In this document: positions 1 to 64,000 of the stretch, one piece after another | Numbering within the stretch: position 1 is the stretch's first letter | Layout of the letters: each line of letters begins with the position of its first letter | From: Candidatus Thioglobus sp. NP1 | GTDB taxonomy: Bacteria; Pseudomonadota; Gammaproteobacteria; PS1; Pseudothioglobaceae | Length of the DNA: 64,000 bases | Reading direction: 5' to 3' | Assembly (NCBI RefSeq): GCF_003326015.1 | Contig: NZ_CP023860.1 | Location: 62,001-126,000, forward strand | Translations under genes and position numbers: made by a program | The notes under the pieces: model-generated | Database searches by the model: none | What the model was told of the DNA's origin: nothing | The model's input: only the letters and a program-made list of their open reading frames with translations

Positions 1-2
1 AA

Positions 3-1154
3 CGAGGAACGGATGAAATTCTCCCTCTTAATGAACTCAAGACTAAACTAGAAAAAAACAAACCTTTGCGAATTAAATTAGGTCTCGATCCAACGGCGCC
101 AGATCTTCATCTTGGGCATACTGTTGTTATTAATAAACTAAAGCAGCTTCAAGATCTTGGTCATGAAATTATTTTCTTGATTGGAGATTTCACAGGAATG
201 ATTGGAGATCCAACTGGAAAGAATGTTACTCGTAAGCCACTAACTAAAGAAGAAGTAATCGAAAATGCTAAGAGTTATGAAGAACAAGTATTCAAAATAT
301 TAGATAAAGATAAAACTAAAATTGCTTTTAATTCTGAATGGATGGGCAAGATGAGTTCTACTGAAATGATTTCTCTAGCATCAAAGCATACGGTTGCAAG
401 AATGCTGGAACGTGATGATTTCTCAAAGCGGTATAAATCTAATCAAGCAATTTCGATACATGAGTTTTTATACCCATTAGTTCAAGGCTTTGATTCGGTT
501 GCTCTTCAGGCTGACATGGAGCTTGGAGGCACAGATCAAAAATTTAATCTTTTAGTTGGTAGAGATCTTCAAAAGCAATCTGGAATGGAGCCTCAAGTAA
601 TTCTAACTATGCCTCTTCTGGAAGGTCTCGATGGCGTTCAAAAGATGAGTAAGTCTCTTGATAACTATATTGGTATTGATGAGACTCCTGATAGTATGTT
701 TGGAAAGATAATGTCAATTTCAGATGAGTTGATGTGGCGTTATCTTGAGCTTCTTAGCTTCGAATCACTTGAGACCCTTGAATCCTGGAAGAAGGAGGTT
801 AAAGATGGTGAGAATCCAAGAAATATTAAATTCCGCTTAGCTGAAGAAATTATTACGCGCTTTCATAACAATGAACAGGCCAAAAAAGCTCAGCAAAACT
901 TTATAGATCGATTTGCTAAAAATCAAACCCCAGATGAGATGGATGAATTTACCTTTGATCAGGGCATGAAGATTGCAAATCTTCTTAAAGACTCGAATCT
1001 AGTTAGCTCAACTTCTGAAGCCTTTCGTATGATAAAGCAGGGTGCTGCTAAGATCGACGGTGAAAAAATTAATGATAAAGATTTAATTCCTAATAAAGGC
1101 ACGTCAGTTTATCAAGTTGGTAAGAGAAAATTTGCGAGAATTACAATTAGCTAA
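3..1154 (+). CDS. tyrS: Tyrosyl-tRNA synthetase (5' end outside window)
   Basis: This enzyme charges tRNA-Tyr with tyrosine in the cytoplasm. The reading frame is open from the left edge of the window, so the N-terminus is missing. The in-frame residues RGTDEIL near position 3 match the usual TyrRS N-terminal region, so the TTG at position 66 is not the true start. The class I signature HLGH lies near position 108 and the KMSKS loop (QKMSKSLDN) near position 640. The C-terminal part after about position 960 looks like an S4 RNA-binding domain. The sequence resembles the shorter TyrZ-type synthetase more than E. coli TyrS. The gene ends 33 bases before tmRNA. Confidence 0.96.
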
Positions 1155-1171
1155 ATCTAGATAATCAAGAG

Positions 1172-1177
1172 TATAAT
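1172..1177 (+). promoter_or_regulatory. Probable -10 box of the tmRNA promoter
   Basis: A perfect TATAAT ends 10 bases before the first base of the mature tmRNA. No good -35 element is visible at the usual spacing, because that region lies in the end of tyrS. The role is inferred from position only. Confidence 0.5.
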
Positions 1178-1187
1178 ATAGCTATCT

Positions 1188-1537
1188 GGGGATGACATGG
1201 CTTCGACGAGGAGTTGGATTTCAAGGATGCATGTCGAGGATAAAGATTACTCGTAAAAATGTTCTTTAAATAATAGTTGCAAACGAAGACAACTACGCTT
1301 TAGCAGCATAATGCTAACCGTTACTTAGAAGTTGTCTGTACTTTTGGGATAACGGTCGCTTACAGACTCGCCACTATTATTATTTTAGGATAATAGGGTT
1401 AAAACCTAAACTAAAATCGCTTTCTACATCCCTGTTGGTCGGGTGGTAAAAAGTTAACTCAATAGACCTATACTAAGCATGTAGATTTCTTGTTTGAAGG
1501 TTTTCGGACGGGGGTTCAATTCCCCCCATCTCCACCA
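1188..1537 (+). ncRNA. ssrA: Transfer-messenger RNA (tmRNA)
   Basis: tmRNA rescues stalled ribosomes and tags their products for proteolysis. The 5' end (GGGGATG, 1188-1194) pairs with CATCTCC (1527-1533), followed by discriminator A and an encoded CCA (1535-1537). This forms the tRNA-like acceptor stem. A T-arm with GGGGGTTCAATTCCCCC lies just inside it. The tag reading frame at 1279-1311 encodes ANEDNYALAA followed by TAA, with the resume alanine at 1279. The length of 350 nt is normal for a one-piece tmRNA. The 3' end is duplicated in degenerate form at 4087-4142. Confidence 0.97.
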
Positions 1538-1540
1538 CTT

Positions 1541-1570
1541 AAATCAAAATGCGAAAGCATTCTTGATTTT
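1541..1570 (+). terminator. Rho-independent terminator of ssrA
   Basis: AAATCAAAATGC, a GAAA tetraloop and GCATTCTTGATTT form a stem of about 12 bp with one bulged base, followed by a short T run. It starts 3 bases after the CCA end of tmRNA. Confidence 0.8.
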
Positions 1571-1604
1571 ATGTGTCGATAATATGTACCTGAATAATGC
1601 TAGA

Positions 1605-2876
1605 TTAGACTAATAATTTTGACAATGAATCCACCAATAACTTTGCATTATCTTGGGTAAAGACCAGAGGAGGTTTAATTTTAATAACATTATTATATGG
1701 TCCATCAGTACTGAGGAGTATGCCAAGTTCTTTCATTTTATCAGTAATCAACTTTGCCTTTTTTGTTGCAGGTTTTAGGGTTTTTCTTTCTTCAACCAAT
1801 TCAATTCCAATAAATAATCCAGCACCTCGAACATCGCCAATCAATGAAAATTTATCTTTTAATAAACACAACTCTGAGAGCAAATAATTTCCTACATATT
1901 GGGCATTGTGCTGCAACCCCTCCTGTTCAATTACATTGAGAACAGAGAGTCCAATTGCACAAGAAACTGGGTTGCCACCAAAAGAGTTGAAATACTCCAT
2001 ACCATTATTAAAAACGCTTGCTATTTCAGCTGTGGTTACAACAGCTGCAATAGGATGGCCGTTACCCAGCGGTTTGCCAATTGTGACGATGTCTGGGATG
2101 ACTTCTTGTGTCTCAAACCCCCAATAGGCAGAGCCTACTCTGCCCAAACCCACTTGAACCTCATCACTGATACAAACTCCAGAGGAAGCCCTTATCCATT
2201 TATACGACTCCGCTAAAAAATCATTTGGTAATGGGATTTGCCCACCACAACCTAGGATTGGTTCAGCAATAAAGGTTGAACTCCCACCCTGCTTATTAAT
2301 TGCCTCCTTAACCGCTTGGGCATATTGTTTTCCCGCAATTTTTGGGTTATTAAATTCACCCCTGAATAAATCTGGTATTGGAACAACTTCAACATGTTTT
2401 GGCTTACCCTGCCCACCCTTACTATTAAATTTATAAGGACTGATATTGATTAGAGAGTCAGTGTTTCCGTGGTAGGCGTGATCTATGACAATTGTACTAT
2501 CATTACCCGTATATGCTCTGGCCATTCTTAAAGCCAGCTCGTTCGCCTCACTACCCGAATTCACAAAATAACAAATGGACAAGGGTTTAGGTAATTTTCT
2601 GCAAAGCTTCTCAGCCAACTCAACAATATTATCATGCAGATAACGAGTGTTTGTATTTAATAGTTGATTCTGCTTGTGAGCTGCCTTTATAACATCAGGA
2701 TGGCAATGGCCAACATGACTGATGTTATTGACACAATCTAAATACTCCTTACCTTTTTCATCATACAAATATTGCCCCTTCCCCCTGAGTATTTTTAGTG
2801 GGTCTGAATAAGACAGAGACAGAGATGGACCCAGATGTTTTTTTCTCAACTTCAATGTATTTTTTTTGGATTTCAC
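1605..2876 (-). CDS. Class III PLP-dependent aminotransferase/phospho-lyase-like protein
   Basis: This is a fold-type I PLP enzyme of 423 aa in the class III aminotransferase family. Visible family features are the NSGSEAN phosphate-binding segment, the [13 protein letters not shown] segment, and the PLP-lysine region [10 protein letters not shown]. Phospho-lyases for phosphoethanolamine and phosphohydroxylysine (human ETNPPL and PHYKPL) belong to this branch. The partner just upstream is a choline/hydroxylysine-kinase-like protein, with a 3-base gap. The pair therefore suggests phosphorylation of an amino alcohol or hydroxy amino acid, then elimination of phosphate and ammonia. That substrate assignment is inference, and an ordinary transaminase remains possible. 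Both genes sit in the islet between the two ssrA 3' ends. Confidence 0.85.
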
Positions 2877-2879
2877 TTT

Positions 2880-3866
2880 TTAATATATTTTAAAATTACT
2901 TAATACTTTGTCAGCAAAATTTTTCAAAAATTTCCATGCGTATGGCTCAGTAACTGAAATATACTTATTTTCAGGAAATAGTTTTTTTCGGTAGTTCGCT
3001 GTTACGACAGTAAAACACGCTCGAATGAGAGCAAGATGAATGAGTGAGTCAATTTCTTCATCTCTTAATGGATAAACTGATTGAAATCCTTGGACAACTG
3101 ACTTAATTTTCGTTTCAGGCTCTGCTTCTTCCAGAATAAGATAAGTAATGGCAACCGCTAATTCGCTTGCTAAAAAAGTATACGCCATATCACCAAAATC
3201 AATAACACCAGAAATGTGCCCATTGTCTTTTATAAGTACATTATGATCATTGCCATCATTATGAATATACTGGGTACGTAAATATTTTTCATTTGGCACA
3301 ATTTTTAAATGATAATTTGCAATAAAATGACTCACTACAGCCTTATCTGACTCACTCTCAATATAGTCTAAATGGTTCTTCAAAAAGTCAATATTTCTAA
3401 CATCCCATATCCATTTACGCTTTAAATCTGGATAACTAAACTCTCGAAAAGCAACATCCAACTTACCCAGAAATGCACCAAATTCTTCCAACAAGAAAGG
3501 CTCAGGATTCTCAACGTCCTTTATAAAACGTCCTGCTAAAAAAGATTGTAGGCGAATAAAACAGCCATTATTCTGACTAATAAATTTACCTTCTAAAGTC
3601 TTAATCGTTCTTGGTACTTGCATAGAAGAGTCAAAGTTAGCGATATGCTTCAAACTAGCTACTTGTAAATTAATGAGCTCAACATCCTCTGCTGGATTTG
3701 AAATCTTTAATACAAATTCCTTACCATCTTCGCGTTTCAAATAAAAATTTTGATCTCTCTCACTATCCAAGACTTTAACTGAGACTTCAAAACCGTATAA
3801 AGTTTTTGCAATTTGTTGAGCTTCAGAAGGGCTAAATCTTGATGGAGGAACAGATATAACAGACAT
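2880..3866 (-). CDS. Aminoglycoside phosphotransferase/choline-kinase-like small-molecule kinase
   Basis: This is a kinase of the APH/choline kinase fold that phosphorylates a small hydroxylated molecule. The catalytic loop appears as YIHNDGNDHNVLI (an H-x-D variant with the downstream N) and the metal-binding segment as GVIDFGDM. The general architecture resembles hydroxylysine kinase (HYKK/AGPHD1). I chose the ATG at 3866 (MSVISVPPSRF), giving 328 aa. The longer frame begins with a TTG at 3917 and adds 17 residues without family character. The PLP enzyme follows in the same direction after 3 bases, so the two are almost certainly co-transcribed and act in sequence. The substrate is unknown. 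Confidence 0.82.
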   Translation of the reverse strand: MSVISVPPSRFSPSEAQQIAKTLYGFEVSVKVLDSERDQNFYLKREDGKEFVLKISNPAEDVELINLQVASLKHIANFDSSMQVPRTIKTLEGKFISQNNGCFIRLQSFLAGRFIKDVENPEPFLLEEFGAFLGKLDVAFREFSYPDLKRKWIWDVRNIDFLKNHLDYIESESDKAVVSHFIANYHLKIVPNEKYLRTQYIHNDGNDHNVLIKDNGHISGVIDFGDMAYTFLASELAVAITYLILEEAEPETKIKSVVQGFQSVYPLRDEEIDSLIHLALIRACFTVVTANYRKKLFPENKYISVTEPYAWKFLKNFADKVLSNFKIY

Positions 3867-4190
3867 AAGTATTAAGTTACCAAAAAAAGTAAGGCCAGTA
3901 AAGCTGGATAAATGCAAACAATTTTATCAAAATCTAGCCATAGGCTTTAATTTTTTATAATGCATAGAAATAGGACTGATAAATGGGCAAAACATAATAA
4001 ATGAGTTATTCAACTCTCAAACTATTCCCCGCATGCAATATTAAAGTTGACTATAAGGAAGAGAATAGAAAATCATTTTACCTTTCGTAGATGGCTTTGG
4101 TGAAGGGCGATGGTTGGTTCAATCCCCACAATCTCCTCCACATATCTTAATTACAAGAAGATATAATATCGACTTTTATAAAAAAAACAT
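3867..4190. other. Gene-free stretch between kinase and HAD genes
   Basis: No credible gene is visible in this stretch of about 324 bases. Its notable content is the degenerate ssrA 3' end at 4087-4142. The rest is AT-rich and presumably holds the kinase promoter (leftward) and the HAD promoter (rightward), but I see no convincing -35/-10 pair. Confidence 0.6.
4087..4142 (+). repeat. Degenerate duplicate of the tmRNA 3' end (att-like remnant)
   Basis: These 56 bases align with the last 57 bases of ssrA (1481-1537). Both begin GTAGAT, carry TGAAGG 8 bases later, then a T-loop-like GGTTCAA, a C run, ATCTCC and a CCA-like end. In the first 20 bases 15 are identical; the rest aligns with small gaps. 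No complete tRNA fold can be drawn. Such direct repeats arise when an integrase inserts DNA at the 3' end of ssrA, leaving the displaced original end at the far side of the insert. The enclosed 2.5 kb holds the kinase and PLP genes. No integrase remains. Confidence 0.7.
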
Positions 4191-4859
4191 ATGATAATGA
4201 ATTTCAAAGCAATTCTATTTGGATCAATTGGTACACTTATTGAAACTTCAGAGTTTCAACGCCGAGCTTTTAATCAGGCATTTTCTGAGGGGGGTCTTGA
4301 TTGGAACTGGAAACCTGAAGAGTATAGAGATCTCCTTTCAAATTCTGGAGGTTATGCTAGGATTAAAAACTTTGCAATAGCATGTGGCATTGATATAGAT
4401 TCAAAGCATTTATATGAGCAAAAAACTAAAATTTTTGATAGTTTTATGGCTACAGAAAATATTGAACTTCGCCCTGGTGTTGCCAACCTAATTCGTCATG
4501 CAAAAGATAATAATTTAGAAATAGCATTCGTGACAAGTACAACAGAAGCAAATATTAATGCAGTTTTTCTTGCGATCAAAGACCAATTAAAGCGAAGTGA
4601 TTTCAGTTTCATTGGTAATGATAAGATGGTTTCTAAACTAAAACCAAATCCAGATATATACCTAAAAGCACTTTCTGAATTAAATTTAGACGCAAAAGAT
4701 TGTATTGCTATAGAAGATACAGAAATTAGTATGAAGTCTGCTTTAGCAGCATCTATCCAATGTATTGCCTTCCCTGGAGAATTTGCACAAGATAATAATT
4801 TCACTGGTGCTGCGCATCTTACAGAGAATTTAAATATAGATATATTTACTGACCTCTAG
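4191..4859 (+). CDS. CbbY-like HAD-family protein lacking the catalytic aspartates
   Basis: The protein has 222 aa and HAD subfamily IA layout with a CbbY-type cap (QRRAFNQAF, then SGGYARIKNF). Motif II (VTSTTE), motif III lysine (KLKPNPDIY) and motif IV acidic pair (AIEDTE) are all present. Motif I, which should read F-D-x-D-G-T-L, reads FGSIGTL at residues 10-16. Both the nucleophile aspartate and the general acid are therefore gone, and phosphatase activity is unlikely by the usual mechanism. The start could be ATG 4191 or ATG 4197; neither has a clear Shine-Dalgarno. CbbY proper is a xylulose-1,5-bisphosphate phosphatase of Calvin-cycle bacteria. Confidence 0.85.
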   Translation: MIMNFKAILFGSIGTLIETSEFQRRAFNQAFSEGGLDWNWKPEEYRDLLSNSGGYARIKNFAIACGIDIDSKHLYEQKTKIFDSFMATENIELRPGVANLIRHAKDNNLEIAFVTSTTEANINAVFLAIKDQLKRSDFSFIGNDKMVSKLKPNPDIYLKALSELNLDAKDCIAIEDTEISMKSALAASIQCIAFPGEFAQDNNFTGAAHLTENLNIDIFTDL

Positions 4860-4889
4860 CTGACTAAGAGGTTCTGAGGTTAAATCTCA

Positions 4890-6149
4890 TTGAAGGAATA
4901 TAAACAAAAAATTATTGCTATTATCGGAGGAGGGGCTAGTGGAATTTTTGCTTCTCTACGCTGCGCTGAAATTGCAAAAGAAAAAAATATTGATATTAAT
5001 ATTAAAGTTTTTGAGGCTTCCTCTAAATTCCTAAAAAAGGTTCGCATTTCTGGTGGTGGACGTTGCAATGTCACTCATAATATATTTGAAGTAAATGATT
5101 TTTGTTTAAATTATCCTCGGGGTAGAAAAGAACTACTCTCTCCTTTTCAAAAGTTTCAAGCTGCTGATACCGTTGAATGGTTTAAGCAAAGAGGCGTAAA
5201 ACTTAAACATGAAAATGATGGTCGAATGTTTCCTATTTCTGATAGTTCAGAAACGATTATCAGTTGCTTTATGGAAGAAGCTGAAAAGTATGGGATTCAA
5301 TTATTGAACAAAAAGAATGTCAAGAATATAAATAAGTTAGAGAATGGAAAATTATCACTGTCTATTAATGATAGTGAAACTTTTATTACTGATTCAGTAT
5401 TAATTGCAACAGGAAGCATGCCAAAAGGTTATGAACTTGCTAAGAATCTTGGACATTCAATTACTGAAATTGCGCCCTCACTTTTTACATTTAAAATTAC
5501 AGATACAATTTTAGAAAATTTACCTGGGACTTCATTTTCCAATGCTGCCTTGACTCTTAAAATTTATGGAGAAAGATCTTTTTATGAAAAGGGGCCTCTA
5601 TTAATTACTCACTGGGGATTGAGTGGACCTGCACTTCTAAAACTATCGGCATGGGCTGCACGTGAGATGATGCATACCAACTATAAAGCAAAAATTATTG
5701 TAAATTGGCTTGGCTTGGAAAGACAAGATGATGTTGAAAAGTTACTAGCAACTATTAAGAATAGTAATACAAAAACTAATATTGGAAAAGCTTACCCTAA
5801 AGAATTAACCAAAAGATTTTGGCATCAACTTTTAATCAAATGTGAAATTCAAAAAGAAATAAACTGGTCAGAAGTTAGCAAAAATCAATTGAATAGAATT
5901 CTTAATAATTTATTTAAGTGTGAGCTTGAGGTGATTGGTAAAAGTCGCTTTAAGGAAGAGTTTGTTGAATGTGGCGGCGTAGATCTCAAGGAAATTAATT
6001 TTAAAACCATGGAAAGTAAAGTCTGTCCTGGGCTATATTTTTCAGGAGAAGTGATTGATATTGATGGAATTACTGGTGGATTTAATTTTCAAAGTGCATG
6101 GACAGCAGGTTGGATTGCTGGAAGTCATATGCCGTTCAATTCTAATTAG
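4890..6149 (+). CDS. YhiN/HI0933-family FAD-dependent flavoprotein
   Basis: This 419-aa flavoprotein belongs to the HI0933/YhiN family, whose function is not settled. An N-terminal dinucleotide-binding motif GGGASG lies at residues 13-18 and RISGGGRCNVTH is typical of the family. The C-terminal FAD-contact region reads GEVIDIDGITGGFNFQ. The start is a TTG at 4890, supported by GAGGT nine bases upstream. It starts 30 bases after the HAD gene and ends in an 8-base convergent overlap with the aminotransferase on the other strand. Confidence 0.9.
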   Translation: MKEYKQKIIAIIGGGASGIFASLRCAEIAKEKNIDINIKVFEASSKFLKKVRISGGGRCNVTHNIFEVNDFCLNYPRGRKELLSPFQKFQAADTVEWFKQRGVKLKHENDGRMFPISDSSETIISCFMEEAEKYGIQLLNKKNVKNINKLENGKLSLSINDSETFITDSVLIATGSMPKGYELAKNLGHSITEIAPSLFTFKITDTILENLPGTSFSNAALTLKIYGERSFYEKGPLLITHWGLSGPALLKLSAWAAREMMHTNYKAKIIVNWLGLERQDDVEKLLATIKNSNTKTNIGKAYPKELTKRFWHQLLIKCEIQKEINWSEVSKNQLNRILNNLFKCELEVIGKSRFKEEFVECGGVDLKEINFKTMESKVCPGLYFSGEVIDIDGITGGFNFQSAWTAGWIAGSHMPFNSN

Positions 6150-7353
6150 TTTTTGATACAAAAGATTGTGCACATTCACTGATAATATCGGCTAATAAAG
6201 AACAATCATCTAAAGAAAATGTAAGTGGTAGTCTGAGATCAAAAAGGCCAGAAAGAATCTTGTCTGAATATTCCAATCTTTGTTGCTTTACATACTTCCA
6301 ACTCTTATGGTTACTTGTGAATCCGTTTGGATCATCACTACCAAACCATTTTATCTCAACCCCATGTTCTTTATTAATTTCAAGAAATTTAGCAGCATCA
6401 CTTGGAGAAATACCCGGTATTCTAAACTGAATTGAACTTCCAACATAACTCTCCTTAGCAGTGCGTTTAGGAAGCTTAATACCTTTAACCTCCTTAAGTT
6501 TTTTCTCAACTAATTGATAGCGCTCATTCCAACGCTTAATATTTTTATCAAGAGATTTTAACTGAGGCCTAAGAATAGCAGCCCTAAGATTATCCATTCT
6601 GCCCGAATAGTTTGGAGTTTCTAATCGAATATCAGCAAATACTTCTTTATTAGGTGCAGCGCCATGTCTTTCATAAAGCATATAGGACCCTGAAAGAATA
6701 ATAGCTCGTGCCATAAATTCCGGATCATCAGAAGTAAGTAAACCACCTTCTCCTGAATTTAAATGCTTATAAGTTTGAGTACTAAAACAACCAGCCAGAC
6801 CAAAATTACCACTCCTCTCGTCATTCCATTTAGCGCCCATTGTATGAGCACAATCCTCAATTAATATCAAATTATTTTCCTTAACAATTTGCATCAATTT
6901 ATCCATATCAACGAGATGTCCACGCATATGAGATATTAGTAAAAAACGTGCTTTACTAGATACCACTTTTTTTGACAGATCATCTAAATCAAGAACAAGA
7001 TTTTCATTAATTTCTATAAAAATGGGCTCTCCACCTGCATTTGAGATTGAACCAGGTACTGGTGCAAGGGTATACATATTAGTCAAAACCTTTTCATCAG
7101 CTATGAGTCCTGCGGCCTTAAGGGCAACGCTCATTGCATAACCTCCAGATGCGCAGGCAAGACAAAAACGGCTTCCTTGAAAACTGGCATATTCCTGTTC
7201 TAGCAGTGATGCCTCAGAAAGCTCATTACTAATTGAATTGTATCGATGGAGCCTGCCTGATTTAAGAACTTCAGTTGCTGCATTTATTGCATCATCACTG
7301 ATTGGCTCTTGCTGAGTGAAAGGTCTGGTAAAAATTTTTGTAGTCATAGCCAT
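6142..7353 (-). CDS. DegT/DnrJ/EryC1/StrS-family PLP aminotransferase
   Basis: This 403-aa PLP enzyme has the DegT/StrS fold. The aspartate segment is LILIEDCAHTMGAKW and the Schiff-base lysine lies in TYKHLNSGEGG. Family members mostly aminate keto sugars, but no nucleotide-sugar, O-antigen or glycosyltransferase genes lie nearby, so the substrate is open. The start could be the first ATG or the third codon (MTTKIF at 7347). It is a single gene on the minus strand, convergent with the YhiN gene. Confidence 0.85.
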   Translation of the reverse strand: MAMTTKIFTRPFTQQEPISDDAINAATEVLKSGRLHRYNSISNELSEASLLEQEYASFQGSRFCLACASGGYAMSVALKAAGLIADEKVLTNMYTLAPVPGSISNAGGEPIFIEINENLVLDLDDLSKKVVSSKARFLLISHMRGHLVDMDKLMQIVKENNLILIEDCAHTMGAKWNDERSGNFGLAGCFSTQTYKHLNSGEGGLLTSDDPEFMARAIILSGSYMLYERHGAAPNKEVFADIRLETPNYSGRMDNLRAAILRPQLKSLDKNIKRWNERYQLVEKKLKEVKGIKLPKRTAKESYVGSSIQFRIPGISPSDAAKFLEINKEHGVEIKWFGSDDPNGFTSNHKSWKYVKQQRLEYSDKILSGLFDLRLPLTFSLDDCSLLADIISECAQSFVSKTN

Positions 7354-7434
7354 TAATATAGCTTTTTTCTAAATAAAAAGAGAAATAGTATACAAAAAAT
7401 ACTACTTTGCAAATATTTCTTTTGTTACTTGAAC

Positions 7435-7440
7435 TATAAT
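7435..7440 (+). promoter_or_regulatory. Probable -10 box for the 27-residue ORF
   Basis: A consensus TATAAT lies 29 bases before the ATG of the small ORF at 7470. The upstream region is AT-rich and a -35 hexamer is not clear. It supports transcription of the small ORF but is only positional evidence. Confidence 0.4.
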
Positions 7441-7469
7441 CTTTTATATAAACTCTAAAAAATTTCTAT

Positions 7470-7553
7470 ATGAAAAATACACCACCTGTAGTAAAAGTCG
7501 CAATAGCTGTTGCGATAGTTGTTTTAATTGTGCAGTACTTTTTTATGTATTAG
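7470..7553 (+). CDS. 27-residue single-pass membrane microprotein
   Basis: A small ORF encodes MKNTPPVVK followed by a strongly hydrophobic stretch ([16 protein letters not shown]) and stops with TAG. The layout is a short charged N-terminus plus one membrane helix, typical of small stress or complex-associated membrane proteins. It has its own TATAAT upstream. It fills an otherwise gene-free gap between two minus-strand genes, overlapping only the last 11 bases of pckA on the opposite strand. It has no strong Shine-Dalgarno and no recognised family. I think it is real because of the clean helix, but conservation is untested. Confidence 0.5.
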
Positions 7554-9084
7554 AAGCAGTTGGCCCAGCCTCAATAATAGCGCTATCAACATCAAACTTT
7601 TTAAAATTTTGAACAAATAAATTAGCTAGTTTTTTTGCTTCATCATCATAATTTAGTTTATCTGACCAAGTGTCCCTTGGATTAAGATAAAAACTATCAA
7701 CTCCTGGAACCTTGGAAGGAATATCAAGATTTAAGTAGTCAAGATGCTGGATTTTTGAGTCGTATAAAGAGCCATCTTGGCAAGCAGAAACAATAGCCCT
7801 TGTTACGGGAATTGGAAACCTTGAACCGGCACCATCTGGTGCTCCAGAGCCGCCAGTCCAGCCAGTGTTAACCAGATATACTTTTGTATCAAATTCGCTT
7901 AGGCGCTTAATTAATAAGTTTGCATAACTACCCGCAGAACGAGGCATGAATGGCGCTCCAAAACAAGATGAAAATGCTGGATTGATACCAGCTTCTGCAC
8001 CTAACTCTGTAGAGCCAACTCGAGCTGTGTATCCAGATAGAAAGTGATAAGCTGCTGCTTCATTACTTAAAATTGAAACAGGAGGCAAAACACCTGAAAC
8101 ATCACATGTCAAGAAAATAACTACCTTGGGTTCACCTGCAGCATTCTTAACAACACGCTTTTCAACATGCTCAAGTGGGTATGAACATCTGCCATTCTCA
8201 GAGATCGTTGTATCATCATAATCTGCATGGCCATCTTCATCAACTTTAACATTCTCAACAATTGATCCATGATGGATTGCGTCCCAAATAATTGGCTCAT
8301 TCTTTTTTGAAAGATTGATTGTTTTTGCATAACAACCGCCCTCAATATTAAATACTGAGCCCTTTGCCCAACCATGCTCATCATCGCCAATTAAGTATCT
8401 TTCAGGATCAGCTGAAAGAGTTGTTTTCCCTGTACCTGAAAGTCCAAAAAATAAAGCTGTCTCTCCATTCTCACCAACATTCGCTGAGCAATGCATAGGT
8501 AAAACATCTTTTTCAGGTAATAAAAAGTTTTGAACAGAAAACATTGCCTTCTTCATTTCACCAGCATAACGCATACCTGCTATTAAAACTTTTCTTTGGG
8601 CAAAATTTATAATAACAACACCATCAGAGTTGGTTCCATCTCTTTCCGGTAAGCACTCAAAAGAAGCTACATTTAATATTTTCCATATATCTTTATTATT
8701 AGGATTGAAAGAATTAGGCTTAATAAACATATTGTGAGCAAATAATCCCTGCCAAGCAGTCTCAGTATTTACTTCGACTGGAAGGTAATGCTCAGAATGA
8801 GCACCAACATGAAGATGAGAAAGAAAGTGGTCTTTTAATGACAAATGATGATTTACTTTATCCCAAAGAATGTTAAATTTTTCCTCTGGAAAAGGTCTGT
8901 TCACTTCACCCCAATCAATTGATTTAGATGTTGCAGACTCATCAACAATAAAACGATCATTAGGACTTCTTCCAGTTCGCTTACCAGTGATAATAAGAAG
9001 AGCGCCTGTATCTGTAAGAGCTCCTTCGTTTAAACTTAATGATTTTTTAATCAACTCACTAGACGTTAAATTATTGTAAATCAA
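7543..9084 (-). CDS. pckA: Phosphoenolpyruvate carboxykinase (ATP)
   Basis: It converts oxaloacetate and ATP to phosphoenolpyruvate and CO2, the entry step of gluconeogenesis. The kinase-1a P-loop [11 protein letters not shown] and the metal-site region GDDEHGW are present, as is the N-terminal substrate segment [13 protein letters not shown]. The length of 513 aa is slightly below the 540 aa of E. coli PckA. The start is a TTG at 9084, with AGGAAGG seven bases upstream, which decides this start. It stands alone on the minus strand. It would let the cell make sugars from C3 products such as the pyruvate released by the sulfonate pathway downstream. Confidence 0.96.
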
Positions 9085-9177
9085 AACGCTACCTTCCTTT
9101 GCTCCAAAAAAGGAATTATCACATAAAAAAAAGGAAAAATATCAAACAAAATAAAATATATTTAAATTAAATTATTT

Positions 9178-9363
9178 CTAAATACACTCCCAGAACATGG
9201 GAGATGATCTAAGCAAGAAATTCATTAAATTTGGCTGCATTATAAACAAAAAAATAAATACAAAAGAAATGGCAAGAATTAGTATTTTTTGTTTGCTCCT
9301 AATTGATTTAATTTTAACTCTTTCTTGATTTTGAAATTCAATTTGAGATAAGTTTTGACTCAT
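9178..9363 (-). CDS. Small hypothetical membrane protein (61 aa)
   Basis: I do not recognise a family. The protein has a polar, basic N-terminal half and a hydrophobic segment around residues 27-43 (ILILAISFVFIFLFI), so one membrane helix is likely. It begins 4 bases after the stop of the DUF4442 gene on the same strand, which favours co-transcription and a real gene. No Shine-Dalgarno is visible. Confidence 0.5.
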   Translation of the reverse strand: MSQNLSQIEFQNQERVKIKSIRSKQKILILAISFVFIFLFIMQPNLMNFLLRSSPMFWECI

Positions 9364-9367
9364 TTTA

Positions 9368-9841
9368 TTATGTTTTATCTTTCAACGATAAAGTCAGTTC
9401 AAACCTTGCAACAACATCCTTAGACAAAGAAGGCACAGTTGCATCTATGTTTAATTTGTAATTGTGTCGCACTCCTGAACCTGAAGCTTGCTTTACTAGG
9501 TCTCTAATTGCTAATCCATCATGACATGTAAAGTGCACATCACCCTCAGGACGTTTCAAGAAATCTGCCTTAAAATCTTTAAAAATAAGCGTAATATTTC
9601 GCCCACTTTCTTTAATAGGCTCCATTGCAAGGAAACCGCCAGTAATATCAGCACCAACAGCTAAAACACCAAAATACATACTGCCAAAATGATTCTTAGT
9701 TCGACGCCTTAAGGCAATCTTTATCTCAATCTTTTCATCAGTATGTTCAATTACCTTAGGCCTACAGTACCAAATCATTGGAACTTTGAATATACCAAAC
9801 TGTCGAATAAGTCGATTTGTTTTAATCTCTCTTGAAGGCAT
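9368..9841 (-). CDS. DUF4442 hotdog-fold protein
   Basis: This 157-aa protein looks like a DUF4442 member, a PaaI-thioesterase-like single hotdog domain. The central segment RRRTKNHFGSMYFGVLAVGAD matches the helix region of these proteins, where N-H and G-S-M-Y residues are conserved. It may act on acyl thioesters, but no substrate can be deduced. It is followed closely by the small membrane protein gene. Confidence 0.75.
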   Translation of the reverse strand: MPSREIKTNRLIRQFGIFKVPMIWYCRPKVIEHTDEKIEIKIALRRRTKNHFGSMYFGVLAVGADITGGFLAMEPIKESGRNITLIFKDFKADFLKRPEGDVHFTCHDGLAIRDLVKQASGSGVRHNYKLNIDATVPSLSKDVVARFELTLSLKDKT

Positions 9842-9905
9842 AAAGGTTTAAATTAAAAGCATTATTAATATAGATTACTATTATAAAAGATATTAAATAA
9901 ATATA

Positions 9906-10295
9906 TTAAACAGAGTAGTCATCAACTATTGAACATTGAGCACTCACAGCTGTAGCGGTTAACTTATCATAATCATCTGCTGGCCATCTAATAACGTCTG
10001 CAAAATAAAAACTACCATAGGAATACTCAAAATTATCACCATAAAATTGTTCATAATCGTTTCTAAATTCAATAATTTCTAATTCCAGTCCATTGAAATA
10101 GTTGGCATCTTCGCCAAATTCGATAAGATTATCTTCTACTATTCTGAATTTAAACTTTTGAGGAATATATTTTATAAGTCTGCCTTCCTTAATTTCTACA
10201 GCTTGAGTCATCTCGCAATAATAGAGGTCTCCAACTGCAGCTAAAGTTGACAAAGAGAAGAAACTAAATAAAAAAGCTAGTATTATTTTTTTCAT
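9906..10295 (-). CDS. Hypothetical secreted protein (129 aa)
   Basis: No family is recognised. The N-terminus (MKKIILAFLFSFFSLSTLAA) is a clear Sec signal peptide with likely cleavage after residues 18-20, so the mature protein is periplasmic. The mature part is acidic and rich in Tyr, Phe and Asp, with two cysteines (YYCEMT and SAQCSI) that could form a disulfide linking its two ends. It is a single gene and its stop is not followed closely by another gene. Confidence 0.65.
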   Translation of the reverse strand: MKKIILAFLFSFFSLSTLAAVGDLYYCEMTQAVEIKEGRLIKYIPQKFKFRIVEDNLIEFGEDANYFNGLELEIIEFRNDYEQFYGDNFEYSYGSFYFADVIRWPADDYDKLTATAVSAQCSIVDDYSV

Positions 10296-10427
10296 AATTT
10301 TTTTTTGATATAAATATAATGTCTATATTAAGGTTATTTTAAGTTGAGTGCCAATTATCTTTTTTTAATAGAGCATAGATAAAATATGCCTACAAAGATG
10401 AACTAAATAACGTTATTTTTCATTATT

Positions 10428-10491
10428 TTGAAGAATTAAAATTCATATATATGATATAATATATGTCTTATTAAATCTTATTTTAAGATTT
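10428..10491 (+). promoter_or_regulatory. Predicted suy-hps operon promoter with palindromic operator
   Basis: TTGAAG (10428-10433) and TATGAT (10450-10455) are spaced by 16 bases and could be -35 and -10; an overlapping TATAAT lies at 10455-10460. Just downstream, 10473-10491 is a perfect palindrome, AAATCTTA-TTT-TAAGATTT. Its place near the predicted transcription start suits a repressor site, most simply for the GntR regulator at the end of the operon, or a small hairpin in the leader. The role is inferred. Confidence 0.5.
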
Positions 10492-10529
10492 ATTCAGAAT
10501 TTTTTAAAAATTACGAAAGAGGAGAGCAA

Positions 10530-10811
10530 ATGATTCAATTTATTGTTCATGATGAAGATGATTCCGTTGGAGTTGTTACTGTTGAAGGTGTAAAGGCAAA
10601 CGATACTCTTAGTGGCTGGATAATGGATCAGGATGTTTTGATAGATATCAAAATTAATCAAGATATTCCTATTGGTCATAAATTAGCTATTAAGGATCTA
10701 AATGAAGATGATACTGTCATCAAGTATGGTGTAGATATTGGAAGAACAATTTCAAAGATTGCTATTGGTGATCATCTGCATGTCCATAATGTTAAAACAA
10801 AGAGGTGGTAA
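10530..10811 (+). CDS. suyA: (2R)-sulfolactate sulfo-lyase, small subunit
   Basis: SuyA and SuyB together cleave (R)-3-sulfolactate to pyruvate and sulfite in the cytoplasm. The 93-aa protein is a single SAF-type domain like the N-terminal part of UxaA-family dehydratases. The conserved stretch is [20 protein letters not shown] followed by VHN. A good ribosome site (AGAGGAG) lies 7 bases upstream. The stop overlaps the suyB start by one base, so the two are translationally coupled. General annotation would say altronate dehydratase, but the following hpsN-like gene and the two-gene split point to SuyA. Confidence 0.88.
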
Positions 10812-11980
10812 TGATAGATTTAAATCAAAAAATATATGGTTATAGGCGTGATAATAATAGGGTTGGGATTCGTAATTATGTCGTAATTCTCCCAGTTGAT
10901 GATATTTCAAATGCTGCCTGTGAAGCAGTAAGTAATAACATCAAAGGAACAATTGCCCTTCCTCATCCATACGGAAGACTTCAGTTTGGTGAAGATCTTG
11001 ATCTTCATTTTAGAACCATGATTGGAACAGGATCCAATCCCAATGTTGCTGCTGTTGTTGTAATAGGTATTGAGCCAGATTGGACTCAAAAAATTGTTGA
11101 TGGCATTGCAACAACTGGTAAACCAGTTCAAGGCTTCTCTATTGAAAAGAAAGGAGATATTCAAACGATTGCTGATGCCTCTAAAGCTGCTTATGATATG
11201 GTCCATTACGCAACTGGACTTCAAAGAGAGCCTTGTGATATAAATGAGATATGGGTATCAACGAAATGTGGTGAGTCAGATACGACTTCAGGATTTGGAG
11301 CAAACCCAACAGTGGGTAATGCATTTGATAAACTCTATGAAAAAGATAGCACGCTTCTATTTGGTGAAACCTCAGAGATTACAGGTGGTGAACATTTAGT
11401 TAAAGCAAGATGCGCAAATGATGCTGTTGCTGATCAGTTTATGTTTATGTTTAATCGTTACCAAGATATGATTGAACGTTTTAAAACTGATGACTTATCT
11501 GATTCGCAGCCAACCAAAGGTAATATTGAAGGGGGGTTAACAACAATCGAAGAAAAGGCGTTAGGCAACATTACAAAAATTGGTAAAAAATGTCTCGTTG
11601 ATGGTGTGCTAGATAAGGCGGAGATGCCAACGAGTAAGGGTTTATGGTTTATGGATTCTTCTTCTGCAGCTGCAGAAATGGTTACATTATGTGCAGCCTC
11701 CGGTTATGTGGCTCACTTATTCCCTACTGGCCAAGGAAACATTATTGGAAATCCAATCTTGCCTGTTATTAAGGTGTGTGCGAATCCAAGGACTGTGAGA
11801 ACTATGTCAGAGCATGTTGATGTAGATGTTACTGCTTTATTAAAGCGTGATATCAATATGGACCAAGCTGGTGATATGCTTCTTGAGTCACTTATCCACA
11901 CCTCTAATGGCAGAATGACTGCAGCAGAAATATTGGGACATCAAGAGTTCGTTTTGACGCGCCTTTATGAAAGCGCATAA
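10811..11980 (+). CDS. suyB: (2R)-sulfolactate sulfo-lyase, large subunit
   Basis: This is the catalytic large subunit (389 aa) of the sulfo-lyase, homologous to the C-terminal domain of altronate/galactarate dehydratases. It starts [15 protein letters not shown], the typical opening of the large domain, and contains [20 protein letters not shown] with a likely metal-binding cysteine, then [11 protein letters not shown] and [12 protein letters not shown] chose the ATG at 10811 (sequence TAATG, overlapping the suyA stop), which has AGAGGTGG upstream. An in-frame GTG six bases earlier is less likely. Sulfite released here needs detoxification or oxidation elsewhere. Confidence 0.9.
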
Positions 11981-12001
11981 ATTTAAAATTTTACTAAATA
12001 A

Positions 12002-13315
<1,314 letters not shown>

Positions 13316-13318
13316 ATC

Positions 13319-14080
13319 ATGAACTTATCAGAATTTTCTCTTGAAAATAAAGTAGCTCTGATAACTGGTGGTTCTAGTGGGATAGGTAAAATGATGGCAC
13401 TTGCACTTGCAAAAGCAGGGGCATTTGTCTGGATTGCTAGCAGCAGGGATAATGCTGATGAAACACTTCAAGAGTTAAAAGATCAAGGCTCTGATGGGCG
13501 ATTCATTCAGGCTGATGTCACTTCAAGTGAGGCTCTTAAAGATATTGTTTCTCTTATTAACCGAGAATCTGATCAAATTGATATTTTAGTAAATGCTGCA
13601 GGAATTAACTTGAGAACTCCAGCCCAAGATCTCACGCTTGATGAATGGCAAAAAACAATAGATATTAATTTAACAGCGCCTTTTCATCTAAGTCAGCTTG
13701 TGGCCAAATCCATGAAAAAAAATAATTGGGGTAGAATCATAAACATTGCCTCTCTTCAGTCTCTAAGAGCATTTGATAACAGCATTCCTTATGGTGCAAG
13801 TAAAGGGGGAATAATGCAACTTACACGTGCATTAGCTCAAGCTTATTCTAAAGATGGAATATTAGTAAATGCTATTGCTCCAGGATTCTTTAGAACTAAC
13901 TTAACAGAATCATTATTTCAAGACCCTGATAAATTAAAAACTCTAGCGGATAAAACAATGATGGGTCGTAATGGGGAAGAAAAAGATATATTTGGAATTA
14001 GCGTTTTTTTATGTAGTGAAGCTAATTCATATGTAACTGGTCAAACTATTTTTCTTGATGGAGGATTTTCAGCGGCATGA
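13319..14080 (+). CDS. hpsO: Short-chain dehydrogenase, probable DHPS 2-dehydrogenase
   Basis: This 253-aa SDR probably oxidises or reduces C2 of DHPS, helping interconvert the R and S enantiomers via 2-oxo-3-hydroxypropanesulfonate. The cofactor motif TGGSSGIGK lies at residues 16-24, NAAG after strand 4, the catalytic serine in NIASLQS and the Y-x3-K pair in YGASKGG. The gene starts 3 bases after hpsN and its stop overlaps the next start (ATGA). Assigning hpsO to the SDR and hpsP to the zinc enzyme follows operon order and is less sure than the pathway itself. Confidence 0.75.
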   Translation: MNLSEFSLENKVALITGGSSGIGKMMALALAKAGAFVWIASSRDNADETLQELKDQGSDGRFIQADVTSSEALKDIVSLINRESDQIDILVNAAGINLRTPAQDLTLDEWQKTIDINLTAPFHLSQLVAKSMKKNNWGRIINIASLQSLRAFDNSIPYGASKGGIMQLTRALAQAYSKDGILVNAIAPGFFRTNLTESLFQDPDKLKTLADKTMMGRNGEEKDIFGISVFLCSEANSYVTGQTIFLDGGFSAA

Positions 14081-15087
14081 TAGATAAGATGCAGGCGGTG
14101 GTTTATACTGCACCCCAAGAAATGACTTTTATTAATGACTATCACTCTAATCAAGTTGATCGTGATGATGATGTGTTATTAAGTATTCAAGCTGTTGGTA
14201 TTTGTGGCTCAGATATGCATGCCTATCATGGAAAAGACCCTCGAAGAAATCCTGGACTTATATTAGGGCATGAATTTTGTGGGGAAATAGTTGATGGTCC
14301 AGATAAAGGTCAAAAAGTAACAGGTAATCCCTTAATTACCTGTGGTAAGTGTGAGTATTGTCTTCAAGGAAGAGATAACTTATGCAGTGATAGAGATATG
14401 ATTGGTATGAGCAGACAAGGTGCGTTTGCTCAATATATGACAATCCCAAAACAGTGTTTAGTTCATGCACCTAATACAATGAATTCAAATCATGTTGCCC
14501 TAACTGAACCAGCTGCAACTGTTGTGCATGCTGTTAACCTTGCAATTGAAAACTCCTTTAAGCCAATAAGTGAATGCCATACTTTAGTCATTGGTGCTGG
14601 AGCAATTGGACTTTTAACTGCCCTATTATTAAAATCTTATGGTGTCAAAATGAAAGTTTTAGAAACAAATTTAGCTCGTCATCCATGTGTTCAAGATCAT
14701 GTTGGAGTAAAAGCTGTCAACCCCCTAGCTGAGACAATTGATGAAAATGCTTTTGATGTAGTAATAGATTGCGTTGGAAGTGAAAAAACTAACGCACTAT
14801 CTATTTCATCTGTTAAGGCAGGTGGCACAGTTGTTAATGTAGGACTTTTGAGTTGGACAAGCAGCATTGACATCCGAAAAATAACTCTTCAAGAGGTAAA
14901 ATTAGTGGGTTGTTACACATATAATATGGAGGACTTTAAGTCTGCTTTAACTTTTATAGAAAATGGATCTTTTGGAGATCTATCGTGGATTGAAGAGATG
15001 CCATTATCAGAAACGGATGCAGCTTTTAAAAGTCTTCATAATGGTACAATGGCCTCAGCAAAGGTTATCCTTAAGCCACATTTTTAA
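14077..15087 (+). CDS. hpsP: Zinc-dependent alcohol dehydrogenase, probable DHPS 2-dehydrogenase
   Basis: A 336-aa medium-chain dehydrogenase. The catalytic-zinc region is GHEFCGEIVDG with a cysteine in GICGSDMHAYHG. The structural zinc lobe is CGKCEYCLQGRDNLC and the NAD-binding motif is GAGAIGLL. Together with the preceding SDR it can interconvert DHPS enantiomers through the C2 ketone before HpsN acts. It overlaps hpsO by 4 bases (ATGA) and is 17 bases before the regulator gene. Which of the two dehydrogenases acts on which enantiomer cannot be told from sequence. Confidence 0.77.
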   Translation: MIDKMQAVVYTAPQEMTFINDYHSNQVDRDDDVLLSIQAVGICGSDMHAYHGKDPRRNPGLILGHEFCGEIVDGPDKGQKVTGNPLITCGKCEYCLQGRDNLCSDRDMIGMSRQGAFAQYMTIPKQCLVHAPNTMNSNHVALTEPAATVVHAVNLAIENSFKPISECHTLVIGAGAIGLLTALLLKSYGVKMKVLETNLARHPCVQDHVGVKAVNPLAETIDENAFDVVIDCVGSEKTNALSISSVKAGGTVVNVGLLSWTSSIDIRKITLQEVKLVGCYTYNMEDFKSALTFIENGSFGDLSWIEEMPLSETDAAFKSLHNGTMASAKVILKPHF

Positions 15088-15104
15088 TTTTAAATAAATC
15101 AAAT

Positions 15105-15878
15105 ATGAGTATTACTGATCTTAAATTTGACATAGATAGAGACAGTAAGACTCCTATGTGGCTTCAAATTAGAAATGAATTATTTAATTGCCTTTATCGA
15201 GATGAACTCAGGCCGGGGCAACTTATTCCAAATGAAAAAACTTTAGTAGAACTTTTTAATGTCTCAATTGGAACTATTAGAAAAGCAATTGGGGTTTTAG
15301 AAAAGGAAGGTATTCTGATTCGTAAACAAGGGCTTGGTACCTTTGTTTTTCAGCATGATAATAATAGCTTTCTTTTTGAATATTTTCATTTTGGATTAAA
15401 TGGAAGTGAGGAAAAAAAGAGTCCTGATGTTGAAATGATTTCTTTTGGTGTTAAAAAAGCAAATAAAGCTGAATCTGAAGCTCTAAAAATCTCTTCAGGT
15501 GGCCATGTTCTTCAAATCTACAACAAACTAGGGCTTAATAATAAGTTTTATATTGTTGATAAAATTGTCATTTCTCAAGCTAAATTTCCCTCATTAACAG
15601 AGGAGATGTTTAAGAATAGAACTAATACAGTCTATAACCTTTATCAAAATAAATTTAATATTTTTATTACAAACTGTTCTGAAAAAATCAAAGCTATTTC
15701 TTCAAATGAAAAAATTTCTGGACTTTTGAATATTGATTTAAATTCACCGATTCTCAAAATAAATCGTATTGGTCACACTTACCATAATGAGATCATTGAA
15801 CTCCGAACATCATATGTACATACAAGTGATATCGAGTACATACAATCTCAAAATAGTACTTTTGGTGAAACAATCTAG
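15105..15878 (+). CDS. hpsR: GntR-family (HutC/UTRA type) transcriptional regulator
   Basis: The 257-aa protein has an N-terminal winged helix (residues 20-85, with PGQLIPNEKTLVELFNVSIG and RKAIGVLEKEGIL) and a C-terminal UTRA-like ligand domain. It is the last gene of the suy-hps operon, so autoregulation and control of the operon by DHPS or sulfolactate are the simplest reading. HutC-type regulators usually repress until ligand binds. The palindrome at 10473-10491 is a candidate site. The name follows the hps locus of other bacteria. Confidence 0.82.
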   Translation: MSITDLKFDIDRDSKTPMWLQIRNELFNCLYRDELRPGQLIPNEKTLVELFNVSIGTIRKAIGVLEKEGILIRKQGLGTFVFQHDNNSFLFEYFHFGLNGSEEKKSPDVEMISFGVKKANKAESEALKISSGGHVLQIYNKLGLNNKFYIVDKIVISQAKFPSLTEEMFKNRTNTVYNLYQNKFNIFITNCSEKIKAISSNEKISGLLNIDLNSPILKINRIGHTYHNEIIELRTSYVHTSDIEYIQSQNSTFGETI

Positions 15879-15900
15879 CTAAAAAAATTTATCTTTAGCT
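15877..15900. terminator. Weak hairpin between convergent hpsR and hpsM
   Basis: AGCTAAA (15877-15883) and TTTAGCT (15894-15900) form a 7-bp stem with a 10-base A/T loop that includes part of the hpsR stop codon. The flanking T run is poor, so it is at best a weak terminator separating convergent operons. Confidence 0.35.
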
Positions 15901-15935
15901 GTCAACCTTTTAGATATATTGTAGTTTTTATGAAA

Positions 15936-17267
15936 CTAATTTATATTCCCATAAAGGTAGGTTGGTAACCATAGTACAATTTGTGGGAAGATAATAATTA
16001 GGGCTAACCCAACAACTTGAATAGCCATAAATTGCATCATACCTCTATAGATATCTGATAAATCCCAATCTGGTGCAACCCCCTTGAGAAAGTAGGCAGA
16101 CAATGCAACAGGCGGCGAAAGCCAAGCCGTCTGAAGATTCACAGCGACAAGAATACCAAACCAAGTTAAGTTGAATCCTAATTGTTCAATTAGAGGCAAA
16201 ATAATTGGAATAATAATAAGCACGATTGGTACCCACTCCAATGGCCAGGCTAATAAGAATATTAAAGCCATAACTATAAGAAGTATTGCTGTTGGTGGAA
16301 GATCTAACAACATCAATGCCTCTGTGATCATAGTTGGTGTTCCCAAACGTGAAAACACTGCGCCAAAAAAGTTTGAAGCACAAACTAAAACCATAATTAA
16401 TGTAGTAATTTCAAGCGTCTTTAATAAGGCCTGCTGAAAAACTTTAAAATTTAATTTTCGGTAAGCTAATGTTAAAAATATTGCACCAACTGCTCCCATT
16501 CCAGCTCCTTCCGTAGGGGTAGCAAGCCCAAATAATATACTTCCTAATGAAGAGCCAACCAAAAGAACAGGGGGAACGAGTCCCTTAGCAAACTCAATCC
16601 AAACTTCTTTCATAGAATCAGGTATTAGTTCCTCAGGAACAACAGGACCCAATGATGGGTTTAAATGACATCTAATCAGTGTATACCCTGTATAAAGTGC
16701 AGCCAACATTAGACCTGGAACAATCGCAGCTGCAAATAAATCAGTCACTGGGACATTCAGGATAGGACCCATAACAACCAACATAATACTTGGGGGTATT
16801 AATATTCCTAACGTTCCTCCAGCTGTAATTGTACCTGCAGCTAACTGGACATCATATCCCGCTCTATTCATTGTCTTAGCAGACATAATCCCCAGAATAG
16901 TAACCGATGCTCCAACAATACCTGTTGCAGCTCCAAAAATTACCGAAACGAAAAGAACAGCAACAAATAAAGATCCTTTAGTTCGAGCAAGCGCCATCTG
17001 GACAGATGTAAATAATCTTTCCATCAGGTTAGCCTTCTCCATGAGTATTCCCATAAAGGTAAATAATGGGATTGCTGCCAGGGCCTGTTCAAGCATACTG
17101 CCAGAAAACTGAAAGGTCATTAAATAGAAAACAAGATCACCAAAGCCAAGATAGCCAAAAACAACACCTAAGAAAATAAGGGTAAATGAAATTGGAAAAC
17201 CAATAAATATGGCAAATAGCATTGTTAGAATTAGTATTATGCCTAGAATTTCTGGAGTCATGGCCAT
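15936..17267 (-). CDS. hpsM: TRAP transporter large permease (DctM type), sulfonate uptake
   Basis: This inner-membrane protein of 443 aa has about 12 to 14 hydrophobic helices and is the ion-coupled transport subunit of a tripartite TRAP system. Features typical of DctM are GIPLFTFMG-like segments (AAIPLFTFMGILME), ATGIVGASVTILG and GTLGILIPPSIMLV. It overlaps the small permease gene by 10 bases. Its place beside the suy-hps operon, convergent to hpsR, and the match to hpsKLM gene order suggest DHPS or sulfolactate as substrate. Letter assignment within hpsKLM is by convention and uncertain. Confidence 0.85.
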   Translation of the reverse strand: MAMTPEILGIILILTMLFAIFIGFPISFTLIFLGVVFGYLGFGDLVFYLMTFQFSGSMLEQALAAIPLFTFMGILMEKANLMERLFTSVQMALARTKGSLFVAVLFVSVIFGAATGIVGASVTILGIMSAKTMNRAGYDVQLAAGTITAGGTLGILIPPSIMLVVMGPILNVPVTDLFAAAIVPGLMLAALYTGYTLIRCHLNPSLGPVVPEELIPDSMKEVWIEFAKGLVPPVLLVGSSLGSILFGLATPTEGAGMGAVGAIFLTLAYRKLNFKVFQQALLKTLEITTLIMVLVCASNFFGAVFSRLGTPTMITEALMLLDLPPTAILLIVMALIFLLAWPLEWVPIVLIIIPIILPLIEQLGFNLTWFGILVAVNLQTAWLSPPVALSAYFLKGVAPDWDLSDIYRGMMQFMAIQVVGLALIIIFPQIVLWLPTYLYGNIN

Positions 17268-17866
17268 CTCCTATTTCTAACTGCATAGATGCATTTAAGT
17301 GTCTCTGAAATACCTTGAATTATTAGTAAAACAAGGCCTATAAATAGAATACTCTTGATTGGATACATGATTGGCATCCATGAAGTATCCATACCCCTTT
17401 CCATTATCGACCAAGACTTGTAAGCATATTTATAACATGCCCATGAAGCACCAATAAGTCCAGGAAAATAAAATAATATGTAAAGCGTTAAGTCTATTGT
17501 TGCTTGAGTTTTAACAGACCAATTTCGATACATAAAGTCTGCTCGAATATGGACACCTTTTGATAGTGCATAACCTGCACCGAGCATAAACATTGCTCCA
17601 GCACCCATTCTACTTATGTCATATGCCCAGACAGTTGGAGAGCCAAAAAAATGTCTTCCAACTACTTCAATAAACATGGCAACAAATACTGGAACAGTTA
17701 GCCAACATGCAACCTGTCCTATTCTAAGGCTAAAAAGATCAATACCTAGAATAGTTTTTGCCATAATTTTTGGCATATCATCAGGCATAACTCCAGTATA
17801 GGATCTGCCTTCAGCAATCATTTCGTCAGTAATATCTAATTCACCAACCTCTTCCTTATCCGACAT
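17258..17866 (-). CDS. hpsL: TRAP transporter small permease (DctQ type)
   Basis: A 202-aa protein with a hydrophilic N-terminal extension of about 45 residues followed by four membrane helices, as in DctQ. The segment GVHIRADFMYRNW matches the conserved R-x-D region of small TRAP permeases. It pairs with the large permease, whose start overlaps its stop region by 10 bases. The gap of about 200 bases to the binding-protein gene holds a strong hairpin, so its expression probably depends on read-through. Confidence 0.85.
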   Translation of the reverse strand: MSDKEEVGELDITDEMIAEGRSYTGVMPDDMPKIMAKTILGIDLFSLRIGQVACWLTVPVFVAMFIEVVGRHFFGSPTVWAYDISRMGAGAMFMLGAGYALSKGVHIRADFMYRNWSVKTQATIDLTLYILFYFPGLIGASWACYKYAYKSWSIMERGMDTSWMPIMYPIKSILFIGLVLLIIQGISETLKCIYAVRNRRWP

Positions 17867-18003
17867 AATATGTACCTAAAAAAATTATTAAAAATCTTAA
17901 ATCATTGTAACAAAACTAAAGAGTCAAAAAAATACTCAATAGAAGAATATTAATAATTCAATAAGAAAAGACAATATTGAGTTCTATAAAGCTCTCTTAT
18001 TGT

Positions 18004-18042
18004 CAAAAAAAAGTTGCCAACAGTTTTCACTATTGGCAACTT
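18004..18042 (-). terminator. Strong intergenic hairpin downstream of the TRAP binding-protein gene
   Basis: AAGTTGCCAA (18011-18020) and TTGGCAACTT (18033-18042) form a perfect 10-bp stem with a 12-base loop. On the minus strand it is followed by a run of eight T residues (plus-strand A run at 18005-18012). It sits between the binding-protein gene and the permease genes. It would terminate most transcripts after the binding protein and so set a high binding-protein to permease ratio, and would also protect the upstream mRNA. Confidence 0.85.
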
Positions 18043-18068
18043 AAGTTTACAAGTCTTACGATTTATCT

Positions 18069-19157
18069 TTACTTCAAAGTCTTAGCAAAAGCAAGGCCTA
18101 ACTTAGCGTTAGACGATTGAGCTCCTGACCAGAAAGGTACTGCTTTTTCAGCAAAATCTCTCTGTGATGCCCAAACCTCAGCAAAGAATGCATTATCGTC
18201 AGCGTTCTTTTGAAGAGTTGCATTCGCAGCAGCCATAAACTCTACGAAGTAGTCATCAGGAGTATCCATTAGTTGAACACCCTGCTCTAGCAAATCAGCC
18301 ATAGCAATTCCATTTGCGTAGATACGGTTAGACATAGAATCAAGTCTTGCCGCTCTTGCAGCAACATGGATAGCATGCTGGTCACGAGCAGAGATCTTAT
18401 CCCAAACGTCACCATTGATATACATATCAGCATTCACAACATTCTGATGAAGTCCTTGCAAGTAGTAGTACTTAAGAACTTTTTGGAAGCCAAAGTCTCT
18501 ATCAGGCTCTGGACAGCACCACTCTGCTGCGTCAATAACTCCTTTTTCAAGTGCAGGCAAAATATCAGGGCCACCCATAGCTACAGCTGCGACACCAATA
18601 TCAATATAGGTTTGACCTGGGATTCCTGGAGGAGCACGGAATCTAAGTTTACGGAAGTCATCCATACTGTTGATAGGCTCTTTAAACCAACCTAGTGCTT
18701 CTGGACCAACTGGTTGAAGCATCAAACCATGAACATTCAAATCCATCTCATCCCATAGCTGATCATATAACTCTTTACCACCAGCACTGTGGAACCAAGA
18801 AAGCCAAGCGATATTATCAATACCAAGGCCAGCTCCAGCAATTGGTGAACCAAACAGCATTGCCGCTGGGTGCTTACCAGACCAGTAGTGAGTCCATGCA
18901 AATCCACCATCAATTAGACCAGCGTCTACAGCATCGATAAGGTCAGAGTTTGGCACAACAGAACCTCCAGGGAGGACTTCCATCGTTACTCTACCATCAG
19001 TCAATGCAGCAACATCTTCTGCAAAATCTCTAACATAGCCAACTTCACTACCAGTAGAGTTTAATACAGATTGAATTTTTAAATTAACAGCCATAGCACT
19101 TGAGCTAGCAGCAAGTAATGCTATAGATGTCAAAAAAACAACTTTATTTTTAAACAT
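18069..19157 (-). CDS. hpsK: TRAP transporter periplasmic binding protein (DctP type)
   Basis: This is the secreted substrate-binding subunit of the TRAP system. I chose the ATG at 19157 because AAAGGAGAT stands five bases upstream, giving 362 aa. The longer frame to 19235 adds 26 residues ahead of the signal peptide. The signal peptide runs to AMA at residues 21-23. The ligand-anchoring arginine is probably that in RKLRFRAPPGIPG, and AAEWCCPEPDRDFGF belongs to the branch that carries larger organic anions. Location next to suy-hps suggests DHPS or a related sulfonate. Confidence 0.85.
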   Translation of the reverse strand: MFKNKVVFLTSIALLAASSSAMAVNLKIQSVLNSTGSEVGYVRDFAEDVAALTDGRVTMEVLPGGSVVPNSDLIDAVDAGLIDGGFAWTHYWSGKHPAAMLFGSPIAGAGLGIDNIAWLSWFHSAGGKELYDQLWDEMDLNVHGLMLQPVGPEALGWFKEPINSMDDFRKLRFRAPPGIPGQTYIDIGVAAVAMGGPDILPALEKGVIDAAEWCCPEPDRDFGFQKVLKYYYLQGLHQNVVNADMYINGDVWDKISARDQHAIHVAARAARLDSMSNRIYANGIAMADLLEQGVQLMDTPDDYFVEFMAAANATLQKNADDNAFFAEVWASQRDFAEKAVPFWSGAQSSNAKLGLAFAKTLK

Positions 19158-19250
19158 AAAATCTCCTTTAATTATCGAACAAATATTTCTTTTTTTGATA
19201 TTGCAATAGAGAGCAGTAAACACCAAACTAAGCAATTAATCAAAATCCAG

Positions 19251-19270
19251 TATACATCAATTGATATATA
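19251..19270. promoter_or_regulatory. Near-perfect 20-bp palindrome between hpsK and the GMC gene
   Basis: TATACATCAA (19251-19260) is followed directly by TTGATATATA (19261-19270). These halves are inverted repeats with a single mismatched pair. The site lies in the 220-base divergent intergenic region, 94 bases upstream of the hpsK start and 108 bases upstream of the GMC start. It could bind a dimeric regulator acting on both genes. The surrounding DNA is very AT-rich, so chance palindromes are more common here. Confidence 0.4.
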
Positions 19271-19377
19271 TGTTTATATCTATTTATAAAAAAAAGAAGG
19301 CTATTAAGATATATAATCTGACACATAGATATCCCCTTTTGATATTCCTTTAAATTTAATAATTTGCTAAAAATAAA

Positions 19378-20997
19378 ATGAGTAGGACATACGACTTCAT
19401 CATAATTGGTGCAGGATCAGCTGGCTGCCTAATAGCCAATAGACTTTCTGAGAATCCTAGTAATAGTGTTTTGTTAATTGAAGCTGGAAGAAAAGATAAT
19501 AATCTTTGGCTACATATTCCAGTGGGTTATTTTAAAACTATGAATAATCCAAAATTTGATTGGATGTTCAAGCTCGAAAAAGATAAAGGTGTAAATAATC
19601 GACGAATCGATTGGCCAAGAGGTAAAGTCTTAGGAGGGTCAAGTGCACTTAATGGCTTACTCTACATAAGAGGTGACAGGCATGACTATGATAACTGGAA
19701 AGATTTAGGTAATGAAGGCTGGAGTTATAAAGATGTATTACCTTACTTTAAAAAATTTGAATGTCAGGAGAATGGTAGTAATGAATACCATGGTGTTGAT
19801 GGTGAGCTAAAGGTTTCAAATTTAAGACTTAAAAGAAAGATAGCTGATCTTTTTATAAAAGCATCGGAAGAAATAGGTATCCCAAATAATCCAGACTGCA
19901 ATGGAGAAAATCAGGAAGGTGTTGGTTACTTTCAGCAAACATCATTCAAAGGTTTTAGAAGGAGCTCTTATCGGTCATTTTTAAATAAGAAAATAAGGAA
20001 TAGAAAAAATCTAACAATAATTACCAATACTCAAGTTAGTAAAGTCCTTTTTAAAAATAAAAAAGCTATTGGGGTTCAGTGTATTGAAAGTAATACTAAT
20101 AAAGATCGAAATATTTATGCAAACTCTGAAGTAATTATTTCTGCAGGCTCTATTAGCTCTCCACAAATACTTCAACTCTCTGGGATTGGCGACGAACAGC
20201 ATTTAAAACGGCTTGGAATAAATGTTATCCATAATAATCCAGCTGTTGGAAAGAATCTTCAGGACCATTTACAAGTTCGAATGGTTTTTAAAACAAATAC
20301 AAGGACACTTAATGATGAATTAAATACTTGGTGGAAAAAAGCTTTAATTGGCTTACAGTATATGCTCTTTAGAACAGGTCCATTAACGCTCAGTGCGAGC
20401 CAAGTCTATGCATTTACTAATACTTCTTTAGACGGCTCAAGGCCCAATATCCAATTCCACATGCAGCCATTAAGTGCTGATAAGCCGGGTGATGGTGTTC
20501 ACCCCTTTTCAGCATTCACAATGTCTATTTGTAACCTTCGTCCTGAAAGCAGAGGTGAGGTAAAGATCAACTCTTCTGATCCAACTCAACTGCCAAAGAT
20601 TATTCCTAACTATCTTTCTACTGATAGTGACAAAAAAATTGCAATTGACTCCATAAAGGTAGCCAGAAAAATTGCTGATGCGGACTCATTAAAGAAATAT
20701 ATTCTAGAAGAATATGTTCCTGGCCCAGCTTTTGAATCTGACGAAGAACTTCTTGAAGCTGCTAAAAATAATAGTCAAAGCATTTATCACCCTGTTGGAA
20801 CCTGCAAAATGGGTAATGATATTGATAGTGTAGTTGATGAAAAACTTAAGGTTCATGGGGTCTCTGGTCTAAGAGTTGTAGATGCTTCAATAATGCCTGA
20901 ACTTGTTTCAGGAAATACGAATGCACCTACTATGATGATTGCAGAAAAAGCTTCAGAAATGATTCTTGCTGATTACGATCTAAGTTTGACTAAGTAG
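19378..20997 (+). CDS. GMC-family FAD-dependent alcohol/choline dehydrogenase-like enzyme
   Basis: This 539-aa GMC oxidoreductase oxidises an alcohol with FAD. The FAD motif GAGSAG lies at residues 11-16, GMC signature 1 around residue 80 (PRGKVLGGSSALNG), signature 2 around residue 258 (SAGSISSPQILQLSGIG), and the catalytic histidine in YHPVGTCKMG with the partner asparagine near GNTNAPTM. Choline dehydrogenase (BetA) is the best-known relative, but no betB or bet transporter is nearby. The gene diverges from the TRAP operon, so it may oxidise an alcohol linked to that locus. Confidence 0.88.
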   Translation: MSRTYDFIIIGAGSAGCLIANRLSENPSNSVLLIEAGRKDNNLWLHIPVGYFKTMNNPKFDWMFKLEKDKGVNNRRIDWPRGKVLGGSSALNGLLYIRGDRHDYDNWKDLGNEGWSYKDVLPYFKKFECQENGSNEYHGVDGELKVSNLRLKRKIADLFIKASEEIGIPNNPDCNGENQEGVGYFQQTSFKGFRRSSYRSFLNKKIRNRKNLTIITNTQVSKVLFKNKKAIGVQCIESNTNKDRNIYANSEVIISAGSISSPQILQLSGIGDEQHLKRLGINVIHNNPAVGKNLQDHLQVRMVFKTNTRTLNDELNTWWKKALIGLQYMLFRTGPLTLSASQVYAFTNTSLDGSRPNIQFHMQPLSADKPGDGVHPFSAFTMSICNLRPESRGEVKINSSDPTQLPKIIPNYLSTDSDKKIAIDSIKVARKIADADSLKKYILEEYVPGPAFESDEELLEAAKNNSQSIYHPVGTCKMGNDIDSVVDEKLKVHGVSGLRVVDASIMPELVSGNTNAPTMMIAEKASEMILADYDLSLTK

Positions 20998-21038
20998 ACG
21001 TATTTGTGTATTGTTAATTCTATTTTAAATTCAATTTA

Positions 21039-22136
21039 ATGCCCTCCTCAATTTCGCAATTTCGTCGCAGTGAACTCTTCAAACCTGCAATTATAGTACC
21101 CATCGTAATTATGCTATTTTTCTCAATATTTAATTTGACGGCACCTTCAGATCCAGCCAGAATTGCATATGCCTTTGAGTTAGGAGTTGTCAATAAGGAT
21201 ATCGGCCCTTCATTACCTCTAGTTTCTAATCAAGCAATTAAAACCTTATCTAAATCACTTCCTTTTAAGCTAACTATTATTAAAGATTCTGAGACTGCAA
21301 GAGAGGCTCTTTCAAGAGGAGAGATTGCTTCAGTAATTACCTTTCCAAAGAACTTTTCTCAGCTTGCACTTAGTGACGAAAAATTAAATATTGAAATCTT
21401 AAATTCACAGCACCTAACAATATCTGAGACTCAGATATCTAGTCAGCTCCCAGGTACTATTCAGATGGCTCTTTCTACTTTTATAGCTAACCTAAGATTA
21501 GCAAAATCCAATAATCAGGCGCCTGTTTCAGGAATGTTGGTCAATACTAATATAGAAACGCTTTATTCCGCGAAGAGTTTAGCTTCTGTTCCCTCGCCCT
21601 TTGTTATGAGTTTTACAAGTTGGCTCGCTTCAATGGTAGGTTCAATTCTTCTATTCCTTGCAACGAAACAGATGCCCCTATTAAATCGCGCATATTTGAG
21701 AACCTTAATTCCAATAATGGTTATGGGTTCTGCAAGCCTAGTTTTAGCTATTGTTATTACTTTAACAACACTTCAATGGGAGTCGTTTTTAATGGCCTGG
21801 CTTAGCGTATGGCTAGTCAGTGTTTGTTTGTCATGGTTATTTCTTGGCGTCTTTGAAATTATTGGTCTTGCGGCTTTATTAATTATTCTTCCTGTAGTTC
21901 AGTATCAGTCAGTACTTAGTGGCTCGATGATGCCTGTAAGTGCCGCACCAGAATGGTTAGAATTAATTGGTAACTCAGTGCCTTTTGATGCAATAGGTGG
22001 AGCCTATAGAGCGGTTATCTTTGGCTCTGATGGCAACCTTCCTTTTACTTGGTTATTAGGTGCTGCATTAATTGGCCTTTTCTTAAGTTGGGGCTCTGCA
22101 ATATTTAAAGGTCGTATGAAAAGAACCTGGAAATAA
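21039..22136 (+). CDS. Orphan ABC-2/YhgE-like membrane protein
   Basis: The 365-aa protein has one N-terminal membrane helix (residues 17-32), an extracytoplasmic domain of about 150 residues and then five or six helices from residue 190 to the end. This is the layout of ABC-2 type permeases and YhgE/Pip-type proteins. No ATPase gene is adjacent, unlike most ABC-2 systems, so it may use an ATPase encoded elsewhere or not be a transporter. The segment SVLSGSMMPVSAAPEWLELIG fits the ABC-2 family, whose members carry a P-x-W/L turn there. It is followed convergently by the DUF6279 gene. Confidence 0.65.
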   Translation: MPSSISQFRRSELFKPAIIVPIVIMLFFSIFNLTAPSDPARIAYAFELGVVNKDIGPSLPLVSNQAIKTLSKSLPFKLTIIKDSETAREALSRGEIASVITFPKNFSQLALSDEKLNIEILNSQHLTISETQISSQLPGTIQMALSTFIANLRLAKSNNQAPVSGMLVNTNIETLYSAKSLASVPSPFVMSFTSWLASMVGSILLFLATKQMPLLNRAYLRTLIPIMVMGSASLVLAIVITLTTLQWESFLMAWLSVWLVSVCLSWLFLGVFEIIGLAALLIILPVVQYQSVLSGSMMPVSAAPEWLELIGNSVPFDAIGGAYRAVIFGSDGNLPFTWLLGAALIGLFLSWGSAIFKGRMKRTWK

Positions 22137-22961
22137 CTATATTTGTTCAATCAAATTACTAATATCAGTTCTATATCGCACTAGTTGATCACGAAGTTTT
22201 TTATTTTGTTTCTCTGAACGAGAGTTTAATATTTCAGCAATTAACTGATGCGTTATATTAATATTATGAGAATATTTGATTCGATAATTTTGTGATTCTA
22301 AATTATCTCTATTTGTTATCCCATTTAACCTTTCCTCCCAGTCATTTTCTCTCTGAAGTATTAAGGAAAGATTATTAATAAGAGCCTTACGATTTTCTAA
22401 CCATTCATTATCTGATCTATACATATTTTCACTAGCAGTTCTTAAAAGAACTAACTGATCTTTATTTAATGAGCCCATAAACCTACCTAAGTTTTTTCGA
22501 AATCTATTTACAACATCTTTTTGATAGGTTTGATCATTTCGGTTTAGATATTTATTTTCATTTTCAATTGTTTTTCGTTTCATTACATTAAGGAATTGTT
22601 TAATCTGTTCATCTGATAGATCCTTAGCTAATGGAGTTAACCATGATAGAATTTGCTGTTCAGTTCGAAACCATGAATTTTCAATATCTTGGGTAATTAA
22701 GGCAATATCTTCAGCTTTTACTTCATTATCTAGAAGACCCTCTAAACTGTAAATTATTTCTACATACTTTGGTAACTCTTGAGTACGGTGCCATTTAAAA
22801 AAAGGAATTAAACGCTCATTTAAGCTTTGTTTTTGTTCACTAGTAAAATCGACATAACTTGCTAGATACCATGGCAATAAAAAATCAATCCGATTATAGA
22901 CAAATGTTGTTGAGGAACATCCAGTTAGGAATAATAAGGCAATTAAAGCTAATTTTTTCAT
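22137..22961 (-). CDS. DUF6279-family lipoprotein
   Basis: This 274-aa protein has a lipoprotein signal (MKKLALIALLFLTGC, with the lipobox LTGC) and a helical, charged mature region. The segment NRIDFLLPWYLASYVDFTSEQ is typical of the DUF6279 family of gammaproteobacterial lipoproteins. Its function is unknown. It ends one base past the stop of the convergent ABC-2-like gene. Confidence 0.85.
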   Translation of the reverse strand: MKKLALIALLFLTGCSSTTFVYNRIDFLLPWYLASYVDFTSEQKQSLNERLIPFFKWHRTQELPKYVEIIYSLEGLLDNEVKAEDIALITQDIENSWFRTEQQILSWLTPLAKDLSDEQIKQFLNVMKRKTIENENKYLNRNDQTYQKDVVNRFRKNLGRFMGSLNKDQLVLLRTASENMYRSDNEWLENRKALINNLSLILQRENDWEERLNGITNRDNLESQNYRIKYSHNINITHQLIAEILNSRSEKQNKKLRDQLVRYRTDISNLIEQI

Positions 22962-23095
22962 AATTACGTCAAATATAATTGAATATCAATAAAACTTTTT
23001 TAAAAGCCTAAATTCTATTACTTTCTACATAGAGGGTATAAATAAATAAAACTATGTTTAAATTAATACTTATATAGACTAATTAACCAATTTAA

Positions 23096-24145
23096 ATGAA
23101 GAACCAAATTCACAATAAAAACATTGAAGAAGAAGTAACTATTACAACCCCTATTAACTTAAGGGGGAAAATTCCTCTCAGTGACGATGGTGCTGACAAT
23201 ATTTTAACGAGTCGTAAAACTATAGATGATATTTTTTTAAAAAAAGACTCTAGATTGATTGTGATTGTTGGTCCATGCTCAATTCATCATATTGGAGCTG
23301 CAAAAGAATATGCACTTAAACTAAAGTCTCTACAAAATGAAGTCAAGAACTCCATTTATTTAGTAATGAGGGTTTATTTTGAAAAGCCAAGAACAACAGT
23401 TGGCTGGAAAGGTTTAATTAGTGATCCTGATATGGATAACTCTCTTGATGTTGACAAGGGTCTTCATCAAGGTCGAGAGCTTCTAGTTTGGCTAGCTGAA
23501 AATGAAATACCAGCTGCAACAGAAGCACTCAATCCTATTACTCCTCAATATTTGGCTGATTTAATTTCTTGGTGTGCAATTGGTGCAAGAACAACAGAGT
23601 CTCAGACTCATCGAGAAATGTCGAGTGGGCTTTCAATGACAGTTGGCTTTAAAAATGGCACTGATGGAAATATAGATATGGCAATTAATGCCATTAAAGC
23701 TTGCTCATCGCCTCAAAGTTTTTTAGGTATTAATGATAAGGGGCAGATTGCAACATTTAAAGCAAAAGGAAATAAATCCTCTCATCTAATACTTAGAGGT
23801 GGAAAAAAACCTAACTATCATATTGATGACATTAAAGAATGTGAAGTACTCCTGAAAAAAAATGGACTAGCTGAAAGGATAATGGTTGATTGCTCTCATG
23901 ACAATTCAAATCAAGATTATAGAAACCAAGGAAAAGTTATTGAAGAGATTACTAAACAATTAGTGTCAGGCAATAAATCAATTTTTGGGCTAATGTTAGA
24001 AAGTAATCTTTTTTCTGGTAAGCAAAAAATATTGGAAAATCAAGATGATATGGATTATGGTGTTTCTGTTACAGATGGGTGCATAGATTGGGAAGAAACT
24101 CAAAAAATAATCAAAAAATTAGCTCAAAAAATATCTTCACCTTAA
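23096..24145 (+). CDS. aroG: 3-deoxy-7-phosphoheptulonate (DAHP) synthase, class I
   Basis: It condenses phosphoenolpyruvate and erythrose 4-phosphate, the first step of aromatic amino acid synthesis. The 349-aa protein has the AroF/G/H layout: VGPCSIHH with the metal cysteine, MRVYFEKPRTTVGWKG, GARTTESQTHREMSSG, and HLILRGG followed by VDCSHDNSN. The N-terminal 30 residues resemble the regulatory extension of feedback-sensitive isozymes. Which aromatic amino acid inhibits it cannot be told, so the symbol aroG is generic. Confidence 0.93.
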   Translation: MKNQIHNKNIEEEVTITTPINLRGKIPLSDDGADNILTSRKTIDDIFLKKDSRLIVIVGPCSIHHIGAAKEYALKLKSLQNEVKNSIYLVMRVYFEKPRTTVGWKGLISDPDMDNSLDVDKGLHQGRELLVWLAENEIPAATEALNPITPQYLADLISWCAIGARTTESQTHREMSSGLSMTVGFKNGTDGNIDMAINAIKACSSPQSFLGINDKGQIATFKAKGNKSSHLILRGGKKPNYHIDDIKECEVLLKKNGLAERIMVDCSHDNSNQDYRNQGKVIEEITKQLVSGNKSIFGLMLESNLFSGKQKILENQDDMDYGVSVTDGCIDWEETQKIIKKLAQKISSP

Positions 24146-24171
24146 TCTTAGCAACAAATTTATAAGATTAA
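24142..24171 (+). terminator. Hairpin at the end of the DAHP synthase gene
   Basis: TTAATCTTA (24142-24150) and TAAGATTAA (24163-24171) form a perfect 9-bp stem with a 12-base loop, overlapping the stop codon. There is no T run after it, so it may stabilise or process mRNA rather than terminate it. The remaining gap to 24366 has no gene. Confidence 0.4.
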
Positions 24172-24365
24172 TAGTCAAGAACTTCAAGGTGGCCATCTGG
24201 AATTATAAAAGGGGCTCAATTTCACTTTAAAAGCGGAATGGATGTCTAATTAAGAACTATAAAATTACCTTTATATAGCTGCTTTAAACCTCTTACAAAA
24301 AAATAATTGACAGTGATTTGATTTAGTATCAAAATGTGGCTTATAGTTAAACTCAAATCATTGTT

Positions 24366-25922
24366 ATGTCTAGAAGAAAATCTGGTGGTAGGGAAGCAAG
24401 AATAGCTGAAAGAAGTGCGCCCCTTAAGGAAGAAGAAAAACCAGTTAAACCAGGTGAGATTGGTGGAAGATATAAGCCGCTAAGTGATAAGCAAGTTTTA
24501 TCAATAGAAGCTAATATTTATCGTATATTAGAAGAAATTGGTTTTGGTGATGCTACTCCTCATTGTATTGAGAAGTGTGTTGCGTTTGGAGCTATTCTTG
24601 GTGATGATGGAAGATTAAGAATGCCAAGAGAAGTTGTAGAGAAAGCCATGGGTCTTTCTCAACAAAGTCTTACTCTTCATGCTCAAAATCCAAAATATGA
24701 TTTAGACCTTAGTGGATCAAGGGTTCACTTTTCAACGGCGGGGGCTGCAGTGCTTATTGCTGACCCTGAAAATAATGAGTACAGAGAATCTGAAAGTCAA
24801 GACCTATTTGATATGGCAAGAATTGCTGACAAATGTGAACATATTCATATGTTTCAAAGAACTTGTGTACTAAGAGATATTGCTAGTCCTCGTGAAATGG
24901 ATCAAAACTCAGTTTATTGTATTGCAATGGGGACTGAAAAACATGTTGGTGCAAGCTTTACAGAGTCAGATCATGTTACTGATGCGCTTGAGATGCTTCA
25001 TATTATTGCTGGTAGTGAAGAAAAATGGCGTGAAAGACCTTTTTTAAGTATGAGTAATTGTCATGTTGTTCCTCCAATGAAATTTGCAGAGGAATCTTTA
25101 GAATGTGTTCGTGTAGGTGTTGAGGGTGGTATGCCAATATTACTTCTATCAGCAGGTCAGGCAGGTGCAACTGCACCGCCACTTCTACCAGGAGTTGTAT
25201 CACAAGCATGGGCTGAATGTCTTGGTGGTCTGGTCTATGTCAATGCAATTAAACCTGGGGCGCCTGCGATTCTTGGAACTTGGCCTTTTGTATCTGACCT
25301 TCGAACTGGTTCTATGTGTGGTGGCTCTCCAGAACAAGGATTAATTTCTGCCGCTTGTGCGCAAATGGGTAACTTCTTAGACCTTCCAACTGGAACACCT
25401 GCAGGTATGACAGATTCTAAATTCCCTGATTTTCAGGCTGGCTCTGAAAGAGCGTCAACTCACACAGTAACTGCAATAGCGGGTGCAAATATAGTATATG
25501 AATCTGCAGGGATGTACGCAAGCCTTTTAGGCACATGTCCAGAAAGTTTGTTACTAGATAATGATTTATTAGGTGCATCTATGAGAATGACTAAGGGCTT
25601 TAGTGATGATAGCGAAGAGTCTCTTTGTTTTGAAACAATTAAAGATGTTTGTTTAAATGATAAAGCTCACTACTTAGGTTCAGACCAGACAATTAATGTT
25701 ATGCAAAGTGAATATATATACCCTGACTTGAGTGATAGAGATAGCCCTAATGATTGGGCAGATATGGGTAAGCCTATAATACTTGAAAAAGCAATTCAAC
25801 AAAAAAAAGAGATTCTTTCTGAACACTTTCCAGATCATGTTAGTGATGATATTGATAAAAAAATACGCGAAAAATTTAATATTAAATTAAGCAGAAAAGA
25901 TATTGGAAGAAAACCTCTTTAA
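24366..25922 (+). CDS. MttB-superfamily (trimethylamine methyltransferase-like) protein, non-pyrrolysine
   Basis: The 518-aa protein belongs to the MttB superfamily, whose members transfer a methyl group from quaternary or tertiary amines to a corrinoid protein. No in-frame TAG occurs, so it is not the pyrrolysine-type trimethylamine enzyme and is closer to MtgB-like enzymes acting on betaines. Glycine-rich TIM-barrel segments such as FSTAGAAVLIAD and LLSAGQAGATAPPLLPG are visible. A basic N-terminal tail of 35 residues precedes the domain. The next gene, 12 bases on, encodes a DMGDH-like protein. No corrinoid-protein gene is in the window. The substrate is unknown. Confidence 0.85.
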   Translation: MSRRKSGGREARIAERSAPLKEEEKPVKPGEIGGRYKPLSDKQVLSIEANIYRILEEIGFGDATPHCIEKCVAFGAILGDDGRLRMPREVVEKAMGLSQQSLTLHAQNPKYDLDLSGSRVHFSTAGAAVLIADPENNEYRESESQDLFDMARIADKCEHIHMFQRTCVLRDIASPREMDQNSVYCIAMGTEKHVGASFTESDHVTDALEMLHIIAGSEEKWRERPFLSMSNCHVVPPMKFAEESLECVRVGVEGGMPILLLSAGQAGATAPPLLPGVVSQAWAECLGGLVYVNAIKPGAPAILGTWPFVSDLRTGSMCGGSPEQGLISAACAQMGNFLDLPTGTPAGMTDSKFPDFQAGSERASTHTVTAIAGANIVYESAGMYASLLGTCPESLLLDNDLLGASMRMTKGFSDDSEESLCFETIKDVCLNDKAHYLGSDQTINVMQSEYIYPDLSDRDSPNDWADMGKPIILEKAIQQKKEILSEHFPDHVSDDIDKKIREKFNIKLSRKDIGRKPL

Positions 25923-25934
25923 AGAAAAATTAAT

Positions 25935-28352
25935 ATGAAATCACATGCTCAAGTAGTAATTATTGGTGGAGGCTCACTTGGTGTAAACCTTATGTATCAC
26001 CTTACCCAAGAAGGATGGACAGATATTGTTCTTGTAGAAAAAGGTGAGCTTACTAGTGGCTCTACTTGGCATGCTGCTGGGTTATGTCCAAATTTTAATG
26101 GTAATCACACCTTATCTAGTATTCATGAATATACAATTAAATTGTATGATGAAATCCTACCTAAAGAAACTGGACTATCTTCTTCTTTTCACAAAACAGG
26201 TTCACTAAGAGTTGGACATGATGAAGTTGAACATCAATGGTTTACCAATATTCTTAGTAGAGCAAACCATATTGGTTGTGAAATGCACTTTGTATCAAAG
26301 GAAGAGGCTTCGGTCATTAATCCAATGATGAATTTTGATAATGCAAAAAGCATTTTATACACGCCAAATGATGGTCATGTTGACCCAACAACTGTTGTAA
26401 CTCAGCTTGCACAACTTAGTAAAAAAGCAGGCGCTGAAGTTAGTAACTTTAATCGAGTAATTGATATTAATATTCTTCCAACTGGGGAATATGAAGTTAT
26501 TACTGAATTAGGTAATATCATTGCTCAGCATGTTGTTAATGCTGGTGGCTGCTTCTCACCTCAAGTTGGAGCTATGGTAGGCTCATATGTTCCATTAGTG
26601 AATCTTCAACATCAATATTTAATTACTGATAGCCATCCTGATATTGCTGCTCTTACAAAAGAACTTCCTGTAACCAGAGACTCTATTGCAGCCTCATATA
26701 TTCGACAGGAAGGGAGTGGGATATTAATTGGCCCATATGAAACCAGAGGCTCTAAACCATGGGGACTAGACGGAGTTGATTGGTCATTTGACAGAGAACT
26801 ATTTGAAGGTGATTTAGATAGACTAATGCCTTGGTTAGAAAGATGCATGGACATTTTTCCCTTATTTAAAGAAGTTGGGATTAGTACTGTAATAAACGGA
26901 CTAATTACTCATACGCCTGATGATAATCTCTTAGTGGGTCCTGCCAAAGGGTTAAGAAATTTTTGGAATCTCTGTGGTGCAAGTATTGGAATTGCCCAGG
27001 GTGGTATTGGTAAGTATTTAGCACAATGGATGGTCCATGGGCAAACAGAACTTAATATGGCTTCACTTGATAGCCGTCGATTTGATCATTGGGCTGATAA
27101 AACTTACTGCACAACCAGAGCAATTGAATCTTATGAAAGAATGTACTCAATGGCAGCTCCAAATGAAAATCGTCCTCATGGAAGACCCATTAGAGTTAGT
27201 GCACTGCATACATTATTAAGTCAAAAAGGCGCCATTCATACTGTCAATACTGGCTTTGAAAAACCCTCTTGGTTTGCAACAGATGGTACTAGAAATGAAA
27301 CTCTAACTTGGGGTCATAGTGAAGCACATGAGGTAGTTGCTCAAGAATGTGCTGCTGTTCAAAAATCATGTGGCATTACTGATATTAGTGGAACAGCTAA
27401 ATTTCGTATCACAGGGAAAGATGCATTTAAATTTTTAGATCATTTATCTTGTAATAAGCTTCCCTCCAAGGATGGAAGAATAGGCTTGACTCTTTTCCAT
27501 GCTCCAAATGGAGGCATTATGGCTGAACAAACTATTAGTAGAATTGATAAAGAAAATTTTCTATTAATGGGTGCAATTGGATCAGAAGTAAAAGATTATC
27601 AGTGGCTTGAATGGCATTCAGATGATTATGATGTCGTGATAGAAAACTTAACTGAAAGTTGGGGTGGTCTCCTTTTAACTGGGCCAAATGCTCGAAAAAT
27701 TTTAAGTCAATGCACGCAAGAGGATCTTAGTAATAGTGCATTTTCATGGCTAAGCTGTAAAACAATTAAAATAGATTCAGCCTCTGTTTTTGCCATGAGA
27801 GTATCCTACGCTGGTGAGCTTGGTTGGGAGCTTCACATGCCAACATGGCAACTTATCTCAATATATGAGTCTTTAATGGAGATGGGTGAGGAATTTGGGT
27901 TAAAAGATTTTGGTGGCCTGGCATTTAATAGTATGCGTTTAGAAAAAATGTACAGAGCTTATGGAGCGGAATTTACAGAAGAAATTTCTGCACTTGAAGC
28001 TGGAATGGAAAGATTCCTCGACCTTGATAGAAACTTTATTGGTGCTGATAATATTCGAGAGCGCCTCTCTATGGGAGTCAAAACTAAGTTAGCTTTCCTT
28101 ATTTTTGATGATCAAATTCCAGCAGAATGCTTTGGCAATGAAGCAGTATTTGACGGTGATAATTTAAGTGGCATTATAACTAGTGGTGCCTATGGATATA
28201 GAGTTGGCCACAGTATTGCTTTCGCGTACTTAAAGCCAAATCTATGCATAGAAGGCTCTAAACTTAGAGTTGAAACTTCACTTGGAAGTCGAAATTGTCA
28301 TGTAAGTATCGATCCTGCTTATGATAAGACTAATGAAAAACTTCGCTCATAA
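25935..28352 (+). CDS. Dimethylglycine/sarcosine dehydrogenase-like FAD protein with GcvT domain
   Basis: This is an 805-aa two-part enzyme. Residues 1-370 form a DAO-type flavoprotein with IGGGSLGVNLMYHL and the SGSTWHAAG segment, whose histidine carries covalent FAD in dimethylglycine and sarcosine dehydrogenases. Residues 430-800 form a GcvT-like aminomethyl/folate domain (ITDISGTAKFRITGKDAFKF, then FNSMRLEKMYRAYGAEF). Known relatives oxidatively demethylate N-methyl amino acids and pass formaldehyde equivalents to tetrahydrofolate. It is co-directional with the MttB-like gene, suggesting stepwise demethylation of one methylated amine. Confidence 0.87.
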   Translation: MKSHAQVVIIGGGSLGVNLMYHLTQEGWTDIVLVEKGELTSGSTWHAAGLCPNFNGNHTLSSIHEYTIKLYDEILPKETGLSSSFHKTGSLRVGHDEVEHQWFTNILSRANHIGCEMHFVSKEEASVINPMMNFDNAKSILYTPNDGHVDPTTVVTQLAQLSKKAGAEVSNFNRVIDINILPTGEYEVITELGNIIAQHVVNAGGCFSPQVGAMVGSYVPLVNLQHQYLITDSHPDIAALTKELPVTRDSIAASYIRQEGSGILIGPYETRGSKPWGLDGVDWSFDRELFEGDLDRLMPWLERCMDIFPLFKEVGISTVINGLITHTPDDNLLVGPAKGLRNFWNLCGASIGIAQGGIGKYLAQWMVHGQTELNMASLDSRRFDHWADKTYCTTRAIESYERMYSMAAPNENRPHGRPIRVSALHTLLSQKGAIHTVNTGFEKPSWFATDGTRNETLTWGHSEAHEVVAQECAAVQKSCGITDISGTAKFRITGKDAFKFLDHLSCNKLPSKDGRIGLTLFHAPNGGIMAEQTISRIDKENFLLMGAIGSEVKDYQWLEWHSDDYDVVIENLTESWGGLLLTGPNARKILSQCTQEDLSNSAFSWLSCKTIKIDSASVFAMRVSYAGELGWELHMPTWQLISIYESLMEMGEEFGLKDFGGLAFNSMRLEKMYRAYGAEFTEEISALEAGMERFLDLDRNFIGADNIRERLSMGVKTKLAFLIFDDQIPAECFGNEAVFDGDNLSGIITSGAYGYRVGHSIAFAYLKPNLCIEGSKLRVETSLGSRNCHVSIDPAYDKTNEKLRS

Positions 28353-28409
28353 TTTTACAACTGCACTAAAATACTCTACAAAATTATATTGCAAATCTAA
28401 ATATTTCTA

Positions 28410-28601
28410 ATGAATGAACAAACCCGACTAAAGCAAATGAAGAGCCCTTGCATAAGTATTTGCAAATACAATAAGAATAACTTCTGTATCGGTTGCAAAA
28501 GACACATGAATGAAATATTTGATTGGTTTGATTTTACTGATGATATGAGAACTGCTATTATGAAAGATTTAGAAAGTCGAGATATTGATACTAAGCCTTA
28601 G
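28410..28601 (+). CDS. DUF1289 small cysteine protein
   Basis: A 63-aa protein with the DUF1289 pattern: SPCISICKYNKNNFCIGC with four cysteines, then a conserved acidic and tryptophan-containing helix (EIFDWFDF). The cysteines probably bind a metal ion or Fe-S centre, but the function of this widespread family is unknown. It ends 11 bases before the convergent LysE gene. Start could also be the internal ATG at residue 10. Confidence 0.85.
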   Translation: MNEQTRLKQMKSPCISICKYNKNNFCIGCKRHMNEIFDWFDFTDDMRTAIMKDLESRDIDTKP

Positions 28602-28612
28602 TAATCAAAAAT

Positions 28613-29221
28613 TTAGAAATAGAATAGACTTAAACCAACACCAATCATTATTATTCCAAAAATCCTATTCACCCTCAAGGCCATTTTTGGACTACTTATT
28701 AGTTGCCTTAATTTTTTTCCAAGAACGCCAATAAAAACTAAACCAAATAATAGTGAAATCGCAACTGTAGCTATAATTTTCAGTCCATAAGATAAGCTTA
28801 CTTGATTAAGATCAATCAAAGATGGAAGGACTGATAGGTAGAAAATCATCACCTTTGGATTAGTTCCTGCTAAAAGGAAACCAGTCAATAATTCTCTCAA
28901 ATGGGATTGAGCTGAAATATCATTATCCATAGTGAATTTGCCAGCAGTCCATTGGGAGTAGCCCAAATAAAATAAATAGCAGGCTCCAAAATACTGGACA
29001 GCATTTGTAATAGGAGTAATCAAGTTAGCAATTGCATTTAAAGAAAAAATGACGATTGTTAGATAAGACAAATCGCCTAAAGTCATGCCAATTGAAAAGA
29101 ATATTGCTGAAGTTAGGCCTTTTGAAGTAGAAATAGAGAGAAGTGCAAGAGTCCCTGGACCGGGGGTTACTGCAAAAATAAAAAGGGTAAAGCCAAGAAC
29201 TATAAAAATATTTATTTCCAT
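28613..29221 (-). CDS. LysE/RhtB-family amino acid exporter
   Basis: A 202-aa inner-membrane protein with about six helices. The N-terminal motif AVTPGPGTLALLSIS is the signature of LysE/RhtB efflux proteins. It shares its length and structure with the second LysE gene at 30158, but the two differ clearly in sequence, so this is not a recent duplication. It follows the EamA gene by 19 bases on the same strand, making a three-exporter group. The substrate is unknown. Confidence 0.88.
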   Translation of the reverse strand: MEINIFIVLGFTLFIFAVTPGPGTLALLSISTSKGLTSAIFFSIGMTLGDLSYLTIVIFSLNAIANLITPITNAVQYFGACYLFYLGYSQWTAGKFTMDNDISAQSHLRELLTGFLLAGTNPKVMIFYLSVLPSLIDLNQVSLSYGLKIIATVAISLLFGLVFIGVLGKKLRQLISSPKMALRVNRIFGIIMIGVGLSLFYF

Positions 29222-29240
29222 AATATATTATTACTCATAG

Positions 29241-30140
29241 CTATTTAAATGGATAAGTAATATTTATCTTGAGGTCAATTAAAACAAATAAAGCGGATAC
29301 GGCTAAAATAATCCCAATAATATTTTGTAAGTTCAGTGCTTCTTGAAAAAATATTGCTCCAAAAGCAATAGCAAAAAATGGTGAGAGCAAACTAAATACC
29401 GAGGTTTTTTTAGATCCTATAACTCTTATACCAGTATAGTAAACTGCGGTAATAGCTGTACCAGCTATAACTGAAACAAAAAGAATATTAATCCAAAAAA
29501 TATAATCCATATCAATTAAAGTTACAAGGAGACTTGTATCATAGGAATAAACCCAATCAATAAGAAATCCAAATAGGCTTATATAAAAGTTAAAAGCCAG
29601 TACATGCATATTCTTCATATAGGCTCCAATAATAGTTACAGCTGCATAAGCCAAAGCCGCCAAAACAAAATAAAGATTACCTCCACTGATTAATAGTGGC
29701 AGGTTATATTGATCAAAATTCATCATTAGAAGAACCCCAATTGTGCCTACTAATAATGCAGCCCAGTCCTTAATAAGTGGCTTAGATTTTTTTGAAAATA
29801 TCATAAAGATGTAGACAAATATTGGAATCAAAACAGTAACCAAAGCAGCCCCTAAGCCAGCAGCACCCCTTTGCATTCCCATAAAATAAAATCTGTAGTT
29901 ACTGATCATAAAGATTGCAATAATCAGCGATAAAGCAAGGTTAAATAAACTAATTTTGATAGGTATTTTCATCCATATCAAAAGTGGAATAGTTGAAAGA
30001 ACAGATAAGAAAAACCTATAAACGACAATCTCATTCTCACCAATATAAAAGGAAAGATATTTTGCTGAAATACCTGATAATGCCCACACAAATGGAACAA
30101 GAATCATTAGAAATGTCATATTTTTTTCAGATTGAAACAT
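29241..30140 (-). CDS. EamA/DMT-family transporter
   Basis: This 299-aa protein has about ten hydrophobic helices in two EamA repeats, the drug/metabolite transporter layout. Typical segments are PFVWALSGISAKYLS at the start and VFSLLSPFFAIAFGAIFFQE in the second repeat. It lies between two LysE-type exporters with gaps of 17 and 19 bases, so the three are probably one operon. The exported metabolite cannot be named. Confidence 0.86.
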   Translation of the reverse strand: MFQSEKNMTFLMILVPFVWALSGISAKYLSFYIGENEIVVYRFFLSVLSTIPLLIWMKIPIKISLFNLALSLIIAIFMISNYRFYFMGMQRGAAGLGAALVTVLIPIFVYIFMIFSKKSKPLIKDWAALLVGTIGVLLMMNFDQYNLPLLISGGNLYFVLAALAYAAVTIIGAYMKNMHVLAFNFYISLFGFLIDWVYSYDTSLLVTLIDMDYIFWINILFVSVIAGTAITAVYYTGIRVIGSKKTSVFSLLSPFFAIAFGAIFFQEALNLQNIIGIILAVSALFVLIDLKINITYPFK

Positions 30141-30157
30141 TATTTCCCTAAGTAATA

Positions 30158-30766
30158 TTAGTAGAGTGCCACAAAAAAACCAACTAAAATCATCGTAATT
30201 CCAGTTGTTTCATTTACACGCTTTATGATTGCTGGATTTTCAACATGTTTTCTTAATCGAAGGCCTAAAATGTTTGCCAGACTCAGAACAAAGAATACTG
30301 TAAGACCAATAACTGTTATTACTTTAATTTCAGTAATTACTGTCAAGTTATCTAAATCTACAAAGATTGGTAAGAAAGATAAGTAAAAAATAATTGTTTT
30401 TGGATTTGTAACACCAACAACAAAGCCTGCAATTAAAAGCTTTAGTATTGAGCTTTTTTTTGTTGACTCTTCAAATTTTACGCCTTTGGATCGCCACTGC
30501 TGAAAGCCAATATATATTAAATATGATGCACCTAATATCTTTACATAAACCATGCTCTCACTAATAACTCCTGCAAGAGCACTTAAGGTCAACATTGCAA
30601 TTGCAACATAAATAATATCCCCTAGCGTATGTCCAAACGAAAGCCACATTGCTGGAATGGGCCCAAATCTCGTAGATGTTGCCAAGACTGCAAAAAGACC
30701 AGGTCCTGGAGAAATTGCATAGACAAAGGTGGCAAACGCCAGTGAAAGAAGGGTCAACAAATCCAT
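30158..30766 (-). CDS. LysE/RhtB-family exporter
   Basis: This 202-aa protein has six hydrophobic helices and the family motif YAISPGPGLFAVLA near residue 18. It is the first gene of the minus-strand exporter group and diverges from accA with about 70 bases between them. Function is inferred from family only; related proteins export amino acids or homoserine. Confidence 0.88.
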   Translation of the reverse strand: MDLLTLLSLAFATFVYAISPGPGLFAVLATSTRFGPIPAMWLSFGHTLGDIIYVAIAMLTLSALAGVISESMVYVKILGASYLIYIGFQQWRSKGVKFEESTKKSSILKLLIAGFVVGVTNPKTIIFYLSFLPIFVDLDNLTVITEIKVITVIGLTVFFVLSLANILGLRLRKHVENPAIIKRVNETTGITMILVGFFVALY

Positions 30767-30835
30767 TGCAAGATTATAAACACTGCTTCTGCTATAATTA
30801 TCATTAAATTATTCTTAGCAATTTAGCATATAAAA

Positions 30836-31786
30836 ATGAACTTAAATTACCTTGACTTTGAACAACCAATTGCTGAACTTGAGGAGAAAATTGATGCCCT
30901 TGAGAGTATTAAAGATGATGCTGATATTGCAAAAGAGATGGATTCACTCAAATTAAAGAGTGAACTCTTAACAAAAAAGATCTTTTCCTCACTCTCTGAT
31001 TGGCAAATTTCTCAACTTGCTAGGCATCCTCAAAGACTTTACACTTTAGATTATATCGATAGTATCTTTGATGAGTTTACTGAACTCTGTGGTGATCGTG
31101 CATTTGCAAATGATAAATCCTTGATTGGAGGTATTGCCAAGATAGATGAACTTACATTTATGTTTATTGGGCAACAGAAAGGACGTTCTACAAAAGAAAA
31201 AATTTATCATAATTTTGGCATGACTAGGCCAGAGGGCTACCGAAAAGCTTTAAGGCTCATGAAGTTAGCTGAAAAATTTTCATTACCTGTTATAACTTTT
31301 ATCGATACACCTGGAGCCTATCCAGGAATTGGTGCTGAAGAGCGCGGTCAAAGTGAAGCAATAGCAAGAAATCTTTTTGAAATGTCAACCTTAAAGACTC
31401 CAATTCTCTCAGTAGTTATTGGTGAAGGTGGATCTGGTGGAGCTCTTGCAATTGGTCTTTCAGATGTCATGATGATGTTTGAATATAGTATCTACTCTGT
31501 AATCTCACCTGAAGGCTGCGCCTCAATACTATATAAAGATGCATCCAAAGCCCCAATTGCTGCAGAGTCCTTGAAGTTAACTAGCAAGCATTTAAAAAAA
31601 CACAAATTAATTGAAAAAGTTATTCCTGAACCTCTTGGTGGAATTCATAGAGATCCAGATACAGCCTCTATGTTTCTGAGAAAAGCACTTGTTAAAGAAC
31701 TTAAAAATCTACTCGAGGTACCAATTGACAAACTAATTGAAGATAGACATGAAAAACTACTAGGCTTTGGTAAATTTAGCGAATAA
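30836..31786 (+). CDS. accA: Acetyl-CoA carboxylase carboxyltransferase subunit alpha
   Basis: AccA and AccD together move the carboxyl group from biotin to acetyl-CoA, the first step of fatty acid synthesis. The 316-aa protein is normal length (319 in E. coli). Diagnostic segments are the N-terminal [15 protein letters not shown] helix, the [20 protein letters not shown] stretch, and [12 protein letters not shown]. The stop overlaps the tilS start by 20 bases. Confidence 0.97.
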
Positions 31787-32936
31787 AGACCCATTTTTTG
31801 ATGGCAAGAAAATTGTTGTTGCCCTTAGCGGAGGAATAGACTCTGTTGTACTGCTTCATTTCTTAAATAAATATCATCATCATAATCTTAGAGCAATTCA
31901 TATTAATCATAATCTCTCTGATAATAGTCACGATTGGAGTGTGTTTTGTGAGAGCCTCTGTAGTGAACACAACATTGAGTTTAAGAACATTAATATTCAT
32001 ATCGAAAAGTCCTCTAATATAGAAGAAACTGCGCGAAAAAAACGTTATATTGCCCTCACTTCTGATATGAAGAAAAATGAAGTTCTATGTACTGGTCATC
32101 ATCAAGAAGATCAAGCTGAAACTTTTTTATTGCAACTTTTTAGAGGGTCTGGTGTCGCAGGATTAGCAGCAATTTCTAAAAATAAAAATCTTTATAACTC
32201 AGAGCTATATCGTCCATTTTTAAACATACCAAAAGAGCAAATTATTGAATATGCATCTGAGCATAGGCTTGATTGGGTTGAGGATGAAAGCAATAAAGAT
32301 ACCAGTTTTAGAAGAAATTTATTACGTATAGAATTCTTACCTAAACTCTCAAATATCTTTCATGGCCTTACTAATAATATTGCAAGAAGTGCCAAACATC
32401 AGGGTGAAGCATTACAACTTTTGCAAGACCTAGCTATGCTTGACATTATTAATTATGAACTAATTATTACTGGAAAACTTCAGGTTATCCCCCTTAATAA
32501 AATTCCAAAAAGAAGAGCTGTAAATGTAATTCGTTATTTTATAAGTAAGAATAATATGCTACTGCCCTCAACAAAAGTTCTTAATGAAATCATTTCTCTT
32601 TTAAGCGCAAAAGTGGATGCAAATCCAACTGTAAAATGGCATACCAATGAAGTAAGGCGTTACAATAAAGAACTCTATTTTTTTGAAAAACTTCAAACCT
32701 CGCCTATTAAAGATTGTCCATACTATAAAGCCTTAAAGGATCTTCCAAATTTTGAAATCAGATTTCGACTAGAAGGACAAAGAATCAAACTCAAAGGTAA
32801 AAGTCACTCAAAATCTCTTAAAAAATTATTACAAGAATTACAAATCCCTCCCTGGGAAAGAGAGAAATTAAGAATGTACTATGTAGATGGCTCTTTACGA
32901 GCCATAGAAATTCTTGGAGAGGCTTCAGAGATCTAA
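31767..32936 (+). CDS. tilS: tRNA(Ile)-lysidine synthase
   Basis: TilS attaches lysine to the wobble cytidine of tRNA-Ile2(CAU), switching it from Met to Ile. The PP-loop motif [14 protein letters not shown] lies near residue 19 and the family-specific [18 protein letters not shown] segment around residue 111. The 389-aa length includes the C-terminal substrate-binding domains. The start is a TTG at 31767 inside the end of accA; no in-frame ATG is close enough to leave the P-loop intact. Its target tRNA is encoded in the same window at 49637. Confidence 0.94.
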
Positions 32937-32943
32937 AACTAAA

Positions 32944-33525
32944 CTATTTATTATTAAAGTCTTGGCTTAGCACCTCTTGAGATTCAGAATTCAAAGTAAT
33001 TTCATAATTATAGTTAGGATGAGAAACACCAACTTTTACTGAGGCTTTTGAACCAAAATCAATAACCATAGTTTTATCAAACTCAAAGCGCATAAAATGA
33101 ACTGCTGAAGTTTTAACCTCTGTCTCTCTGTCCATATCTTCATTACAAATAGCAAATACTTTTTCATGATCACCAACTTGAAAATAGATGCTTTTTTCAA
33201 CACCAATTAAGTTTGATAATGCAACCATCCTCTCTTCTACATTTGTATACTCTATCATCATGGTCGCCTTCAAGTTTGATCCCTCAGGCACTAGTGAGTT
33301 GTATACATCTAGCTCATCTTGAATTCCTTCAGACTCAAAAATTTTCTCAATTCTAAGCATTTCTTGAATTTGATACTGAACAGTCTGCTTATTTTCAAAC
33401 ATAAGTCTAATATGTTCTCCAAGATTAACCTCTCTATTTTTTTTTACTGCAATAGCTTCCTTACGAATATCTATGCGCTTCTCTGCATACTCTTCCAGAG
33501 AAAATAAATCTTGTTTTTTTAGCAT
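32944..33525 (-). CDS. DUF3501 protein of the rubrerythrin operon
   Basis: This 193-aa protein belongs to DUF3501, a family found beside rubrerythrin and heterodisulfide-reductase-like Fe-S proteins. The repeated features are the N-terminal R-I-D-I-R-K segment and the later VRF/MRFEFD stretch. No catalytic motif is known. It follows the Fe-S gene by 20 bases and is last in the three-gene operon. A role in peroxide or redox handling is inferred from context. Confidence 0.83.
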   Translation of the reverse strand: MLKKQDLFSLEEYAEKRIDIRKEAIAVKKNREVNLGEHIRLMFENKQTVQYQIQEMLRIEKIFESEGIQDELDVYNSLVPEGSNLKATMMIEYTNVEERMVALSNLIGVEKSIYFQVGDHEKVFAICNEDMDRETEVKTSAVHFMRFEFDKTMVIDFGSKASVKVGVSHPNYNYEITLNSESQEVLSQDFNNK

Positions 33526-33545
33526 ATCAATAACCTCATTTTTAA

Positions 33546-34850
33546 TTATAGTTCATAAGCCATTTTCACCAAACTAATTGGATGAATAGCTTCAATATTT
33601 TGTTTAGCAATATGTGCTATATGATTCCCAGCCATAACACAATCACTCACGACTAAATCAGTAGTATCTGTAATTTTTTTCGCAACTGGCATTCCTATTT
33701 TTACAGAATAGGTATGGGTATCTTTTCTGACACCATATGTTCCATCATGTCCAGAGCATCTTTCAGCAATACTTACATCTAGATCTGGGATTAGTCCTAA
33801 AATTCTTTTAGTATGTGATCCAATATTTTGAACTCTTTGATGACAAGCAATTTGATAAAGCACTTCTTTATCTATTGCCTTAAAATTAATATCAAAATTA
33901 TCACTCTCTTTCAAAAATGATAGGTATTCAAAAGGATCATAAAATGCTTGAGAAATAGACTTAATATCTTCATTATCTGAAATTATCATTGGTAGTTCAT
34001 TTTTAAACATTAAAACACAAGAAGGAATTGGGGCAATTAATTTATAGCCATCATCAACTAACTTTTTAAGTGGTGCAATATTTTCATTGGCATATTTAAC
34101 TACAGTCTCAAGATCTCCAAGTTCCATCTTAGGCATTCCACAACACTGAGTTTTTTTAATTAGCTTAACCTCAACATTGTTATGTCTTAGGACATCAACC
34201 AAATCAATAACAGTTTGAGGGTCATTATATTCACCATAGCAAGTTCCAAAGATTGCCACTTTAAATTTACTTTTGGAATTCTCTTCTATAAAAATTTTTG
34301 AAAGTCTCTTTGTATGATATTTTGGGACAACAGCATCAACATGCACACCCAAAACTTTTTCTGTAATCTTTCTGATAGATTTATTTGTATTAGACCAGTT
34401 AACAATTGGAGAGATGATTGGTTTTGATGCAATAGCACCCACTTTTTGGGGCGACGTTAATACTTTATGAGACAATTTTGTTTCGCCTTTTTTATACTGG
34501 ATAGCTTTTGCTCGAAGCATAAGATGAGGAAAGTCAACATTAAAGTCATGTGGAGGAACATAAGGGCATTTTGCTATATAACATAGATCACATAAGTAGC
34601 ATTGATCTACTACTTTTTTATAATCAGCCTTATCAACTCCATCAACTTCAAATGTTTGAGATTCATCAATTAAGTCAAATAGCGTAGGGAAAGACTTGCA
34701 TAGACTTACACATCGCCTGCAACCATGACAGATATCAAATACTCTTTCTAGCTCAGTATTGAGAGACTCTTCATTATAAAAATCTTCATCATTCCAATTA
34801 AGTGGGTGACGAGTTGGAGCCTCTAAATTTCCTTCTTTAAATTTAGACAT
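33546..34850 (-). CDS. Heterodisulfide reductase-related Fe-S (GlpC/HdrD-like) protein
   Basis: The 434-aa cytoplasmic protein has two N-terminal 4Fe-4S sites, CHGCRRCVSLCKSFP and CYLCDLCYIAKCP, near residues 40-100. Its C-terminal half holds two CCG-like domains with FGTCYGEY, KKTQCCGMPKMELGD and ACHQRVQNIG. This is the layout of GlpC and HdrD electron-transfer subunits. It lies between rubrerythrin and DUF3501 genes, an arrangement seen in many proteobacteria, and probably delivers or takes electrons in rubrerythrin-dependent peroxide reduction. That link is contextual. Confidence 0.88.
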   Translation of the reverse strand: MSKFKEGNLEAPTRHPLNWNDEDFYNEESLNTELERVFDICHGCRRCVSLCKSFPTLFDLIDESQTFEVDGVDKADYKKVVDQCYLCDLCYIAKCPYVPPHDFNVDFPHLMLRAKAIQYKKGETKLSHKVLTSPQKVGAIASKPIISPIVNWSNTNKSIRKITEKVLGVHVDAVVPKYHTKRLSKIFIEENSKSKFKVAIFGTCYGEYNDPQTVIDLVDVLRHNNVEVKLIKKTQCCGMPKMELGDLETVVKYANENIAPLKKLVDDGYKLIAPIPSCVLMFKNELPMIISDNEDIKSISQAFYDPFEYLSFLKESDNFDINFKAIDKEVLYQIACHQRVQNIGSHTKRILGLIPDLDVSIAERCSGHDGTYGVRKDTHTYSVKIGMPVAKKITDTTDLVVSDCVMAGNHIAHIAKQNIEAIHPISLVKMAYEL

Positions 34851-34866
34851 ATATACCTAGGATTTA

Positions 34867-34891
34867 TTGCCATGAGCTGAGCCCATGGCAA
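34867..34891. other. Stem-loop between rubrerythrin and the Fe-S gene
   Basis: TTGCCATG (34867-34874) and CATGGCAA (34884-34891) make a perfect 8-bp stem with a 9-base loop. On the minus strand, where the operon runs, the T run is missing downstream, so it is likelier to be a processing or stabilising element than a terminator. It might give rubrerythrin mRNA a higher level than the two following genes. Confidence 0.45.
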
Positions 34892-34900
34892 CAGATTTTT

Positions 34901-35320
34901 TTACAAACTATCTAGTGCTTTTTGGTAACGGTTAGCATGAGAACGCTCAGCTTTAGCTAAAGTCTCAAACCAGTCAGCAATTTCATCAAAACCTTCTTCT
35001 CTTGCTGTTTTTGCCATACCTGGATACATATCAGTATATTCATGAGTTTCCCCATGAACTGCACTTTCAAGCATCTCTTTTACTTCCTTAGCAGGCATAT
35101 CTGTTCCTGGATCACCAACACCACCCTCAATAAGATGCTCCATATGACCATGAGCATGGCCTGTCTCACCTTCAGCAGTTGATCTAAATAGAGCAGCCAT
35201 ATCTGGCTCACCTAGTACATCGCATTGATTTGCAAAATATAAATATCTCCTATTCGCTTGAGATTCTCCAGCGAATGCATCCTTTAAACTTTGTTCAGTC
35301 TTACTTCCGTTTAATGACAT
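34901..35320 (-). CDS. Rubrerythrin (diiron domain only)
   Basis: The 139-aa protein is a ferritin-like diiron peroxidase. Diiron ligands appear in the pair of E-x2-H-type motifs: [24 protein letters not shown], then [11 protein letters not shown] and [14 protein letters not shown]. The usual C-terminal rubredoxin domain is absent, so electrons must come from a partner such as the Fe-S protein encoded downstream. GGAGG-type ribosome site (CGGAGG) precedes the ATG. It is first in its operon and diverges from oxyR. Confidence 0.93.
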
Positions 35321-35398
35321 AATTTCCTCCGATAGGTTAAACGAGTCATCATGATACCATTCATTTATATTAAATTAAATTGAATAAAACTGTATATA

Positions 35399-35419
35399 AT
35401 ATTCGTAAAAAACGAATAT
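35399..35419 (+). promoter_or_regulatory. Palindromic site over the oxyR transcription start
   Basis: ATATTCGT (35399-35406) and ACGAATAT (35412-35419) are perfect 8-bp inverted repeats with a 5-base A spacer, ending 4 bases before the oxyR-like ATG. A TATAAT at 35395-35400 overlaps its left arm. LysR-type regulators bind T-N11-A sites of this form and often repress their own gene, so an autoregulatory operator that may also touch the rubrerythrin promoter is likely. Confidence 0.55.
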
Positions 35420-35423
35420 AAAA

Positions 35424-36281
35424 ATGACGCCCTCACTAAAAAACCTACAGTACCTCATTGCATTAAACAAAACTAATCACTTTGGAAAAGCTGCTAGTGA
35501 ATGTTTTGTCAGCCCTTCAACATTTAGTGCGGGAATATCAAAATTAGAAAGGGATTTAAATTTACTACTTGTAGAAAGAGATAATAAAAATATTATGTTT
35601 ACTCCTGTTGGAAAGAGAGTTGTAACTCAGGCTATGTCAGTTATGACAGAAATTAATATTTTGTTGGGTACTGCTAAGTTAGATTTTTTTGAATCAGAGG
35701 TCTCAATTGGAGTCATACCTACAATCTCAACTTTTATTCTGCCTAACTTTCTATCAAATTTAAATAAACACTATCCTAAGTTAAAGATTTCCTTTAAAGA
35801 AGATACAAGTGATAATTTACTAAAGCAACTTGAGCAAGCGAAAATTGACTTTGCAATATTTGCTTTTCCATATGAATTGCCTAATTTTATTGATAATTAT
35901 CAAGTATTTTCAGACTCTATTCACTTTATAAAACACAAACAACGTGAAACCACAGAACTTGAAAATAAATCTCTATTAATGCTTGAACAGGGACACTGCC
36001 TAAGGTCACATATCTTGCAAAATAATAAAATAGAAAATCAGCATATTTCTAATTTCTCCTGTACAAGTATTTCAACACTTGTTGCCATGGTAGATACAGA
36101 TATTGGAGTAAGTTTTTTGCCAAAAATGGCTGTTGATTTTGGAATTCTTAAAGACTATCCAAATATAACAGTTGATTTGAAATCAACGAAATCAAAAAGG
36201 GATATAGGTGTTATCTATAGAAAAAATAACCAACAAGAAGAAAATATTAAGAAACTAGCACAATTGTTAATCAAAAAATAA
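35424..36281 (+). CDS. oxyR: OxyR-like LysR-family transcriptional regulator
   Basis: This 285-aa protein has an N-terminal LysR helix-turn-helix (residues 5-65) and a C-terminal sensor domain. The segment MLEQGHCLRSHILQNN matches the redox loop of OxyR. The peroxide-sensing cysteine is C192. The partner that forms the disulfide in E. coli (C208) is asparagine here (N201). C213 is a possible alternative. It diverges from rubrerythrin, which fits peroxide regulation, but the regulator may act by a one-cysteine mechanism. Confidence 0.85.
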   Translation: MTPSLKNLQYLIALNKTNHFGKAASECFVSPSTFSAGISKLERDLNLLLVERDNKNIMFTPVGKRVVTQAMSVMTEINILLGTAKLDFFESEVSIGVIPTISTFILPNFLSNLNKHYPKLKISFKEDTSDNLLKQLEQAKIDFAIFAFPYELPNFIDNYQVFSDSIHFIKHKQRETTELENKSLLMLEQGHCLRSHILQNNKIENQHISNFSCTSISTLVAMVDTDIGVSFLPKMAVDFGILKDYPNITVDLKSTKSKRDIGVIYRKNNQQEENIKKLAQLLIKK

Positions 36282-36289
36282 TGCTTTAC

Positions 36290-36730
36290 CTACTGGTAAG
36301 GATTTTTAATTCCAATTTTATCCAGAAAATTAATCTCAATTAATTCCATTTTATCTGCAGAAGTAAGATCTGAATGATCATGTCCTAATAGATGAAGGAT
36401 GCCATGAATCGCCATATGTATTAGGTGGTCTAAAAATACCTTACCGCCAACTAGTGCCTCTTCTCGAACAACATCAACACAAATAACTACATCTCCCAAA
36501 ATTTGTTCACCAACTTCTTCAGGGACGTCACTTTGAAAAGAAAGAACATTGGTTACCTGGTTTTTAGATCGGTATTCTTTATTTAAAACCTGAATTTCTA
36601 ATGGTGATACCAAGCGGATTAATAACTCACTTTCACCAATATCAGACTCATTCATGAATTTCTGACAAACAAGGCTAAGATTATCTAAATCTATATTTGA
36701 ATCGTTAATGATATTTTGAATAACTACCAT
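36290..36730 (-). CDS. ybeY: Endoribonuclease YbeY
   Basis: YbeY is a zinc-dependent RNase involved in 16S rRNA 3' maturation and ribosome quality control. The metal motif H-x3-H-x5-H is clear in HMAIHGILHLLGHDH near residue 107. The 146-aa length and the RSKNQVTNVLSFQSDVPEE segment are typical. It is a single gene on the minus strand, divergent from priA with about 50 bases between. The usual partner phoH is not adjacent in this window. Confidence 0.94.
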   Translation of the reverse strand: MVVIQNIINDSNIDLDNLSLVCQKFMNESDIGESELLIRLVSPLEIQVLNKEYRSKNQVTNVLSFQSDVPEEVGEQILGDVVICVDVVREEALVGGKVFLDHLIHMAIHGILHLLGHDHSDLTSADKMELIEINFLDKIGIKNPYQ

Positions 36731-36780
36731 GACAAGTTAATATTGCTAAAATACTTATTTTATCCCTAAAACATTTTGCT

Positions 36781-38745
36781 TTGACGTCGATCATAGAAGT
36801 TGCTATTGCAGTACCACTCCATAACACTTTTGATTATTTATGTAATCAAAAAGTCGTTATTGGAGCAAGAGTAAAAGTTCCATTTGGTCAAAAAAAAGTT
36901 ATTGGCATTGTTCTTTCGCATAAAAATAAAAGTAAATTTGAAAAATTACGCTCTGTTGAAGAGGTAATTGATTCAGAGGCTTTGTTATCAGAAAGTGTGC
37001 TGGATTTTTTATTTTGGTCTTCAAACTACTACCATCATCCAATCGGTGAGGTTTTAAGTAATGCAATTCCAAAAAACTTGAGACTTGGAAAACCAGCAGT
37101 TATAAAAAAACTATCTGAAATTAAAAATAGTATTTCTCCAACTATTTTGTCTCTTACGTCTGAGCAAGAAGATGCAGTTGCAGAGATTATTAATTACAAA
37201 GATAGCTTTAATGGCTTTTTACTTCATGGAGTAACAGGGAGTGGCAAAACTGAAGTCTATCTTCGTGTAACTGAAAAATTACTTGAAGAAGGAAAACAGG
37301 TGCTTGTTTTGGTCCCTGAAATTGGACTTACTCCACAAATGATTGACCGCTTTGGAAAAAGAGTTAATGGCAGGGTTGTGGCTGTTCACTCACAACTTAA
37401 TGAAACGCAAAAACAAGATGCTTATTTGATGGCTAAAAGTGGAGAAGCCAAAGTAGTCCTTGGAACTCGTTCTGCTATTTTTACTTCCCTGCCAAATCTC
37501 GGATTGATTATTGTTGATGAGGAACATGATGGCTCATTTAAGCAACAATCAAACTTTCGTTACTCTGCAAGAGATCTCAGCTTTATAAGAGCAAAACTTG
37601 CAAATATTCCTTTAATTTTGGGTACAGCTACACCATCACTGGAGACCTTGAAAAATGTTGCTGATAAAAAACTGACTAAACTTGTATTAAACAATCGACC
37701 AGGAAACGCAATCATGCCTGATGTGAATTTGATTGATATGAGAAGCCAGCCAGTCGAGGCTTTGTCTAACCCTCTTGTTGCCAAGATAAAACATTATCTT
37801 AAAGAAGATAAACAAGTAATGTTATTTATAAATCGTCGTGGTTATGCGCCCATATTTTTCTGCACAGACTGTGGTTGGCGCTCTGAATGCAGCAGCTGTG
37901 ACTCCACACTTGTCTTCCATCGCAACGTCAATCGCCTTAAATGTCATCATTGTGGAATTGAAAAAGTTCCAGAATCATCATGTCCTTCTTGTAAAAATCA
38001 AAACCTAAAAATTCTTGGTTATGGAACAGAAAGACTTGAAGAAAATCTTGAATCATATTTTCCAGATGCTACAGTCATTAGAATTGATAGAGATACGACC
38101 AGACGCAAAAAATCCTTTTCTGCGCATCTGGAAAAAATTAACTCAGGTGCGCCATGTATTATTGTTGGAACTCAGATGCTAGCAAAAGGTCATGACTTTT
38201 CAAATTTAGCATTTGTAGGAGTTCTAGATGTTGATATTGGTTTGATGTCACTTGATTATAGGGCCACTGAACATTTAGCCCAACTATTAGTTCAAGTATC
38301 TGGGAGATGTGGAAGAGGAGATTACAAGGGTGAAGTAAATATTCAAACTCGGTATCCTAATCATCCAATATTTAACTTTATTAGAAGTTCAGAATATCTA
38401 AAATATGCAAATACATTATTACTCGAAAGAGAGGAGGCACAATTACCACCATATGCTCATCAAGCATTACTTTGTGCAAACTCTAAAAATAAAGATGCGC
38501 CTGAAAAATTTTTAAATGAAGTTGTGGCTCTTCTTAATAGTATTGATATTGACTCAGTTGAGATTTGGGGTCCAGTTCCTGGAGTAATAGAAAAAAAATC
38601 TGATTACTATTACTTCAATTTGTATCTTCAATCCAGCAACAGAAATAAGCTTCACCAAATTATTAAAACTTTTTATAAACACTTGGAGAAAATAAAAGTC
38701 AGTTCTTCAGTAAGGTGGTTTATTGACATTGATCCAATTGAATAA
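36781..38745 (+). CDS. priA: Primosomal protein N' (replication restart helicase PriA)
   Basis: PriA recognises stalled forks and reloads the replicative helicase. The 654-aa protein is shorter than the 732 aa of E. coli. The N-terminal DNA-binding segment VPLHNTFDYL, Walker A LLHGVTGSGKTEVYLR, DEEHDGSFKQ (DExH), the zinc clusters CTDCGWRSECSSC and CHHCG/CPSC, and the GTQMLAKGHDF motif are present. The start is a TTG at 36781; no earlier start is available, since the upstream gene diverges. Confidence 0.95.
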   Translation: MTSIIEVAIAVPLHNTFDYLCNQKVVIGARVKVPFGQKKVIGIVLSHKNKSKFEKLRSVEEVIDSEALLSESVLDFLFWSSNYYHHPIGEVLSNAIPKNLRLGKPAVIKKLSEIKNSISPTILSLTSEQEDAVAEIINYKDSFNGFLLHGVTGSGKTEVYLRVTEKLLEEGKQVLVLVPEIGLTPQMIDRFGKRVNGRVVAVHSQLNETQKQDAYLMAKSGEAKVVLGTRSAIFTSLPNLGLIIVDEEHDGSFKQQSNFRYSARDLSFIRAKLANIPLILGTATPSLETLKNVADKKLTKLVLNNRPGNAIMPDVNLIDMRSQPVEALSNPLVAKIKHYLKEDKQVMLFINRRGYAPIFFCTDCGWRSECSSCDSTLVFHRNVNRLKCHHCGIEKVPESSCPSCKNQNLKILGYGTERLEENLESYFPDATVIRIDRDTTRRKKSFSAHLEKINSGAPCIIVGTQMLAKGHDFSNLAFVGVLDVDIGLMSLDYRATEHLAQLLVQVSGRCGRGDYKGEVNIQTRYPNHPIFNFIRSSEYLKYANTLLLEREEAQLPPYAHQALLCANSKNKDAPEKFLNEVVALLNSIDIDSVEIWGPVPGVIEKKSDYYYFNLYLQSSNRNKLHQIIKTFYKHLEKIKVSSSVRWFIDIDPIE

Positions 38746-38753
38746 AATAAGTT

Positions 38754-39989
38754 TTATTGATTAATAACAACCTCTTTCATTGCATAAGTAATCTTAGATA
38801 ATTCCTTATCATTTATTATAAAAGGAGGCATTGTATAAAGTAACTTTCCATAAGGCCTCAGCCAAACACCGCACTTTATAAGCTGCTCTTGGGATATCTG
38901 CATATCTAGTGGCTCTTTTAACTCAACTACTCCTATTGCGCCAATTACTCGGACATCATATACTGACTTTTCATCCTTCAGTGGCTCCAATTCATTAATA
39001 AGTTGGCTTTGAATATCTCCAATTCGTTTTTGCCAATTACTTTTTAAAAGTAATTCAATACTTGCATTCGCTGCAGAACAAGATAATGGGTTAGCCATAA
39101 AAGTAGGTCCATGCATTAGAACACCTACAGTGTCAGAAATCTTTGAATTTGTTATTGCAGCTGCCATAGTCATATAGCCACCTGTAAGTGCTTTACCAAT
39201 ACAAAGAATATCAGGCGAAATATTTGCATGATTGCAGCCAAAAAGCTCACCAGTTCGGCCAAAACCTGTTGCTATTTCATCAACGATTAGAAGGACATCA
39301 AATTTATCACATAGTGATCTAACACCTTTAAGATATTTTGGATCATAGATATTCATGCCTCCTGCACCCTGCACAATTGGCTCAAGAATCATTGCTGCTA
39401 TCTTACTATGACTAGTTTCCAATCTTTTTTCAAAATCAGCAAGAGCTTGAACTGTATTTCCAGTTTTTGGTTGAGTCACAAAATAATTTTTAGCTAAAAC
39501 ACTATTAAATAAATGATGCATTCCTTTTTTTGGATCACAAACACTCATTGCCCCAAAAGTATCTCCATGGTATCCACCTCTAGGAGTTATAAAATGTGTT
39601 TTATTCTTTTGCCCATTATTTTGCCAATACTGTAAGGCCATTTTCAGAGAAACTTCTACTGATACAGATCCAGAATCTGCAAAAAAAACCTTATCGAGGC
39701 CTTGTGGTGTTATTTTGATAAGTTTTTCACAAAGCTCAATTGCAGGCTGATGAGTCAAACCACCAAACATAACATGTGAGACCGAATCTATTTGTTTTTT
39801 CATTGCATTATTTATGAAAGAATTATTGTAGCCATGAATCATTGACCACCATGAACTCATTCCATCGATAACACGATTTCCATTTTTTAGGCTAAGATAG
39901 ACTCCATCTGCAGACTCAACATGATATGTTGGAACTTTATTTGGAATTTTAGCGTATGGATGCCAAATATGATTTTTATCAATATTCAT
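38754..39989 (-). CDS. bioA: Adenosylmethionine-8-amino-7-oxononanoate aminotransferase
   Basis: BioA makes 7,8-diaminononanoate in biotin synthesis, using S-adenosylmethionine as amino donor. The N-terminus (HIWHPYAKI, then DGMSSWWSMIHGYNN) is diagnostic, with the PLP lysine in CIGKALTGGYMTMAA. Length is 411 aa. It shares one base with the preceding gph gene (stop-start overlap) on the minus strand. No other bio genes are in the window. Confidence 0.95.
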   Translation of the reverse strand: MNIDKNHIWHPYAKIPNKVPTYHVESADGVYLSLKNGNRVIDGMSSWWSMIHGYNNSFINNAMKKQIDSVSHVMFGGLTHQPAIELCEKLIKITPQGLDKVFFADSGSVSVEVSLKMALQYWQNNGQKNKTHFITPRGGYHGDTFGAMSVCDPKKGMHHLFNSVLAKNYFVTQPKTGNTVQALADFEKRLETSHSKIAAMILEPIVQGAGGMNIYDPKYLKGVRSLCDKFDVLLIVDEIATGFGRTGELFGCNHANISPDILCIGKALTGGYMTMAAAITNSKISDTVGVLMHGPTFMANPLSCSAANASIELLLKSNWQKRIGDIQSQLINELEPLKDEKSVYDVRVIGAIGVVELKEPLDMQISQEQLIKCGVWLRPYGKLLYTMPPFIINDKELSKITYAMKEVVINQ

Positions 39990-40657
39990 TATAAATGTTC
40001 TTTAAGTTGGTCCATTGAATCAATAACTAAATCAGGGTTCTCGTCTTCAATATTATTTCCATGATTATAGCCGTATGACATGCAGATTATATCAAAACCA
40101 GCAGCTCTAGCAGCTCTCACATCGCTGACTGAATCCCCCAACATGAGGCACTCATTTGGTTGCATGTTAAAAAAATTAGCACCATGCAAAAGTGGCAATG
40201 GATCAGGCTTTTTCTTATCCAAAGTATCGCCAGATATTATTAATCTAAAATCATGATAAATACCCATCTTTTTTAAAAGTGGATTTGTAAATTGTTCTGC
40301 TTTATTAGTTACACAGCCCAATAAATAGCCTTTTGATTTTAGATAATCCAAGCCCTCCTTGACACCATCATAAAGACCTGATCTAATTGCAGAGTTATCA
40401 GAATATAGCTTTAAAAAAATTGGATAAGCTACTTCATAAACTTTTGAAATAGATTCCTTATCAAGCTTATCAATCAAAGCACGTTGAATAAGCTTTGGAA
40501 TACCATTACCAACCCAATTCCTAACCCTCTCTTCACCACAAAGCTGCAAACCTAGCTCTATCATCATTTGATCAACACAAAAAGCAAGATCTGGAACACT
40601 ATCTACAAGCGTCCCATCAACATCAATCATTATTAATTTTGGATCAAATATTTTCAT
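39989..40657 (-). CDS. gph: Phosphoglycolate phosphatase-like HAD phosphatase
   Basis: A 222-aa HAD phosphatase with a complete motif I (MIDVDGTLVDSVPDL), motif II (CVTNKAEQF), motif III lysine (KKKPDPLPLL) and motif IV (MLGDSVSDVRAA). The cap and overall sequence match Gph, which removes 2-phosphoglycolate. If the organism fixes CO2 by RuBisCO it would serve photorespiratory salvage, but it also repairs DNA-derived phosphoglycolate. It is translationally coupled to bioA. Confidence 0.9.
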   Translation of the reverse strand: MKIFDPKLIMIDVDGTLVDSVPDLAFCVDQMMIELGLQLCGEERVRNWVGNGIPKLIQRALIDKLDKESISKVYEVAYPIFLKLYSDNSAIRSGLYDGVKEGLDYLKSKGYLLGCVTNKAEQFTNPLLKKMGIYHDFRLIISGDTLDKKKPDPLPLLHGANFFNMQPNECLMLGDSVSDVRAARAAGFDIICMSYGYNHGNNIEDENPDLVIDSMDQLKEHL

Positions 40658-40722
40658 TAATGCTCTTTATTTATATCAATTTCGGTAGAATTAAGATCAG
40701 CATAACTTGAGAGATATTTTAT

Positions 40723-41553
40723 ATGGAAAACAAATCAATCATTGGATTTATTGGTGCAGGGAATATGGCTTATGCACTTATTAAAGGCCTTTTAGATAAT
40801 GGTTTTGATGCAGAATGTATTAATATAAGTGATCCAAATGAAGAACTTCTAAATGAACGTCAATCTGAGTTGAAAGTTAGAACCTTTTCTAATAATATGG
40901 CCTTATTAAGCAGCAGTGATATTATCATTTTTGCTGTAAAGCCTCAAAAGCTATCAAGTGTTTGTCTTGAATTAAAAGAAAATGTTAAGTCTAATCATCT
41001 CTTTGTATCAATAGTTGCTGGTATTAAGGGAAGTGATATTAATCGCTGGTTAGGTGGTAGTTTTTCTCTTGTTAGAACTATGCCAAATACTCCAGCACTT
41101 TTTCAACACGGTGTTACAGGGCTTTTTGCTAATGAGCTTGTAAATAACGAACAAAAAATATTAGTGACATCGATTCTCTCATCCGTGGGTGAGTGTTTTT
41201 GGGTCAACGATGAAAAATTAATAGATGCAATAACCGCTATTTCAGGGAGTGGTCCTGCATATTTTTTCCTACTTATTCAATCTATGTCTCAAGCAGCTAT
41301 GGCACTTGGTTTAGATGAAAAAACTGCGAATTCCCTTAGCATACAAACTAGCTATGGCGCTAGTTTAATGGCAAGTAAAAGTGGTAAGGATGCAAAAACT
41401 CTTCGTGCTGAAGTTACATCACCTAATGGTACTACCCAGGCAGCTATTGAAAGCTTTCAAGATCAAAACTTTGAAGGTATTGTCGCTAGTGCAACCCGGG
41501 CTGCTTATGATAGAGCACGTGAGCTGAGCAATGAACTAGGTGAAATTGAATAA
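40723..41553 (+). CDS. proC: Pyrroline-5-carboxylate reductase
   Basis: ProC makes proline from pyrroline-5-carboxylate with NAD(P)H. The 276-aa protein starts GFIGAGNMAYALI (nucleotide motif), and has the PNTPALFQHGVTGLFAN segment, AISGSGPAYFFLLIQS and the C-terminal EVTSPNGTTQAAI signature. It is the canonical proC; a more divergent ProC-like gene occurs at 57910. Confidence 0.95.
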   Translation: MENKSIIGFIGAGNMAYALIKGLLDNGFDAECINISDPNEELLNERQSELKVRTFSNNMALLSSSDIIIFAVKPQKLSSVCLELKENVKSNHLFVSIVAGIKGSDINRWLGGSFSLVRTMPNTPALFQHGVTGLFANELVNNEQKILVTSILSSVGECFWVNDEKLIDAITAISGSGPAYFFLLIQSMSQAAMALGLDEKTANSLSIQTSYGASLMASKSGKDAKTLRAEVTSPNGTTQAAIESFQDQNFEGIVASATRAAYDRARELSNELGEIE

Positions 41554-41590
41554 AAGCAGTAATTTAATAATAAATTGATTGCTTTTAATT
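41552..41590. terminator. Bidirectional terminator between proC and rsmE
   Basis: AAAAGCA and TTGCTTTT, with the neighbouring AATTTA/TAAATT, pair across a short AT loop to give an interrupted stem flanked by A and T runs. It lies at the convergent ends of the two genes and could serve both directions. Confidence 0.6.
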
Positions 41591-42307
41591 TTAACTACCC
41601 CATAAAAGTTGCATATTAGCTATTGCTACAAGCGATGCTGTTTCCGTCCTCAATACTCTTTTACCAAGTAAAAGTTGTTTATAACCAGCATTAGTAGAAT
41701 CAATAATTTCTAAGTCAGTCAAGCCACCCTCTGGTCCAATAAGAATTGTTGCTTTTGATTCTTTTTTCATTTGAGTAAGACTTGCAGTAGCTTTATGATC
41801 GAGAACAAAGCCATTTTGATTAGGTATATCTAATAATTCTTTAAGTGTTTTTGGTAGTGTAATGTTAACTAATACTGAACGACCTGATTGCTCACAAGCA
41901 TGGTTTGCTATCTTCTGCCAGTGATTAATTTTTTTTTGAATCTTATCTGGCTTTAGTCTAACAACACATCGCTCCATCTGCATAGGAATAATATTAGTGA
42001 CGCCAAGTTCTATAGCTTTTTGAATTAAAAAATCCATCTTTTCACCCTTAGCAATTCCTTGTGCAAGAGTTAATTCTAACTTAGATTCATTATCGTTTTT
42101 TTGTTCTGAAATGATTTCAAGATGGGTCATTTTTTTTGAATCAAGGACTTTTGCAATGTAATCAACTCCATTACCATTAAATAAAATAATATCCTTACCA
42201 ATTGGGAATCTAAGCACCTTACTAAGATGATGGTCATTATCTTTATTAAGTTCCACCTTATCACCGACATTGAAGATAGTATTTTGATAAAGTCGTATCT
42301 TTTTCAT
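41591..42307 (-). CDS. rsmE: 16S rRNA (uracil1498-N3)-methyltransferase
   Basis: RsmE methylates U1498 of 16S rRNA. The SPOUT methyltransferase knot shows as LIGPEGGLTDLEI and LGKRVLRTETA near the C-terminus, and the N-terminal PUA-like segment reads HHLSKVLRFPIGK. I chose the ATG at 42307 (MKKIRLYQ), giving 238 aa, because this matches the family start; the longer frame from 42340 adds 11 residues. It diverges from pepP. Confidence 0.93.
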   Translation of the reverse strand: MKKIRLYQNTIFNVGDKVELNKDNDHHLSKVLRFPIGKDIILFNGNGVDYIAKVLDSKKMTHLEIISEQKNDNESKLELTLAQGIAKGEKMDFLIQKAIELGVTNIIPMQMERCVVRLKPDKIQKKINHWQKIANHACEQSGRSVLVNITLPKTLKELLDIPNQNGFVLDHKATASLTQMKKESKATILIGPEGGLTDLEIIDSTNAGYKQLLLGKRVLRTETASLVAIANMQLLWGS

Positions 42308-42354
42308 GGTATCGTTTTTGTAATTAGCCAACAAAGACAAAAAGCCTTAAGAAA

Positions 42355-43602
42355 ATGATACATCAAAATAGAAGAAAAGAGTTATTAAGCAAATTAGATG
42401 ACAATGCAGTTGTTATTGTTAGCACAAATAGTGAGCAAAAAAGAAACAGTGATGTTAATTATCCTTTTCGACCAGATAGTAGCTTTTGGTATTTAACAGG
42501 CTTTATAGAGCCTGATGCCATAGCTGTTTTTTCCAAAAATAATTACACTATATTCTTAAAACCGAAAGACATAACTAAAGAAATTTGGAATGGGCTTAGA
42601 CTTGGAGTTGAAATGGCCCCTAAAACCTTATTGGCTAATAATGCTTATGATATTGATACTTTTTTAGATAAAATTGAATCACTCCTTACTTCAGAATCAT
42701 CCTTATATTTTGATGCTCCAGGGAATATTGGCTGGAAAGACGTATCAAGTACAAATAAGCTGAATCAGTCAATCGCATTAAAATTTAGAAATAGAACTCA
42801 ACTCTTAGATCCATATTTATCTGAAATGCGACTCATAAAAGACTCTACTGAAATTCAACATATGCAAACTGCTGCTGACTTGGCTTCAAAGGCTCATATG
42901 CAAGCAATGATAAGGACAAGGCCAGGGCTTTATGAATACCATATTACTGCTGAATTTGATACATTATTTCGAAAAGAAGACTCAGAACACTCATATCCAC
43001 CAATTGTAGCTGGTGGAGAAAATGCATGCATCCTCCATTACAATGAAAATAATAAATTACTAAATGATGGGGAGCTTCTTCTGATTGATGCAGGCTGTGA
43101 AATATTAGGTTATGCATCAGATATTACAAGAACATTTCCAATTAATGGAAAATTTAGTGAGCCGCAAAAAGAAATATATGAAATTGTTTTAAAAGCTCAA
43201 AAATCTGCAATTGCCTCTATTGTTCCTGGTGAAGCAGTTAATAAACCTCATGAAGTTGCATGTGATGTTATTACACAAGGACTTATTAAACTAGGAATAA
43301 TGGATGATGCTTCTAGCTTAAGAGATTTTTATATGCATGGAACCGGCCATTGGCTTGGTTTGGATGTTCATGATGTTGGTACCAAAGAAATTAATAACAC
43401 TATTCGAAAATTTAAAGTAGGGATGGTAACTACTGTTGAGCCAGGTATATATATTCGTAAAAGTGATAAAGTTGATTCAAAATACTGGAATATCGGTATT
43501 AGGATCGAAGATGATGTCTTAGTTACTGAAGATGGACACCATATTCTCTCTAAAGCAGCCATTAAAGAGCTAGAAGATATTGAACAATTAATGAGTCAAT
43601 AA
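42355..43602 (+). CDS. pepP: Xaa-Pro aminopeptidase (PepP type)
   Basis: This metallopeptidase removes N-terminal residues preceding proline. The 415-aa protein has an N-terminal creatinase-like domain and a C-terminal pita-bread domain. Metal ligands are visible in LLIDAGCEILGYASDITRTF, HGTGHWLGLDVHDVG and VTTVEPGIYIR, with RIEDDVLVTEDG at the end. It is followed by trpD 5 bases later. Confidence 0.94.
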   Translation: MIHQNRRKELLSKLDDNAVVIVSTNSEQKRNSDVNYPFRPDSSFWYLTGFIEPDAIAVFSKNNYTIFLKPKDITKEIWNGLRLGVEMAPKTLLANNAYDIDTFLDKIESLLTSESSLYFDAPGNIGWKDVSSTNKLNQSIALKFRNRTQLLDPYLSEMRLIKDSTEIQHMQTAADLASKAHMQAMIRTRPGLYEYHITAEFDTLFRKEDSEHSYPPIVAGGENACILHYNENNKLLNDGELLLIDAGCEILGYASDITRTFPINGKFSEPQKEIYEIVLKAQKSAIASIVPGEAVNKPHEVACDVITQGLIKLGIMDDASSLRDFYMHGTGHWLGLDVHDVGTKEINNTIRKFKVGMVTTVEPGIYIRKSDKVDSKYWNIGIRIEDDVLVTEDGHHILSKAAIKELEDIEQLMSQ

Positions 43603-43607
43603 TAACT

Positions 43608-44633
43608 ATGGATATAAATCAAGCCATCAAAGCAGTAGTTGCTAGAGAAAATTTAAATGAACATGATATGCATGATGTCATGAATAGCATTATGACTGGT
43701 CAAACAACAGATGCACAGATTGGTGCCTTCCTAGTTGGGCTTTCCATGAAAGGGGAGACCATTGAAGAAATTACAGCAAGTGCTAAAGTTATGCGTTCAC
43801 TAGCAAAATCTGTACAAATCAAGAGTGATAAGTATCTTGTTGATACTTGTGGAACTGGAGGAGATGGCCTAGGACTTTTTAATATTTCAACAGCCTCTGC
43901 TTTTGTTGTTGCAGCTGCTGGAGCTAAGGTTGCCAAACATGGTAACCGCTCGATCTCTTCAAAATCTGGAAGTGCAGATGTTTTAGAGTCAGCAGGAATT
44001 AATCTTGATTTAAATCCAGAATTTATTAGTAAATGTATAGAAGATATTGGTGTTGGCTTTATGTTTGCTCCAGCTCACCATAGTGCCATGAAGCATGCTA
44101 TTGGACCAAGAAAAGAACTAGCAATCAGAACAATATTTAATGTCTTAGGGCCACTAACTAACCCTGCTAAAGCCCCCAATCAGGTAATGGGAGTTTATGA
44201 AAAGAAATTAATTGAACCTATCGCCTATACGCTCAAAGGACTTGGATCTCGGCATGTAATGGTAGTTCATTCAGCAGATGGTCTTGATGAATTTTCAATT
44301 GCTGATGAAACTTTTGTTGCTGAATTAAAAGATGGACAGATCTCTACATATTCTTTACATCCTGAACAGTTTGGCCTAAGATTAGGTGATCTTAATGAAA
44401 TTAGTGCTGATAATTCTGATGAATCACTTAAACTTATTTATGAAGCGTTTTCTGGAACAAATAAAACTGCAATGAATATTGTTGCTTTTAATGCAGGAGC
44501 TGCAATTTATGTCAGTGGATTAACCTCATCCCTTCAAAATGGAATTGATAAAGCAAAAGAGATATTAGCTGATGGAAGTGCAAGCCAAAAACTTAAAGAG
44601 TATATTAAAATTAGCAATAGTTATAAACTATGA
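43608..44633 (+). CDS. trpD: Anthranilate phosphoribosyltransferase
   Basis: TrpD joins anthranilate and PRPP in tryptophan synthesis. The 341-aa protein shows [37 protein letters not shown] and [15 protein letters not shown], all typical of the family. The stop overlaps orn by 4 bases (ATGA). No other trp genes are adjacent, so the pathway is dispersed in this genome. Confidence 0.96.
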
Positions 44634-45172
44634 ATAAAAAAACAAACCTTATCTGGATTGACCTTGAGATGACAGGATTAAGCCCAGAAAATGATGTGAT
44701 CATTGAGATTGCTACAGTTGTAACTGATGCAGATCTTAATGTTATAGATGAAGGACCCTCTCTTGCAATACATCAAGATAATAATTATCTCGATAGCATG
44801 GATGAATGGAATACCAATCAACATAATCATTCTGGATTAGTTCAAAGAGTTCAAGAAAGTAAAATTTCTACTTCTGAGGCAGAACAACAAACCATTGATT
44901 TTCTCAATAAATATGTTGACTATGGTGTCTCACCAATGTGTGGAAACTCAATTTGCCAAGACAGAAGGTTTTTAGCTAATTATATGCCTGACCTTGAAAA
45001 ATTTTTCCATTACCGTCATATTGATGTCTCAACACTTAAAGAACTAGCAGTGCGTTGGAATCCAGATATTATTTCTACAACGTATAAAAAGTCTCAACAC
45101 CTTGCTCTTTCTGATATCTACGACTCTATTGACGAGCTAAAACATTACAGAGAACACTTTATTAAATTATAA
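44630..45172 (+). CDS. orn: Oligoribonuclease
   Basis: Orn degrades very short RNAs to nucleotides, ending mRNA decay and clearing linear di-GMP. The DEDD exonuclease motifs are [14 protein letters not shown] near the start, the Exo II region [16 protein letters not shown], and [14 protein letters not shown] near the C-terminus. The 180-aa length is normal. It overlaps trpD and is followed one base later by ispE. Confidence 0.96.
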
Positions 45173-45173
45173 A

Positions 45174-46001
45174 GTGACTTATTTATCCCTAGCTAAAATT
45201 AATCTTTTTTTACATGTCGTTTCTAAAAGAAATGATGGTTATCATAATCTTCAAACTATTTTTCAGCTTTTAAATTATGGTGATGAAATGGAATTTAAAT
45301 CTAGAGAAGATGGATTAGTTAATCGTAATTATAGTAATAAAGCTATCCCTTCAAATAAAGATCTAGTCCTTAAGAGTGCCTATCTATTAAAAGAGCTAAG
45401 TGGAACAAAAAAAGGGGTCGATATAAGTTTAATAAAAAAAATTCCAATTGGTGGAGGTCTTGGTGGAGGAAGCTCCAATGCTGCAACAACTTTAATTGCT
45501 CTAAATAAATTATGGAAACTTAATTATTCAAAAGAAAAGCTCACTGAAATAGGAAAAACTTTAGGCTCAGATGTGCCAGTTTTTTTAAGTGGAAAGACTT
45601 CTTGGGCAGAGGGCACTGGTGAACTGTTGATACCAATTACCCTACCCAAATACTTTTATTTAGTGGTATCAATTAATAAACAAATCTCAACTCAAGAAGT
45701 TTTCACCCACAAAGCATTGACAATGTCTCCTGTACAAAGGAAAATGACAGACTTTTCAGATGTCTCTAACCTTCATAACGACTGTTTAGATGCTGCGATA
45801 GACATAGAGGGAGAGATAGAGTTTGCTTTACTCTATCTAGACAGAACTGCCAATCATCTTGGTTTAGCAAGAATGACAGGTACTGGATGTTGTGTCTTCG
45901 TAGCTTTTGAAAAAGAAAAAGATGCGTTAAAAGCTAAGCAAGAGTTACCGTCAAAATGGACTGGTTTTGTCGCTCAAGCGATTAATAAATCACCATTATA
46001 A
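45174..46001 (+). CDS. ispE: 4-diphosphocytidyl-2-C-methyl-D-erythritol kinase
   Basis: IspE phosphorylates CDP-methylerythritol in the MEP route to isoprenoids. The GHMP-kinase motif PIGGGLGGGSSNAATT is clear, with the N-terminal SLAKINLFLHVVSKRNDGYH segment and LGSDVPVFLSG. The start is a GTG at 45174, one base after the orn stop. Length is 275 aa. tRNA-Gln follows at once, as ispE-tRNA-prs order is common in gammaproteobacteria. Confidence 0.95.
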   Translation: MTYLSLAKINLFLHVVSKRNDGYHNLQTIFQLLNYGDEMEFKSREDGLVNRNYSNKAIPSNKDLVLKSAYLLKELSGTKKGVDISLIKKIPIGGGLGGGSSNAATTLIALNKLWKLNYSKEKLTEIGKTLGSDVPVFLSGKTSWAEGTGELLIPITLPKYFYLVVSINKQISTQEVFTHKALTMSPVQRKMTDFSDVSNLHNDCLDAAIDIEGEIEFALLYLDRTANHLGLARMTGTGCCVFVAFEKEKDALKAKQELPSKWTGFVAQAINKSPL

Positions 46002-46004
46002 AAT

Positions 46005-46079
46005 TGGGATGTCGCCAAGTGGTAAGGCAACGGGTTTTGATCCCGTCATTCGCAGGTTCGAATCCTGCCATCCCAGCCA
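46005..46079 (+). tRNA. tRNA-Gln (anticodon TTG)
   Basis: The acceptor stem TGGGATG pairs with CATCCCA, followed by G and an encoded CCA. The anticodon arm ACGGG-TTTTGAT-CCCGT places TTG at the anticodon, and the T-arm carries GGTTCGAATCC. The gene is 75 nt. It lies between ispE and the peroxidase gene. Confidence 0.96.
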
Positions 46080-46126
46080 AATTTTAATTTTATAAAGATT
46101 TATTTAAATGTTATCGGAGACATATA

Positions 46127-46606
46127 ATGAATGAAGATTTTTATCAGTTTAGCTATAAGCAAATTAATGGTGAAGAAGTATCTTTAAATGAATTTAAAGG
46201 TAAAGTCATCTTAATTGTCAACACTGCAAGTAATTGCGGCCTAACTTACCACTACACTGGTCTTGAAAAGCTTTATAAAGAATATAAGGATAGAGGACTT
46301 ATTATAATAGGCTTTCCTTGTAATCAATTTGGCAAACAGGAGCCAGGTACTTCAGAAGAAATACAAGATTTTTGTGACAGCAACTATAAGGTCACATTCC
46401 CTTTATCAGAAAAAATTGAAGTCAATGGAAATGGCGCTCATCCTTTGTATAAGTATTTAAAAAAAGAACTGAAAGGCAAGCTTAATGATAGCGTCAAATG
46501 GAATTTTACTAAATTTTTAATTAATAAGAATGGTGAGCCATCTCAACGCTTTAGTTCAACTGTTGAACCTGAAGATATAAAGCCTTTTATTGATAATCTT
46601 ATTTAG
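46127..46606 (+). CDS. Glutathione peroxidase family protein
   Basis: The 159-aa protein is a thiol peroxidase of the glutathione peroxidase fold. The peroxidatic cysteine is in NTASNCGLTYHY (no selenocysteine), the glutamine in GFPCNQFGKQEPG and the tryptophan in VKWNFTKFL complete the catalytic set. The cysteine in the FPCNQ segment could act as resolving residue, as in thioredoxin-dependent members. No signal peptide is seen. A terminator-like hairpin follows. Confidence 0.93.
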   Translation: MNEDFYQFSYKQINGEEVSLNEFKGKVILIVNTASNCGLTYHYTGLEKLYKEYKDRGLIIIGFPCNQFGKQEPGTSEEIQDFCDSNYKVTFPLSEKIEVNGNGAHPLYKYLKKELKGKLNDSVKWNFTKFLINKNGEPSQRFSSTVEPEDIKPFIDNLI

Positions 46607-46639
46607 TTCGATCATTTAATTTCTAATTATCTCGAACTA
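46604..46639 (+). terminator. Hairpin after the glutathione peroxidase gene
   Basis: TAGTTCGA (46604-46611) and TCGAACTA (46632-46639) are perfect 8-base complements with a 20-base AT loop. The stem includes the stop codon and is followed by TTATATTT rather than a solid T run, so termination is plausible but weak. Confidence 0.4.
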
Positions 46640-46700
46640 TTATATTTAAATAGATAATTTCTTTGTATAATTAGTACATACATCAATGAGACCAAAATAG

Positions 46701-47657
46701 ATGTCCTTAGAAAGAATAAAAATCTTTAGTGGAAATGCCAACCCTAATCTTTCTTCTGAAATAATTCATAATCTAGAAATTACCCAAAGTAAAGCCTTTG
46801 TTGGAAAATTTAGTGATGGTGAATCACAGGTTGAAATACTTGATAATGTTCGTGGCTGTGATGTTTTTGTCATTCAACCAACTTGTGGGCCCTCACCAGC
46901 ATCTACTTTAATGGAATTATTAATAATGGTTGACGCTCTTAAAAGATCCTCAGCTGGAAGGATTACCGCAGTTGTTCCATATCTAGGATATTCAAGACAA
47001 GACCGTCGATCTCGATTAACTAGAGTGCCAATTTCTGCAAAACTAGTTGCTCAGATGATTGAAACATCTGGTGTTGATAGAATTTTAACAATGGATTTGC
47101 ATGCAGATCAAATTCAAGGATTTTTTAATATTCCAATTGATAATATTTACGCTCAACCAGTTTTAGTAAATGATATCTTAGAACATAATTATAAAGATAT
47201 TGTTGTAGTTTCCCCAGATATTGGTGGAGTAGCAAGGGCTCGAGCAGCAGCAAAAAGACTAAATGATGCAGATTTAGCGATTATTGATAAAAGACGTCCT
47301 GCGCCTAATTTAGTTAAGATCATGAATGTTATTGGAGATGTTTCGGGACGAACTTGTATTATGATAGATGATATGGTTGATACTGCTGGCACTCTTTGTC
47401 AGGCTGCAGAAATATTAAAAGAGAAAGGTGCAATCAAAGTAGTAGCATATGCTACTCATGCAGTCCTCTCAGGAGCAGCTGTTGATAATATTGCTAATTC
47501 TCAACTGGATGAGTTGGTAACTACCAATACTATTCCTCTTAATGAGAAAGCTTCTGAGTGCTTTAAAATTAGACAACTCTCAATTGCTGAAACTCTTGCT
47601 AACGTCATCAGAAGAATAAGTGACGAACAATCTATAAGTACAATATTCGCTGAATAA
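46701..47657 (+). CDS. prs: Ribose-phosphate pyrophosphokinase
   Basis: Prs makes PRPP from ribose 5-phosphate and ATP for nucleotide, histidine and tryptophan synthesis. The 318-aa protein has [35 protein letters not shown] and the PRPP loop [14 protein letters not shown]. It follows ispE and tRNA-Gln, with the peroxidase gene between. Confidence 0.96.
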
Positions 47658-47716
47658 ATCTATTTCTGTGCATATTTAACGCACGATTATTGATAAAAAT
47701 TTACACGTGAATTAGG

Positions 47717-47747
47717 TATAATTCCCACCTCTGTTTTTTAAAAAACA
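47717..47747 (+). promoter_or_regulatory. rpoD upstream region: -10 box and palindrome
   Basis: TATAAT at 47717-47722 is a good -10 box, but a TTGATA at 47690 is 21 bases upstream, longer than the best spacing. A perfect 16-base palindrome (TGTTTTTTAAAAAACA, 47732-47747) ends 6 bases before the rpoD ATG and takes the place of a Shine-Dalgarno. It could hide or shape the ribosome entry site. Confidence 0.4.
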
Positions 47748-47753
47748 AAATTT

Positions 47754-49628
47754 ATGAAAACTACAACTGAAGCTCACAAGGTAGCCTTAAATAGTCTTAT
47801 TACTATAGGAAAGGAACAGGGCTACTTAACTTATTCAGAGATTAACGATCTCTTACCAGAAGATTTATTAACGCCTGAACAAGTCGAACCAATTGTTACT
47901 ATTTTAGAAGAGCTTGATATAGTAGTTGCTGATGAAGCTCCCGATGCTGATACTTTAGTAATGCAAGAAGGTGGAAAAGCAGAAGCAAATTCAGCTGAAG
48001 TTGCTGTTGCTGCTCTAGCTGCTCTTGATTCTGAATTTGGAAGAACTACTGATCCTGTGCGAATGTATATGCGTGAAATGGGTGTGGTTGAACTCTTAGA
48101 ACAAAAAGATGAAGTCCGTATTGCTAAAGAAATTGAAGCGGGTGTATACCAAATCATGCAAGCAATTTCACTTTATCCTGAAATTTCTGACTACTTCTTT
48201 AAAGCCTATACAAGACTTGAAGAAGGCAAATGTAAAATGACTGATGTTGTCATAGGCTATCAAGGAGATGCTGAAGAATTTGAGGAAAAACAAGCTCTTA
48301 TTGTTGAAAAACAGGCTTTAATTGATGAAAAACAAGCTATTCTAGATGCAATGGATCCAGAAGAGATTACAGATGAATTAGAAGATGAATTAGAAGAAGA
48401 TGAATTTGATGAATTAGAATATACTGGCCCAGATGAAGGCGAAGTATACGAACGTTTTGATAAAATCAAAAAATCTTTTACTACTTATGTTAATTCTTGT
48501 AAAAAAAATGGCTACCTTGACGACAAAACAATAAAAGCTAGGCAGAAATTTTCTAAAAATATTTCAGAACTTAGACTTGCACCAAAACTTGTAAGCACTA
48601 TGATGGAGCTTGTTCAAAGTAGAGTAAAAAAAATCAAAAAAGAGGAAAACTTGATAAGAAAAGCTTGCTTAGATGCAGGAATGTCTCAAGAACTTTTTTA
48701 TGAATCATTTCTTGGTAACGAAACTAACTTCAAATGGCTTAATTCTGTTGAATTAGATAAAGCCACGAAAAAATCAATTGAGGATTATAAAGATATAATC
48801 TATTACTCTCAAAAATCTCTCCTAGAGAATCAAGAGGAAATGCAAATATCTATTTCTGAACTCAAAGAAATTAATAAAAAGCTACGTAAGGGAGATAGAA
48901 AAGCTAAAACTGCTAAAAGTCAGATGATTGAAGCTAATTTAAGGTTAGTTATTTCAATCGCAAAAAAATATGCAAATAGAGGCTTGCAATTTCTTGACTT
49001 AATTCAAGAAGGTAATGTTGGTTTAATGAAAGCAGTTGATAAATTTGAATACCGAAGAGGTTATAAATTCTCTACATACGCAACTTGGTGGATACGTCAA
49101 GCAATTACTAGATCAATTGCTGATCAAGCTCGCACAATTCGAATTCCAGTTCATATGATTGAAACTATTAATAAGTTAAACCGAGTTAGACGTCAACTTC
49201 TTCAAAGATTTGGAAGGGAGGCTACTCCGGAAGAGCTTGCTGTTGAAATGGAATTACCAGAATACAAAATTAATAAAATTCTTAAAATTGCTAAAGAGCC
49301 ACTCTCTATGGAGAATCCTGTAGGTGATGATGAAGATTCTACAATTGGTGACTTTATTGAAGATGAAAAACTCTCTTCTCCAGTTGAAGTAACAACTCGT
49401 GAAAGTCTTAAAGAAACTACCGGTGATCTTTTAGCAAACTTATCCCCTAGAGAGGCAAAAGTTTTAAAAATGCGTTTTGGAATTGATATGAGTACTGATC
49501 ATACATTGGAAGAAGTTGGACGACAATTTGATGTTACTCGAGAAAGAATTCGTCAAATTGAAGCTAAAGCTTTACGAAAGTTACGTCATCCATCTCGTGC
49601 TCATAAGTTACAAAGCTTTTTGGAATAA
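47754..49628 (+). CDS. rpoD: RNA polymerase primary sigma factor (sigma-70)
   Basis: RpoD directs transcription of most genes. The 624-aa protein has region 1.1 (residues 1-75), region 1.2 ([11 protein letters not shown]), the non-conserved region, regions 2.1-2.4 ([20 protein letters not shown]) and region 4 with [20 protein letters not shown]. The non-conserved region holds a tandem repeat of EKQALI units and a very acidic tract. tRNA-Ile2 lies 8 bases after the stop. Confidence 0.97.
48285..48347 (+). repeat. Three 21-bp tandem repeats inside rpoD
   Basis: Three copies of a 21-base unit beginning GAAAAACA(A/G)GCT encode [14 protein letters not shown] and EKQAILD. They lie in the non-conserved region between sigma regions 1.2 and 2.1 and keep the frame. 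An acidic tract with repeated DELE units follows at about 48372-48420. Confidence 0.85.
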
Positions 49629-49636
49629 TCCTACTA

Positions 49637-49713
49637 GGGCCTATAGCTCAGCTGGTTAGAGCAGTCGACTCATAATCGATTGGTCCTTGGTTCAAGTCCA
49701 AGTAGGCCCACCA
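49637..49713 (+). tRNA. tRNA-Ile2 (anticodon CAT)
   Basis: The acceptor stem GGGCCTA pairs with TAGGCCC, followed by A and encoded CCA. The anticodon loop CTCATAA has CAT. The anticodon arm and following bases (CGACTCATAATCG, TTGGTC) match tRNA-Ile2 rather than elongator tRNA-Met, so it should be the TilS substrate reading AUA. Length is 77 nt. A terminator follows. Confidence 0.9.
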
Positions 49714-49719
49714 AATATT

Positions 49720-49748
49720 AAAAAACCTAGCCTTAGCTAGGTTTTTTT
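49720..49748. terminator. Bidirectional terminator after tRNA-Ile2
   Basis: A run of A, then CCTAG (49726-49730), the loop CCTTAG and CTAGG (49737-49741) are followed by seven T residues. With A-T pairs added, the stem reaches 11 bp. It can end the rpoD-tRNA transcript and the convergent pepE transcript. Confidence 0.88.
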
Positions 49749-49764
49749 AACTCAATACAATCCT

Positions 49765-50460
49765 TTATAGATATTTTGGTTCAATTATTGACTCATCAAT
49801 AGAACCGTTATTTTCACTAACGTAATATGCTTTAGCGCTGGGTAAAGATGAAACACAACACTTAAGTTCTTGATCAACAAAGTGAGCGGCAACACCATCA
49901 TCACATGCAATACCTTCCATCATTGAACCATTCAAAATAGCCTTATGATATTCTGGCCTTCTTTGCAACTCACTATCGAAATGAGGGCAATTACTATTTG
50001 GTAAAAAACCTAAGCAATCTAATGGCAATAACTTTCCAGTAACTGAGTCAGTTAATCCTTTATCAAACCAACAAATTGAACCAGCACTTAGACCTGCCAT
50101 AATAGCCCCATTATTCCATGCCTCATATAGATATTTATCAAGTCCCCACTCTTTCCAAAGAACCATCAGGTTACGTGTATTCCCTCCACCAACATAAAAA
50201 ATATCCTTATCTAAGACAAACTCTCTCAAATCGCCTTCAGGTGGCCAAAATAGAGATAGATGACTGGTCTCACAATTTAGTTTTTTATATGCAGAATAGA
50301 ATCGCCTCCTATAGCTTTCATCATCACCACTTGCTGTTGGAATAAAACAAACTTTAGGATTTTTTTTATCACTCATTGAAAGTAAATAACGATCAAGTTT
50401 AAGGTTTTCTGGTTTCATTGTAAAACCACCACCACCCATAGCCAAAATTTGTTTTTTCAT
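49765..50460 (-). CDS. pepE: Peptidase E (S51 dipeptidase-like)
   Basis: Family S51 serine peptidases cleave Asp-X dipeptides. The protein shows IPTASGDD, FYVGGGNTRNLM, and the nucleophile serine in GLSAGSICWF, with the histidine in NCPHFDSE. I chose ATG 50460 (MKKQILAMGGGG), giving 231 aa, since the family starts there; an in-frame ATG at 50502 would add 14 basic, Asn-rich residues. It is cytoplasmic, with no signal peptide. Confidence 0.85.
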   Translation of the reverse strand: MKKQILAMGGGGFTMKPENLKLDRYLLSMSDKKNPKVCFIPTASGDDESYRRRFYSAYKKLNCETSHLSLFWPPEGDLREFVLDKDIFYVGGGNTRNLMVLWKEWGLDKYLYEAWNNGAIMAGLSAGSICWFDKGLTDSVTGKLLPLDCLGFLPNSNCPHFDSELQRRPEYHKAILNGSMMEGIACDDGVAAHFVDQELKCCVSSLPSAKAYYVSENNGSIDESIIEPKYL

Positions 50461-50550
50461 TTTTTTATTAAAGTAATTTTTATTTTCATATATTTTACTC
50501 ATGATGTTAGTTGATTAAAAAAAAATCCTTATAAATGATATAATTAATTA

Positions 50551-51306
50551 ATGGATTCGAAACTTCTTTCTCACCTTATAAGCATTGCTAATAATGCAGG
50601 TGAAGCCATCATGGATATTCATAAAAAACCCTCTAATTTTGAAATTAAATCTGACAACACTCCTGTAACTGAAGCAGATAAAGCCTCAAATCAAATAATA
50701 TCTTCAGCTCTGGAAAAACTCACACCAAATATTCCAATACTTTCTGAGGAGTCAGCTGAAATTCCTTTCTCTGTTAGAAAAAAATGGAAAGAATATTGGC
50801 TGATTGACCCTTTAGATGGAACTCGAGATTTTATTGATGGTTCTCCTGATTTTTGTATTAGCATTGCACTAATTAAAAAGAACTATCCAAGCTTTGGCCT
50901 GATTTACTCTCCATTTAATAAAGTACTTTACTATCGCTTAACAGGTGAAAAATCTATTAAAAAATTTAATAATGTTTGTCAGGAACTAGTCACAAAAAAA
51001 CCAAAGCGATGGGAAAATATTGTAGTTGGAAGATACTCCAATAATAATAAGGGTCTTAAAGATCACCTTAAACTTAGAACAAATTTTGAAACTTTTAAAT
51101 TAGGAAGTGCACTTAAATTTTGTTTAATTGCAGAAGGCCTTTATCATTACTATCCAAAGTTTGGAAGGTGTTCAGAGTGGGACACTGCAGCTGGTGTTTA
51201 TATTTTAGAGGGAGCAGGTGGTAAAGTTATTGATCTAAATAATAAACCTTTAACATACAACTCGAATGAAGATACACTTAGCCCATCCTTTATGGCTTTT
51301 TCTTAA
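50551..51306 (+). CDS. cysQ: 3'(2'),5'-bisphosphate nucleotidase CysQ
   Basis: CysQ dephosphorylates PAP, a byproduct of sulfate assimilation. The 251-aa protein is in the inositol monophosphatase superfamily. Metal-binding motifs are visible as LSEESAEIPF, WLIDPLDGTRDFIDG and SEWDTAAGVYILEGAGG. The length and the N-terminal AGEAIMDIHKK segment suit CysQ better than SuhB or HisN. It overlaps the convergent nadC gene by 4 bases. Confidence 0.88.
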   Translation: MDSKLLSHLISIANNAGEAIMDIHKKPSNFEIKSDNTPVTEADKASNQIISSALEKLTPNIPILSEESAEIPFSVRKKWKEYWLIDPLDGTRDFIDGSPDFCISIALIKKNYPSFGLIYSPFNKVLYYRLTGEKSIKKFNNVCQELVTKKPKRWENIVVGRYSNNNKGLKDHLKLRTNFETFKLGSALKFCLIAEGLYHYYPKFGRCSEWDTAAGVYILEGAGGKVIDLNNKPLTYNSNEDTLSPSFMAFS

Positions 51307-52127
51307 AATGTAAAATTTAATGATAAATCAATTGAATTAATATCTTTTGTTATTGAGCCAATTGAAATATAATCAACACCAGTTTCAGCATAGTCAACGA
51401 TATTATTCTCATTTATACCCCCAGAGGCCTCTAAGGGATAGAATCCCCTTGAAAGCTTAACTGCCTGGCTTAGTTCAGTAATAGAAAAGTTATCACAAAG
51501 TATTCTCATGATTCCATTTACTGAAAGAGCAGTTTGGAGCTGCTCAAGTGTTTCAACTTCAATAATGATTGGTTTGTTAGGATATTGTGAAGTAGCTTTT
51601 TTTAAGCACTTTTCAAGAGATCCAAATGCTAAGATATGATTTTCTTTCAACATAACACAATCATATAGTCCCATTCTATGATTTAGGCCACCACCACATT
51701 TAACAGCATATTTCTGTGCTTGTCTGAGGCCTGGTATTGTCTTACGAGTATCTAATAATTTTGCATTTGTATTACTTATTTTCTTTACGAGAAAACTTGT
51801 TTTAGTTGCAACAGCACTAAGTAATTGCAAAAAATTAAGAGCCGTTCTCTCAGCGGTAATTATTGCCTGAGAGTTGCCATAAATAGCACAAATGACTCCT
51901 CCTGGACTTACATTAGAGCCATCTTTTACCTTCCAATCTATCCTTATATTAGAATCAAGAGATGAGAAGCATAAATCAAAATATTCACGCCCACATATGA
52001 TTGCTTTATCTCTACAAATTACTTCTGCACTTATAGTATTATTTGCAAGAAGGTTAGCTGATAAGTCCCCACTACCGATATCTTCATGAAGTGCGCTTTT
52101 AACTATTTGCTTAAGTTCGTTATTCAT
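51303..52127 (-). CDS. nadC: Nicotinate-nucleotide pyrophosphorylase
   Basis: NadC turns quinolinate and PRPP into nicotinate mononucleotide for NAD synthesis. The 274-aa protein starts with the typical ALHEDIGSGDLSANLL and has TALNFLQLLSAVATKT, KLLDTRKTIPGLRQAQKYAVKCGGGLNHRMGL-type segments in two parts, and the C-terminal EASGGINENN. It overlaps lpxB by 8 bases, suggesting translational coupling. Confidence 0.95.
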   Translation of the reverse strand: MNNELKQIVKSALHEDIGSGDLSANLLANNTISAEVICRDKAIICGREYFDLCFSSLDSNIRIDWKVKDGSNVSPGGVICAIYGNSQAIITAERTALNFLQLLSAVATKTSFLVKKISNTNAKLLDTRKTIPGLRQAQKYAVKCGGGLNHRMGLYDCVMLKENHILAFGSLEKCLKKATSQYPNKPIIIEVETLEQLQTALSVNGIMRILCDNFSITELSQAVKLSRGFYPLEASGGINENNIVDYAETGVDYISIGSITKDINSIDLSLNFTF

Positions 52128-53205
52128 TTATAATCTTAATAACTGCATCAACAGACTTTGCGCTTGAGTTTTGATTTAAAAGACTATGAATTTTTCTTAG
52201 TTCAGAAACTATAGGTTGATTATCAGAGGTAATTAACTGCATAGCAATAGTAGAAATTTTTTGACCATTTACTTTATCCTGAATAAGTTCTGGAACAACT
52301 CCCTTTCCTAAAATTTTATTTGGTAGAGATATAAATTCGGTATTTAAAAGACGTTTAACAATCTGATAACTAATAAATGATAGTTTATAAATTACAATCA
52401 TTGGAACACCAATTAACGCAACCTCCAAAGTTGCTGTTCCAGAAGCAACGATTACAAGGTCAGCTTTTTTTATTTTTTCATGAGCATCACCCACACTTAA
52501 ATCAATATTAAAATCAAGAATTTTTCTTTCTACCCATTCCTTATGATGATCATTAGCAAGTGATATACTGAATTTTATTTCTGGATCATTTTGTCTCATT
52601 AAAACAACAGTTGAAACTAGCTCAGGCAATAATGTTTTAATTTCAGCCTCTCTTGATCCAGGCATTAGTAATACTTGTTTATTTGCCTTATAATTTTTAC
52701 GAGGACTTAATCTTTCTGTTAATGGATGTCCAATGAATAAAGCTTTTTGATTATGTTTTCTATAAAAATCTACCTCAAATGGAAATAAACATAGCATTAA
52801 GTCGGTAGAAGCTTTAATTTTTTTGATTCGATTCGCTCGCCAAGCCCAAATAGAAGGACTCACAAGATGCATTGTTTTAATACCTAGCCGTCTTAACTCT
52901 CGCTCTACCTTAAAGTTAAAATCGGGAGAGTCAACACCAATAAAAATATCCGGCCTATTTGATGAGTAATGACTAATCATTGATTTTCTAAGACGTAAGA
53001 CTTGAGGAAGTTTTTTTATTACTTCACTTAACCCCATAACATTAACCTCATCACTATGCCATAGACTCTTGCAGCCAGCCTCTATCATCTTATCTCCAGC
53101 CAAGCCCTCTATTTCATACTCAGGTTGATGTGCCTTTAATGATTTGACTAGTGATGCAGCGATAAGATCACCAGAGGTTTCTGCAGCACTAATCACAATT
53201 TTCAT
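52120..53205 (-). CDS. lpxB: Lipid-A-disaccharide synthase
   Basis: LpxB joins UDP-diacylglucosamine and lipid X at the inner membrane, a key step of lipid A synthesis. The 361-aa protein shows SAAETSGDLIAASLV at the start, GVDSPDFNF, HLVSPSIWAWRANR, and LLPGSREAEIKTL. It confirms a Gram-negative outer membrane with lipopolysaccharide. It lies upstream of nadC and 43 bases after yhbY. Confidence 0.96.
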   Translation of the reverse strand: MKIVISAAETSGDLIAASLVKSLKAHQPEYEIEGLAGDKMIEAGCKSLWHSDEVNVMGLSEVIKKLPQVLRLRKSMISHYSSNRPDIFIGVDSPDFNFKVERELRRLGIKTMHLVSPSIWAWRANRIKKIKASTDLMLCLFPFEVDFYRKHNQKALFIGHPLTERLSPRKNYKANKQVLLMPGSREAEIKTLLPELVSTVVLMRQNDPEIKFSISLANDHHKEWVERKILDFNIDLSVGDAHEKIKKADLVIVASGTATLEVALIGVPMIVIYKLSFISYQIVKRLLNTEFISLPNKILGKGVVPELIQDKVNGQKISTIAMQLITSDNQPIVSELRKIHSLLNQNSSAKSVDAVIKIINE

Positions 53206-53247
53206 TTTATATAGGCATTAATAATGTTTGGTTTATAACTTTATTTT

Positions 53248-53547
53248 TTATTTTCTTGGCAAAATAATATCAGGATTATCTTCAAAAGGTCTATAAATAA
53301 CTAATACTCCACCTATTACTTGAACTAATTCAGCCTTTGAAAGTACTAAAATTTTATCAACTATATTTTGCTTCTCTTCTCGATTACTAACTCTAAGTTT
53401 AATCTTAAGTAACTCATGCTTAAGCAATGTTGACGCTAACTCACTTAAAACTGATTCACTTAAACCATGCTGCCCAATCATCACAAATGGCTTTAGATCA
53501 TGAGCCATTGAGCGTAAATATTTTTTCTGATTATTAGTTAATTTCAT
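53248..53547 (-). CDS. yhbY: CRM-domain RNA-binding protein YhbY
   Basis: A 99-aa ribosome-assembly factor formed by a single CRM domain. Features are KYLRSMAHDLKPFVMIGQHG (near the start), where the GxxG-like loop lies, and the VLVIYRPFEDNP end. It overlaps the end of lysA by 14 bases on the same strand, unusual because yhbY is more often beside rlmE/ftsH. Confidence 0.93.
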   Translation of the reverse strand: MKLTNNQKKYLRSMAHDLKPFVMIGQHGLSESVLSELASTLLKHELLKIKLRVSNREEKQNIVDKILVLSKAELVQVIGGVLVIYRPFEDNPDIILPRK

Positions 53548-54787
53548 TTTTAAATATTAATTCGTTTTCAAAAAGTGACTCAATAGTTTCTCGTTTACGC
53601 ACAATAGCGTGACTACTTTTATCAACCATTACCTCAGCAACTCTTGGCCTTGAGTTATAGTTAGAGCTCAAAACGAAACCGTAAGCACCAGCAGTCAATA
53701 TTGCAATATAGTCCCCCTCCTCAAGATTAAGATCTCTATCTTTTGCTAAAAAATCAGTTGTCTCGCATACTGGTCCAACTATATCCCATATGGCTTTAAT
53801 GCCTTTTTTATTCTCACTAACCTTAACTGCGTGATGATACGACCCATAAAGCGCAGGACGAAGCAGATCATTCATTGCACCATCTACAATAGCAAATGAC
53901 TTTGAATTGTTTTGCTTTAAATGCTCAATTTTTGTCACAAAAATACCTGCATTACCAATTATTGACCGGCCTGGCTCTATCAATACCTGTAATCCACCAA
54001 CCTTATCTAGAACTGATTGAATATATTTTTCAATGTTGATAGTTTTCTCATCATTATATTTAACTCCAACACCACCACCAATATCAATATGCCTTAAATT
54101 GATTTTTTCAACTTTAAGCTCTTCAATTAACTCTAACGCTTTATCTAAAGCCTCAATAAAAGGTATGACATCAGTAATTTGTGAACCAATATGATAATCA
54201 AGACCACATATATCAAGATGTGGAGAATTGCTTGCTTTTTTATATAAAGATAGGGCTATGTCAGCTCCAACTCCAAACTTATTTTCCGTTAATCCTGTAG
54301 AAATATATGGATGTGTCTTGGCATCAACATTAGGATTTACACGAATTGAAATAGGTGCTTTAATGCCAATATCATTAGCAACTGATTCAATTAAGTTTAA
54401 CTCTGAAGCAGACTCTACATTAAAACAATAGATACCATATTCAAGAGCCTTTTGTATAGCGCCCTTTGTTTTGGCTACTCCAGAAAAAACACAAAGACTT
54501 GGCTTTCCACCAACTGCAATAACTCTTTCAAGCTCTCCAATTGAGACAACATCAAAACCAGATCCCAGATTTGCTAAAACATTTAGCACTGCTAAATTTG
54601 AATTTGCTTTTACTGCATAGCAAATTAGATGTGGATGCGAGCCAAAAGCTTTTTCAAGTTGATACCAGTTAAATTCTATTTGGTTTTTAGAATAAATATA
54701 AAGCGGTGACCCATACGCTTCCATTAAGTCTGAAACAGATACAGACTCAGCATGTAATACTTTGTTATGAAAATAAAATGAATTCAA
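53534..54787 (-). CDS. lysA: Diaminopimelate decarboxylase
   Basis: LysA decarboxylates meso-diaminopimelate to lysine, the last step of lysine synthesis. The 417-aa fold-type III PLP enzyme has the PLP lysine in ICYAVKANSNLAVL, HIGSQITDVIPF, GGGVGVKY, and the cysteine-containing GPVCETTDFLA. The start is a TTG at 54787, 12 bases after the lipoprotein gene; no in-frame ATG is placed before the conserved N-terminus. lppL-lysA order is as in Pseudomonas. Confidence 0.95.
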   Translation of the reverse strand: MNSFYFHNKVLHAESVSVSDLMEAYGSPLYIYSKNQIEFNWYQLEKAFGSHPHLICYAVKANSNLAVLNVLANLGSGFDVVSIGELERVIAVGGKPSLCVFSGVAKTKGAIQKALEYGIYCFNVESASELNLIESVANDIGIKAPISIRVNPNVDAKTHPYISTGLTENKFGVGADIALSLYKKASNSPHLDICGLDYHIGSQITDVIPFIEALDKALELIEELKVEKINLRHIDIGGGVGVKYNDEKTINIEKYIQSVLDKVGGLQVLIEPGRSIIGNAGIFVTKIEHLKQNNSKSFAIVDGAMNDLLRPALYGSYHHAVKVSENKKGIKAIWDIVGPVCETTDFLAKDRDLNLEEGDYIAILTAGAYGFVLSSNYNSRPRVAEVMVDKSSHAIVRKRETIESLFENELIFKNEIN

Positions 54788-54799
54788 TTAATTATATGG

Positions 54800-55147
54800 C
54801 TAGTTGGAACTAGCCGTTGATTCTCCAGAATCTGGGCAACTGTCTGAATCAGGCGCTATAAGAATCTCTATCAATTCTTCTTTGTTTGCAAGATCCTTAT
54901 CATAACTTGGTATATCAGGATTAAGTGCATCACTGCCACCAAATTCAATGTCAGTATAATGCCCAGAACTCACAGCCTTTAGTATTAATTCTTTATCAGA
55001 AAGTTTTGAAAGGCTTCTCTTTGAAGGCACTATCTCATCATAACATGGGACATAACCTTCCCAAGGAATTAAAGGGCCCATTCTTCCACAAGCAGCCAGA
55101 GTGAACAAAATTGATGCGATTATAGTTAATTTAAAAAGATTTTTCAT
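54800..55147 (-). CDS. LppL/LptM-like small lipoprotein with acidic extension
   Basis: The 115-aa protein has a lipoprotein signal ending in the lipobox LAAC, followed at once by GRMGPLIPW. This matches the C-G-x-x-G-P-L start of LptM/LppL lipoproteins, encoded next to lysA in Pseudomonas. LptM of E. coli helps mature the LPS transporter LptD. Those proteins are usually 45-70 residues; this one continues with about 80 acidic, Ser-rich residues and extra cysteines (VPCYDE, DSCPDS). The function of the extension is unknown. Confidence 0.7.
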   Translation of the reverse strand: MKNLFKLTIIASILFTLAACGRMGPLIPWEGYVPCYDEIVPSKRSLSKLSDKELILKAVSSGHYTDIEFGGSDALNPDIPSYDKDLANKEELIEILIAPDSDSCPDSGESTASSN

Positions 55148-55180
55148 ATTGTCTTAAGTAGCCTTTACATAGGACTCATT

Positions 55181-55840
55181 TTACACAAAGGATTTAAGCT
55201 GTTGTATAAACAAATCTCGAGGCATTTTGAATGCCCCTAAACTCTCTAAATGTTGACTTTCAATTTGACAATCAATTAAGCAATATTTAGATTTTTGAAG
55301 AAGATGGGCAAAAGCTACTTTGGAAGCATTACTTTCTAACGAGAACATTGATTCACCAAAAAAAACTCTCCCTAAAGCTACCCCATAAAGCCCTCCTACT
55401 AGCTCATCATTCTTATAAACCTCATATGAGTGGGCATATCCTAACTCGTGGAGCTGACAATATGACTTCACCATTTCGTCATCAATCCATGTTCCAGACT
55501 GGCCTGGCCTTTTAACTGTTCGGCATTGTAAAATTACATCTTTAAAAGCCATATCTATGCACACTCGAAATTGAGAAGAAAGAAGTATTTTTTTTAGGCT
55601 TTTGGATACATGAAGCTTATCTGGTGTTATTACCATTCTTGGATTAGGAGAATACCAAAGAATAGGCTCCCCTTCTCCATACCAAGGAAATATACCATTT
55701 TCATATGCAAGCAACATTCTATCAATTGATAAATCACCCCCTATGGCTATTAAACCATTTGGCTCATTTAAGGCTGAATTTACGTTTGGGAATGGAGAGT
55801 CAGCTTTATTCAGCCAAAAATTAGATGGTATTTCAATCAC
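55181..55840 (-). CDS. aat: Leucyl/phenylalanyl-tRNA-protein transferase
   Basis: Aat adds Leu or Phe to proteins with N-terminal Lys or Arg, marking them for ClpAP in the N-degron pathway. The 219-aa protein has FPNVNSALNEPNGLIAIGGD, NGIFPWYGEGEPILWYSPNPR and GGLYGVALGRVFFGESMFS, all in parts typical of the family. It overlaps nudE by 4 bases. No clpA/clpS is in the window. Confidence 0.95.
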   Translation of the reverse strand: MIEIPSNFWLNKADSPFPNVNSALNEPNGLIAIGGDLSIDRMLLAYENGIFPWYGEGEPILWYSPNPRMVITPDKLHVSKSLKKILLSSQFRVCIDMAFKDVILQCRTVKRPGQSGTWIDDEMVKSYCQLHELGYAHSYEVYKNDELVGGLYGVALGRVFFGESMFSLESNASKVAFAHLLQKSKYCLIDCQIESQHLESLGAFKMPRDLFIQQLKSFV

Positions 55841-56388
55841 CCTTTTCGGCTTTGAATAATATCTCTTACCATATACAAAGCAAGTATGCTTCTAGCTTCA
55901 GTAAGGTCCTGTTTATAAGTGAGCTCTTCAAGATCAGAAAGTTTGTGCTCAACAACTTCAAGTGGTTCAGGCTCATCACCATCTGCCTGCTCTTCATATA
56001 AGTCTTCAGCAAGAACAATATGAGTTTCACTTGATTGATACCCAGGAGCAAGAGTAATAGTTTTTAGGAAGGTTAATGTTTTAGCACCGTAGCCAATCTC
56101 TTCTTTCAATTCTCTTCCAGCAGCCTCTATAGGTGTTTCGCCCTTATCAATCTTTCCTTTAGTAAGTCCTAATTCATAACGATCAGTACCCCCAGAGTAT
56201 TCATATATCATTAAAACAGTATCATCATTTAGCATTGGAATTACTAAAACAGCGCCATTGCCCCTTGAAACTAGCCTTTCATAAACTCTAGTAGAGCCAT
56301 TTGAAAATTCAACATCCATTGATTCAAGATTAAAAATGCGACTCTGAGCAACAGTATGTATATTTTTAAGTTTTGGTTTTTTTCGCAT
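55837..56388 (-). CDS. nudE: ADP compounds hydrolase NudE
   Basis: NudE is a Nudix hydrolase acting on ADP-ribose, NADH and diadenosine polyphosphates. The Nudix box is seen in GKIDKGETPIEAAGRELKEE followed by IGYG. The N-terminal VAQSRIFNLESMDVEFSNG and the later DGDEPEPLEVV segments match NudE specifically. Length is 183 aa. It is the first gene of the minus-strand run down through aat. Confidence 0.9.
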   Translation of the reverse strand: MRKKPKLKNIHTVAQSRIFNLESMDVEFSNGSTRVYERLVSRGNGAVLVIPMLNDDTVLMIYEYSGGTDRYELGLTKGKIDKGETPIEAAGRELKEEIGYGAKTLTFLKTITLAPGYQSSETHIVLAEDLYEEQADGDEPEPLEVVEHKLSDLEELTYKQDLTEARSILALYMVRDIIQSRKG

Positions 56389-56584
56389 AATAATATTATG
56401 TCATTGGATTAGGCTCTCTTAAAGTAAAATTAATTTAAATAATTATTAATCTTGCAATAAGATTGGAAATGTTAACATATAGTTAATATATTTTAACAGT
56501 CATTAAAAAATCTCTAAATAGACTTTTTTAAAGATATAAAAACACATTAATCATAAAATATATTTCCTTTAGGAGTTTATATAA

Positions 56585-57907
56585 ATGTCAAAAAATACAT
56601 CAGAAAGCCTCTTTGAAAGAGGATCAAAAGTTCTAGTAGAAGGTGTTTCATCTGCATCTAGAGGTCCCGCTGCATTTGGTACAACCCCTAGATATATGTC
56701 ACATGGAGAAGGCTCTAGATTATACGACGTAGATGGAAGGGAGTACATAGATTGGATGATGGCATTTGGAGCCCTTCCATTAGGTCATGCACATCCAAAA
56801 ATTATTGAAACTGTTACAAAAGAAATTGCGCGGGGTAGTCATTTTGCAACCGCATTAGAAGTAGAGGTAGAAGTTGCCGAAATTTTAGTAAATTTACTTC
56901 CTCATGTTGACAAAGTAAGATTTGCCAACACAGGAACAGAGGCTGCAATGGCAGCTATTAGACTTGCACGAGGCCATACTGGTCGAAGAAAAATCATAAA
57001 ATTTGAGGGTCATTATCATGGATGGTGGGACGCTGTATTAATTAATAGTAACCCTCAGCCAATTACTGCATTGGGACACCCTAACTCTCCAATAAGAATT
57101 CCAGATAGTTCTGGAATGACAGAAGAAAGCTGGATGGATACCATTGTTGTTCCATGGAATGACTTAGATACATTAGAAAGAGCAATGGCATTACATGGTC
57201 ATGATACTGCTTGTGTTGTAACTGAAGGAGTTATGTCTAATATGGGAGTCATAGCACCAAAACCAGGATATCTTAATAGAATTGAAGAGCTTTGTAATAA
57301 GCATGGTGCTTTATTTTATTTAGATGAAACTGTTACTGGATTCAGAGTAGCTGCGGGAGGCTGTGCTGAACTTTATGGTTTAAAGCCTGATATTGTTACC
57401 TATGGTAAAGCTTTAGGTGGAGGGGTTCCAATGGCTGCTATAGGTGGGTCTCATGAAATAATGTCAGGACTAGAATGGGGGAAAGTTTTACATTTTGGAA
57501 CACATAATGCAGGGCGATTAGCACTCCATATATGTAAAACTATGCTTACAACTATGTTGGAAGATAATCAAGCAGGTTTTGTAAAAATCAAAGATCTTGG
57601 TATTAAACTTACAGAAGAAATCCAGTCTATTTCTAGAAAAAATACTAAACATAAGATGGTATGTCAGGGCGTAAACTCTATGTTTCAAATATTTTTTACA
57701 GACCAAAAGGAAATATCTAATTACCGTGACTTTTGCAGAAGTGTTGACAGGGTAAAATTTCGTGATTTTGCGTTAAAACTTTTTGATAAAGGTATTTATA
57801 TGAATCCTTCAGCTACCTTGCATTCTCTCTCTTCAATTATTCATAATGAAAAAGATATTGAGGTAACTGCTAGAGCAATAGCTGAAACACTTGATGAAAT
57901 GCCATAA
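56585..57907 (+). CDS. GSA-aminomutase-like class III aminotransferase
   Basis: A 440-aa PLP enzyme resembling glutamate-1-semialdehyde aminomutase (HemL). Features are the phosphate-binding NTGTEAAMAAIRLAR, GHYHGWWD, DETVTGFR and the PLP lysine in TYGKALGGGVPMAAIGG. A true HemL carries more conserved C-terminal segments, so a catabolic amino-group enzyme is likelier. A ribosome site AGGAG lies upstream. A ProC-like gene follows after 2 bases, indicating a joint function. The substrate is not known. Confidence 0.82.
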   Translation: MSKNTSESLFERGSKVLVEGVSSASRGPAAFGTTPRYMSHGEGSRLYDVDGREYIDWMMAFGALPLGHAHPKIIETVTKEIARGSHFATALEVEVEVAEILVNLLPHVDKVRFANTGTEAAMAAIRLARGHTGRRKIIKFEGHYHGWWDAVLINSNPQPITALGHPNSPIRIPDSSGMTEESWMDTIVVPWNDLDTLERAMALHGHDTACVVTEGVMSNMGVIAPKPGYLNRIEELCNKHGALFYLDETVTGFRVAAGGCAELYGLKPDIVTYGKALGGGVPMAAIGGSHEIMSGLEWGKVLHFGTHNAGRLALHICKTMLTTMLEDNQAGFVKIKDLGIKLTEEIQSISRKNTKHKMVCQGVNSMFQIFFTDQKEISNYRDFCRSVDRVKFRDFALKLFDKGIYMNPSATLHSLSSIIHNEKDIEVTARAIAETLDEMP

Positions 57908-57909
57908 AA

Positions 57910-58689
57910 ATGATTCAAGAAAAAAAGGTAATTGGAATACTAGGGACTGGCCAGCTTGCTCAATTTATTATCACTGGAATTAATAAGGTAAATGCTCCAT
58001 ATAATTTCATATTGTCACCAAGATCATATGACAGAACATTAAAATTAAAAAATCTATTTGATTTAGAGATTGCAGAAAGTAATCAGGATTTATTAGACAA
58101 GTGTGAGATGGTATTTATTTGCTTACCAGCAAAAAATTCACTTTTGATCTTAAGTGATCTAAGTTTTAGAAAAGAAAATACCATTTTGTCTGCTATGGCA
58201 GGAATTACTAGAGAAGAACTTCTTAAAATAACTAATTCTAAGTTTGTCCATACTTCAATGATGCCAGGTTATGCTAATGCATCTAATAAGGGCCCCAGTC
58301 TTTTGTTTCCTAAAGATCCTGAATGGCAAAAATTTTTATCTTTTTTAGGCCCTGTTTTTCAGTGTGAAAATGAAAAAGAATTTAATGTTGCAGCAGTTAT
58401 TGGAGCAGTTTCAGGAGCTAGTTTCGTTCTTTTTGAAACCCTATCTAAATGGTTTGCAGATAATAATTTATCATCAAAATTTTCTCAAAAGCTTCTTTTA
58501 GAGACTCTTCGAGGTAATATTGATATTGCATTAGAAAGTGATGAGGATTTAAGTGAAATTATTAGTAAAGTTTCAACTCCTGGGGGTATTACTGAAACCT
58601 TGGTAAATCAATTAGATAAACAAGAGGCATTATCATCTTGGAAAAAAGGTATGGATATTATTCTAAAAAATAATATATTAAGAAAATAA
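57910..58689 (+). CDS. ProC-like NAD(P)-dependent reductase (divergent)
   Basis: This 259-aa protein has an N-terminal Rossmann motif (GILGTGQLAQFII) and a C-terminal helical domain ending STPGGITETLV, like the signature of pyrroline-5-carboxylate reductase. It differs markedly from the canonical ProC encoded at 40723, so it likely reduces another imine or cyclic amino acid. Coupling with the GSA-aminomutase-like enzyme suggests it acts on a cyclic imine or semialdehyde made there. Confidence 0.8.
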   Translation: MIQEKKVIGILGTGQLAQFIITGINKVNAPYNFILSPRSYDRTLKLKNLFDLEIAESNQDLLDKCEMVFICLPAKNSLLILSDLSFRKENTILSAMAGITREELLKITNSKFVHTSMMPGYANASNKGPSLLFPKDPEWQKFLSFLGPVFQCENEKEFNVAAVIGAVSGASFVLFETLSKWFADNNLSSKFSQKLLLETLRGNIDIALESDEDLSEIISKVSTPGGITETLVNQLDKQEALSSWKKGMDIILKNNILRK

Positions 58690-58691
58690 AT

Positions 58692-59537
58692 CTACTTGTA
58701 ATTCTTCCACAAGATTGGGAAAAAACTTTCATTTAGCTCATCAGTATTATTCATTTTATACTTGCGATATATTCGTCCAGTTCCCCCAAAGTTACTTGGA
58801 TGAAATTTAGCATCATCTGGAACACAGTGAGCTACTATTGCTCTTCTATGATTCTGAGAATTATTTAAACCAGAACCATGCCAAGTTAAACCATGATGAA
58901 ATGAAACTCCTCCAGCAGCAATAGCTACTGGAGTAATATCTAATGTTTTATTATTATTTTTTGCATAAGTTTTTAATTCTTTTTTATAGTCATCTGGAGC
59001 ATTAAAAGATTCTGAGGGGGGGCATAAATCCCATTTATGGGAACCATTTACAAATTCTAGAGTACCATTTTCCAAATTAGTATCATCTAATGGAATCCAG
59101 CATGTAACCATTGTCTGAGGAATTATCCAGTCATCATAAGATGCATCTTGATGAAATAAAAGTGACTTTCCTTTGGGAGGCTTCCATAAAACATTGTCTT
59201 GCAATAATCTTGCACCCTTCCATCCCATTAGTTTTGAAACACATTCACCAATAATAGGGTTACATACCAATTGCTTAATAAGATTATCTGATTTCCAAGC
59301 ATTACATATTTGACGAGTTACATCATTTGCATCCTTTCCAAACTTCCAGTTCCATTCATCTGGCTCAATACCAGTTTCAAACTCACCTTTAAAAAGAGGT
59401 TCAATTCTCTTTCTTAGTTCTTCTAAATATTCTAAATCAATAAATTTATCTAGAGTTAAAAAACCATTTTTATTGAAACTCTCTACAAGATCTTCATTAA
59501 GAGAGATGTTTATAATTTTAGGATTAATAGTCTCCAT
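58692..59537 (-). CDS. Phytanoyl-CoA dioxygenase (PhyH) family oxygenase
   Basis: A 281-aa Fe(II)/2-oxoglutarate-type oxygenase. The metal ligands are the H-x-D of LFHQDASYDDW and the distal histidine in GLTWHGSGLNNS, with an arginine (NHRRAIVAH) to bind the cosubstrate. PhyH enzymes hydroxylate varied small molecules. Here it lies convergent to the ProC-like gene and 14 bases downstream of a beta-hydroxyacid dehydrogenase on its own strand. The substrate is unknown. Confidence 0.87.
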   Translation of the reverse strand: METINPKIINISLNEDLVESFNKNGFLTLDKFIDLEYLEELRKRIEPLFKGEFETGIEPDEWNWKFGKDANDVTRQICNAWKSDNLIKQLVCNPIIGECVSKLMGWKGARLLQDNVLWKPPKGKSLLFHQDASYDDWIIPQTMVTCWIPLDDTNLENGTLEFVNGSHKWDLCPPSESFNAPDDYKKELKTYAKNNNKTLDITPVAIAAGGVSFHHGLTWHGSGLNNSQNHRRAIVAHCVPDDAKFHPSNFGGTGRIYRKYKMNNTDELNESFFPILWKNYK

Positions 59538-59551
59538 ATGTTAAATATGAT

Positions 59552-60436
59552 TTATTTATTAGTCTCTTCAAACATCATTAGAGCAGAAGTATCACTATAA
59601 GTATGTCCTTTATCCATTAAATTAACATATCTATCATAAACGTCTTGAGTCAATGATAAATTAGTTTTGTTGCCCTTTGCTTGATCTATGCAATATCCCA
59701 GATCTTTTACCATCCACTTAATAGCAAAACCAAAATCAAACTCTCTTTTGTGCATTGTTGAACCTCTATTAACCATTTGCCATGATTGTGCAGCTCCCCC
59801 AGATATAGCTGAAAGTAGCTTATCTATATCAAGATTTTCAGATTCAGCAAAAAGAAGGCCTTCTGATAAACCTTGCAATATGCCAGCAATGCAAATTTGG
59901 TTTACCATCTTTGCTAATTGACCAGATCCAGAATTACCCATTAAAGTTATGCTCTTAGAATAGGTCTTAATAATTGAGTCACATGATTCAAGGATATCAG
60001 CATCTCCTCCTACCATAACACTTAAAGCACCATTTATAGCTCCAGCCTCCCCTCCACTCACTGGAGCATCAATAAAAGCAATATCTTTAGATTTAAGGGA
60101 TTCATTTAAATGCTGGGCTAATTTAAAAGATGTAGTAGTATGATCAATAAAGATTGATCCTTTTTTAAGATATTGGAACATACCCTCATCAGAAAAAACA
60201 ATTTCCATCATGTCTTCATCTCTTCCAGTGCAAGTAAGGACTACATCGGCATTTTTTACAGCATCCTTCATTGAACTTGCAATAACTCCCTCATACTCAT
60301 CTGCCCATTTAGAGGATTTTTCTGAAGAACGATTGAAAACACAAACATTAAAAAGCCCTGACTTAGATAAATGGCCAGCCATTGGGTATCCCATTGTTCC
60401 TAGTCCAATAAAGGTTACATTTTTTTTAGTACTCAT
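59552..60436 (-). CDS. Beta-hydroxyacid dehydrogenase (3-hydroxyisobutyrate dehydrogenase family)
   Basis: This 294-aa NAD(P)-dependent enzyme has the motif FIGLGTMGYPMAGHL, IDAPVSGGEAGAINGALSVM and the catalytic lysine in LAKMVNQICIAG. Members include GarR and MmsB, so the exact hydroxyacid is not clear. It is probably co-transcribed with the PhyH gene, which could make the hydroxylated substrate that this enzyme oxidises. Confidence 0.88.
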   Translation of the reverse strand: MSTKKNVTFIGLGTMGYPMAGHLSKSGLFNVCVFNRSSEKSSKWADEYEGVIASSMKDAVKNADVVLTCTGRDEDMMEIVFSDEGMFQYLKKGSIFIDHTTTSFKLAQHLNESLKSKDIAFIDAPVSGGEAGAINGALSVMVGGDADILESCDSIIKTYSKSITLMGNSGSGQLAKMVNQICIAGILQGLSEGLLFAESENLDIDKLLSAISGGAAQSWQMVNRGSTMHKREFDFGFAIKWMVKDLGYCIDQAKGNKTNLSLTQDVYDRYVNLMDKGHTYSDTSALMMFEETNK

Positions 60437-60564
60437 AATATTTCCTGAATTATTGTTAATAAAATTAATAGTGATTATACGAGAATGTCTTCTATACTAG
60501 TTTGCTGGAAAGCAAATTAAACATATTTTTTCTCCATTTTCATAATTTTATTCTTTTTTTTAAA

Positions 60565-61191
60565 ATGTCTAATCCTTATTATTGGCAAGAATCTATAGAT
60601 TATTTAACTAAGATTGATCCTCAACTTAGCAAAATTTTCAAAGAATATAGTGAGTATGGTATCTCATCCCGAGGTGAGGCACTAGAGACTCTTATGCGCT
60701 CTATTGTTGGTCAGCAAATATCAATCCAAGCAGCCGCAAGCGTCTGGAGTAAATTAGCTAAACTAATTGGAAATATTAATCCAGATAAGGTTCTTTCTGC
60801 GAGCTTTGAAGACTTAAAGTCCTGTGGACTATCTAAACAAAAAACTCAATATATTATAAATATTGCAGAACATTTTAAAACTAAGAAAATTACTAATCAC
60901 TCATATTGGGATGAGCGCTCCTACCAAACCATATATGATGAACTTATCACTATCAAAGGGATTGGTCCGTGGACTGCAGAAATGTTTGGTATGTTTTACT
61001 TATTAGAGAAAGATATTTTTCCAATTAAAGACATAGGAATCATTAGAGCAATGAATCAAGTGTATGGAAATGAGGGTGAAGCATTAGATTTAAATGAAAT
61101 TATCAAGATTGCAGATAAATGGAAACCCTATAGATCAGTAGCTTGTTGGTTTTTATGGAGATCAATAGATGGCGAAGAGGTTTCTTACTAG
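60565..61191 (+). CDS. DNA-3-methyladenine glycosylase II-like (HhH-GPD)
   Basis: This base-excision repair glycosylase removes alkylated bases. The 208-aa protein has the HhH-GPD core: [12 protein letters not shown], the hairpin [12 protein letters not shown], and the catalytic aspartate in [10 protein letters not shown]. It lacks the N-terminal domain of full-length AlkA. I chose the ATG at 60565 (MSNPYYWQ); the longer frame starts at a TTG and adds a Phe-rich stretch. It overlaps the convergent leuB gene by 4 bases. Confidence 0.9.
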
Positions 61192-62261
61192 CTCTCCAAT
61201 GCCTCTACTATCAAGTCACCCATTTCCATAGTTCCAACAACCTTGTCGCCCTCAAAGGCAATATCTGCTGTTCTATATCCTTTATCAAGCACTTTAATAA
61301 CTGCTATATCTATTTTTTTAGCTAACTCTTCTTGATTCAGTGAATATCTTAACATCATGGAGACTGATAGAATTGTTGCTAAAGGATTTGCAATATCTTT
61401 GCCAGAAATATCTGGAGCTGAGCCATGAATAGGCTCATACATTCCATAATTATTTTTGTTTAAAGAGGCCGATGGCAACATGCCAATTGAGCCAGTTAGC
61501 ATTGCTGCACAATCAGATAATACGTCACCAAAAAGATTACTAGTTACAATAACATCAAATTGCTTTGGATCTTTTACTAGTTGCATCGCTGCATTATCAA
61601 CGTACAAGTGAGACAGAGTGACATCAGGATAGTCTTTTGAAACCTCCTCCATAACTTCTCTCCAAAGTTCACAAACCTCAAGAACGTTAGCCTTATCAAC
61701 GGAACAAACATGTTTTCCTCTTTTTTGAGCTATTTGAAAAGCCGAATGTCCAATACGGGCAATTTCTGATTCATAATAAGTTGCAGAATTAATGCCAAAA
61801 CGCTCACCATCTTTTATTTCAACCCCTCTAGGTTTACCAAAATAAATACCTCCAACAAGCTCCCGGACTATCATTAAATCTAAACCTGATACAATTTCAC
61901 TTTTAAGACTTGACGCATTTGCTAGCTGAGGATAAAGAATGGCTGGCCTTAAATTAGAAAATAAATCGAGCTCAGATCTTATACCTAGAAGTCCTCGTTC
62001 TGGTCGTAAATTACGCTCCAATGACTCCCATTTTGGGCCTCCAACGGCACCTAATAAAATTGAGTCGCAGTTCTTAGCTAGCTTAATAGTTTCATCAGGT
62101 AAGGGTGATCCAGTTTCATCATAAGCAGCTCCCCCAATAAGTCCATCTTCAAGACTCATGCCCATATCATTATTATCATTCAATGAATTAATTACCTTAA
62201 TGGCCTGAGCAACGATTTCCTTACCAATCCCATCACCAGGAAGTATTAATATTTTTGACAT
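61188..62261 (-). CDS. leuB: 3-isopropylmalate dehydrogenase
   Basis: LeuB oxidises 3-isopropylmalate in leucine synthesis. The 357-aa protein has [14 protein letters not shown], the specificity segment [17 protein letters not shown], the catalytic tyrosine/lysine region, [18 protein letters not shown], and [13 protein letters not shown]. No leuC or leuD is adjacent within the window. Confidence 0.96.
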
Positions 62262-62297
62262 CTAATTATTGGTATTCTAGTTTCATTAAACATATAT

Positions 62298-62312
62298 TAT
62301 ACAATTTGTATA
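62298..62312. promoter_or_regulatory. Perfect palindrome between leuB and cysS
   Basis: TATACAA-T-TTGTATA is a perfect inverted repeat lying in the 142-base divergent intergenic region, 37 bases upstream of the leuB start and 92 bases upstream of cysS. It could be a small operator, though the AT-rich sequence makes chance palindromes common. Confidence 0.3.
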
Positions 62313-62403
62313 TATTAAACAAAGACCAAACTTACTCAATTGAACTTTATCAAAATCATTTCTATTAAATATTAATTAAGACAAACCAGTATAAAATATT
62401 GTC

Positions 62404-63792
62404 ATGCTAAAAATTTATAACACACTTACTAACCAGAAAGAAGTATTCAAACCCATTGATCCTAGTAAGGTTGGAATTTATGTATGTGGAATGACTGTTT
62501 ATGATTTTTGTCATATGGGTCATGCCAGAGTATTGGTTATGTTTGATGTTATAACCAGACATCTTAGACGAAACTTTAAAGATGTTAAATATATAAGAAA
62601 TATTACTGATATAGATGACAAGATAATTAGTAGAGCGATTGAAAATAACGAAGATATCTTTTCACTTACAAAGCGATTCATTGATGCCATGCATGAAGAT
62701 GAAATTGCCCTTGGTGTTATTAGTCCAGATATTGAACCAAAAGCAACAGATTCAATAGAACAAATGATTAATATGATTGAACTACTTATAAAGAATAGGC
62801 TTGCTTACCAAGGCAAAAATGGTGATGTATTCTATTCTGTTAGAAAGTTTAAAAATTATGGCAAGCTATCAGGTAAAAATTTAGATGATTTAGAATCAGG
62901 TGCGCGTGTCGATATTGAAAGCAATAAAGAGGATCCTCTCGACTTTGTTTTATGGAAAATGGCTAAGCCTAATGAACCTAAATGGCCCTCTCCATGGGGA
63001 GATGGCAGACCTGGATGGCATATTGAATGCTCAGCAATGTCAACCCATTTTATAGATGATCATTTTGATATTCATGGTGGTGGAATGGATCTCACATTTC
63101 CTCATCATGAAAATGAGATAGCCCAGTCTGAAGGTGCTACTGGATGTAAATTTGTTAACACTTGGATGCATGTTGGCTTTGTAAATATTAATGATGAGAA
63201 AATGAGTAAATCTCTTAATAATTTTTTTACTATTCGTGATATTCTTGGAAAGTATGATGGTGAAACTCTTCGATATTTTTTAATTAGTAGTCATTACCGT
63301 TCTCCATTAAATTTTAGTAGTACTAATATTGATAGTGCAAAATCTGCTTTAAAAAGGCTTTATACAGCTACAAGAGGTCTTTCAGATAATGTTGGTATTA
63401 ATTATGTTTCAAATAATAATTTGGATTATGAAGATAGATTTAACTCAGCGTTGAATGATGATTTTAATACTCCTATTGCGATAAGTATCTTATTCGAAAT
63501 AGCTAAACAAATTAATGTTGAACGCTTAAATAATCTTAAAAAAGCCAATGCCTTATCCCAACTTCTGAAAAAATTAGCAAACTTTCTAGGTATTCTTGAA
63601 TATGATGCTGATGAGTACTTAAAACAAGGATCAGAGTTATCAGAAAATGAAATCTTAAATAAGATCAGTAAAAGAGAACAAGCAAGATTATCAAAAGATT
63701 TTGCTATGTCAGATCAAGTACGAGATGAACTTCTGGAGTTTGGAATTATCCTTGAGGATACTGTAGATGGAACTACTTGGCGCAGAAGATAA
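62404..63792 (+). CDS. cysS: Cysteinyl-tRNA synthetase
   Basis: CysS charges tRNA-Cys. The 462-aa class I synthetase has the HIGH-type motif in DFCHMGHARV, zinc-ligand residues in YVCGMTVYD and GWHIECSAM, HGGGMDLTFPHHENE, and KMSKS in EKMSKSLNNFF. Length equals the E. coli enzyme (461 aa). It is directly followed by the yrfG-like gene. Confidence 0.97.
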   Translation: MLKIYNTLTNQKEVFKPIDPSKVGIYVCGMTVYDFCHMGHARVLVMFDVITRHLRRNFKDVKYIRNITDIDDKIISRAIENNEDIFSLTKRFIDAMHEDEIALGVISPDIEPKATDSIEQMINMIELLIKNRLAYQGKNGDVFYSVRKFKNYGKLSGKNLDDLESGARVDIESNKEDPLDFVLWKMAKPNEPKWPSPWGDGRPGWHIECSAMSTHFIDDHFDIHGGGMDLTFPHHENEIAQSEGATGCKFVNTWMHVGFVNINDEKMSKSLNNFFTIRDILGKYDGETLRYFLISSHYRSPLNFSSTNIDSAKSALKRLYTATRGLSDNVGINYVSNNNLDYEDRFNSALNDDFNTPIAISILFEIAKQINVERLNNLKKANALSQLLKKLANFLGILEYDADEYLKQGSELSENEILNKISKREQARLSKDFAMSDQVRDELLEFGIILEDTVDGTTWRRR

Positions 63793-64000
63793 ATGAGCTC
63801 TAATGTGAATTGGAATAAAATTGAATCTATCCTACTTGATTTGGATGGAACTCTCTTAGATTTAAATTTTGATCTTCATTTTTGGCTAGAATACATTCCA
63901 AAAGTCTACTCCGAAAAACATAATATTAGTTTTCAAGATGCAAAAAAAATAATAGTTTCAAGGATTGAGTCTCAAGAAGGCAAACTAACCTGGTATTGCC
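63793..64000 (+). CDS. yrfG: YrfG-like GMP/IMP nucleotidase (3' end outside window)
   Basis: Only the first 69 residues are present; the gene runs off the right edge. It begins MSSNVNWNKIES, then the complete HAD motif I LLDLDGTLLDLNFD, with FWLEYIPKVY after it and a NWYC-like LTWYC later, matching YrfG of E. coli. That protein dephosphorylates purine nucleoside monophosphates. The ATG immediately follows the cysS stop codon, so the two are likely co-transcribed. Confidence 0.85.
   Translation, partial: MSSNVNWNKIESILLDLDGTLLDLNFDLHFWLEYIPKVYSEKHNISFQDAKKIIVSRIESQEGKLTWYC

Follow-up and report, generated by a model that had tools for sequence, protein, structure and literature searches.

The two adjacent genes described here form a real and conserved pair, and the first of them represents a distinct, uncharacterised MttB subfamily within an already known kind of system. 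We consider it quite likely that the pair acts as a demethylation module that handles a methylated amine in two steps and plugs into a shared cobalamin-folate system. As such, it probably belongs with a recently published marine pathway as a variant and is not a B12-free route. The claim of an aerobic MttB route that does without corrinoid is thus discarded as false, and the pair takes its place in a cobalamin-dependent system already published from abundant ocean bacteria.

An MttB-superfamily gene is paired with a DMGDH-like FAD/GcvT gene

In the window (the whole stretch of 64,000 nucleotides that was analysed, G000:C1:62001-126000), a gene of the MttB superfamily (COG5598/PF06253; 518 aa) is located on the forward strand at 24366..25922. 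It is followed on the same strand, after an intergenic gap of 12 bases (25923..25934), by a gene at 25935..28352 encoding a DMGDH-like protein of 805 aa, an FAD-dependent N-demethylase with a fused GcvT domain for folate binding. Both open reading frames, their spacing and their domains were confirmed as originally predicted. The gap is consistent with a single transcript and measures 6-15 bases in relatives from the same genus. The host genome (G000) is a single closed contig of 1,689,404 bases (1.69 Mb, 99.94% complete), and the host is very probably a streamlined ocean bacterium from the genus of Ca. Thioglobus singularis PS1 (Pseudothioglobus).

We also considered the neighbours of the pair within the genus as a hint to its substrate, which gave no lead: the upstream genes vary, with a DAHP synthase gene in G000 (window 23096-24145), and the downstream genes encode LysE/EamA exporters and AccA according to the domain scan. 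In the genus relative G006 (locus L044, G006:C1:188000-206000), the pair is closely preceded by an island of myo-inositol catabolism and ABC transporter genes that includes an MMSDH gene. A small Cys-rich ORF just 3' of the pair (window 28410-28602) resembles DUF1289 by eye.

The MttB-like protein matched PF06253 over profile positions 2-490 of 500 (E = 5.2e-100). Its AlphaFold2 model (mean pLDDT 87.9) was closest to the pyrrolysine-containing MttB of the Methanosarcina MttB-MttC structures 7xcl/7xcn (TMq 0.85), so that both a full-length domain and the MttB/MtgB TIM-barrel fold are present. Methanosarcina MttB, the best structural match, shares 27% identity with the protein and comes from a methanogen (PMC9842639). 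The ORF lacks a pyrrolysine codon and carries Met348 (ATG) at the position of Pyl334 in MttB; its score against TIGR02369, the equivalog model of the pyrrolysine trimethylamine methyltransferase, was 297 bits with a cut-off of 525. In our tree, the clade of the MttB-like protein was well supported and separate from MtgB and from the three paralogues in G000, with the caveat that the long MttB branch makes the attachment of that branch unsure. Judged from its sequence, the protein is a member of a divergent, non-pyrrolysine MttB subfamily.

We examined the MttB active site, as had been suggested with the original prediction. Gly110 and Tyr364 of pyrrolysine MttB are kept as G126 and Y378 and are conserved across the clade, but the corrinoid-touching residues of 7xcn (Thr111, Gly372 and Glu225) are not. 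Since the cobalamin-dependent MtgB is equally devoid of these three residues, their loss says little, and we ruled it out as a sign of corrinoid independence.

The partner protein consists of the domains DAO, FAO_M, GCV_T and GCV_T_C and matches DMGDH over its full length (human 5l46, E = 2e-171; rat 4p9s, E = 2e-169). We found the motifs WHAAG (residues 45-49), in which His46 presumably is the covalent-FAD His of DMGDH, QHQY (225-228), YIRQE (at 255) and the folate motif GELGWE (627-632). The protein thus shows the four domains, the covalent-FAD His motif and the folate-site motif of the DMGDH/SarDH family. It differs from DMGDH in being paired with an MttB gene and in being one of several DMGDH-like paralogues in the genome.

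The corrinoid system is encoded elsewhere in the genome

According to the original prediction, no corrinoid protein gene is visible near the pair. This holds within the window, where a domain scan of the flanking genes (19378-31786) found no corrinoid protein. It does not hold for the genome: in a genome-wide profile search, PF02310 and PF02607 each had one match in G000, in the same 234-aa MtgC-type protein (C1:386457-387161), whose top NCBIfam matches were MtgC and related models, below the cut-offs of those models. The apparent lack of a corrinoid partner is therefore a local artefact. The gene lies some 260 kb outside the window, clustered with genes for an MtgD-type pterin-binding methyl-THF:corrinoid methyltransferase (C1:388777-389673; 361.7 bits, cut-off 259) and a RamA-type activase (C1:390092-392032) that contains the single genome-wide match to RACo (PF14574; C1:391202-391984). 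A search of the genome for MtbC/MtgC-like and RamA-type genes, proposed as a check, accordingly found both; a corrinoid partner elsewhere is one half of what had been named as evidence against the prediction, the other half being its co-expression. G000 thus holds the MtgC, MtgD and RamA genes that define a host of the marine MtgBCD system.

The gene order of the cluster (locus L037) is corrinoid protein, DUF1638, a 300-aa MTHFR-like protein (without a Pfam match and named from reading its sequence only), pterin-binding protein, GFA, RamA, MttB, Fhs, FdhD and formate dehydrogenase, where the names of the last genes, toward formate dehydrogenase, rest partly on reading sequences. Genome-wide, G000 has exactly four PF06253 genes, one homocysteine-methyltransferase-type gene (PF02574) and no MetH-type corrinoid domain. 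Because there is neither a MetH-type nor a second corrinoid protein, the four MttB proteins would have to share the one MtgC. With MtgC as its single corrinoid protein and no MetH-type domain, G000 agrees with the split methionine synthase described by Mausz et al., whereas three members of the genus (G001, G020 and G027) carry an additional ORF of about 1228 aa with MetH-type corrinoid domains. Across the genus, PF02607 was found in 25 of 29 genomes and RACo in 22 of 29; both were present in all 11 genomes that are at least 90% complete.

A similar arrangement is known from Eubacterium limosum, in which several MttB-superfamily enzymes (MtpB, MtcB and MtyB) draw on a shared MtqC, MtqA and RamQ whose genes lie away from theirs (PMC8604678). 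One corrinoid protein and its activase can thus serve several MttB enzymes from another locus, so that physical separation of an MttB gene from its corrinoid gene is normal. E. limosum differs in being an anaerobic acetogen, and the accessible text of that report describes no FAD/GcvT partner gene (PMC8604678).

The gene set of the cluster is that of the MtgBCD(E) system of Ruegeria pomeroyi and other marine bacteria, published in 2025 and reported in SUP05/Thioglobus (PMC12478193). The system of G000 and the published one are both aerobic and marine and combine pfam06253 proteins with a stand-alone corrinoid protein, a pterin-binding MtgD, RamA and DUF1638, and both have multiple pfam06253 genes per genome (PMC12478193); no MetH was found in G000. 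In contrast to that system, the MttB-like protein of the pair belongs to another subfamily than the MttB of the MtgC cluster and is devoid of the predicted glycine-betaine contacts, and its gene adjoins a DMGDH-like gene far from mtgC.

The MttB clade is associated with corrinoid genes

We compared 80 loci of the MttB clade (54-93% identity; Gamma- and Alphaproteobacteria), 16 within the genus and 64 outside. MtgC was not found near the pair in any of the 16 loci within the genus. Outside the genus, MtgC, MtgD or RamA was located within about 9 kb in 19 of the 64 loci, and in four of them (L063, L067, L073 and L083) the orthologue was followed immediately, in the same orientation, by the MtgC gene (gaps of 1, -8, 46 and 10 bases). 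Among 30 clade-bearing genomes, RACo was detected in 29 and PF02607 in 29, and each exception has the other gene.

In an even sample of the class Gammaproteobacteria (276 genomes, 16 of them matching the MttB-like protein), RACo was sought in 13 of the matching genomes and in 57 without a match. It was present in 13/13 genomes with MttB and 0/57 without (Fisher P = 2e-14), and in 8/8 genomes of the protein's own clade versus 0/57 (Fisher P = 2e-10); these P-values overstate independence because the genomes are related, although the carriers span several families. In an earlier, separate genome set, RACo was found in 2/2 genomes with MttB and 1/27 without.

These results bear on a corrinoid-independent route, in which MttB would bypass cobalamin and give the methyl group straight to folate or the DMGDH/GcvT partner. 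Such a route would agree with the absence of a corrinoid gene next to the pair in the window and in every Pseudothioglobus-like locus, and with the replaced 7xcn contacts. It is, however, at odds with the corrinoid and activase genes of the same genome, the four loci with mtgC directly after the orthologue, the near-perfect co-occurrence with RACo and a fold that is that of cobalamin-dependent MttB/MtgB. We regard it as highly improbable and, on the grounds of genome content, mtgC adjacency in relatives and co-occurrence, ruled out corrinoid-free methyl transfer as an explanation.

The pairing is conserved among Gamma- and Alphaproteobacteria

The FAD/GcvT gene was located directly downstream of the clade MttB gene in 47 of the 75 loci with room for it and anywhere in the locus stretch in 69 of 80; 15 loci showed MttB followed by two FAD/GcvT genes. 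Linkage is thus kept within the genus and far outside it; unlinked genes in relatives, named beforehand as counter-evidence, were not the finding. The proposal of a linked pair in a folate-linked, aerobic route of a marine bacterium is supported. The subfamily and its FAD/GcvT partner are widespread, occurring in Pseudothioglobus, Woeseiaceae, Halieaceae, Pseudohongiella, Kiloniella and others. No FAD/GcvT gene was found in the locus stretches of some clade members (e.g., L110, L114, L119 and L122); the enzymes therefore do not necessarily work as a pair in every case.

Such loci, a few in number, and the variable upstream flank (inositol genes in G006, DAHP synthase in G000) would be expected if the genes were neighbours by operon convenience, acting on different substrates and both feeding C1 units to folate. 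Adjacency that is kept at 54-93% identity across Alpha- and Gammaproteobacteria speaks against this, as does the fact that two further MttB subfamilies within the genus (G000 C1:165567-169579; L039/L040) show MttB-FAD/GcvT pairing too, and we judge mere convenience to be unlikely.

In the second pair of G000 (C1:165567-169579, equal to L035:15568-19580), MttB is 20-22% and the FAD/GcvT protein 36% identical to the respective protein of the pair studied here. In L041:7708-14335 (G015:C5), about 5 kb with genes for an acyl-CoA dehydrogenase and a 3-hydroxyacyl-CoA dehydrogenase separate the N- and C-terminal halves of an MttB gene from the 37-40% subfamily, which represents an insertion or a misassembly.

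Proposed route and candidate substrates

For the demethylation module that we favor, homology and genomic association suggest the following route. The MttB-like protein would move one methyl group from a methylated amine to Co(I)-cobalamin on MtgC, the only stand-alone corrinoid protein of the cell, which the RamA-type protein would keep active. The methyl group on MtgC would then be transferred by the MtgD-type protein to tetrahydrofolate; if R. pomeroyi is a guide, MtgC and MtgD may also serve methionine synthesis. In a third step, the DMGDH-like partner would oxidise a methyl group of the tertiary or secondary amine that is left, yielding 5,10-methylene-tetrahydrofolate. The C1 units could subsequently enter folate oxidation, for which Fhs and formate dehydrogenase genes sit in the MtgC cluster.

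BCCT transporter genes, found near 11 of the 64 clade loci outside the genus, suggest a quaternary ammonium compound as the substrate. Together with the 15 MttB-FAD-FAD triplets and the fact that the FAD protein has DMGDH as its best characterised relative, they would suit a glycine-betaine module, in which MttB would form dimethylglycine, the FAD/GcvT protein sarcosine and, in relatives, the second FAD/GcvT protein glycine. The binding site argues otherwise. Docking of MtgB predicted glycine-betaine contacts at Y94, N199, R309 and H345 (PMC6855144). At these positions the MttB-like protein has G126, H233, G343 and E379, and no member of the clade keeps any of the four contacts; Y94, R309 and H345 are each replaced uniformly throughout. 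All four are present in the MttB paralogue of the MtgC cluster and in S. meliloti 4yyc, and that paralogue is also far closer to MtgB (417 bits to 2qne versus 183 for the protein studied here). Moreover, the genome holds several other DMGDH-like genes. Since its subfamily is devoid of the docking-predicted contacts of MtgB, the substrate of the MttB-like protein is probably not glycine betaine; the paralogue, in which the contacts are kept, appears to be the better candidate for this compound. A glycine-betaine module is thus a doubtful explanation of the pair.

Tentatively, the subfamily could instead represent an undescribed substrate class. Its active site retains Gly110 and Tyr364, with Met instead of pyrrolysine and an invariant Glu where MtgB has the predicted carboxylate-binding His. 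The substrate might then be a methylated amine from the sea that lacks a carboxylate of the glycine-betaine type; it would be demethylated via the shared MtgC and the product passed to the dedicated FAD/GcvT demethylase. If true, each substrate would supply one C1 unit linked to cobalamin and another that is produced oxidatively and linked to folate. A literature search on homarine catabolism with MttB-type genes gave nothing usable. Knowing the substrate of the subfamily would reveal the dissolved, methylated nitrogen compound on which its carriers draw.

In about 10 Gammaproteobacteria, the clade MttB gene has a D-glutamate cyclase/5-oxoprolinase neighbourhood, which was not taken as evidence because the loci may be closely related. 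In L068, L076, L080, L081, L086 and L098, the genes nearby encode D-glutamate cyclase, 5-oxoprolinase (PxpABC-type), a class IV aminotransferase and a 5-FTHF cyclo-ligase, alongside a divergent LysR gene.
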